Shown: one piece after another, positions 1 to 33,518 of the stretch
How the letters are laid out: every line of letters begins with the position of its first letter
Position numbering within the stretch: position 1 is the stretch's first letter
Assembly: GCA_009885955.1 (NCBI GenBank)
Contig: VFJS01000078.1
Span: forward strand, 1 to 33,518
Direction of reading: 5' to 3'
From: Spirochaetia bacterium
GTDB lineage: Bacteria > Spirochaetota > UBA4802 > UBA5550
Length of the DNA stretch: 33,518 nt
The notes under the pieces: generated by a model
Database searches by the model: none
The model's input: only the letters and a program-made list of their open reading frames with translations
What the model was told of the DNA's origin: nothing
Position numbers and translations under genes: made by a program

Positions 1-26
1 CGTTTAAATTTCTTGTTTGTTTTCAT
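1..26 (-). CDS. start of a gene running off the left edge
   Basis: On the minus strand an ATG at 26-24 is preceded by a near-perfect Shine-Dalgarno GGAGGGA (37-31), with 6 nt between GGAGG and the ATG. The first codons read MKTNKKFK before the window ends. A second ATG lies directly upstream at 29-27 but sits too close to the ribosome binding site. Only eight codons are visible, so no product can be named. The gene would diverge from the acyltransferase-like gene at 71. Confidence 0.4.
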
Positions 27-70
27 CATGTCCCTCCAAAAAATATTTTTGAGGGATTATTGCATGAATT

Positions 71-754
71 TTGACTTATGGGAAGATGGGGTTTATCGAG
101 CGCTTACTAATATTTGCCTTGTTTAATCGAAAATTTGCATGGAAGATTGTTATTTTATATGCCAGGTTTGCACTTAATACGATATTCAAGGTTGAGATTA
201 TTGTTGAGAACCACAACAACAATGAAGATTTGAAAAATGGTAATTATATTCTTTTAGGACTGAACCAGGAAAGTCTGCTTGATGCACTGGTATATCCTGC
301 CTCTGCACCGGAATATTTTATGACGGTAATGAACATCGAGTTTGCATTAATTCCTTTATTCGGATGGGTGAGTTCAATATTCGGCTGGGTCATATTCAGA
401 CAGTGGCCAGAACATGCGAAAAAAAAACTCAATAAAGTCGTTGCATACCTGAACAATGGGGGGATAATCCATATTTCAATAGAGGGGAAGCGGTCAAAAG
501 ACGGCAGATTAAATGAATATAAAAAGGGGCCGGTAGTGCTTGCCATAAATGCTCATGCTACAATAATCCCGGTTGTCATCCATGGAATGAGGGATCGTTT
601 ACCCTATGGTTCGATGGTTATACGGCCCGGGAAAGTGATTTTTAAAATGCTGAAAGGTATCTCAACTGCCGGGATGAGTTATAATGACAGAAACGAACTG
701 GTGAATATGCTGAGAAATATTGCCGAATCTGTTTTATTTCAAAATCACCAATAA
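71..754 (+). CDS. PlsC/LPLAT-family acyltransferase-like protein with substituted catalytic His
   Basis: A 227-residue protein resembling 1-acyl-glycerol-3-phosphate acyltransferases, which move an acyl chain onto lysophospholipids at the membrane. Conserved blocks appear in the expected order: block I NQESLLD (65-71), block II around NIEFALIPLFGW (88-99), block III IEGKRS (137-142, family form PEGTRS), and block IV KGPVVLA...IIPVVI (152-170). The family HX4D motif reads Q66-X4-D71, so the general-base His is Gln. The first ~40 residues are basic and hydrophobic, which fits membrane association. The start is TTG at 71, 15 nt after GAGGG. An in-frame ATG at 86 is possible, and TGA at 65-67 blocks anything further upstream. 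It could be a non-catalytic relative, an odd active form, or a dead gene. Fold confidence is fairly high, activity is doubtful. Confidence 0.7.
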   Translation: MTYGKMGFIERLLIFALFNRKFAWKIVILYARFALNTIFKVEIIVENHNNNEDLKNGNYILLGLNQESLLDALVYPASAPEYFMTVMNIEFALIPLFGWVSSIFGWVIFRQWPEHAKKKLNKVVAYLNNGGIIHISIEGKRSKDGRLNEYKKGPVVLAINAHATIIPVVIHGMRDRLPYGSMVIRPGKVIFKMLKGISTAGMSYNDRNELVNMLRNIAESVLFQNHQ

Positions 755-828
755 TCAGGTCATTTGCCGATACAGGACTTTGACCGGCAGATATACTGGA
801 TGATGAAGGTGAACTGTTACCTGCTCCC

Positions 829-2421
829 CTACTCCACTTTGTACACCCACAGGATAAACTCAACATTGTACCCCTTCTCAAGCTTTTCTATTTTCTGTAA
901 TGTCTCATCATCACCTCCGGTTTTAATTTTGAGATTTATTGTATCAATTTTTGATTCAATCTTTTTGAGCTCGTTGTTGTTATGAATGATCTCGCTGTAA
1001 TGGCTGTAAAAGCCCTTTGCATTTAAATGATGTATCTTCTTCTTTAAGTCAGCTTCTTCTATTTTGAGCTGGGAGAGCTGGTAGGTATAGGATTTATGCT
1101 TTAAGGCCTCGATCTTCTTTAGCCTTGCTTCACCGAGGGTCATTATTTGATTCAGTTCATGGGGCTCTACGCAGGTGAGGATAAGTGTGATGGTGTCTAT
1201 TCCCTTTTCCAGTTTTATGAAGTCATTTGATTTGATATCAGGGAAATAGTTGTATATGGTGACCCTGCCGGAGACATAGGATCCGGGTGGGATGTTATTC
1301 AGCTCATTCAGATTACTGCCGGAAAGTTTTTCAACTGTTGTTGCCTTCTCGGTTCTTATTATCTCAATTTCATTTATATCTGACTTTTTCAGTATAATTC
1401 TTTTTGAATTCTTGAGCAAGAATATCTTTTCCGGGAAAATGTTGAGTACCGGGAGTTCAATTTCTACAATCTCCCTAATTATATTGTCAAAATAGTTTAT
1501 CTTTGCAATGCACTGAAACTTGCTGTTATACTGATAGTCTTTCATGGCTCCTTCATAGTGCCTGTAAAAAAGTTTGCTCACTGTACGGATCGCTTTGGTG
1601 AAGGAGAAGGTTTTGCCTGACAGGGACACTGCAAGGATGATTATTATAAATAGAAGGAGATATTCCTTCCAGGAGGAGACGAGGATCCTGAATGAGGTTG
1701 TCCGAAAGGAGATGTATTCCTTCACCGACAAAGGGGCAAAGAGCTTTATGCCGGAATAGTTGAATAAATCAATGAATATATGGCTTGAATAGGCAATGAT
1801 GGAGGCAATATAAAAAGATTCTGAGATAATCATTACCAGTACCATGGCAACTGCAAGGATGAAGACTGCAAAGACCGAATGGGTCACTGTCCGGTGGCCG
1901 TATTTTCTTAAGATCCATCGTGCAAGGCCGGGAAAGATCCTCCCGATGAGGCTTTCGGGATGGTCAATGTCGGGGAGGAGTGCGGGGGGAATTCTATTTG
2001 TAGTAGGAGGGGGAAAAGTCCTTGAAATTTTCAGGGCACCGAAGAATACCATCATTGCATCTCCTACAAACTTATCGATGGTTCCTCCATGCTTGTGTGC
2101 AATGTATGTCATCTCTTTAATGTATTCATTGAGCATTGATGAAAGCTCTTCTGGTTCCATGTTATCGGTGATTTCTGTGAAGCCTTTGATGTCGGAGAAA
2201 AAGATTGTTAGTTTTTTGCGTTCTGTTTTGAATGTGGATGTTTGCTCACCCTTGATAATGGAATCAACGAGTTGTATTGGAAGGTATTTTTTTATTCCAT
2301 TTGTAATGGTTTCCATTTGTGATTTTGCAATATGTATTTTCAACATAGTGGAAATTCCACAAATATATGATAAAAACAGATTCCGGAAATCGATAAAAAC
2401 CAGAAAGTATTTCCTATCCAA
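829..2421 (-). CDS. chimeric ORF: truncated class III cyclase joined to a YdjM/DUF457 membrane domain
   Basis: Residues 44-129 match the first half of a class III adenylate/guanylate cyclase domain. They include the linker YLPIQLVDSI and both metal-binding Asp regions, FFSDIKGFT (D77) and DKFVGDAMMVFFG (D121). The second half of the ~180-residue domain is missing. At about residue 145 the sequence continues as a YdjM-type (DUF457, predicted membrane metal hydrolase) protein lacking its usual N-terminus: LLPDIDHP (148-155), YGHRTVTHS (175-182), SHIFID (213-218). A membrane helix follows at ~254-270, then a charged ~260-residue tail with coiled-coil-like stretches, which I do not recognise. The only long start is TTG at 2421 with no clear ribosome binding site, and no sensor domain precedes the cyclase part. 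It looks like fusion by deletion or recombination of two genes. A functional fusion or an assembly error cannot be excluded. Confidence 0.65.
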   Translation of the reverse strand: MDRKYFLVFIDFRNLFLSYICGISTMLKIHIAKSQMETITNGIKKYLPIQLVDSIIKGEQTSTFKTERKKLTIFFSDIKGFTEITDNMEPEELSSMLNEYIKEMTYIAHKHGGTIDKFVGDAMMVFFGALKISRTFPPPTTNRIPPALLPDIDHPESLIGRIFPGLARWILRKYGHRTVTHSVFAVFILAVAMVLVMIISESFYIASIIAYSSHIFIDLFNYSGIKLFAPLSVKEYISFRTTSFRILVSSWKEYLLLFIIIILAVSLSGKTFSFTKAIRTVSKLFYRHYEGAMKDYQYNSKFQCIAKINYFDNIIREIVEIELPVLNIFPEKIFLLKNSKRIILKKSDINEIEIIRTEKATTVEKLSGSNLNELNNIPPGSYVSGRVTIYNYFPDIKSNDFIKLEKGIDTITLILTCVEPHELNQIMTLGEARLKKIEALKHKSYTYQLSQLKIEEADLKKKIHHLNAKGFYSHYSEIIHNNNELKKIESKIDTINLKIKTGGDDETLQKIEKLEKGYNVEFILWVYKVE

Positions 2422-2471
2422 GGGACATATAACATCTTCTCGGAATCAATTTTCATGAAAAAAAGTAAGTT

Positions 2472-2495
2472 TATGCACTCTGCCTTAAAATTTAC
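2472..2495 (+). repeat. direct repeat copy 1 (24 bp)
   Basis: This copy matches 3770-3793 at 21 of 24 positions in the same orientation; the core is TATGCAC-CTG-CTTAAAATTT. The two copies bracket the brnTA pair and the broken DUF1566 gene, about 1.3 kb apart. It may be a scar of insertion or duplication. No transposase belongs to it. Confidence 0.5.
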
Positions 2496-2540
2496 ATGAA
2501 AAACAGCGGGATATTCTCCCAAAATACAAATAATTATTTC

Positions 2541-2577
2541 TTGACATTAATTTATTCTATAATTATATTATAATTAT
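2541..2577 (+). promoter_or_regulatory. brnTA promoter and palindromic operator
   Basis: TTGACA (2541-2546) and TATATT (2564-2569) are separated by 17 bp. A 19-bp palindrome with perfect 9-bp arms (2559-2567 and 2569-2577, centre T2568) covers the -10 box and reaches into the brnT start codon. BrnA antitoxins are known to repress their own operon by binding promoter inverted repeats, so this is the likely operator. The predicted transcript start falls at or next to the ATG at 2576, and no Shine-Dalgarno is seen, which suggests a leaderless mRNA. The AT-richness lowers the significance of the palindrome. Confidence 0.5.
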
Positions 2578-2869
2578 GGCAGAGATTTCCTTTATATGGG
2601 ACCCCCAAAAAGACTCTTCCAATATCCAGAAGCACGGGATCTCTTTTAAGGAAGCCAGGTCGGTTTTTCATGATGATTATGCCCGTCTCATGCATGATCC
2701 CGATCACTCCTAAGATGAAGATAGATTTCTCATACTCGGAATGAGTGAAAAGCTGAATGTTCTCGTGGTTTGCCATTGCTACAAAGAGAAGGATGAAATC
2801 ATAAGGATAATTTCAGCACGCAAGGCGACAAGAAACGAAAAAAAAACATACCAGGAGTTCAAGAAATGA
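2576..2869 (+). pseudogene. brnT: BrnT-family toxin gene interrupted by an in-frame TAA
   Basis: The frame encodes a BrnT toxin (RelE-like ribonuclease fold that cuts RNA) of about 97 residues. It has the hallmark N-terminus FIWDPQK (6-12), NIQKHGISFKEA (16-27) and VFHDD, and the C-terminal core IIRIISARKATRNEK. Codon 46 (2711-2713) is TAA in an otherwise intact frame (DPDHS-stop-DEDRFLILG), where the family usually has a polar residue. Reading resumes in the same frame to TGA at 2867-2869, so this is a point nonsense change and not a frameshift. Restart at ATG codon 55 would lose the N-terminal half. The stop overlaps the brnA start (ATGA), the usual coupled arrangement. Most likely an inactivated toxin; a sequencing error is the main alternative. 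Confidence 0.8.
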
Positions 2870-3075
2870 GAAAAGAATACAACTTCATCAATTCCATGAA
2901 AAACCCCTACCCGGCCAGGCTAAAAAAACAGATAACCATTAAAATCGACGGGGAGACAATCGATTATTTCAAGTCACTGGCCGCTGAAACGGGCATTCCC
3001 TACCAGAACCTGATAAACCTCTACCTGGCCGATTGCGCCCAAAGCCATAAAAAGCCTAAGCTTAACTGGAAATGA
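2866..3075 (+). CDS. brnA: BrnA-family antitoxin
   Basis: A 69-residue protein with the BrnA/CopG-like layout: a short N-terminal tail that would wrap the toxin, then the core LKKQITIKIDGETIDYFKSLA (about 19-39) and PYQNLINLYLADC, a ribbon-helix-helix DNA-binding dimerisation unit. BrnA neutralises BrnT and represses the shared promoter. Its ATG overlaps the last codons of brnT, so it depends on translation through brnT or on internal initiation. The brnT nonsense codon lies ~150 nt upstream and could cause polar effects. It appears complete and undamaged. Confidence 0.75.
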   Translation: MRKEYNFINSMKNPYPARLKKQITIKIDGETIDYFKSLAAETGIPYQNLINLYLADCAQSHKKPKLNWK

Positions 3076-3168
3076 TATGAGCCTCCGGCTTCAAAGTCAT
3101 TGCGGCATGTTCGGCAAAATTCGAAAATTTCAATGATCCCCTAATCTTAAATATTGGCCTCTATTTGT

Positions 3169-3708
3169 TTATTTGTTCTCAATAACACATCGAACAAAAT
3201 TTTTATTCGGCTCATAACCGGATTTCAAAGAACCATTATAGAAAGTAAAATAAACAGTAAAACTTGAAGTAGTTGGGTATTTATCTGAAGCCCAGTATGT
3301 TCCTGATGGATTTTTAAACGCTTCCTTATTTTGTTTGTATGTTTCATCCAGTTCATCCTTTGTGGGAAGCCTCATACCTTTTGATTTGCAATAGCTGTCA
3401 GCCTCAGGCCATGATAGGTTTGCAACCTTATCATCCCATGTCAATCTTCCGAAATTGATCTTTTCAACAACTGCATCACCCTCTGACATTGCTGTCATTT
3501 TAACATCCACTATTTCAAGGTTGAGGTCATATATCTTTTCAATTGCTTGATTATTTTCCTTAAAAATGATCAGAATATATAATCGGATTGTTTTTCCTTT
3601 AAATTTGTTTAAAAAATTATCTTTAGATAATAAAAAACTTTTATTATAAATATCGTCCCTTGGATTTTTTTCAAAATGTTTATTAACATTTGTTAAAAAT
3701 ATACGGCC
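3169..3708 (-). pseudogene. 5'-truncated DUF1566 (Lcl_C) domain gene
   Basis: The C-terminal ~110 residues carry a DUF1566/C-type-lectin-like domain: LTWDDKVANLSWPEADSYC, then KGMRLPTKDEL, YWASDK, and a closing FVRCV with the paired Cys. In the family this domain is usually the C-terminal part of exported proteins. The frame stays open upstream of the GTG at 3510 to a TAG at 3709-3711, giving about 66 more codons that look protein-like but contain no ATG, GTG or TTG. Stops in this frame lie just beyond. The gene has therefore lost its 5' part, including any signal peptide. A short gene from GTG 3510 (113 residues) is possible but has no convincing ribosome binding site. Confidence 0.6.
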
Positions 3709-3769
3709 CTATTCAAGAGACAGAATAAAGGTTATAAGAAACTCCATATGTATGACAAATAATCAAATC

Positions 3770-3793
3770 TATGCACACTGTCTTAAAATTTGC
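3770..3793 (+). repeat. direct repeat copy 2 (24 bp)
   Basis: Same orientation as 2472-2495 with 21 of 24 bases identical. It lies just upstream of the truncated DUF1566 frame. Together the copies delimit a ~1.3-kb segment made of a toxin-antitoxin pair and a gene fragment. Confidence 0.5.
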
Positions 3794-3898
3794 GCCGTCC
3801 CAAAAAATGAAAAACTTACCTCTTCTGTATACTTTTACAGTAATAAATATTTAAGTAATGTCACCAATTTTTTGCTGATTTAGAAACTCGAATTTCCC

Positions 3899-4225
3899 TC
3901 ATGGAGGAATTGATTTTCTGTTCTCTTTTTTATGAGGTATGAAATAGCCTTTTATTATAGCATGTGTCTTAATCAACTTTTTGATTTCTCTATCTGCAAA
4001 AAATGAAAAAACAGCATCAGGCAACATAAAAGTTGAACACTCCGGGCATTCTTCCGGAGTTTTTTCAAAAGACTTCAAAATTGCCAGAGCCCAGGTTTTA
4101 CAGTCTATCTCTTTTAAATTAAAAAAGATTAACCACGAAAGGCTCGAACAGTACGAAAAGGGAAAATATTTTCTTTCGAGTTTTTCGTGTTTTTCGTGGT
4201 ACAATTCTTTTCTTTCTATATACAT
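3899..4225 (-). pseudogene. possible IS91-like transposase C-terminal remnant
   Basis: From about 4108 downwards the frame reads like the end of an IS91-type (Y2) transposase. A TWALAILKSFEKTPEECPEC block resembles the family pattern W-x-LL-x-F-x-DP-x-CP-x-C-G, and is followed by a helix-like DREIKKLIKTHAI. The first ~35 residues derive from an intergenic CACGAAA repeat (4131-4200) and are probably not original coding sequence. No catalytic region is present, so this would be a dead fragment. The opposite strand also holds a 93-codon frame (3981-4262) with no family resemblance. The call rests on pattern memory only. Confidence 0.35.
4131..4200. repeat. CACGAAA-type inverted repeat downstream of the alcohol dehydrogenase gene
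   Basis: ACCACGAAA (4132-4140) pairs with TTTCGTGGT (4192-4200), and inner CTCGAA/TTCGAG segments can also pair. In minus-strand RNA the 3' arm is followed by TAATCTTTTTTAA, so it may end the alcohol dehydrogenase operon. A 15-bp piece (4126-4140) recurs exactly, in reverse orientation, at 12440-12454. Confidence 0.5.
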
Positions 4226-4248
4226 AATTACAAATCATCATGAATGTG

Positions 4249-5427
4249 TCATAACCTATTAATCACTATACTCCGTATCTGTTCTCTCGTCAGAGGTACC
4301 GGATTGTTCTTGTAACCGGCCCCGTCTATAATCTTTTCAACATCCATTTCTTTCACCCCGTAAGCACCGAGGCGGGGAATGTTCAGCTCATCAATCCATC
4401 CATATACTGTTTCAATCAATTTCATACAGCATCCCCTGATATCCTTTACATCAGCGCCGGTTAACAGAGAACCTGCCCTGGCATATTTATCCAGTGCAAC
4501 GTTCCCGCCGGTTTCAAGAAGGATGGAGATATTCATGCGTATTGCCTCACCTGCCAGCGAGCCGCATATTACGCCATGGGGGATATCAAAATATCCTCCA
4601 ATGGGCGATGCAAGGCCGTGTATAATTCCCAGGCCGGCATTTGCAAGGGCCAGCCCTGAAAAAAGTGCTGCCAGGGCCATGCTGCCGCGGAGGCTGATAT
4701 TGTCAGGCTCCGAGTTGCATAGCGGTACAAGGGAATCCCGCACAATTTCCAAGCCTTTCAGTGCCAGGGCGTCGGTAAAGGGCGATGCCGCTTTTGACAC
4801 ATAGGAGCCAAGGAGCTGGGTAAAGGCATCCATCCCTGCTGCTGCCGTGATATGTCCCGGAGTACCGAGGGCAAGTTCAGGATCTATGATTGCTGTATCA
4901 GGGACAAACTTTTCATGGCGCAGTGATTTTTTGAAGCCCAGAGGGCCTATCCGGCTTAACACCGCATTTTTTGTAGCCTCGCTCCCTGTACCTGCTGTAG
5001 TCGGCACTGCTATGAAGGGGAGTTTCCTGCCGTCATGGGCCTTTCCCATGCCGGCGCCTTCAAGGTAATCCATGACACTTCCGTCAACGGGAATCATTGC
5101 TGATATTGCCTTCCCGCAATCCACAACGCTCCCGCCGCCCACGGCAACGACAGCGGCAATTCCATCACTTCTGAAGCGGCTTACCGCAGCATCGACAATT
5201 TCAGGAGACGGTTCATTTTTTATGGTGATATGACGGTAACCGATTCCGCTGCCGGTGAGATGGTCAATGAGCATCTGCATCCTGCCTGACCTGGCCAGGG
5301 AGGAGTCTCCTGTGACAAGGAGTATGCGTCTCCCGTATTTTTTTATCTGTTCAGGAAGTTCTTTTATTTTGCCCGGCCCGTAAATTATATCAGGCACTCC
5401 GGAAAAAATGAAGGGGGCTATTTCCAT
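4249..5427 (-). CDS. iron-type (group III) alcohol dehydrogenase
   Basis: A 392-residue NAD(P)-dependent dehydrogenase of the Fe-ADH superfamily, acting on alcohols or aldehydes in the cytoplasm. It has the Rossmann GGGS (97-100) with D103, the PTTAGTGSE segment (142-150), and the metal-site blocks GMDAFTQ (198-204) and HGLASPIGGYFDIPHG. Metal ligands would be D200, H270 and H284. The second ligand, His in FucO-type enzymes, is Q204, a variant I also associate with other family members. The start ATG has AAGGA close upstream and lies inside the last codons of the LsrG-like gene (10-nt overlap), so translation is probably coupled. The substrate is unknown; the neighbour hints at a small hydroxy-ketone or aldehyde, which is inference. 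Confidence 0.85.
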   Translation of the reverse strand: MEIAPFIFSGVPDIIYGPGKIKELPEQIKKYGRRILLVTGDSSLARSGRMQMLIDHLTGSGIGYRHITIKNEPSPEIVDAAVSRFRSDGIAAVVAVGGGSVVDCGKAISAMIPVDGSVMDYLEGAGMGKAHDGRKLPFIAVPTTAGTGSEATKNAVLSRIGPLGFKKSLRHEKFVPDTAIIDPELALGTPGHITAAAGMDAFTQLLGSYVSKAASPFTDALALKGLEIVRDSLVPLCNSEPDNISLRGSMALAALFSGLALANAGLGIIHGLASPIGGYFDIPHGVICGSLAGEAIRMNISILLETGGNVALDKYARAGSLLTGADVKDIRGCCMKLIETVYGWIDELNIPRLGAYGVKEMDVEKIIDGAGYKNNPVPLTREQIRSIVINRL

Positions 5428-5729
5428 GTTTCCTTATCCAGGGGGGCGATGACCCTGTGGGCAATACCCTCCCGGGGCTTATCCATCCACGGTGCCACGG
5501 TGTCCCTCCATTTCAGGTAGTGGGCCGTCTCCTTGTGCTTTTTTGACGCCTCTGAGCTGGAATAGGCTTCATAGAGGGTAAACCTTCCCGGATTATCCAT
5601 GGACTGCAGAACATCAAAACGGAGATTTCCCTCTTCTTTAATTGAATGATTATGATTTTCAACTGTGGCATTAATGAATTCATCCCTGAACTCTTCTTTC
5701 ACATATACCGTTACGACAGTCACAATCAT
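5418..5729 (-). CDS. LsrG/YgiN-like antibiotic biosynthesis monooxygenase (ABM) domain protein
   Basis: A 103-residue single-domain protein with the dimeric ferredoxin-like ABM fold. The segments ENHNHSIKEEGNLRFDVLQ, RFTLYEAYSS and HKETAHY closely follow E. coli LsrG, an isomerase of phosphorylated AI-2 breakdown products. No lsr transport, kinase or aldolase gene is present, so AI-2 turnover should not be assumed; other members act on quinones or small carbonyl compounds. GGAGG lies 8 nt upstream of the ATG. The gene overlaps the alcohol dehydrogenase gene by 10 nt, which suggests the two products act on the same compound. Confidence 0.8.
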   Translation of the reverse strand: MIVTVVTVYVKEEFRDEFINATVENHNHSIKEEGNLRFDVLQSMDNPGRFTLYEAYSSSEASKKHKETAHYLKWRDTVAPWMDKPREGIAHRVIAPLDKETWK

Positions 5730-5765
5730 GACAACCCCTCCCGGGCTGGAATTTTATAGATTAGG

Positions 5766-6203
5766 TTAATACCGTATCTTTCTTATCTCATCCCGTGCAA
5801 GCTCATCGCACCTTTCATTTTCCCGGTGCCCGCTGTGGCCCTTGATCCATAACCACTCGATATCATGACTCCTGGACTCTTCATACAGCTCCATCCATAG
5901 ATCCCTGTTTTTAACATCTTTTTTGGCCGCAGTCTTCCAGTTGTTCTTAAGCCAGGTATGAATCCATAGAGTTATACCGTTTTTGACATACTGTGAATCG
6001 GTGGTTAACTGAATTCTGCACTTCTCTTTTACCGACTTGAGCCCTTCGATAACCGCAGTGAGTTCCATCCTGTTGTTCGTTGTTTCCCTTTCCCCTCCTG
6101 AGAGCTCTTTGACATGGTCATCGTATTTCAGAATGGCGCCCCAGCCTCCGGGCCCCGGGTTCCCGCTGCAGGCTCCATCTGTATATATATGGATACATTT
6201 CAT
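5766..6203 (-). CDS. rnhA: ribonuclease HI
   Basis: RNase HI cleaves the RNA strand of RNA-DNA hybrids (R-loops, Okazaki primers) in the cytoplasm. The 145 residues span the complete domain, slightly shorter than the ~155 of E. coli. The catalytic set is D9 ([15 protein letters not shown]), E47 (NNRMELTA), D69 (TTDSQYV) and D133 (ENERCDELA), with the assisting His at KGHSGH (123). The ATG overlaps the TGA of the upstream DUF457-fusion gene (ATGA), so a housekeeping enzyme is translationally tied to an envelope gene chain. The LsrG-like gene follows 36 nt downstream. Confidence 0.95.
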
Positions 6204-7822
6204 TTATCAGTCAGTCCGGCGACCTTTGTGCTTCCCGGATCCCTGAGTATCATCATCTTGCCCCAGATCCTCTCCCTCCCGCGAAAAACGCCGCCCTCCT
6301 TTTTTATATCAATCATCTCATCAGCAAGCTCCCACAAAGAATAAAAAGGATACTGGAACTGGTACCCCAGGTTTAAATGCCCGTAGCACGCGATGATGCA
6401 CCCCTCGCTCCATACGCCGGCATGGAGCATGATGCCCGTCCTGTATCCGGGCCAGATATACCCGGGCTCAAGATTCATTGAAGGATAATATCCCTTGACC
6501 AGGTTCCGGTACCTGGAATACGCGGACCTGGGAAGGAGGTTATACGGCACTTTATCATGCTTCCACATCCGGTAACCGGTGAGTTTCATCTTATCCAGGT
6601 TGAGCTGGTGAGACATTAAATCGGGAACATATATCTTGTTGGAATGATATATCCGGCTGACCTTCAGGGCATTGCCTTTATCATCCCTTTCATCAATCCT
6701 GAAAACTACCATCCATGCATTTGAAATCTGCAGAACATTTTCATTGAGCCGGTGGACGAGTATCTGCAGAAACGCCTTGTCATAAAAATTCGGTTCAGGA
6801 AACTGGTCCCTGAGAATCCATATGCGGTATTTGCCGGGCTTGTCGTCCTCCATTCCGGGCGCCGCCCTCTGGAATGCCCTGTATGCAGCGAGTTCATCTT
6901 TCTGCGACCGGAATTCGGGGATCAGGGAACCAAGCGCCGGTGAGACCTTCCTGTGCCACTCTTCCGAAGCATATACGGCCCGGTTCCAGAATTTTATCAC
7001 ATCGTCCCTGTTAATCGCAATCGTCCGCCAGAAAACCGTGGCCTTTTCATAATAGGCATCGGCCTTCTTGATGTACTCTGCCGGGACCATGCTGCGGTTC
7101 AGCTTGTCCCATTCATTTAAACCCATCTTATTCATGTCATGATCTTTTATGAAAAAGAATATTTTGCCCAGGAACATCACGGCAAAGACAACAGACAGCG
7201 CCCGTATTGAATAATATCCCCATGTTAGATATTTGATTTTTATATAGTTTTTAATAATGGAAAGAACCCCGGTAAAAAACTGAAGGGGAATAAAAATGAC
7301 GAGAAAATATATGGACAGGTATATGAAATACCAGTTGTGCCAGAATATCCTGTTCCAGCCGCCGTACATCTTTGTACTGGGCCACATGAGCGCGATGCCT
7401 CCCCATGGCCCCGGGGGGGTGGGGCAGTCGCCTGCAAAGTGGATGAGGCAGCCGATATATGCCGCAATGACAGCCCCGATGAAACGGAGTGTCCTGGACT
7501 CCAGGGGAATCTTGTCCTTCCTGAACAGGTTTACCACGCCCCGGCATGAAATGGCGATAATAAGGTATATGACAGCCGTGATGATTGAAAATGCCAGCGC
7601 CCCCAGGAGTGAATGCCCGAACATATGGTGGGAATACCACTCCTTGCCGTAATAAGCCTTGTGATCAAATAAAAGAGAAACAGCATCAATGTCGGGAAGG
7701 ATAGAGCCGGCCATCGCCGCTGCCAGAACGGCCCTGTTGGGAATTTTAAATATTTTATTAAGAAGGAGCGATACAATCCCCCCTGCAGCAGCCCCTGTCC
7801 CGATATGTGAAATTGGAGTCAT
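6200..7822 (-). CDS. DUF457-like membrane domain fused to a periplasmic His...SxGC domain
   Basis: A 540-residue protein. Residues 1-~225 are a YdjM/DUF457-type membrane domain with putative metal-ligand motifs HIGTG (6), ILPDID (41-46), HHMFGH (65-70) and LIHFAGD (126-132), and about five transmembrane helices. After a ~100-residue helical linker, the C-terminal third (~330-540) ends with [11 protein letters not shown] (465-475) and IIACYGH. The H467...S472-x-G-C475 arrangement recalls the catalytic His/Cys of YkuD L,D-transpeptidases and related SxGC folds, though the His-Ser spacing is much shorter than in YkuD. Start and stop overlap both neighbours (TAATG with the 168-residue gene, ATGA with rnhA). 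A cell-wall or membrane-anchored hydrolase role is inferred only; I know of no characterised protein with this architecture. Confidence 0.65.
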
Positions 7823-8328
7823 TACTTGCTGAGCCTTAAAAAATATTTAATCCGCTTCACTGAATTAAAAATATTCATGAAGCTGAAATCAAAATTAAAT
7901 TTTTTTGCTGCCAGGCTTGCAAGGGGATTGATTGCCTGAAGAATAAGAAAAAAGACGGCATAATAGATGATAATGAAATCACTCCATCCGGGGGCCGGCG
8001 CCAGAAGCCCCCAGTTGCCCTTTCTGATATAATATATCATCATGTGCATGACTATGACGCATACTGCCCATACAGCCCCGGTAATCTTCCCCCATTTCCT
8101 GCCCCTCAATATGCCGATACCCGAGACCCAGAGGATAAGGGATGTTGCCTCAAAGGCATAATTGAATACGCCTATGCCGGTCCCGTATTCAAACACAACC
8201 TTCCACCCGATTACATATATTCTTGCAAGCGACCAGACAAATGAGAAAAAACCTGCACCGATGTGCGCAAGCCCTATTACCGTATCCAGCAGGCCGCGAC
8301 GGAATGTTTTTACAACTTTCTCTTCCAA
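7822..8328 (-). CDS. four-helix integral membrane protein of unknown function
   Basis: 168 residues with hydrophobic segments at about 14-38, 52-72, 81-98 and 113-135, then a basic tail rich in Phe and Lys. I recognise no family. The start is TTG at 8328, 7 nt after the stop of the secreted-protein gene; the upstream AGG overlaps that stop codon. Its own stop shares an A with the ATG of the DUF457-fusion gene. This tight packing suggests co-expression and possibly a complex with that membrane protein. Confidence 0.7.
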   Translation of the reverse strand: MEEKVVKTFRRGLLDTVIGLAHIGAGFFSFVWSLARIYVIGWKVVFEYGTGIGVFNYAFEATSLILWVSGIGILRGRKWGKITGAVWAVCVIVMHMMIYYIRKGNWGLLAPAPGWSDFIIIYYAVFFLILQAINPLASLAAKKFNFDFSFMNIFNSVKRIKYFLRLSK

Positions 8329-8335
8329 AAGGGCT

Positions 8336-9532
8336 CTACCTGTTCATGGCCTTTTTTTCGGCTATCATGAGGTTCGATTTATTTTTCCCGAGGAGGCTGC
8401 CGTATCCAAAATTAAATGGAAGCGCCAGGCTCCCTTTTTTATAGGACTGCGTAAGGTCATCCTGTTTGTATACGGTTGTGTCTGTTATCGGGTACAGCGG
8501 GATATATACTCCGTAGAGCCTGATGTTCCAGATATCATTTTTAAATGCCCTGTAGGGGATCCCGGAATCGTCCTGAACAATGATCCTGCTGTTGGCAAGG
8601 ATAAAATCCATGACCTCCCTGAACCTGTTTTCATGAAAAATATAACAGCCGGCCTTTATGATGGTGCAGGAATTTTTTATATAATTTCCAAGATATATTC
8701 CTGTTGACGTTGAGGAGGAGATTGTATCCTTTTCAAGTTTCATGTTAAGATATACAAGCTCCCTTACCGTTTCATCGCCGGAGCTCTGGAATTTAATCCT
8801 TGTCCCTTCCACCTTCGGTTTTTTCCCGTTTATACCGCCCGTGCTGTCAATGAGGACTGCCTGCCCACTCTCATCAATCCCCACCTTTTCCACTACCAGT
8901 ACCCTGTGCCCCATCCTGGACAGGAAAACCATGAGAACCGGGGTAATCCCCTTCAGATTAAAATTTTTCATCTCCTTGATCATGATCCTGGTCTGAAAAT
9001 AGTTTAACTCCCCATAGAGATTAATGGACTTCCGTAATGACGCAAGTCCCGATTCAATGCGCCTGTCATCGAGGTTCAGCGGGACAGGAATGTCCCCGGA
9101 ATCTTCAAGGGCCACCATGAGGTAGTACTTTGAATTGGGAAACATGGTATACAGATTGATAAAATCCGCTCCGCTTAATGGATAAAAAACCGACTCCCGA
9201 TCTATACCTGCTGGAATATGTTCCGCCCTCCAGGGGTTCATCACATCTATGGCGGACTTCTTCACTTTTCCCCAGAAGGTATTCATTTCAGACACGTGGC
9301 CCGCATAAAAAGGAAGCTGGGATTTCTGCCAGAGTTTACTATCCGGTGAAACAGGCAGGCCGGCAAGAAACATGGTCAGATCATTCCAGTAGGGATCATA
9401 TTTGATTTCTACTTTCCTTTCAGCTGCAAGGTTTGTGCAGGAAAAGGATGTGAGCAGGATTATTACCGCTAATTTGCATGATAATAATATCCGGATGTTT
9501 ATGCATGATAAAATTATTCTATTGAAATTCAT
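8336..9532 (-). CDS. conserved secreted protein of unknown function
   Basis: A 398-residue exported protein. It has a hydrophobic signal segment (about 8-32) ending near SFSCTNLAA, so it could be a lipoprotein with an atypical lipobox or be cleaved after the Ala pair. The mature part has recurring blocks I associate from memory with an uncharacterised family in Gram-negative bacteria: WNDLTMFLAGLP near the N-terminus, PLSGADFINLYTMFPN in the middle, IVQDDSGIPYRAF later, and a closing KSNLMIAEKK. No catalytic signature is evident. The ATG has GGAG 7 nt upstream. It is the first gene of the minus-strand chain and diverges from the L,D-transpeptidase-like gene across a 207-bp AT-rich spacer. Confidence 0.7.
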   Translation of the reverse strand: MNFNRIILSCINIRILLSCKLAVIILLTSFSCTNLAAERKVEIKYDPYWNDLTMFLAGLPVSPDSKLWQKSQLPFYAGHVSEMNTFWGKVKKSAIDVMNPWRAEHIPAGIDRESVFYPLSGADFINLYTMFPNSKYYLMVALEDSGDIPVPLNLDDRRIESGLASLRKSINLYGELNYFQTRIMIKEMKNFNLKGITPVLMVFLSRMGHRVLVVEKVGIDESGQAVLIDSTGGINGKKPKVEGTRIKFQSSGDETVRELVYLNMKLEKDTISSSTSTGIYLGNYIKNSCTIIKAGCYIFHENRFREVMDFILANSRIIVQDDSGIPYRAFKNDIWNIRLYGVYIPLYPITDTTVYKQDDLTQSYKKGSLALPFNFGYGSLLGKNKSNLMIAEKKAMNR

Positions 9533-9739
9533 TATATACTCCGATTAAATTCAGCCCTTTTGGCTATAATTTTCCAATTATGATTATAAATTCAAAATGG
9601 GCATTATTGTCAATTTTTTTTACAATAATTTATTGATTTTAAAATTGAACTATTATTTCTATACTTTTCGGAAAAAACCATTAAAATCAGTCGGATAAAA
9701 AATTATGCTGCCAAAACACCATAAATTGATAAAGACCGC

Positions 9740-10474
9740 ATGAAACATTCAATAAAAAATCAGAGTAAATGGAAACCGGTATATGCATTTCTCGCATTAT
9801 TGATTATGTCATATCCTGGTTCAGGAGCTGAACCTGAGGCAGGGCCGAAACCGGCACAGAGGGAACGGTTAAAGCTTATAACCGGTGTATTCAGGGAATA
9901 TCAGGGCAATCATCTGATATACATCAGCAAGAATGATTTCATGCTCTTTGTCTACAATAGAAAGCACAGAGTTCTGTTCAAGGCAAAAATTGCCTACGGG
10001 TTCAACCCTGACAGCGGGGCAAAACTCCATGAAGGCGACCAGAGGACCCCTGAAGGGGTATACAGGATAAAAACCATTTACAGCCTGGCAAGCCCCGTGA
10101 ATTCGGAATCATACCAGAGCCTTAAGGAATTAAATGAACTCCACCTCAAGGCAAGCGAGGGATTCTTTCGCTATGATGACCCGGAAAAGGACCTTGGAAA
10201 AAACGCCTATGGCCCCAGGCTGTACAAGCTCACCTATCCCAATGAAGCCGACAGAGACAGGTATGAGGAGGGAGTATTTGAAAACCGGATCCCGTTAAAT
10301 GATGACGGCACCGTTAAGGAGATAGGTTTCGGTATATCAATTCACGGGAATAACTATCCTTCATCCATTGGAAAACTTGCTTCGGCCGGATGCATTCTCA
10401 TGCGCAACAGGGACATAATCAGGCTGGACCGTTTCGTAAAAGAAAACCTCGCGGTGATAATCGCAAAAGACTGA
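9740..10474 (+). CDS. YkuD-family L,D-transpeptidase-like protein, exported
   Basis: 244 residues: a signal peptide (about 12-30, GSGA), then a YkuD-type domain (58-242). YkuD enzymes form 3-3 cross-links in peptidoglycan or attach proteins to it through a catalytic Cys. Visible landmarks are FMLFVYNRKHRVLFKAKIAYG, GDQRTPEGVYRI (99-110), and the catalytic segment ISIHG (199-203) followed by SAGCILMRNRD (215-225). His202 and Cys218 match the catalytic pair with normal spacing. The usual [S/T]HGC reads SAGC, so the His before GC is Ala. An insertion at ~115-190 separates the two halves. It diverges from the secreted-protein operon and may share regulation with it. Confidence 0.85.
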   Translation: MKHSIKNQSKWKPVYAFLALLIMSYPGSGAEPEAGPKPAQRERLKLITGVFREYQGNHLIYISKNDFMLFVYNRKHRVLFKAKIAYGFNPDSGAKLHEGDQRTPEGVYRIKTIYSLASPVNSESYQSLKELNELHLKASEGFFRYDDPEKDLGKNAYGPRLYKLTYPNEADRDRYEEGVFENRIPLNDDGTVKEIGFGISIHGNNYPSSIGKLASAGCILMRNRDIIRLDRFVKENLAVIIAKD

Positions 10475-10494
10475 CCCAACGGAATACATGCCGG

Positions 10495-11562
10495 TCAGAT
10501 GTTTCTTAAAACTTCCCCGGCTATTTCACCAAGGGGAAGAATTTTTTTTACCGCCCCCAGCTTTATCGCTTCCATAGGCATTCCGAATACGACACAGGAG
10601 CCCTCATCCTGCGCGATGGTATATGCCCCGGCATTCTTCATTTCCAGCATCCCCTGAGCGCCGTCATCGCCCATCCCGGTCATTATTACACCGATTGCCC
10701 TTGGGCCTGCAAGTTTGGCAGCTGAACGGAAAAGCATATTCACTGAAGGCCTGTGCCTGCTGACCAGGGGCCCGTCCTTCACCTCCACCTTGTACCCGGT
10801 TCCGCTCCTTTTGATTATCGTGTGCATATTGCCCGGCGCGATGAGGGCCCTTCCCCTGAGCACATCGTCCTGGTCCGATGCCTCTTTTACTTCCATGCTG
10901 CACAGTCCGTTCAGCCTCTGGGCAAAGGCCATGGTATAATATTCAGGCATATGCTGGACAATGACCATACCGGGTGATCCGGCAGGCATCCCCTGGAGAA
11001 ATATGCGGAGGGCTTCTGTCCCTCCTGTTGATGCCCCTACGGCGATGATCTTTTCCATTCCCCTCGCAGCAGTCTGTTCAGGCAGCCTACCGGCTTCTTT
11101 CCCGGATACTATGGCGTTCATCCCGGGATGGTTCCTCTTTCCAGCTATCAAATTGAAGCGGACTTTTGAAGCTGCTTTCACAGAATCAATAATCAATATT
11201 TTTGATTCCTCAAAAAATTCAACGAGGCCCATTTTAGGTTTTGTAATGATATCAACAGCCCCAAACTCCAGGGCACTGATGGTCTCATGGGTCCCTTTTC
11301 CAGCCAGGCTTGAACAGATGATTACCGGTATAGGCCGGCTGTTCATGATCATCTTTAAAAAAGTAATTCCGTCCATCCTGGGCATTTCAATATCAAGCAT
11401 GATAACATCGGGTGTATCGATTTTCAGCTTTTCCATGGCTATAATGGGATCACCGGCTGAAGAAATGACTTCTATTTCAGGATCGAGCTCGAGAATGCTT
11501 TTCAAAGACTGTCTGACAAGTGATGAATCATCCACAATCATTACCTTTATTTTATCAGACAC
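10495..11562 (-). CDS. cheB: CheB chemotaxis protein-glutamate methylesterase
   Basis: A 355-residue two-domain response regulator. The receiver domain (1-125) has DD at 11-12, phospho-acceptor D57 (IMLDIEMP) and K109 (TKPK). The methylesterase domain (168-355) has S178 (GASTGG), H204 (QHMP) and D300 (MGDDGA) as catalytic triad. The enzyme removes methyl groups from, or deamidates, chemoreceptors for adaptation. No cheA, cheR, cheW or receptor gene is nearby, so it is solitary here. The start is GTG at 11562, chosen because GGAG lies 7 nt upstream. Confidence 0.95.
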
Positions 11563-11908
11563 CCGGTTTCTCCATTAGTATATATCCGAATCATAGCGCC
11601 GAATCCTGGATCCATGTATTCTTAAAAAAAAGCAAATTCCATGACCCGGCTATACCTATCAGCCATAAAATAAACAATAATCCGGTACACCAATTATTCA
11701 ACTATTTTTTTAAAAAAATGCCCTCCCCCGCTTCGATAGGCATAGTGTGCCGCCCACCCTCTCACATGAAAGAGTAAGAGGGAAGGGAATTACATTTATG
11801 AGTTATAAAATTATTCAAAATTTAAAAAAAAATCTTTACTCAAAATCTCATAATCTTATATATGATGCCATAAATTGATATTATCAAATCATCATCTGGA
11901 GATTCAAA
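11563..11908. other. 346-bp intergenic region between cheB and the thioredoxin-like gene
   Basis: AT-rich spacer between divergent genes. It holds a GC-rich repeat copy (11718-11788). A possible promoter for the thioredoxin-like gene is TTTACT (11835-11840), 16 bp, TATATA (11857-11862), which is weak. No RNA gene or small ORF with a convincing start was seen. Confidence 0.4.
11718..11788. repeat. GC-rich intergenic repeat, short copy
   Basis: It starts ATGCCCTCCCCCGCTTCGA and contains TGTGCCGCCC, matching the beginning and inner part of the element at 16058-16120 with substitutions and a deletion. A small hairpin CCCTCT/AGAGGG (11757-11762, 11777-11782) closes it. It stands out against the AT-rich spacer by composition. 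Confidence 0.5.
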
Positions 11909-12409
11909 ATGAAATGTAAACTGACATCCGCTTATGTTGTCATCGCAATAGTATCCAGCATCATGTTATTATCAGCAGCGGACAAAGCCCCGAATTTTGC
12001 GCTGATTGACAACACCGGGCAGTATGTAATGAAATCAAAACTTAAGGGTAATATGATTATTTCATTCTGGGCAAGCTACTGCGTCCCATGCAAAAAGGAG
12101 ATGCCCGAGCTGATAAAATTTGAACAGAAATACGGCAAGGATAAAAACCTTAAGCTTATCCTGATCAATGTTGACGACAACTCAGGAAAATCATCACAGA
12201 CAAAGGCTGACGAGACACTGAAAAGCATCGGTATCTCCCATACCTATCTCATGGACCCCTATCAGGTTACATTAAAAAATTATAATCCTAAGATCAGCGT
12301 GCCAGCAACATATTTAATAAACAGCCAGGGATTTATTGTTTTCGCAGAAATGGGCGCCAAAGAAGACACCATAGAAAAACTTGAAAAAGCCATAAACGAA
12401 TTGAAGTAA
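11909..12409 (+). CDS. TlpA/ResA-like exported thiol-disulfide oxidoreductase
   Basis: A 166-residue thioredoxin-fold protein with an N-terminal signal or anchor (5-23) and the redox motif WASYCVPC (54-61; C58 and C61). The cis-Pro segment is SVPATYLIN, followed by a typical GFIVFAEMGA strand. TlpA/ResA proteins reduce disulfides in the periplasm, commonly keeping apocytochrome c haem-binding cysteines reduced. A 22-motif cytochrome is encoded 4 kb away, so a role in its maturation is plausible but not shown. GGAG lies 8 nt before the ATG. The gene stands alone. Confidence 0.88.
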   Translation: MKCKLTSAYVVIAIVSSIMLLSAADKAPNFALIDNTGQYVMKSKLKGNMIISFWASYCVPCKKEMPELIKFEQKYGKDKNLKLILINVDDNSGKSSQTKADETLKSIGISHTYLMDPYQVTLKNYNPKISVPATYLINSQGFIVFAEMGAKEDTIEKLEKAINELK

Positions 12410-12420
12410 AAAGCTATAAT

Positions 12421-12454
12421 TTTTCGTGGACTTCGTGTCTTTCGTGGTTAATCT
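12421..12454. repeat. CACGAAA-type intergenic repeat fragment
   Basis: TTTTCGTGG, TTCGTGTCTTTCGTGG and TTAATCT recur here. The 15 bases 12440-12454 are the exact reverse complement of 4126-4140. It lies 11 nt after the thioredoxin-like stop codon. Unlike the 4.13-kb copy it has no second arm and cannot form the same hairpin. Confidence 0.45.
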
Positions 12455-12522
12455 TCATAAATTTAAAATTTCAAAAAAATATTATATATTAATTAAATAT
12501 ACATAAATTCAAGGATAATAAA

Positions 12523-15168
12523 ATGGATTTACCTTCAACATATGATCCCAGGGGAATAGAGGAAAAATGGTACAAGATCTGGGAAGAGAAAGGCTATTTC
12601 CATGCCGATGCCGGCGACGGTAAAACTCCCTACTCCATTGTAATCCCGCCGCCCAATGTCACCGGGAGCCTCCACATGGGGCATGCGCTGAACAATACGT
12701 TACAGGATATTCTTTCCCGGTGGCAGAGGATGTCAGGGAAATCAGTGCTGTGGATGCCGGGCATGGATCATGCCGGCATTGCCACACAGAATGTTGTTGA
12801 AAAGCTCCTGCGCGAAGAAGGAAAATCAAAGGATGACCTGGGCAGGGAAAAATTCGAGGAGAGGGTATGGGCGTGGAAAGAACATTCCGGAGGCACAATC
12901 CAGGGCCAGCTCAGGAGACTGGGCTGTTCCCTTGACTGGAAGAGGGAAAGGTTCACCCTGGATGAAGGATTGTCCAGGGCAGTGCGGCAGGTATTTGTCA
13001 CGCTCTATAAGGATGACCTGCTGTACCGCGGGTTCAGGATTATCAACTGGTGCCCCCGCTGCGAAACAGCCCTTTCGGATATTGAAACAGACTACCGGGA
13101 GATGAACGGCAGCCTCTGGCACATAAAGTATCCAATAGAAAACAGCGCGTCCTTTATTATTGTCGCTACAACCAGGCCGGAGACCATGCTCGGAGATACC
13201 GGGATTGCGGTAAATCCCGATGATGAAAGATATACCGGCCTCATTGGTAAATACGCACTCCTCCCCCTTATGAACAGGCGGATACCAATTTTCGCAGACA
13301 GCTATGTGGACAGCTCCTTCGGCACCGGCATGGTCAAGGTAACCCCTGCCCATGACCCCAACGACTTTGAGATGGGGAAAAGGCATGGCCTTGAAGAGAT
13401 CAAAATCATAGATGAAAAGGGGTATATTAATGAAAATGCCCCGGCCTATAAGGGATTATCAAGGTTTGATGCGAGGAAAAAAGTTCTCGAAGATCTTGAA
13501 AAGCTGGGCCTCCTTGACAGCACCCGGGAACATCTCCATTCCGTGGGCCACTGCTACAGGTGCCAGACAATAATCGAGCCGAGCCTCTCCAGGCAGTGGT
13601 TTGTAAAAATCAAGCCCCTTGCCGAGGAGGCGATAAAAGCGGTTGAAGACGGGAGAATCAAATTCATCCCGTCGAACTGGGAGAAGACCTATTTCGAATG
13701 GATGTACAACATCAGGGACTGGTGCATTTCGAGGCAGCTCTGGTGGGGCCACCGCATCCCCGCCTATTACTGCGAAGAGTGCGACCGGATAATTGTGGAG
13801 ATGAACGATCCGTCAGAATGCCCGGAGTGCGGTTCAAAGAAATTAAGGCGCGATGAGGATGTCCTCGATACATGGTTCTCGTCCGCGCTCTGGCCTTTTT
13901 CCACAATGGGCTGGCCGGACAAAACCCCTGAGCTTGATACATATTACCCCACAAGCGTCCTGGTGACCGGCTTTGACATTATCTTCTTCTGGGTCGCCAG
14001 GATGATCATGATGGGCCTGAAATTCATGAAGGACGTACCGTTCAGGGAGGTTTACATCCACGCCCTGGTACGGGATGAGCACGGCCACAAGATGAGCAAG
14101 TCAAAGGGCAATGTCATTGACCCGCTCATCATGATGGAGAAGTACGGCACCGACGCGTTCAGGTTTACCCTTGCCGTGTTCGCGGCACAGGGGAGGGATA
14201 TCATCCTTTCAGAAAAAAGAATCGAGGGATACCGTTCCTTTGCCAATAAGATCTGGAACAGCGCACGGTTCATCCTTATGAACCTTGGAGACGGATTCCG
14301 GGAAAAGGCGATTGAAATATCAGCCCTTGAAAATTTTGACCGGTGGATACTCCACAACTTTAATGAAACAGTAACAGAGATTTCACTGGCGCTCAGGGAA
14401 TACCGTTTCAACGAAGCGGCGCACAGGATATACGACTTCTGGTGGCATGATTTCTGCGACTGGTATCTTGAAATTGTTAAACAGCGGATATATGCAAAAG
14501 ACGGGATCAACCCTCAAAGCGCTGAAACGGCAAAGCAGGTTCTCTTCCATGTACTGAAAAATTCTCTCCTCCTCCTGCACCCGTTTATGCCCTTTATCAC
14601 AGAGGAGATATGGGACAGGATAAATTTCGGATCTGAAAAAAATATCATCATCTCGGGATGGCCTTCAGAAAATCCGCGATTCATATTCAGCAGAGAGGCT
14701 GCCGAGGCTGACATATTCAAGGAGATCATTTACAAAATCCGGAATATACGCGGTGAAATGAACATCTCCCCGGATAAAAAGGTTGATATCATCTTCAGAA
14801 CTGCAGATCCAGGGCTGGTATCAATTATCAACAGGGATACAGTCAGCATAAAGACCCTGGCAAAGGTCAATGATGTTACGATTAAAGGCGACTATAGGCC
14901 CATGAATACCGATGCGTCGGCTGTAATGACAGGAATCGATATATTCATGCCCCTTAAAGGTTTAATTGATTTTGATAAGGAAAAGGCCCGCCTGGAAAAG
15001 GAAATATCAAAAATAAAAGCAGACCTCGACAGGGTTGAAAAAAAACTCTCCAGCGAAAGTTTTACCGGCAAGGCGCCGCTGGAAATTATAGACAAGGAAA
15101 AAATGAAACGCAGTGAATTGACTGAAATCCTTTCAAAGCACGAAAAAAGCCTGTCAAAAATAAGCTGA
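12523..15168 (+). CDS. valS: valyl-tRNA synthetase
   Basis: An 881-residue class I aminoacyl-tRNA synthetase that charges tRNA-Val and edits misactivated threonine. It shows the HIGH signature HMGH (51-54) within IPPPNVTGSLHMGHAL, the CP1 editing domain (ATTRPETMLGDTGIAV and GTGMVKVTPAHDPNDFE), cysteine-rich knuckles CPRC and CEEC/CPEC, the KMSKS motif in GHKMSKSKGNV (~523-527), an anticodon-binding region (WWHDFCDWYLE), and a C-terminal coiled-coil arm (~815-880). Full length for the family. AAGGA lies 7 nt before the ATG. Convergent with the enoyl-CoA hydratase-like gene with only 6 bp between stops. Confidence 0.98.
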   Translation: MDLPSTYDPRGIEEKWYKIWEEKGYFHADAGDGKTPYSIVIPPPNVTGSLHMGHALNNTLQDILSRWQRMSGKSVLWMPGMDHAGIATQNVVEKLLREEGKSKDDLGREKFEERVWAWKEHSGGTIQGQLRRLGCSLDWKRERFTLDEGLSRAVRQVFVTLYKDDLLYRGFRIINWCPRCETALSDIETDYREMNGSLWHIKYPIENSASFIIVATTRPETMLGDTGIAVNPDDERYTGLIGKYALLPLMNRRIPIFADSYVDSSFGTGMVKVTPAHDPNDFEMGKRHGLEEIKIIDEKGYINENAPAYKGLSRFDARKKVLEDLEKLGLLDSTREHLHSVGHCYRCQTIIEPSLSRQWFVKIKPLAEEAIKAVEDGRIKFIPSNWEKTYFEWMYNIRDWCISRQLWWGHRIPAYYCEECDRIIVEMNDPSECPECGSKKLRRDEDVLDTWFSSALWPFSTMGWPDKTPELDTYYPTSVLVTGFDIIFFWVARMIMMGLKFMKDVPFREVYIHALVRDEHGHKMSKSKGNVIDPLIMMEKYGTDAFRFTLAVFAAQGRDIILSEKRIEGYRSFANKIWNSARFILMNLGDGFREKAIEISALENFDRWILHNFNETVTEISLALREYRFNEAAHRIYDFWWHDFCDWYLEIVKQRIYAKDGINPQSAETAKQVLFHVLKNSLLLLHPFMPFITEEIWDRINFGSEKNIIISGWPSENPRFIFSREAAEADIFKEIIYKIRNIRGEMNISPDKKVDIIFRTADPGLVSIINRDTVSIKTLAKVNDVTIKGDYRPMNTDASAVMTGIDIFMPLKGLIDFDKEKARLEKEISKIKADLDRVEKKLSSESFTGKAPLEIIDKEKMKRSELTEILSKHEKSLSKIS

Positions 15169-15174
15169 TAACCG

Positions 15175-15972
15175 TTACCTGTTTTTCCAGGCCGGGGTTT
15201 TCTTTTCCAGAAAAGCCTCAATACCAGCCCCGGCATCTTCAGTGCAGAGGTTCATGGCCATAACGCTACCGGCAATATCGTATGCACCGCTATCGGTCTT
15301 GTCAACCTGGGCATAGAACGCCCTCTTGCCTATGGCCAGGGTCATCCGGCTGGCTTCAGCTATTTTCATCGCAAGTTTTTCCGTCTCCCCGGCAAGCGCA
15401 TCGGCGGGCACAACCATGTTCACCAGGCCCAGGTCCTTTGCCTCCTGCGCGGGATAGAACCTTCCGGTGAGCAGCATCTCCATTGCGGCCTTTCTCCCAA
15501 CGCACCTCACAATTGCAACACCGGGAGTTGTGCAGAAGAGCCCTATCTTCACCCCGGGCGTTGCGAACCTGGCCCCTTCCTCAGCCACTGCAAGGTCGCA
15601 CCAGGCAACCAGCTGGCAACCTGCGGCAGTTGCAACTCCCTGTACCTGGGCGATAACGGGCTGTGGAATTTCATGGAGCAGCTCCATCATGGCAGTGCAG
15701 TCATGAAATATCTCCCGGTATTCCTTGACTCCCTGGCCGGTCATCTCGGGAAGATAATGGCCTGCGCAGAAATGCTTCCCTTCAGCCTTTATGATAACCA
15801 CCTTGATACTTTCATTGGAGGAAATTATTTTCAGAAGATCGGTAATTTCAGAGACCATCAGTTTTGACAGGGCATTTATCTTTGTGGGATTGTTCAGGGT
15901 TATGAAGGCAACGGGGCCTTGCTCAGAGTAAAGGATTTCTTTGTAATTCATGGGAGCCTCCGGAATATTCAA
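15175..15972 (-). CDS. ECHDC3-like enoyl-CoA hydratase/isomerase family protein
   Basis: A 265-residue crotonase-fold protein. CoA and oxyanion-hole segments are present: KHFCAGHYLPEM (66-77) and VATAAGCQLVAWCD (113-126). The best resemblance, from memory, is to ECHDC3 proteins: AAGCQLVA, FATPGVKIGLFCTTPGVA, and a C-terminal EAFLEKKTPAW. The two catalytic glutamates of classical enoyl-CoA hydratase are absent: GGGCE becomes AAGCQ (Q120) and PE becomes PG (G140), as in ECHDC3. Simple hydration of enoyl-CoA is therefore unlikely and the true reaction is unknown. The start is uncertain; ATG at codon 8 is an alternative. Confidence 0.85.
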   Translation of the reverse strand: MNIPEAPMNYKEILYSEQGPVAFITLNNPTKINALSKLMVSEITDLLKIISSNESIKVVIIKAEGKHFCAGHYLPEMTGQGVKEYREIFHDCTAMMELLHEIPQPVIAQVQGVATAAGCQLVAWCDLAVAEEGARFATPGVKIGLFCTTPGVAIVRCVGRKAAMEMLLTGRFYPAQEAKDLGLVNMVVPADALAGETEKLAMKIAEASRMTLAIGKRAFYAQVDKTDSGAYDIAGSVMAMNLCTEDAGAGIEAFLEKKTPAWKNR

Positions 15973-16046
15973 TTTTTTTATTCTTCAATACATCACGTTT
16001 CCAGGTTAAAATATATTTATCAAGCTTTATTTTTTACTTCATTCTT

Positions 16047-16487
16047 ACATAAATTCAATGCCCTCACCCACTTCGACAAGTGCTGCACTAAGCTATGCCG
16101 AAGTACTCAGTGCACCGCCCGACCCCTCGCCCTACTGGGCTAACTTCTACCCACATCTTTCGAATCAGCCCCCGGCCGATGATACTTATAATAAATCATT
16201 AATATTTTCCGGCCACCCCCGGAAGGGGTTAATGAAAATAATGGATTTTTATTGTATAATATATCATTTCAAATATGTTTATGCAATTTGATTGTGACGA
16301 TACTTTCTCTGTAATAAAAATCGATGTTAATAACCACCTACGGGGGTGGCGGCAGTATGTAATAATCAAACATTGAGTTTATCCGCGGGAGGCTTATGTT
16401 TGGGCGTTACTCATGTAGAAATGTGGGTAGTAGTTAGCCCTACCGGGAGAGGGTGCGAGAAGCGCGGGTGAGGACATGAGATTTATA
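16047..16487. repeat. ~440-bp imperfect inverted-repeat element
   Basis: It fills most of the 614-bp spacer between the enoyl-CoA hydratase-like and cytochrome genes. The ends mirror each other: 16048-16069 against 16466-16486 (shared CCTCACCC). Inner blocks pair better: 16137-16156 with 16421-16440 (19 of 20), and 16212-16221 with 16341-16350 (10 of 10). The pair centres differ by some 20 nt, so the arms have diverged by indels. The centre is AT-rich. No transposase is encoded, so it may be a MITE-like element or two head-to-head copies of the repeat family seen at 11.72 and 21.83 kb. Confidence 0.6.
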
Positions 16488-16586
16488 AAATCGAAAGTAT
16501 GTTATTTCCCATTAATCCGGGATGTGCAAAAAATTTTAATTTAAATTGAGTATGGAATAAAAAATAACAAGTGATATCATTAACAA

Positions 16587-18917
16587 TCAGAACATATTCG
16601 GATATACTCTCGGTAAGAATGGACCATCAACGCCTAACAGCATGAGCTCATTTTCACCATGGCAGCTGTTAGCGCATGTTTTTTGATGTATCCACGTTTT
16701 TCCGTGAAGGTGACACTCCATACAGTTGCTGTTTTCATCTGGCACTCCGGGCCATGGACTATCCATACCTTCAGCCCAATGACACCCTTTGCAATCCATA
16801 TGATAATTTGCAAGCCCACCTCCATGACATGCAACACAGAGATTCTTCATTGTATTTCCGCTGGTCACAGAAATATCCGTTGTTGTACTGACAGTGGAGT
16901 TTATATGAAAGACGTTTCCGCTCCCGTGGGAATCATGACAGCCGGTACATTCCGCCCTGGAAACATGGTTGGAAGTCCCGGGACCGGCCGTGTGGCATGT
17001 GACACAGAAAGCGCTGGTACTCTGTGTCCATACCTGCCCTGCTGAAAGGGGATTGATAAGCGGCCTTGAATCCGATGCCCGATGCGCTCCGTGGCAGTCA
17101 AGGCAACTCAGCCTCTTTCCTGAATAGGACTGGTCGCTATTGCTCATGTCATGGTGCGCATTAATCCTGCTCGATGTGGCAACTTCATCGTAATATCCTC
17201 CCGGCGTTGTTGTTGCGGCAAGCTGCAGGGATGAGGTGAATTTCGCCTTTACATCGGGTGCCGCCCCGTTTCCAAAGGGAGAATAGGGATCAGCTAACCT
17301 TGAAGCCCCGCTGCTGTCATGGCAATTGATGCAGAAATCCGATACATTGGGGCTTGACGCAAGGTCCTTCCAGAAGCTGAAAACATAATTGGCCCCTCCA
17401 TCAGGATCAATGAGTTTGATATATCCGTTCCGGTGATTTACCTGGTCGTGGCATATAGTGCATGTACTGATTCCGGTCTTAACATGCCCGTGTGATGATC
17501 CAGAGGGAAATTCCCCGGCAACGGCCCTGCGGCTGTTAAGTGAAAGTGTATGGCAGATAAGGCAGTCCGTTGTTTCATACCAGGGGAGTGCGAGTGCAGT
17601 GTTGCCGTGGCATATAATGGAAGAACATCCGCCTGTTTGGTTCCCGGTATCATTTACCCATGAGCCTGCGGAATTTCCTGAATCAAAGATAACAATTGCT
17701 GCTGATGGGTCTGGAGTATCAAAAATTCCATTCATGTGCCTGACATTTGTCCTGTACCCGCTATGACATGCCTCGCAGGCAATGCCCAGGCTGCTTACAT
17801 GGGCCTGGTGTTTTCCGCTGCTCCCGGAACCGTTCGTGGAAACCGGGTCTATTGAGCTCCCGGGAGAATGGCACACCGTGCATCCCGGGTCAGGCCCGTA
17901 CCATGAAATTTTTTCTGATGACCCTCCATGGCAGGTCACCGATGAACAGCTCCCGGTCTGCGGACCGGTGTCATCGGACCATGAAGCCAGAGGGTTATCA
18001 GAATCAAAATTCACTATCATCACTGATGGATCATCTGAATCAAGGTGTTTGTTCTTATGCCTGGGCGACGTGCCGTATCCGCTGTGGCATTTGACGCATT
18101 CAATGCCTGAATGCCTGTCATGACTTCCTGCAGTCCCGGTGCCGTTTGTCACATAGGGAAACTGGGGCGCATGACACATGGTGCATTGGGCCTGGGTCTG
18201 TGTATACCAGTCATTGGAGCTGTGACATGCGAGGTCACTGCATGTTTTTGAAATATTGTCCCACCGGGCAGAGGCGTTGGTCCCGTTGAAAAATATCATT
18301 GAAATACCGTCTGTCCTGCCGCTTGACCCGTTCATGTGCCCGGGATTTGATTTGTACTTATTATGGCAGACCTGGCAGTCTATCCCCCAGTTTTTTACAT
18401 GATTTTCATGCTTGCCCATGCCCGTTGCCCCGTTTATAACCACGGGGTCAATGGCGCTCCCGGGCGTGTGGCACTCAAGGCATCCCGACGGATCACTGTA
18501 CCAGCTTATCTGCCCCCCGGATCCGCCGTGACAGCTGACGTTGCTGCAGCTCTTCGATGAACTGTTCCAGACAATGTATGGATTAAGGCTGTCGAATTTC
18601 AGGATTGAAGCGCTTGTCCTGATATCATACACCCCATTCATATGTTTTGGATCGGCAAGGTAATCCCTGTGACAGTTTTCACAGGAATCCCCTTTGGCCA
18701 GATGAATCCCGTGTTTTCCGGATTCAGGAGGATATTTCTTCAAGGATGTTGATGGATGGCATTCTGATGCCAGGCAGCCGGTTTTATCAGAAGCAGGTCT
18801 TTCATTAAGCCTGCTGCAGCCCTGGGTTAAAAGGGAACTGAGAGTTACCAGTGAAACAATTATTACATTAAATATAAACTTCGGCAAAGGAATATTTTTT
18901 TTGGTTAGATATTTCAT
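16587..18917 (-). CDS. 22-motif multihaem c-type cytochrome lipoprotein
   Basis: 776 residues with an N-terminal signal and likely lipoprotein Cys (LLTQGC, 30-35). I count 22 candidate haem-attachment motifs: 16 CxxCH, five CxxxxCH (first CLASECH, then CSNVSCH, CSDLACH, CSSVTCH, CSSIICH) and one terminal CxxxCH (CANSCH). The N-terminal two thirds is built of repeats of ~100-130 residues, each with HMNG, FDS..., W, CxxxxCHGG, SWY, GCxxCH, PGSxIDP, GKHxxHV and GIxCxxCHxxY. Such CxxxxCH proteins are known from metal-reducing Geobacter relatives. Predicted periplasmic or surface electron carrier. The C-terminal third has more loosely spaced CxxCH motifs. AGGA precedes the ATG. The gene follows a metal exporter gene by 90 bp on the same strand. 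Confidence 0.9.
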   Translation of the reverse strand: MKYLTKKNIPLPKFIFNVIIVSLVTLSSLLTQGCSRLNERPASDKTGCLASECHPSTSLKKYPPESGKHGIHLAKGDSCENCHRDYLADPKHMNGVYDIRTSASILKFDSLNPYIVWNSSSKSCSNVSCHGGSGGQISWYSDPSGCLECHTPGSAIDPVVINGATGMGKHENHVKNWGIDCQVCHNKYKSNPGHMNGSSGRTDGISMIFFNGTNASARWDNISKTCSDLACHSSNDWYTQTQAQCTMCHAPQFPYVTNGTGTAGSHDRHSGIECVKCHSGYGTSPRHKNKHLDSDDPSVMIVNFDSDNPLASWSDDTGPQTGSCSSVTCHGGSSEKISWYGPDPGCTVCHSPGSSIDPVSTNGSGSSGKHQAHVSSLGIACEACHSGYRTNVRHMNGIFDTPDPSAAIVIFDSGNSAGSWVNDTGNQTGGCSSIICHGNTALALPWYETTDCLICHTLSLNSRRAVAGEFPSGSSHGHVKTGISTCTICHDQVNHRNGYIKLIDPDGGANYVFSFWKDLASSPNVSDFCINCHDSSGASRLADPYSPFGNGAAPDVKAKFTSSLQLAATTTPGGYYDEVATSSRINAHHDMSNSDQSYSGKRLSCLDCHGAHRASDSRPLINPLSAGQVWTQSTSAFCVTCHTAGPGTSNHVSRAECTGCHDSHGSGNVFHINSTVSTTTDISVTSGNTMKNLCVACHGGGLANYHMDCKGCHWAEGMDSPWPGVPDENSNCMECHLHGKTWIHQKTCANSCHGENELMLLGVDGPFLPRVYPNMF

Positions 18918-19007
18918 GCAATCCTAGTATGAAATATACAAAATAAATGTCAATAAGTATTAATGCTTATATAAAAAATTTTAAAATTTTTTGTATTGAA
19001 TTTATGC

Positions 19008-19943
19008 CTACCTGCAGCAGTCCCCTGCCTCCTGCCTGCATAAATGGCTCCTCTCCAGCTGCAGGGTAGTATGAAAAATCCCGAACTCCTGTTCAAGAAC
19101 ATCATTGACTTTTTTTATCAGGCTGTCCCGGTCAATATTATTATCCTCATCATTGACAATGATATGGCTTGAAAGGAAAATCTCAGTGGAATTTATCGAC
19201 CATATATGCAGCCCGTGGATGCTGCTGATACCGCTGATTTCAAGCAGCCTAGAGTAAATGATATCAACATCAATATGATCCGGAGCCCCCTGCAGAAAAA
19301 TACGCAATGATTCAAGGACAATATCCTTGGAGCTCCAGAAGATCATTATTACGATGATGATGCTGAATATGATATCAACCCAATAGAGCTTTGTGAAATA
19401 TATTATTACTCCAGCGATGATTACCCCGGCCGATGAGACCGCATCATAGAGCATGTGCAGAAAGGCCGCTTTCATATTCAGGTTTGAATTTCTCTTCCTG
19501 GATAAGATGATTATTGACATTACATTTCCGGCAAGCCCTATGGTGGCGATGATTATCATGATCTGTATATCAATATCAACGGGGGTCATGACCCTGCGGA
19601 CTGCTTCGTAGATGATAAAAATGCCGACACCCACGAGGGTCAGGGCATTTACCAGGGCAATGAGCACCTCAAATCGCTTAAATCCGAAGGTGAAGCGCTT
19701 TGTAGGGTCCCTTTCAGTAATCTTCTCGCCGGCGTATCCGAGCATTAAGGCAAGGACATCGGAAAGATTATGCCCGGCATCGGATATGAGCGAGAGGCTC
19801 CCTGATATCATCCCTCCGATGAATTCGGAGAGCGTTATAATCATATTAAAAAAAATTGTTACCGCAAGCCTTGTCCTGTTGCTCTCCCATCCGCCATGCC
19901 TGTGCCCCTTTTCATCATGACAGTTTCCATTTTCCATATGCAT
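19008..19943 (-). CDS. cation diffusion facilitator (CzcD-type metal exporter)
   Basis: A 311-residue CDF transporter that exports divalent metals such as Zn, Co or Cd in exchange for protons across the inner membrane. It has a His-rich N-terminus (HDEKGHRHGG), six transmembrane helices, and the two metal-site motifs H58-xxx-D62 (DAGHNLSD) and H163-xxx-D167 (HMLYD). The cytoplasmic C-terminal domain (210-295) carries ISGISSIHGLHIWSI. It ends with a Cys/His-rich tail (HLCRQEAGDCCR), which is unusual and might bind metal. It lies 132 bp downstream of the SmtB-like repressor gene on the same strand, the standard pairing for metal-induced efflux. Confidence 0.93.
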   Translation of the reverse strand: MHMENGNCHDEKGHRHGGWESNRTRLAVTIFFNMIITLSEFIGGMISGSLSLISDAGHNLSDVLALMLGYAGEKITERDPTKRFTFGFKRFEVLIALVNALTLVGVGIFIIYEAVRRVMTPVDIDIQIMIIIATIGLAGNVMSIIILSRKRNSNLNMKAAFLHMLYDAVSSAGVIIAGVIIYFTKLYWVDIIFSIIIVIMIFWSSKDIVLESLRIFLQGAPDHIDVDIIYSRLLEISGISSIHGLHIWSINSTEIFLSSHIIVNDEDNNIDRDSLIKKVNDVLEQEFGIFHTTLQLERSHLCRQEAGDCCR

Positions 19944-20075
19944 ACAAATACCCGGATTTTTTATTTATTGTCACCTCTGAAAATATGAAATTTTACTCCC
20001 GGGTTTCCCCTGTAATAACAGAATACCGGAATTTAATTTCTGATTTTCAGCAGTGCCTATCTTATGACCCCTGGG

Positions 20076-20417
20076 TTAACCATTGGGGGTTCCCTTATAT
20101 CTTTCCATAATATGCTCAAATCCCCTGGTGATGATGTCCCGCACATGGTCATCATCCAGGGAATAATAGATTGATTTGCCGTCCCTTCTCTGCTTCACCA
20201 GGCGCGCATTTTTCAGTATCCTGAGCTGGTGGGAACATGCGGGCTGATGAAGGTCAAGGAACGTGGAAATCTCATTTACGCACATCTCTGATTTTCCAAG
20301 GAGAAAAATTATTTTTATTCGGGTATTATCGCCGAAAACCTTAAAAAAATCGGCCAGCTCATTAAAGGAGCCCTCTTCGGGAAATGCCTTTTTTATATCC
20401 TTCATATCCTTGTTCAC
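20076..20417 (-). CDS. ArsR/SmtB-family metal-sensing repressor
   Basis: A 113-residue winged-helix dimeric repressor released from DNA by metal. The recognition helix is HQPACSHQLRILKNARLV (57-74) and the wing RRDGKSIYYSL (77-87). The alpha5 zinc site matches SmtB/CzrA spacing D-x-H-x10-H-x2-E/H with D89, H91, H102 and E105; the E form is as in SmtB. C46 lies in alpha2, near a position used by SmtB's alpha3N site. It should therefore sense Zn or a similar metal rather than arsenic. The next gene is the CDF exporter. A 42-bp palindrome 36 bp upstream of the start is the likely operator. Confidence 0.92.
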   Translation of the reverse strand: MNKDMKDIKKAFPEEGSFNELADFFKVFGDNTRIKIIFLLGKSEMCVNEISTFLDLHQPACSHQLRILKNARLVKQRRDGKSIYYSLDDDHVRDIITRGFEHIMERYKGTPNG

Positions 20418-20452
20418 TGCCGTTAATTCCTCTGACAGAACAGCAAATACCT

Positions 20453-20494
20453 AATATATCAATGAATACACATATGTGCATACATTCATATATT
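20453..20494. promoter_or_regulatory. 42-bp palindromic operator with embedded promoter for the arsR-CDF genes
   Basis: A dyad centred at 20473/20474 has 18 of 21 base pairs matching. The core is CACATATGTG (20469-20478), flanked by AATG/CATT and AATATAT/ATATATT arms. On the minus strand TTGACA (20499-20494) and CATATG (20476-20471), 17 bp apart, give a possible promoter buried in the dyad. This suits repression by the SmtB-like protein, whose family binds dyads of this kind. Confidence 0.6.
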
Positions 20495-20578
20495 GTCAAT
20501 CATTTTATTTCAATTTTCAGATAAATTTTTACTAATTTTAATTGATAATTTACCCCATGATATCTCAAATGATTATCA

Positions 20579-21775
20579 ATGAAAATATTATTCCCCCCAT
20601 TAAAGGCAGGACTTTTCACACTCACCCTTACTGCACTCATGTACCCGTCCACTGACCTTACTGCACTGGAAAATATCGCCATGGTGAAAGGGGCCTTCGA
20701 TGATGTGGATACCGTTCTTGCCAACTACCGGATTCCGCACCACATACTGACCATGAAAGACCTCGAAGATATTGAAATTTTAAAAAAGTACAAATCGATA
20801 TATTTTCCGAGCGGCATTGAAAAACCGATATATGAAAATATCAACCTCCTATCCATGGGGACCAAGATTCAGTCCGTAAACATTAAAAAAGACTACTATG
20901 AGCTGAACAGAGCTAAAATCATTGATAACCTGAAAAATTTTATCGAGTCCGGGGGAGCCGCATATTTTTCCGGCTACTCCTTTACCTACATCCAGGAAGC
21001 ATACGCATCCTTCGAGTTCTTTGACGGCTTCCCCTATATGGGGATTCCCGGAAGAATAGTTTCCAGCCTTAAAAACGACCTAAGAAAGTTCAGTGAAACC
21101 TCCACAGCGCCCCTGTACATATCCTTCCCGGGCTGGGTCACGGTAAAATCCGCGGCCAACTCGGAAGTAATGGCCGATGCTGAATATGAAACCGCCAGGG
21201 GAAATAAAACCGGCCCCATAACCCTGCTCATAAAAAAAGGCGACGGCGAAATCCTCTATACAAGCTATTACAGTACAGTGTTCAGCGATTTCAGAAGATT
21301 CAATATTTACCGGGTTGCCGGAAACCAGTTGTTTAAAAAGCTTGAAAAAATCGCCCGCTCCTACGGACAGAATATAACAGGCAGGATAGCGGATTCCATG
21401 ATGCAGGGCGAGTTTTTCCGCACCTATAATTTCACTCTTGAAAAGGGGAACAATACCATCTACTTCCTCACCGAAGGCGACTATTACCAGGTGGATATCT
21501 ACGACAGCCGCATGGCCCTGATACAGTCCATAGACAGATTTGACTCTGCCCAGTCCTTTGACATAAGATCCGGTAAAGAGGAGACCTGTTTTGTAAGGCT
21601 TTTTCCCTCGGGAGATAAACGCTACGGCATATTCGCACTCATCTCAGCAGCCGGAAAAAGATATTTCCCCTATTATACAATAATTATCTCGGCAGTTTTT
21701 TTTCTAATAGTACTTATATCAATCATCTTTCTCTTCAGAATTTTCGGACGGAAAAAGTATTCCGGAAGGTTCTGA
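20579..21775 (+). CDS. exported GATase-like/β-domain protein with C-terminal membrane anchor, function unknown
   Basis: A 398-residue protein with a signal peptide (about 1-29), an α/β domain (30-~260), a β-rich domain (~275-355) and a transmembrane helix near the C-terminus (~366-388) followed by a basic tail. The α/β part resembles class I glutamine amidotransferase-like folds: a strand YKSIYFPSG, then KIIDNLKNFIESGGAAYFSGY (125-145). No nucleophilic Cys is seen at the expected elbow. The β part (NNTIYFLTEGDYYQVDIYD) looks like a PPC-type domain. The layout suggests a protein facing the periplasm and tethered by its C-terminus. Start ATG at 20579; the ribosome binding site is weak. Confidence 0.6.
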   Translation: MKILFPPLKAGLFTLTLTALMYPSTDLTALENIAMVKGAFDDVDTVLANYRIPHHILTMKDLEDIEILKKYKSIYFPSGIEKPIYENINLLSMGTKIQSVNIKKDYYELNRAKIIDNLKNFIESGGAAYFSGYSFTYIQEAYASFEFFDGFPYMGIPGRIVSSLKNDLRKFSETSTAPLYISFPGWVTVKSAANSEVMADAEYETARGNKTGPITLLIKKGDGEILYTSYYSTVFSDFRRFNIYRVAGNQLFKKLEKIARSYGQNITGRIADSMMQGEFFRTYNFTLEKGNNTIYFLTEGDYYQVDIYDSRMALIQSIDRFDSAQSFDIRSGKEETCFVRLFPSGDKRYGIFALISAAGKRYFPYYTIIISAVFFLIVLISIIFLFRIFGRKKYSGRF

Positions 21776-21828
21776 AGCCAACCTGTCAACTCTAAAATCT
21801 TCTTAACAATAAACCAGGTGCCCTCACC

Positions 21829-21960
21829 GCGCTCTGCTCGCCCTCTCCCAGTAGGGCGAGGGCTTCTTATTACTGAACTTTTATGATTCTGCCTCCCCTC
21901 TCCCTATTCCGGGAGAGGGGTCAGGCGATGCACTGAGCTTGTCGAAGTGGGTGAGGGCAG
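21829..21960. repeat. GC-rich intergenic repeat with nested hairpins
   Basis: The outer ends CCCTCACC (21831-21838) and GGTGAGGG (21950-21957) are inverted. Inside lies a perfect 10-bp hairpin CCCCTCTCCC/GGGAGAGGGG (21895-21904, 21911-21920, 6-nt loop), and CGCCCT...AGGGCG around 21840-21859. The right end (21938-21958) is the exact reverse complement of 16060-16080. It follows the exported-protein gene by ~50 bp and could also end its transcript. Confidence 0.6.
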
Positions 21961-22045
21961 GGAGTTTTATGGAAATTAATTTTTATCATTTTCAATATTA
22001 TTTTCCGATATTCATAATAGAAGAGATATCATCTCTGAAAATATC

Positions 22046-22729
22046 ATGAAAAAATTATATCCCCTTATCATATTAACCCTAATTTTCCCCCTTAACCTTA
22101 TTTCAGCTGAAGAAGGGGTGAATCTCTACGGAAAAAAAGTAGATAAGCGCCTCCCCTTTTCCGATTACATCCCGAAAATCAGGCTCCATTACAAGACTGT
22201 GCCCCATCACCTCGAAGACTACTACGAGCTCTACGGAATGAAGCAGTACTACAATGAAACTTCCCTACGGCAGAATATTGAGAAGCTCAAGACCGCGCTC
22301 ACGTCGAAGTTCCGCCACCCTTCGGAATCCCTGGTGGAGGTACAGTCGGACCAGGAATACCTGAAATACCGGAACCTCATGCTCATGCATATCAACCTCC
22401 TCATCATGCGGAACTACATGACCATTGGCGCGAAATACGATAAGCACAAAATCGTCTTTTTCAACAGGGACTTTGCCAAAGAGATAAACGAGAGCATGGA
22501 CACTGCAAAGGGGCTCTACGAAGAGGCAATCCCTTACTGGAAAGAGGCGCAGCAGTACGCCAAAAATGCCAGCAAAATCAAGATTACCACGGGCCTGGGC
22601 TTCATTGAATCGGAGCGTTTTTCCATCGTGAACAATGAGCTGGACTTCGGGAAGATCATCAAGGGGCATATCAAAAAGATTGATGAGAAAAAAAAGAAGC
22701 TGGAAAAGTTTGTGGCTACGGCGAAGTAG
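22046..22729 (+). CDS. exported α-helical protein of unknown function
   Basis: 227 residues: a signal peptide MKKLYPLIILTLIFPLNLISA (cleavage after SA likely), then a soluble, charged, mostly helical protein rich in Tyr, Lys and Glu (blocks PHHLEDYYELYGMKQYYNE and LMHINLLIMRNYMTIG). The last 20 residues are strongly basic with a Lys run. No known family or catalytic motif is recognised. Its coding bias is noticeably more GC-rich in third positions than the flanks, so the frame is real. A 401-nt frame on the opposite strand is its shadow. Confidence 0.65.
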   Translation: MKKLYPLIILTLIFPLNLISAEEGVNLYGKKVDKRLPFSDYIPKIRLHYKTVPHHLEDYYELYGMKQYYNETSLRQNIEKLKTALTSKFRHPSESLVEVQSDQEYLKYRNLMLMHINLLIMRNYMTIGAKYDKHKIVFFNRDFAKEINESMDTAKGLYEEAIPYWKEAQQYAKNASKIKITTGLGFIESERFSIVNNELDFGKIIKGHIKKIDEKKKKLEKFVATAK

Positions 22730-22881
22730 TCTGCTGTGCCGATATTAATGGCAATTTCCAAAGGTAAAAACGGTAAAACTATTAAACCCGGTTGTGACTA
22801 TCATTAAACAATATTATGTCAGGAAATTTCCTACAATGTAACTTCACTAAATCCCTACATATCATTGTCGTAATACTCTGA

Positions 22882-22910
22882 TTGACAAAAGTGATAAAAT
22901 TCAGTAAATT
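22882..22910 (+). promoter_or_regulatory. candidate sigma70-type promoter
   Basis: TTGACA (22882-22887), 17-bp spacer, TAAATT (22905-22910). It would give a ~230-nt leader before the lipoprotein ATG at 23150, with the hairpin at 23071-23111 inside that leader. Confidence 0.4.
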
Positions 22911-23070
22911 TTCTATTGAAAAATAAAATTTTCGTTCACACTCTCAGCCTTTAACAAATCATCCGTGCAGGCATGATTCAAGGCATGGGGGAGTAAGAGG
23001 ACTTTTTGATAACAGACAATGTACAATGATAAAACTTATTGTACTGCGTCTCAGGGTTGATATATAATGT

Positions 23071-23111
23071 AACCGGTATTTTTTGTCCATATCAGGAAAT
23101 ACCGGTTTTTT
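23071..23111 (+). terminator. intrinsic terminator or attenuator ahead of the lipoprotein gene
   Basis: A perfect 11-bp stem (AACCGGTATTT, 23071-23081, with 23097-23107), a 15-nt loop and a run of T (23106-23111). It lies only ~40 nt before the ATG at 23150 and ~340 nt after the previous gene. It may end upstream transcription or act within the lipoprotein leader. Confidence 0.65.
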
Positions 23112-23149
23112 ATGATTACCCTGAATATTATAATTTAGGATGTTTATAC

Positions 23150-24937
23150 ATGAAAAAATTACTATCGTATGCTTTTATTCTCACCATTGCCCTGTTCTTT
23201 GGAGCCGGGTGTTTCGGCGGGGATACGAAATCGACTGATTCTAATGATACAACCACATCGGGTCCGGAATTAAACGTCAAAATCAATTCAGCTAATTATG
23301 CATCGGGGGGTTCTTATCCCTTTAGCCAGGTACTGGTGGGTTCATCCACGGTCCCTTTAACATTTACCGTAGAAAATACCGGCACAGCCAGTTTAACCCT
23401 GACTTCCCCTAACCTCACAGGTGACACTGCCGATTTTACCCTTACCACAAGCGGTTTTAGCACCACTATTTCACCGGGTTCCAATACAACCTTTACCGTT
23501 GCTTTTAATCCGCTCTCAGCAGGCTCAAAAAACGGCTGGCTTACATTCACAAGCAGCGATTCTGACGAGGCCAGTTATTCCGTGCATTTTACCGGGAGCG
23601 GTACTGTATCTGAGATGAATTTGATCTATGGCTCCTCAAATTCACTGGCTTCAGGAGCTAATTATAGTTTTGGCGGTGTCCAGACAAGCGCATCCACTAC
23701 CCTCACTTTTAACATCCAGAATCTAAATGCCGGGCCATTGACAATCAGCGGTATTACCATAACAGGGACCAGTACCAGCGACTTTGTCCTTAATACCACG
23801 GGGACGATGACCACCGTTCCGGGAAGCACACAAACCTCCTTCACCTTGACCTTTACTCCCGGAAGCCCGGGACTAAAATCTGCCCTCCTTACCGTAACGA
23901 ACAGTGATTCCGATGAAGGGACATATACAGTGAATTTATCCGGGACCGGAACCTACTATGTAAGCACCTATGCGGGAATAATGACTTCTCCTGGAATTAC
24001 AAATGGTGCATCGAGCACTGCTCAGTTCCAAAATCCTGTAGGTTTAGCCTTAGATTCGGGAAGATTCTATATTGCCGACACCGGGAACAACAAAATCAGG
24101 ACCCTCGATTGGTTTGGGAGTGTAGCGGACCTTGCAGGTTCGGGGACGTATGGATGTATCAACGGAACCAGCTCCAGTACCGCTCAATTTAAAAACCCTA
24201 ATGGTGTTGCTGTTGCATCTTCATCCGATGTTTTTGTAGCTGATACTTACTGCCATATGATAAGAAAGGTAACCTGGGACGGAAATGTATCCTTTTATGC
24301 TGGAACGGGAATATCTGGCAGCAACAATGGCGCAACAAGTACAGCAACATTCTCTTTTCCCAGAGGGATTGCTGTTGATTCAGCAGGAAATATCTTTGTG
24401 GCTGATACCGGCAATCACCTCATTAGAAAAATAACTCCTGGCGGCACTGTATCCACACTTGCTGGTTCAGGTACGGCAACCAGCACTGATGGAACAGGCA
24501 CAGCCGCTTCTTTTAATCAACCCTATGGACTGGCTATAGCATCATCATCCGGAGATATTTATGTTGCTGATTATTTTAATCATAAGATCAGAAAAATTAC
24601 TTCAGGCGGTGTTGTAACCACTTTTGCGGGTTCGGGTTCGGCAGGGAGCCTGGACGGCACAGGAACTGCCGCTCAGTTCAGCTATCCTCAGGGTATAACG
24701 ATAGAGAATTCGACAGGGAACCTGTTTGTGGCCGATTCAAACAATAATATAATCCGGCTTATAACACCTTCGGGAGTTGTGACAACCATTGCAGGCACAC
24801 CAGGGATTTCAGGGTCAACCAATGGATTGGGGACTACGGCAAGGTTTGGATCTATCCAGGGTATTGTGGTTGATGTTTTCGGAAACGTCTATGTTACCGA
24901 TTATACTAACCATGTAATCAGAAAAGTGGTTCCATAA
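23150..24937 (+). CDS. lipoprotein with two ASH-type Ig domains and a six-blade NHL propeller
   Basis: 595 residues from ATG 23150, chosen over an upstream TTG at 23039 because it gives a proper lipoprotein signal (LFFGAGC) and has AGGA ~10 nt upstream. After a Ser/Thr-rich linker come two ASH/choice-of-anchor-D-like β domains of ~105 residues, each with LTFTVENTGTASLTL-type and DSDEASYSV-type strands. Then six NHL repeats follow, each with AGSG...NG/DG, F..P.G(I/V)A(V/I)D, G(N)(I/L)(F/Y)VADxxNHxIRK(I/V)T and a GGVV-type link. Such propellers bind ligands or proteins at the cell surface. A paralogue faces it at 25222-26661. Export to the periplasm or surface is expected; the partner is unknown. 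Confidence 0.88.
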   Translation: MKKLLSYAFILTIALFFGAGCFGGDTKSTDSNDTTTSGPELNVKINSANYASGGSYPFSQVLVGSSTVPLTFTVENTGTASLTLTSPNLTGDTADFTLTTSGFSTTISPGSNTTFTVAFNPLSAGSKNGWLTFTSSDSDEASYSVHFTGSGTVSEMNLIYGSSNSLASGANYSFGGVQTSASTTLTFNIQNLNAGPLTISGITITGTSTSDFVLNTTGTMTTVPGSTQTSFTLTFTPGSPGLKSALLTVTNSDSDEGTYTVNLSGTGTYYVSTYAGIMTSPGITNGASSTAQFQNPVGLALDSGRFYIADTGNNKIRTLDWFGSVADLAGSGTYGCINGTSSSTAQFKNPNGVAVASSSDVFVADTYCHMIRKVTWDGNVSFYAGTGISGSNNGATSTATFSFPRGIAVDSAGNIFVADTGNHLIRKITPGGTVSTLAGSGTATSTDGTGTAASFNQPYGLAIASSSGDIYVADYFNHKIRKITSGGVVTTFAGSGSAGSLDGTGTAAQFSYPQGITIENSTGNLFVADSNNNIIRLITPSGVVTTIAGTPGISGSTNGLGTTARFGSIQGIVVDVFGNVYVTDYTNHVIRKVVP

Positions 24938-25007
24938 ATGTTGTATTGTACAGGATACCCTCCGATGGTTCAATGAAATGGGGCACTATATTTAATTCAA
25001 AACCAGT

Positions 25008-25041
25008 GTATGGGCGCCGGAAACGACGCCCATACTTTTTT
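25008..25041 (+). terminator. intrinsic terminator of the first NHL lipoprotein gene
   Basis: A perfect 9-bp GC-rich stem GTATGGGCG/CGCCCATAC (25008-25016, 25027-25035) with a 10-nt loop, followed by six T (25036-25041). It lies ~70 bp after the stop codon at 24937. Confidence 0.85.
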
Positions 25042-25158
25042 ACAGATTTCCCATACCCCTGCTATTCACTTATATAATAGAATAAATATTTCATAAACCT
25101 TGAAAAACATGTTTAGATAAAAATTGATAAAAAAAATTTCAGGGTACGGCGGAGCGAC

Positions 25159-25189
25159 AAAAAAAAGGGGTATCATTAAAAATACCCCT
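25159..25189 (-). terminator. intrinsic terminator of the second NHL lipoprotein gene
   Basis: On the minus strand the stem AGGGGTAT/ATACCCCT (25189-25182, 25173-25166) has an 8-nt loop and is followed by a run of T (complement of A 25159-25166). It lies ~32 bp past the stop of the gene at 25222. Confidence 0.85.
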
Positions 25190-25221
25190 GCATTGTAAAA
25201 CCAAATTAAGTCTAAATAAAT

Positions 25222-26661
25222 TTATGGAACTATTTTCCGTATCTTGTGACTTCCTGAATCAGCCACATAAATATTTCCCAATGCATCAACCACCAATCCA
25301 ACAGAAGAATTAAAACTCGCTGAATTACCCGGCCCATCAATACTCCCCGGTGTTCCCGATCCGGCAATGGTTGTCACTACGCCGGCAGGGGTCACTTTCC
25401 TTATGCATCCTCCATTGCCAAAATCTGTCACATAAAAGTTTCCACCTGAATCAATTGCTATACCCTGGGGTGAAGTAAATAATGCTGCAGTCCCTGTGCC
25501 GTCTGCATATCCCGAAGAAGATGTTGCTGAACCAACGAATGTTGAAACAACCCCGGCCTGGGTGATCTTCCTGATTTTATGATTACTAGAATCAACCACA
25601 AAAACATTATTTGATGCATCGACAGCAACACCCATAATCGTCTGACTAAATGTAGCCGTACTGGTAGCTCCATCGGCATTGCCGTAGGCCCCGGTCCCGG
25701 CAAAAGTTGTCACAACACCAGCCGGGGTAACCTTCCTTACTTTATAATTTTCACCCACATAGAGATTATCCGATGAATCTATTGCAATACTATAAGGAAA
25801 ATTGAAAGATGCAAGGGTCCCAGTGCCGTCGGTACTCGTGGAATTAAAGTTACCAGCTAATGTTGACACAACCCCTGCAGGTGTTATTTTTCTAATCATA
25901 TGATTTTCCGCAATGAAAAGATTGCCCGATGAATCAAATACAACGCCATTGGGCCGTTGGAACGACGAAGTGCTTGTGCTTGCGCCATTGGTATTAAACT
26001 GAATACCATTACCGGCATAGGTAGTGACAACCGTGGAAGTGGTTATCATCCGGATCTTATGGCCATAATAGTCTGAAACAATAAGGTTGCCTGAAGTATC
26101 CAAGGTGATTCCCCAGGGAGTATTAAAAGATGCGGCAGTACCGGTGCCATCGGTACTGGTTGCAGTACCTGAACCGGCAATAGTGGAAACAATTGCCGTT
26201 GTGCCCTTGACCGTGATGGTATAGGTTCCTTCATCTGAATCATTGTCTGTTATAGTAAGCACTGCAGACCGTGAACCCCTGGCCCCCGGGGTGAAGGTAA
26301 CGGTGAAAGTCGTGCTTCCAGCTGCGGCTATGGTATTACTGATGCCGCTTGTGCTTATGGCAAAATCCGATGTATGGCCTGAAGTCATACTCGGGTTCGA
26401 TAAAGTCAAACTCCCTGTTCCCAGGTTCTCAATGGTAAATGTCACGGCAGAGCTCGATGAGCCAAGATTTACCTGTCCGAAATTATATGCTCCATAGCCC
26501 GAAGACAAAGTTGTTGTAGCCTGTTTTACATTAATTTCAGGAATTGTAGTACCGGTATTATTCGTAGTACTTGTATCCTTTTTTGAATCACTTCCGGAAC
26601 ATCCTGCCATAAGAAAAAGGGAGAGGGTGAGACTGAAACCGTAGGTAAGTAATTTTTTCAC
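25222..26661 (-). CDS. lipoprotein with one ASH-type Ig domain and a six-blade NHL propeller
   Basis: A 479-residue paralogue of the protein at 23150-24937, but with one β domain instead of two. It has a lipoprotein signal LFLMAGC, a Ser/Thr-rich linker, and an ASH-like domain (about 42-155, ending DSDEGTYTITVKG). Six NHL blades (157-479) carry repeats such as AGSGTATSTDGTGTAASFN and the end motif NHKIRKI. One blade has lost the usual VAD (VGENYKVRKV). The start is GTG at 26661 with GGAGG 11 nt upstream. A stretch of the first blade nearly equals a blade of the sister protein. Both genes end facing each other with separate terminators. Confidence 0.88.
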   Translation of the reverse strand: MKKLLTYGFSLTLSLFLMAGCSGSDSKKDTSTTNNTGTTIPEINVKQATTTLSSGYGAYNFGQVNLGSSSSAVTFTIENLGTGSLTLSNPSMTSGHTSDFAISTSGISNTIAAAGSTTFTVTFTPGARGSRSAVLTITDNDSDEGTYTITVKGTTAIVSTIAGSGTATSTDGTGTAASFNTPWGITLDTSGNLIVSDYYGHKIRMITTSTVVTTYAGNGIQFNTNGASTSTSSFQRPNGVVFDSSGNLFIAENHMIRKITPAGVVSTLAGNFNSTSTDGTGTLASFNFPYSIAIDSSDNLYVGENYKVRKVTPAGVVTTFAGTGAYGNADGATSTATFSQTIMGVAVDASNNVFVVDSSNHKIRKITQAGVVSTFVGSATSSSGYADGTGTAALFTSPQGIAIDSGGNFYVTDFGNGGCIRKVTPAGVVTTIAGSGTPGSIDGPGNSASFNSSVGLVVDALGNIYVADSGSHKIRKIVP

Positions 26662-27104
26662 GTTTGAATATCCTCCGTAAAATTTGATTTTTTTTACTAA
26701 AAATACCAGATTAAATTTTTATGCAATACAATTTTTGAAATATTTATCTTGCTCAGAGTAAAATAAATATTACAAATTGCCGAATAGACCATTAATAATT
26801 ATTATGAAATCCTAAGTATTCTCACAATCCTTATCTTTCACTGGTTTGGATAAGGCCGATGCACTATATATTATCCTTATATCTCTTACATAATCAATTA
26901 CATATACCTCCCATTACAGATATCAACATTGATTGATGGATAAGAGCCTTCATGGTTTCAATAATATATCGAATTATCCATACATTGTCATCAGACATAA
27001 GGGTAAAAGGATTGTAGGATTTTTATGATTATTCGTGTAGGTTTTTTCTGACAGGGGTACTACGTATAGGCTTGAACCAATCCTCAGCAATATCAGCCAG
27101 CATA
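26662..27104. other. 443-bp intergenic region
   Basis: AT-rich spacer between two minus-strand genes. Only the ribosome binding site of the lipoprotein gene stands out. I see no hairpin, repeat copy or small gene that I can support. Confidence 0.4.
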
Positions 27105-28829
27105 TTATTTAAATTCAAAAAGTGAATGGGGCAATGTACAGGTAACCTCTGTCCTTTTCCCGGCAACTGTTTTTATGGAAATGGAACCTCCGATTTTCCT
27201 GGCCCGGTATTCCATAATCCTTCTCCCGGTACCGGCCTCGTGGTCCCTTGTATCAGTACCGATGCCCACACCGTTGTCGGAAATCACTAGCTCATAATCG
27301 GATTTCCCCAATACCAGTGAAATACCGGCTTCCGTCGCCTTTGAATGCTTAATGATGTTCAGCACAGCCTCTTGAAGTATATAATTGAGATGCATACCCG
27401 ATGTCCTGTCTGTTACGACGAGATGAGAGTCTGCATCGGTATGGCACTTTATATTGAATGATTCCTCCAGGAGCTTTTTCTTCTGCCCGATGGCCTCATG
27501 CAGATTCATGAACTTCAGGGGTTCAGGAAACAGCCCCTTCGATATGTTCCGTGTAAGATCTATGGCCTGGTTGATCTGTGTTTCCAGCCCCAGGGCATCC
27601 TTTAAAAGGGCTGGGTTCTTGATCTTCAAAAGTTTGATCAGGCCATTGCATCGGAAGGCCACATCCAGGAGAAAATGACTCAGTCCGTCGTGCAAAGCCA
27701 TGGAAAAGATCCGGGAACCCTCCTCGTTCATTTCAAGAAACTCCTCCTCCATCCTGACCTTATCCGTGATGTCCCTGGCAATGAATACAATCCCCCGGGG
27801 ATTGCCGTCGTTCCCGGCAAAGGGTGACAGGAGAATTTCCATGCACCGTTCCACGCCAGTCGTATTTTTAATGCGATATTCAAAAAAACTCCTCACACCG
27901 TTATGCGATTTCGCTAATCCTTCGATCATATTTTTTTCGGACACTTCATCGCACAGCCATTCCCCTTTCCTTTCCCCTTTTTTGCCGGGTAACATTCCGC
28001 CGAAAATATCCTGGAAGGCGTCATTTGCCGTCACGATCCTGTTCTTCCGGCTAATGTACGCTATGGAATCGTAGGAGGTTGTAAGAAGCTTCTTAAAGAT
28101 GTTCAGGCTCTGCTCCCTTTTTTTCCGGATCCTATTTTCCTTTATCAATTCCCTTATTGATTTCTCATTCTCCCTGATGGTCTCCTCCATTTTTCTGCGC
28201 ATAAACACTACGGAGATAAACATTGCCGTGGTCATGAATGCATAGGCGATAATGGCGCTTGCCCAGTTCCTCGCCCTGTAGGAGACCTCACCGAGAAAGG
28301 GCTCCAGGCGTATGTATCCGCTTACCGTTAGCCAGGCTATGAACACCATGGAAAGGATGCTGATAAAAAACATTACCAGTCCGGTCCGGATATTTAAGAG
28401 AATCCCTGAAAGTACAACAATCGCAGTCATAAAGTGGTCACCGTCGCCGGTAATCCCGCTGGCATAGAGCTCAGAAATGGCCACCAGGTAAAATATCATT
28501 AGGAAAACCGATACCCTCAGGCTGTACTTCATCGTTTTCAGAAATGCCGCAGAAGCTAACATGAGCACGCATGCAGCATAAAAAATTACATAATAGTGCC
28601 TTCCGTCATTAATCTGGTTGATGCTCCCGGCAGTTGCGGAAAAGAGGCTCAGGATGAAAGTCCCGTACAGGATAGCGTTCAGAATGGTAATACGCCAGTT
28701 ATCCCCTGCGGGCCTGTTATCCTCAAAAATAAATCCTCTGACGATGCCTTTCCGCGGCTTCACATCATCCTGAGTATTCCTGAATATAGGTTTAATTTTT
28801 AGTAAATTTTTTTTCAACCGTATGAACAT
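27105..28829 (-). CDS. membrane sensor histidine kinase, NarL-partner (HisKA_3) type with PAS domain
   Basis: 574 residues: about six transmembrane helices (48-~210), a coiled linker (211-245), one PAS domain (246-358, with ENRIRKKREQ before it and GIVFIARDITDKVRMEEE after), a HisKA_3 dimerisation helix with the phospho-acceptor H380 (MALHDGLSHFLLD), and an HATPase_c domain with N-box NIIKHS (491-496), DNGVGIG (518-524) and GTGRRIMEYRARKIGG (533-548). This kinase class signals to LuxR-type regulators, and the regulator gene lies directly upstream (111 bp) in the same direction. The signal is unknown; the PAS has no obvious haem or flavin motif. Confidence 0.9.
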   Translation of the reverse strand: MFIRLKKNLLKIKPIFRNTQDDVKPRKGIVRGFIFEDNRPAGDNWRITILNAILYGTFILSLFSATAGSINQINDGRHYYVIFYAACVLMLASAAFLKTMKYSLRVSVFLMIFYLVAISELYASGITGDGDHFMTAIVVLSGILLNIRTGLVMFFISILSMVFIAWLTVSGYIRLEPFLGEVSYRARNWASAIIAYAFMTTAMFISVVFMRRKMEETIRENEKSIRELIKENRIRKKREQSLNIFKKLLTTSYDSIAYISRKNRIVTANDAFQDIFGGMLPGKKGERKGEWLCDEVSEKNMIEGLAKSHNGVRSFFEYRIKNTTGVERCMEILLSPFAGNDGNPRGIVFIARDITDKVRMEEEFLEMNEEGSRIFSMALHDGLSHFLLDVAFRCNGLIKLLKIKNPALLKDALGLETQINQAIDLTRNISKGLFPEPLKFMNLHEAIGQKKKLLEESFNIKCHTDADSHLVVTDRTSGMHLNYILQEAVLNIIKHSKATEAGISLVLGKSDYELVISDNGVGIGTDTRDHEAGTGRRIMEYRARKIGGSISIKTVAGKRTEVTCTLPHSLFEFK

Positions 28830-28940
28830 CCTGTTGTTATAAACAATTACATCTATGGAGTCAATCAGCAGATTGAAGCAATGTCTTATCAGGTTTTCAT
28901 GACTGCTGGATGTAAGGAAATCCCTGACATGAAATGTCTG

Positions 28941-29603
28941 TTATTCTTTTTCTGGTGACCCGTTTTGAAACCACTTTATGGCATACTTCATCAGATCGCT
29001 GTTTGTTTCAAGATTGAGCTTTGCTCTGAGGCGGCTTTTATATGTATCAATTGTCTTTGAACTGAGGCGGAGTTTTTTCGATATCTCCCTGCCCGACGAC
29101 CCTGCTGCGATGAACTCAAATACCTGTAGTTCCCTGTCTGAAAAGGAGAGAGGAGTCTCGGTGTCAGTTTCCCTTTTGCCCTGCAGTAAGATCACCATTT
29201 TTGCAAGTATTTCAGGATTAAAAAACACCCTGCCGCCCATTACTTCCCGGACTGCTGTAATGATCTTTCCCGTTAATTCCGATTTCATCACATATCCCGA
29301 CGCGCCTGCCCTGGCAGCCCGTTCAGCGTACAGCTCCTCTTCCAGCATGGATATGGCCAGTATTTTCAAATCGGGATAACGTTTTTTCACGTTTTTTATT
29401 AAATCAATTCCCGAGTTGATTCCGTTGAAATTTAAATCCGTGATCAGCAGATCAGGCCCGCATTTTGCAATACCATCGATAGCTTCGCTGACGCTGCCGG
29501 CTGAACCGCATATTTCTAAATCCTTTTCATCGGAAAGAATATTCTTTATCCCGGCATATACTATGGGGTGATCATCGGCGATATATATTTTTATTTTTTT
29601 CAT
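28941..29603 (-). CDS. NarL/FixJ-family response regulator
   Basis: A 220-residue two-domain regulator. The receiver has D10/D11 (IADDHP), phospho-acceptor D56 (LLITDLNFNG), switch Ser (LAISML) and K107 (YVMKSE). The LuxR-type HTH (150-212) reads LSFSDRELQVFEFIAAG and then SGREISKKLRLSSKTIDTYKSRL. It should be phosphorylated by the kinase encoded downstream and act as a transcription activator. The ATG has no Shine-Dalgarno; a TATAAT ends 3 nt before it on the minus strand, which hints at a leaderless transcript. Targets are unknown. Confidence 0.93.
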   Translation of the reverse strand: MKKIKIYIADDHPIVYAGIKNILSDEKDLEICGSAGSVSEAIDGIAKCGPDLLITDLNFNGINSGIDLIKNVKKRYPDLKILAISMLEEELYAERAARAGASGYVMKSELTGKIITAVREVMGGRVFFNPEILAKMVILLQGKRETDTETPLSFSDRELQVFEFIAAGSSGREISKKLRLSSKTIDTYKSRLRAKLNLETNSDLMKYAIKWFQNGSPEKE

Positions 29604-29989
29604 CGTATTATATATTAGCCATTTATACGTTACATAATCTATAAATTCAATTCATTCTGCTGGCATCATTTACTTTCTAACATATCAGCTGTATGGATTG
29701 AACAAATTTTTATAATCATACAAAATATTAACTATGTATATTTTCATCCATTGTTTCTTTTTTTGTCAAGCCCTTTTGATAAACTTATACCCACATTATA
29801 ATTATATATTTATCCCCCCATCTCGAATATCCCCTTATCCCCCTTTCTTACACCCTTATCGAAGTCATATAACATGGGTTACTATGAAAAAACCATAAAA
29901 TATGTATAGCAGCGGGGTTATCCTGTATCATCATAAAAAGTTCTTGCAAAGTACGATTATACATGATAATAAAAATCTGAGGAAAAATC
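29604..29989. other. 386-bp intergenic region between divergent genes
   Basis: Very AT-rich, with a pyrimidine-rich stretch at 29810-29860 made of CCCC(T) clusters. The nitroreductase ribosome binding site (TGAGGA, ~29977-29983) lies at its right end. No repeat family member, RNA gene or reliable promoter was identified. Confidence 0.4.
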
Positions 29990-30502
29990 ATGGATTGGAC
30001 CGATTTGCTGAATATCATAATATCAAGAAGATCCATCAGAAAATATCTGAAAAAAGATCTTCCCGGTGATATTATTGAAACTATCCTGGAAGCGGGCCGG
30101 TGGGCCCCATCGGGCCTGAACAATCAGCCATGGAGGTTCTCGGTTATCAGAAACACAGATGTAAAAAATAAGCTCTCCATTTTAACAAATTATTCAAGGA
30201 TAGTAAAGGAATGCAATGTATGCATTGCCCTATTCTACGATGTAAGTTCAGGATACAACAGGGACAAGGACCTCATGGGAATCGGGGCATGCATCCAGAA
30301 CATGCTCCTTTCCGCGCATTCGCTGGGAGTCGGTACAGTTTGGCTCGGTGAAATATTGAAGAGTAAAGCAGAGTTTGCCGCCATCCTCGGCATTGAAGAC
30401 AATTACGAACTGGCTGCGGTGATTGCTCTTGGATATCCCGATGAATCGCCGAAGAGCAGCAGAAAAAGCATGGATACACTGAGGCTGAAGGATTTCCCGT
30501 AA
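29990..30502 (+). CDS. nitroreductase-family FMN oxidoreductase
   Basis: A 170-residue member of the nitroreductase/FMN-dependent family, which uses NAD(P)H to reduce nitro compounds, quinones or related substrates. It has the N-terminal FMN-phosphate motif SRRSIRKY (12-19), the segment AGRWAPSGLNNQPWRF (35-50), ACIQNMLLSAHSLGVGTVWLG, and a closing ALGYPDESP. It is short for the family, as in the compact subgroup found in anaerobes. AGGA sits 7 nt before the ATG. It is the first of three plus-strand genes. Substrate unknown. Confidence 0.9.
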   Translation: MDWTDLLNIIISRRSIRKYLKKDLPGDIIETILEAGRWAPSGLNNQPWRFSVIRNTDVKNKLSILTNYSRIVKECNVCIALFYDVSSGYNRDKDLMGIGACIQNMLLSAHSLGVGTVWLGEILKSKAEFAAILGIEDNYELAAVIALGYPDESPKSSRKSMDTLRLKDFP

Positions 30503-30543
30503 AATTTCAATATGATAACTCTTTTACTGCATATAAACAACTA

Positions 30544-31422
30544 ATGACACATAAATATTTTCTTTATCCAATATCTCTCATCCCGCTGTTTTTCCTCCTT
30601 ACATCCGGCGCGTTGACTTCAAAGATAGATTTCAGAATATCCCTCCCCTCTGTTACAAAATCAGTGGATGGAAATTATGATGCCCGATTTACCGTACATT
30701 ACAGCGGAGTAAAAATCGATTTTTTTTCTGATGTCCCTCTCTATATTTCAAATGATTCGATTATCATTCAGGGATTAATGTCTGATAATACATTCAGGGA
30801 AAAGGGGATTCTCAACAGTCAAATAACCATCGACCTGAATAATAACGGTACAGCGGAAGATGTATTCAAAGTTGTTTTCAGGGCAAATAGATATTTCATC
30901 GGCGATCAGCCCCTTGAAGTATTGATTTCGCCCTATAAATTCAGCAATTACCAGGTTTTATCATACTTCACTGAAAACCGGAATGTAAAGTTCAACAGGA
31001 TTGGAAAAAACGGCATCCCCTTTACGCTTCATACAATAAACCTGAAAAACAAATCGGCAACAGTTGGGATAGGAAATAAAAATATTCCTTTGGCCCTCCT
31101 GGAGTTTCCAAATCCCGGCATACAGATTTTTGTATTGAAGATCACCGATTCTCTTTCAACAAAACCCTCCTTTTCCATAGCAGCAGGAAAAAACCATGTC
31201 CAGTATACCAATGAACCGGTTTTTGAAAGCCAGGGGGATGATATGGTTGCATCGGTGTGGGTTGTTGAAAAACTGGGCATCAATGAAAAAAATGAAACGA
31301 CCTATACTATTCCTATAAAGAATATATCCCCGCCTTTTGCTGTACATGTTCTGGTCAATTTTTCAATGGAAAACGGGATCAGGCTCAGGACACAGCCCTC
31401 TATTACCATCGTTGAAAAATAA
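30544..31422 (+). CDS. exported β-rich protein of unknown function
   Basis: 292 residues with an N-terminal signal peptide (about 6-26) and a mature region rich in alternating hydrophobic and polar residues, Asn, Ser and Ile, typical of β-sandwich proteins. No Cys lipobox or catalytic motif is seen, and no family is recognised. It ends 5 nt before the histidine kinase gene, so the two are almost certainly co-translated. This makes it a candidate periplasmic sensor or accessory protein for that kinase (inference). Confidence 0.6.
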   Translation: MTHKYFLYPISLIPLFFLLTSGALTSKIDFRISLPSVTKSVDGNYDARFTVHYSGVKIDFFSDVPLYISNDSIIIQGLMSDNTFREKGILNSQITIDLNNNGTAEDVFKVVFRANRYFIGDQPLEVLISPYKFSNYQVLSYFTENRNVKFNRIGKNGIPFTLHTINLKNKSATVGIGNKNIPLALLEFPNPGIQIFVLKITDSLSTKPSFSIAAGKNHVQYTNEPVFESQGDDMVASVWVVEKLGINEKNETTYTIPIKNISPPFAVHVLVNFSMENGIRLRTQPSITIVEK

Positions 31423-31427
31423 TTTTT

Positions 31428-32840
31428 ATGGAATATACAATACTAAAATGTATTATCGGATTTACTATTATTCTTTCAGCAATATCACTGATATATTTTA
31501 AGCAGAAAATTGCAGCGTATATTTTACTCAACAGCTTTTCCCTGGTCCTGATATTATCCTTCACCAGCCAATCTGTCCATGAACTTTATCCTGAATACTC
31601 CGGTGTACTGGTATATTCAGGACTTATTTTTTTCCCGCTTACCTTTACTTTACTGCTGTTGATTTTTTTTGATAAAGGCAATACTAACAGTTTTATCAAA
31701 GCAGCGGTTCTCTATATTCCATTTATCATGTTAATTTCCCTTCTCCATGAATCACCAGTCCTCATTATAGCTTTTCTTCATATTGCAAACTCTATCTTCG
31801 TTTTATCGGTAATATTTTCCAGCAGGCATTCCATAATTTCCAGGATATTCATTGCTCTGGTATCAACGAATATAATTCTTATTTCCATTTCGGTCATGGC
31901 CATGAAAGCCGGAATACATGGGCTCATTATTTCCGTGGTTATTACAGCAGCCCTTTCACACATACTACTGGCTGCAGATTTTTTCATCAGGGTAAAATCC
32001 CGTTTCAGTCAGGTTGATGATATGAATGAAGTCATCATGAAACTTAATCACCACATTGCACGGTTAAACCAGAGCAGCGACCAGATAAAAAAAATAATAT
32101 CTGAAAAGGATATTGAAATTCTGCAGGCTTCACGGCACGCAAGTCTCGGCGAGATCACTACCGGGATTGCACATGAACTTGCCCAGCCCCTTACCGGGAT
32201 AAAGATAATTGCCCAGAACCTGATTGATGACATTACCTATGATGAATTCTCCAGAATGGAGGCTGGCTCGGAATTGCTGAAAATATGTTCCCTGGTGGAT
32301 AAATCAACATCAATTATCAACCACATCCGGAACTTTTCAAAAAAAAGCGGCTTTTCCATGAGGCTGGTTGACATTAACAAAGCGGTATTGAATGCTATAG
32401 ATCTGATTAACCAGCAGTTGAAAGGAAAAGGAATTGAAGTTGTTTTTTTGCTGGATGATAATATCCCCGGTATGATAGGCGACAACCTGTCCCTGGAACA
32501 GCTTATCGTAAACATTCTCCTGAATGCTAAAGATGCAATAGTTGATAAAAAGAAAAACTTGCCCGATATCTCCGGTATGATTACAATCAGCACATCGTAT
32601 AACAGCGGCAGGATAAAGATGGTCATAGCTGATAATGGAATTGGCATTCCAAGGGAAATCCTTCCGAAAATATGGTCCCCTTTCTTTACGAGCAAAAAAA
32701 GCTCCCATGGAACAGGCATCGGCCTCTCCATCAGTAAAAAAATTCTGAAAGCTCATAATGCGGAAATCGACCTTAAATCCGACGATACCGGGACAACCTT
32801 TACATTCAGTTTCCCGGCCCATGAAGAGTTTAATAGTTAG
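31428..32840 (+). CDS. orphan membrane sensor histidine kinase (HisKA type)
   Basis: 470 residues: six transmembrane helices in the first ~185 residues with no large periplasmic loop, a coiled-coil linker (195-235), a HisKA domain with phospho-acceptor H249 (GIAHELAQPLTGIK), and an HATPase_c domain with N-box NILLNAKDA (N366), DNGIGIP (402-408), WSPFFTSK and GTGIGLSISKKI (428-439). The HELAQPL form and the layout recall kinases such as those that partner NtrC-type regulators. No response regulator lies next to it. It follows the exported β-rich protein gene by 5 nt; no clear Shine-Dalgarno precedes the ATG. Confidence 0.9.
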   Translation: MEYTILKCIIGFTIILSAISLIYFKQKIAAYILLNSFSLVLILSFTSQSVHELYPEYSGVLVYSGLIFFPLTFTLLLLIFFDKGNTNSFIKAAVLYIPFIMLISLLHESPVLIIAFLHIANSIFVLSVIFSSRHSIISRIFIALVSTNIILISISVMAMKAGIHGLIISVVITAALSHILLAADFFIRVKSRFSQVDDMNEVIMKLNHHIARLNQSSDQIKKIISEKDIEILQASRHASLGEITTGIAHELAQPLTGIKIIAQNLIDDITYDEFSRMEAGSELLKICSLVDKSTSIINHIRNFSKKSGFSMRLVDINKAVLNAIDLINQQLKGKGIEVVFLLDDNIPGMIGDNLSLEQLIVNILLNAKDAIVDKKKNLPDISGMITISTSYNSGRIKMVIADNGIGIPREILPKIWSPFFTSKKSSHGTGIGLSISKKILKAHNAEIDLKSDDTGTTFTFSFPAHEEFNS

Positions 32841-33141
32841 CAATGCCTCTACTATATACAGATTTATATATTAACATGTCCATGAAATAATCTATGGAAA
32901 AGAATTTTATAATGATCTGTAAAAATATAACCTATAAAATTCATGAATCCATAATAAAAATTTTATCATATTGAACATAAACTTTTATAACTTATAATCC
33001 TGGGAAAAATTTTATTTTTTCAGACTACTTTTTCTATTACCCTGTATTTGACATTTACTGGTAAGTTTGCGATCGAATTTCAAATTTTATTCAATTCATA
33101 GTATGCCTAAATTAAAGCGATTTAATACTATCTGTAAAATA
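32841..33141. other. 301-bp AT-rich intergenic region
   Basis: Spacer between the histidine kinase and the rRNA terminator, with convergent transcription on either side. TTGACA occurs at about 33047 on the plus strand but without a good -10 box. No gene, repeat copy or 5S rRNA is visible on either strand. Confidence 0.45.
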
Positions 33142-33171
33142 AAAAGGCCCGAATTTTCATTCGGGCCTTTT
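33142..33171 (-). terminator. intrinsic terminator of the 23S rRNA gene
   Basis: A perfect 12-bp stem AAAAGGCCCGAA/TTCGGGCCTTTT (33142-33153, 33160-33171) with a 6-nt loop. On the minus strand it is followed by TTATTTTAC, so it ends the rRNA transcript. It begins about 7 nt beyond the mature 23S 3' end. The A/T flanks make it able to work in both directions. Confidence 0.85.
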
Positions 33172-33178
33172 ATAATAT

Positions 33179-33518
<340 letters not shown>

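Follow-up and report, generated by a model that had tools for sequence, protein, structure and literature searches.

The window analysed here, a stretch of 33,518 nucleotides from a Spirochaetia bacterium (contig VFJS01000078.1), carries on its minus strand an open frame in which the beginning of a class III cyclase gene is joined to a DUF457 gene without its start. The features of the region are given below.

829–2421, minus strand: chimeric open frame, 530 amino acids from TTG at 2421 or 505 amino acids from ATG at 2346.
832–1983, minus strand: YdjM/DUF457 protein (Pfam), N-terminal part absent, long C-terminal extension.
1984–2033, plus strand: right end of an IS21-family element with two end repeats, 51/51 bp identical to C104:554–604.
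2034–2346, minus strand: 5' part of a class III cyclase gene, up to DAMMVFFGA; the remaining catalytic domain is absent.
2345–2493, minus strand: copy of a dispersed repeat of about 160 bp that delimits cassette-like units; the ATG at 2346 lies at the edge of this copy.
3700–3791, minus strand: partial second copy of the same repeat, in the same orientation.

Both fragments are clear sequence members of their Pfam families, from which they differ in that a large part of each domain is absent. Residues 68–130 of the frame match Guanylate_cyc at profile positions 6–68 of 183, which by Pfam positions is the first third of the class III cyclase domain. Class III cyclases require residues from the second half of this domain, the half that is absent in the chimera, and a complete catalytic domain is needed for an active enzyme. 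Residues 147–266 match YdjM (DUF457) at positions 37–146 of 176, and the first 36 profile positions are absent. DUF457 proteins require a conserved N-terminal histidine segment; the chimera lacks the complete domain with this segment and, compared with the copy at C51, also the protein start. The genome also holds intact paralogues with matches to nearly whole profiles (6–179 of 183 for the cyclase at C21, 1–164 of 176 for the DUF457 gene at C51), and the truncation of both halves is therefore real. The initial annotation had described a cyclase/DUF457 chimera in one open frame, in which either half is without the part expected beyond the junction, and this description is confirmed. It also had the two halves meeting directly, which does not hold, as the 50-bp IS21 right end between them had been overlooked.

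Cyclase coding sequence stops at 2034 and DUF457 coding sequence begins at 1983; positions 1984–2033 belong to neither and, with the flanking base, translate as LKISRTFPPPTTNRIPP. The IS terminus (..TTTTCA, at 2033) abuts the cyclase and the broken interior side (1984) abuts DUF457, the IS interior being absent and DUF457 resuming at ALLPDIDHP. Base 1983 is common to the IS end and DUF457. A search of the organism's own genome (4.77 Mb, 117 contigs, 98% complete) identified positions 1983–2033 at C104:554–604 with 51/51 identical bases (E 7e-20), more than chance would give, and, with bases 1400–2700 as query, at C74 with 96% identity. The same query was matched up to about 2030 by cyclase paralogues (C21, C35) and to about 1985 by the DUF457 paralogue (C51). 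At the right IS terminus, which lies one base inside the codon following FFGA, C21 reads GGTGCCCCTGAA / GGTGCCCCTGAATC where the window has GGTGCCC joined to TGAAAA (GGTGCCC joined to TGAAAATTTC). The window diverges from C21 at the IS terminus, and therefore the cyclase ends exactly there. On the other side, the IS is broken after the second C-run; DUF457 starts at GCACTCCTCCCC and from there aligns with C51 codon by codon. The joined sequences may have shared a CCG microhomology at this break.

In C104, an IstB frame (Pfam IstB_IS21, 1.9e-57; PDB IS5376 IstB, 5.3e-43) immediately precedes the right end. All four places (the window, C104, C74 and C51) share the outer 28 bases and the terminus TGAAAATTTC… and diverge just outside the terminal TG/CA of ..TTTTCA. 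The motif TTCCCCC recurs every 24 bp in the right end, at 19, 43, 67 and 91 from the terminus, and the left end has repeats at 21, 45, 69 and 93, also spaced by 24 bp. According to PMC10122671, IS21 ends have a terminal CA and direct repeats (R1, R2) at a spacing of 23 bp (23 bp in IS5376). The present element resembles IS21 and IS5376 in its IstB relative, its terminal CA and the even spacing of direct repeats in either end, whereas the junction holds a right end with two repeats alone and neither istA nor istB. Linked istA and istB are found on contigs other than that of the junction: in C104 istB adjoins the right end, and in C51 the left end is accompanied by a weakly supported istA-like start (0 Pfam families; IS5376 IstA, E 0.06), the intact element being divided between these two contigs. 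Comparison of the C51 and C104 flanks with an uninterrupted site in C88 gave no clear 5-bp target duplication, the left terminus not being placed exactly; in the window the second IS flank is lost, so a target-site duplication cannot show there. Two further solo right ends without interior were observed, one of 28 bp at L115 9203–9230 (C51) and one of about 60 bp near L010 1971 (C74), and no solo left end was present among the three matches in the genome. The 28- and 50-bp remnants end just past the first and the second end repeat.

The cyclase half shares 87% amino acid identity with the intact C21 cyclase over 103 codons, with 9/4/47 differences by codon position, and the DUF457 half shares 51% with the intact C51 copy over 381 codons. 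By our reading, no orphan distal cyclase half was among 16 own-genome matches, nor was there an orphan DUF457 start, the two own-genome matches being C51 and the window itself (the latter from residue 30 of the DUF457 start on). Of five intact DUF457 copies examined, four (two in HGW-Spirochaetae-5, one in UBA5550, plus C51) directly follow a gene for a Xer-like recombinase that carries an AAA domain; the fifth (L043) has 195 bp upstream only, with no recombinase match therein. A conserved module consisting of a divergent secreted-like gene, the recombinase and the DUF457 gene was seen at L042 1558–5179, L045, L044 and L115 2359–5009. Its recombinase is a Xer-like tyrosine recombinase without the N-terminal domain, fused to an AAA ATPase, and its DUF457 product is a membrane protein whose C-terminus carries a long extension. 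Short frames with the C-terminal part of DUF457 only are located at G033:C136, G014:C28, G032:C140, G000:C46:17461–17691 and G000:C51:1–243, as if the 3' end had been left behind repeatedly.

A search with the whole frame matched 58 of 59 genomes, nearly all of them with the cyclase half among the matches listed; also among the matches listed, three near full-length DUF457 matches outside the own genome start at residue 147. The DUF457 half alone matched 12 of 392 genomes of the phylum, with near full-length copies in three (the own genome, G004 and G016), and in this search three full-length matches outside the own genome sit in 424-aa frames. Eight loci were found in the genome contigs, four of them full-length and every one with its own start. 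G004 and G016 on the one hand and L042/L045 and L044 on the other are probably the same records, counted twice. Outside the window, the fusion was found neither among the matches listed for the 59 genomes nor at the eight loci nor in the 392 genomes. Viral contigs held no relative of the DUF457 half, and Rfam over 700–4500 gave one chance match only, below its gathering score.

At the start of the chimeric frame, the repeat of about 160 bp belongs to a set of about 45 copies (tally from match lists; L101–L116) spread over 30 contigs, and these are co-oriented in 11/11 multi-copy contigs (p about 3e-5 if independent). The units between repeats hold one to a few small genes, often toxin-antitoxin-like or otherwise short (our naming), and the arrangement looks like an integron-type cassette array. 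The repeat is not a canonical attC, since AAC/GTT core boxes (RYYYAAC, GTTRRRY) are absent on both consensus strands and the DNA fold is weak. For an IntI integrase, 14 matches to TIGR02249 were obtained in the genome with 0 over the cut-off; as the genome is 98% complete, this absence is not final. Treponema phagedenis has attC sites without intI, according to PMC3607928. A tie of the repeat to the DUF457/recombinase module was also rejected, as the module-carrying G004 and G016 and the C51 contig had no repeat match. Among 30 genomes searched, two matched the repeat, the window's own and another weakly; a 19-row alignment was left out because strands were mixed in some rows. In C11 (L104 4465–5999), a transposase gene with an rve domain lies between repeat halves split at consensus 94/95, and several other copies begin at the consensus position of this split, near contig ends. 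By eye, window positions 2577–3075 hold a BrnT-like toxin frame, interrupted by an in-frame stop near 2711, and after it a BrnA-like gene (2866–3075).

Insertion sequences are known in general to fuse genes through deletions that start from them. The preferred reading, with a probability of roughly 85%, is that an insertion of IS21 in the cyclase gene and a subsequent deletion into the DUF457 gene joined two broken genes. As an IS21 end lies at the junction, at least two steps would be required. An IS21-family element would have inserted into a class III cyclase gene, and a later deletion would have spared just the outer 50 bp of the IS end while taking out the remaining cyclase sequence and the first DUF457 codons; illegitimate recombination between homologies of a few bases is its probable route. 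The intervening DNA would have been lost as well, probably including the recombinase gene, because the window copy is without the recombinase found before DUF457 in four of five intact copies. The remnant would be readable by chance in the phase used and so give a single open frame. As in other gene fusions by IS-borne deletion, the IS terminus is exact on one side, the deletion is ragged on the other and two truncated genes are joined; the difference is that just 50 bp of the IS are left here, serving as an in-frame linker. Deletion-fusion predicts intact split homologues, and these occur both in the window's own genome and in relatives, with no conserved fusion in the searches above. Thus, deletion-fusion as put forward in the initial annotation remains the best reading, although the IS21 end that supplies the mechanism had been missed. 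The source genes had been called neighbouring and may have been, but in four of the five intact copies examined the gene directly before DUF457 encodes a recombinase and not a cyclase.

An assembly chimera, in which a contig with the cyclase and an IS21 end and a contig with a remnant IS21 end and DUF457 collapsed over 51 bp, is unlikely. The junction is indeed an exact 51-bp repeat, 2 kb from a contig end where the sequence likewise breaks off in a repeat, one of 108 bp in common with C15. However, a comparison of 83 contig ends, 5 of them masked N, revealed 12 pairs sharing exactly 109 bp and three more sharing 108 bp, which indicates a final graph overlap of about 109 bp; because this is well above 51 bp, a collapse via the 51-bp repeat alone is hardly to be expected. 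Scaffolding or gap filling could have introduced an error at the junction, but even a wrong join would leave an IS21 end next to each half. The DNA is probably physically continuous across the junction, and contig-end overlaps may serve elsewhere as an indirect judge of assembly junctions without reads. Very poor prospects were also given to a one-ended, aberrant IS21 transposition that itself joined both genes and left the 50-bp end as its footprint. The two other solo right ends in C51 and C74, the lack of a solo left end and the stopping points of the 28- and 50-bp remnants would fit it, but there are three cases only, plain deletion of the IS interior gives the same picture and no matching second half was found. 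It is equally far-fetched that IS21 solo right ends, with lengths of one or two transposase-binding repeats, would weld chimeric genes in frame; in the present case, next to a cassette boundary, such an end would have attached a DUF457 membrane protein to part of a cyclase.

The initial annotation had alternatively considered a new fusion protein. Cyclase start signals and the N-terminal segment would then drive an N-terminally trimmed DUF457 protein, and this is very improbable. The frame is kept through both joins, about 385 DUF457 codons are without a stop, and the cyclase half is strongly conserved towards C21 with its codon-position pattern. However, one of the three phases of the IS 50-mer is stop-free, and the frame has to survive the second join as well, so an open frame arises by chance in about 1 in 9 cases and function is therefore not implied. 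The codon pattern of the paralogue comparison predates the join (dS 1.46, near saturation). Moreover, the IS end still matches its source at 51 of 51 bp, and so there has been too little time for open frames to signal selection. Both domains are without large parts, and among the matches listed no relative has the fusion; the proposal of a new protein thus gains no support. The open frame without stops in either half leaves room for a functional product, which may exist, but joining by insertion and deletion would probably have left a product without both activities, and judged from its sequence the chimera is most likely a young pseudogene.

Taken as such, a puzzling chimera would have a concrete and ordinary history, being most likely a recent genetic accident rather than a new kind of protein, and caution is advised against cataloguing it as a domain architecture.

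Follow-up and report, generated by a model that had tools for sequence, protein, structure and literature searches.

A 22-motif multihaem lipoprotein gene in a spirochaete genome and its family of candidate haem wires

The gene and its surroundings

A gene encoding a 776-residue multihaem lipoprotein (P0001) was identified on the minus strand of the window, which is the whole stretch of 33,518 nucleotides that was analysed. The following features were assigned to the gene:

16587..18917, minus strand: gene for the 776-residue, 22-motif multihaem lipoprotein (ORF, motif count, shuffle test, profile scores)
18816..18917, minus strand: signal peptide and lipobox-like site, with residue 34 as the predicted lipidated Cys (hydrophobic stretch, then LTQGC)
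18756..18776, minus strand: N-terminal CxxxxCH site CLASECH, residues 48-54 (family signature CxASxCH)
18468..18713, minus strand: tri-haem unit 1, residues 69-150 (motif order, unit alignment, profile matches)
18171..18410, minus strand: tri-haem unit 2, residues 170-249 (same evidence)
17868..18122, minus strand: tri-haem unit 3, residues 266-350 (same evidence)
17550..17810, minus strand: tri-haem unit 4, residues 370-456 (same evidence)
16662..17492, minus strand: C-terminal part with nine motifs (eight CxxCH and one CxxxCH), residues 476-752

The protein contains 16 CxxCH, five CxxxxCH and one CxxxCH motif, exactly the counts given for its 776 residues in an earlier sequence-only reading of this DNA. 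These motifs contain 44 of the 45 Cys residues, C34 being the sole exception. Residue-shuffled versions of the protein contained on average 0.30 CxxCH and CxxxxCH motifs (maximum 4), and a chance origin of the motifs was considered and dropped. A zinc-finger or iron-sulphur protein was also dropped as the identity of P0001, because all Cys residues but one lie in haem motifs and a signal peptide is present. The lipoprotein signal claimed earlier was found as a hydrophobic stretch followed by LTQGC, the lipobox being assigned by eye and by Cys accounting; the Cys-Ser at this position is invariant across seven aligned relatives. The mature protein has a mass of approximately 79 kDa without haem.

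P0001 is the sole haem-motif product among the longest non-overlapping ORFs of at least 60 residues in the window. The neighbouring genes are both on the same strand. At a distance of 90 bases upstream, a cation efflux protein is encoded, and the downstream gene is for an enoyl-CoA hydratase. Scans for promoters and terminators gave results near the shuffled expectation. Just downstream of the P0001 gene lies a dispersed, MITE-like repeat whose inverted arms are imperfect (16040-16490). Approximately 10 long copies of this repeat occur elsewhere in the genome with 75-94% identity, and one of them (C80:32554-32873) precedes a further cytochrome paralog by about 240 bases. An exported thioredoxin of the TlpA/ResA-like type, members of which can serve cytochrome c maturation, is encoded 4 kb from the P0001 gene (11909-12409). 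Two convergent genes at 23039-24937 and 25222-26661 encode lipoproteins with an Ig-like domain and NHL repeats. A 23S rRNA gene on the minus strand, with its 5' end cut off, occupies the end of the window (33177-33518), and the contig probably stops at 33,518 because its end falls inside this gene.

Tri-haem repeat units

Four tri-haem units of approximately 100 residues begin at residues 69, 170, 266 and 370 of P0001 (period 96-104), each with the layout HxxH-CxxCH-H-CxxxxCH-CxxCH. Written as spacer lengths, the order of the haem motifs in the whole protein is 4-242-242-242-242-222222223. When residues and motifs were shuffled, a mean of 0.16 tri-haem units was obtained (maximum 1), and shuffling of the motif order alone yielded a mean of 0.92 (maximum 3), against four in P0001. 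The internal repeats reported earlier correspond to these four units and exceed both shuffle controls. A tandem-repeat search of the gene at the DNA level found none; the units are therefore repeats at the protein level only.

An alignment of 36 units from P0001 and related proteins contains 12 invariant columns, which comprise two His, the first haem site, a further His, the CxxxxCH site, a Trp and the final Cys-His. The three invariant non-motif His residues per unit would be enough to provide two His ligands for every haem. The Cytochrome_C7 profile (Pfam PF14522) matches 34 of the 36 units, in the case of the first-listed one along almost the entire unit. The Geobacter CxxxxCH/CxxCH domain matches 21. 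P0001 itself scores 63.3 bits against Cytochrome_C7 (cut-off 24.8; best stretch 598-662) and 51.1 bits against TIGR01904 (curated cut-off 27; four stretches). Four pairs of a CxxxxCH followed by a CxxCH were found within a TIGR01904-type domain, all of them in the tri-haem units. The unit order HxxH-CxxCH-H-haem-haem corresponds to that of the tri-haem c7 cytochromes.

AlphaFold2 models had low mean pLDDT values (27 for the whole protein and 41 for one unit). A sequence search of solved structures (PDB) with P0001 retrieved no chain at E up to 1, and searches with profiles gave weak haem-motif matches only. A c7 fold with bis-His ligation is predicted for the units from their residue patterns. 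The profile matches, together with the spread of the unit in the Geobacter order, indicate that it is of an already known kind.

Paralogs and relatives

The P0001 genome, a draft from an uncultured organism (4.77 Mb, 98% complete), contains six more members of the family at four other places. The largest has 2803 residues and 78 motifs, 72 of which are in 24 consecutive tri-haem units, and it is adjoined by a paralog of 1270 residues with 30 motifs. Further paralogs have 898, 837 and 824 residues with 23, 15 and 18 motifs, respectively. The last consists of two ORFs of 282 and 475 residues that overlap in different frames and contain 14 motifs combined; it represents either an assembly error or a pseudogene. 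The loci of the largest and the split paralog are as follows:

L011:8723-17134 (contig C10 of genome G000), minus strand: 2803-residue, 78-motif paralog
L012:7235-9455: split paralog

A pair of genes for a response regulator and a kinase lies upstream of the 2803-residue paralog. Directly after the 837-residue paralog, on the same strand, is a gene for an 862-residue lipoprotein with FG-GAP repeats and Ig-like domains (L013:3212-5800).

The aligned family members have in common the lipobox Cys-Ser and a start that resembles CxASxCHxS. Five relatives share the sequence LTCxGxGxxGTGCHG, a C-x9-CH pattern, where P0001 has an ordinary CLDCH (residues 605-609):

L013:5801-8314, L014:6325-8799, L012:8028-9455, L040:5878-8445 and L039:5890-9078: relatives with C-x9-CH

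The pattern could represent a disulphide, or else a haem site whose loop is stretched. In lipoproteins of the Geobacter order, one site that is CxxCH in a relative reads C-x6-CH to C-x12-CH. The closest relative, a protein of 1062 residues from another spirochaete genome (L039:5890-9078), contains an inserted YVTN-like repeat stretch in its C-terminal part, which is probably a beta-propeller as assigned by eye.

Distribution

TIGR01904 matches over the cut-off were detected in seven of 393 Spirochaetota genomes. Five of these genomes, including that of P0001, belong to the same taxonomic family. The sixth (G201) is from another spirochaete family and encodes a protein that retains the N-terminal signature of the P0001 family; the match in the seventh (G129) is weak, contains an internal stop codon and looks like a chance match. 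The unit profile matches 86 of 117 Geobacter-order genomes, in open frames of up to 2859 codons. The tri-haem unit is common in the Geobacter order and rare in spirochaetes.

Compared with other spirochaete proteins, the units of P0001 reach 78-93 bits; with the sampled Geobacter-order units they reach 32-34 bits, a gap that sets the spirochaete proteins apart as a group in this sample. A tree of the N-terminal regions contained no supported branch. A scan of named genomes with P0001 alone found nothing, and a scan with the alignment retrieved two contigs of one spirochaete MAG and one Geobacter contig. The matched Geobacter genome gave no match in a whole-protein search and 26 matches with the unit profile.

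Electron-transfer genes elsewhere in the genome

A cytochrome c maturation cluster was identified at C10:112-118 kb, where CcmB, CcmC-like, CcmE and CcmF proteins and an ABC ATPase adjoining CcmB are encoded; a separate CcsA-like gene is present at C41. The sequence-only reading had made its proposal depend on such a system, and the Ccm genes are present. Two proteins that combine b561 with multihaem regions and one NapC-like multihaem protein are encoded at C55. Multihaem genes adjoin NrfC/NrfD-like genes at C7 and C39, the latter assigned by reading the sequence. A nine-motif lipoprotein encoded at C83 has an MtrC/MtrF domain (PF22113, 127 bits), which is absent from the domain matches of P0001.

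Two groups of genes combine a barrel-like protein with multihaem cytochromes. At C60, a 446-residue barrel-like protein is followed by cytochromes with 21 and 8 motifs, and at C10:163-166 kb a 501-residue barrel-like protein occurs with a 14-motif cytochrome. Both barrel-like proteins have signal peptides, and their C-termini are -FIF and -YIF. Neither has a Pfam or PDB match, and for this reason they are described as putative porins; a crude strand-alternation score did not separate them from a cytochrome control. Within the window the P0001 gene has no linked conduit gene, and the MtrB_PioB barrel was not found in the genome. A cluster of genes for a barrel and a periplasmic multihaem cytochrome was likewise not found in the window. 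The earlier remark that the gene has no porin or second cytochrome next to it thus applies within the window and not to the genome, which contains other cytochromes and barrel-like partners elsewhere.

CxxCH-coding patterns occur 678 times in the genome, compared with 133 for a reversed control pattern. The genome therefore holds more multihaem protein than has been catalogued, and the catalogued cytochromes are a lower bound.

Proposed function and alternatives

The assignment of P0001 as an exported electron-transfer cytochrome is well supported by its signal peptide and lipobox, the motif accounting, the Ccm genes and the Geobacter-type domain. This much of the electron conduit proposed in the earlier reading is upheld. 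A strict conduit across the outer membrane is not shown for P0001, since its gene has no linked barrel or periplasmic partner.

The preferred reading, to which a probability of roughly 60% is assigned, is that P0001 serves an extracellular electron-transfer chain as a lipid-anchored multihaem wire or reservoir. After export, its N-terminal Cys would be lipidated and the Ccm system could attach up to 22 haems, most of the protein forming a row of c7-like tri-haem domains. In a setting of anaerobic respiration, quinol-oxidising membrane cytochromes would pass electrons to periplasmic cytochromes, the barrel-cytochrome groups would carry them across the outer membrane, and lipid-anchored wires such as P0001 would store them and spread them to acceptors outside the cell. 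The outer-membrane or surface location, the direction of electron flow and the partners of P0001 are putative. In four Geobacter-order genomes, lipoproteins with the tri-haem unit are encoded after a barrel-like protein and a pentahaem lipoprotein, and this ExtB-ExtC gene order makes a surface role of P0001 plausible by analogy.

Unlikely, and still the strongest of the alternatives, is a periplasmic electron store or relay, held by its lipid anchor at the periplasmic side of one of the two membranes, not exposed at the surface and similar to GSU1996 and GSU2210. The c7-like unit of P0001 agrees with such a role, GSU1996 being composed of four tri-haem domains in a single periplasmic chain (PMC10138318), and a lipid anchor is compatible with a chain on either side of the outer membrane. 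However, GSU1996 is not described as lipid-anchored (PMC10138318), and the single-unit lipoproteins of the Geobacter order occur in ExtBC-like clusters, whose lipoproteins have a predicted outer-membrane location.

The nanowire-like polymer subunit suggested earlier, which would polymerise into an extracellular filament like OmcS, OmcE or OmcZ, found no support and is very improbable. The many haems and the export of the protein would suit a filament, and cytochrome filaments reportedly have multiple origins (PMC9473688). Nevertheless, P0001 has no sequence match to any solved chain, its lipid anchor suits attachment to a membrane better than a free filament, and the paralog chains range in length from 824 to 2803 residues. 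Since a single chain already contains a row of haems, a wire within one chain fits better than a polymer. The least probable alternative is a multihaem enzyme, such as a reductase of oxyanions or nitrogen compounds: some multihaem proteins are enzymes and similarities to DmsE and nitrite reductase were noted, but these are marginal or far below the cut-off and cover haem-motif stretches, no catalytic domain is matched, and the repeats carry enough conserved His for two per haem.

Extending the lipid-anchored wire to the whole genome is more tentative. The spirochaete lineage may possess a complete chain of extracellular respiration, composed of its own lipid-anchored and length-variable haem wires (14-78 haems in c7-like tri-haem units), barrel-cytochrome conduits and quinol oxidases, a proposal that is held with somewhat less than even confidence.

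Significance

Extracellular electron transfer is a hardly described way of life in spirochaetes. A 2020 study reported that fatty-acid-degrading Spirochaetota express multihaem cytochromes (PMC7382037). Two studies found spirochaetes enriched, either with iron oxide or on electrodes (PMC13374861, PMC8258643). Spirochaetes are not mentioned in a 2014 survey of porin-cytochrome clusters (PMC4245776). The P0001 genome encodes candidates for a full set of parts, of the gene types through which metal-respiring bacteria export electrons, and so suggests that a spirochaete lineage carries out extracellular electron transfer. The hints from the expression and enrichment studies thereby become testable. 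No account of the spirochaete lipoprotein family was found in a literature search that was thin on subscription journals. The family also offers one haem-wire design in naturally occurring lengths, which would help in studying how the number of haems affects electron storage and reach.

Comparison with known systems

P0001 shares its repeat unit and motif pair with the Geobacter CxxxxCH/CxxCH-domain cytochromes (TIGR01904, PF09698), which form long tandem arrays in the Geobacter order. It differs from them in its lipid anchor, N-terminal CxASxCH site and nine-motif C-terminal part; in the long Geobacter-order unit proteins with a visible start, the signal is not of the lipoprotein type. The spirochaete units are also closer to one another than to the sampled Geobacter-order units.

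GSU1996 and GSU2210 likewise contain tri-haem domains in a row on one chain (PMC10138318). These proteins are periplasmic and have 12 and 27 haems, respectively, whereas P0001 has CxxxxCH sites, longer units and a lipid anchor; in sequence, the solved GSU1996 fragment 3ouq is matched only marginally (E 3.5). P0001 shows no sequence relation to the solved filament subunits OmcS, OmcE and OmcZ.

The extABCD cluster is needed for growth of G. sulfurreducens on electrodes; a different cytochrome often takes the place of its outer lipoprotein (PMC6148476). Like P0001, ExtABCD includes multihaem lipoprotein cytochromes; ExtABCD is at the outer membrane, where P0001 is predicted to be, and the P0001 gene has no neighbouring barrel or pentahaem lipoprotein. 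The likeness was drawn through the four Geobacter-order genomes in which the gene for a lipoprotein with the tri-haem unit comes after barrel-like and ExtC-like genes.

By motif count, the 78-motif paralog falls into the same size class as the 86-motif cytochromes of Desulfuromonas acetexigens and ANME-2c archaea, which belong to phyla other than the spirochaetes. The count of 86 is the largest in the literature read (PMC12133095, PMC9012536), and 78 is close to it.
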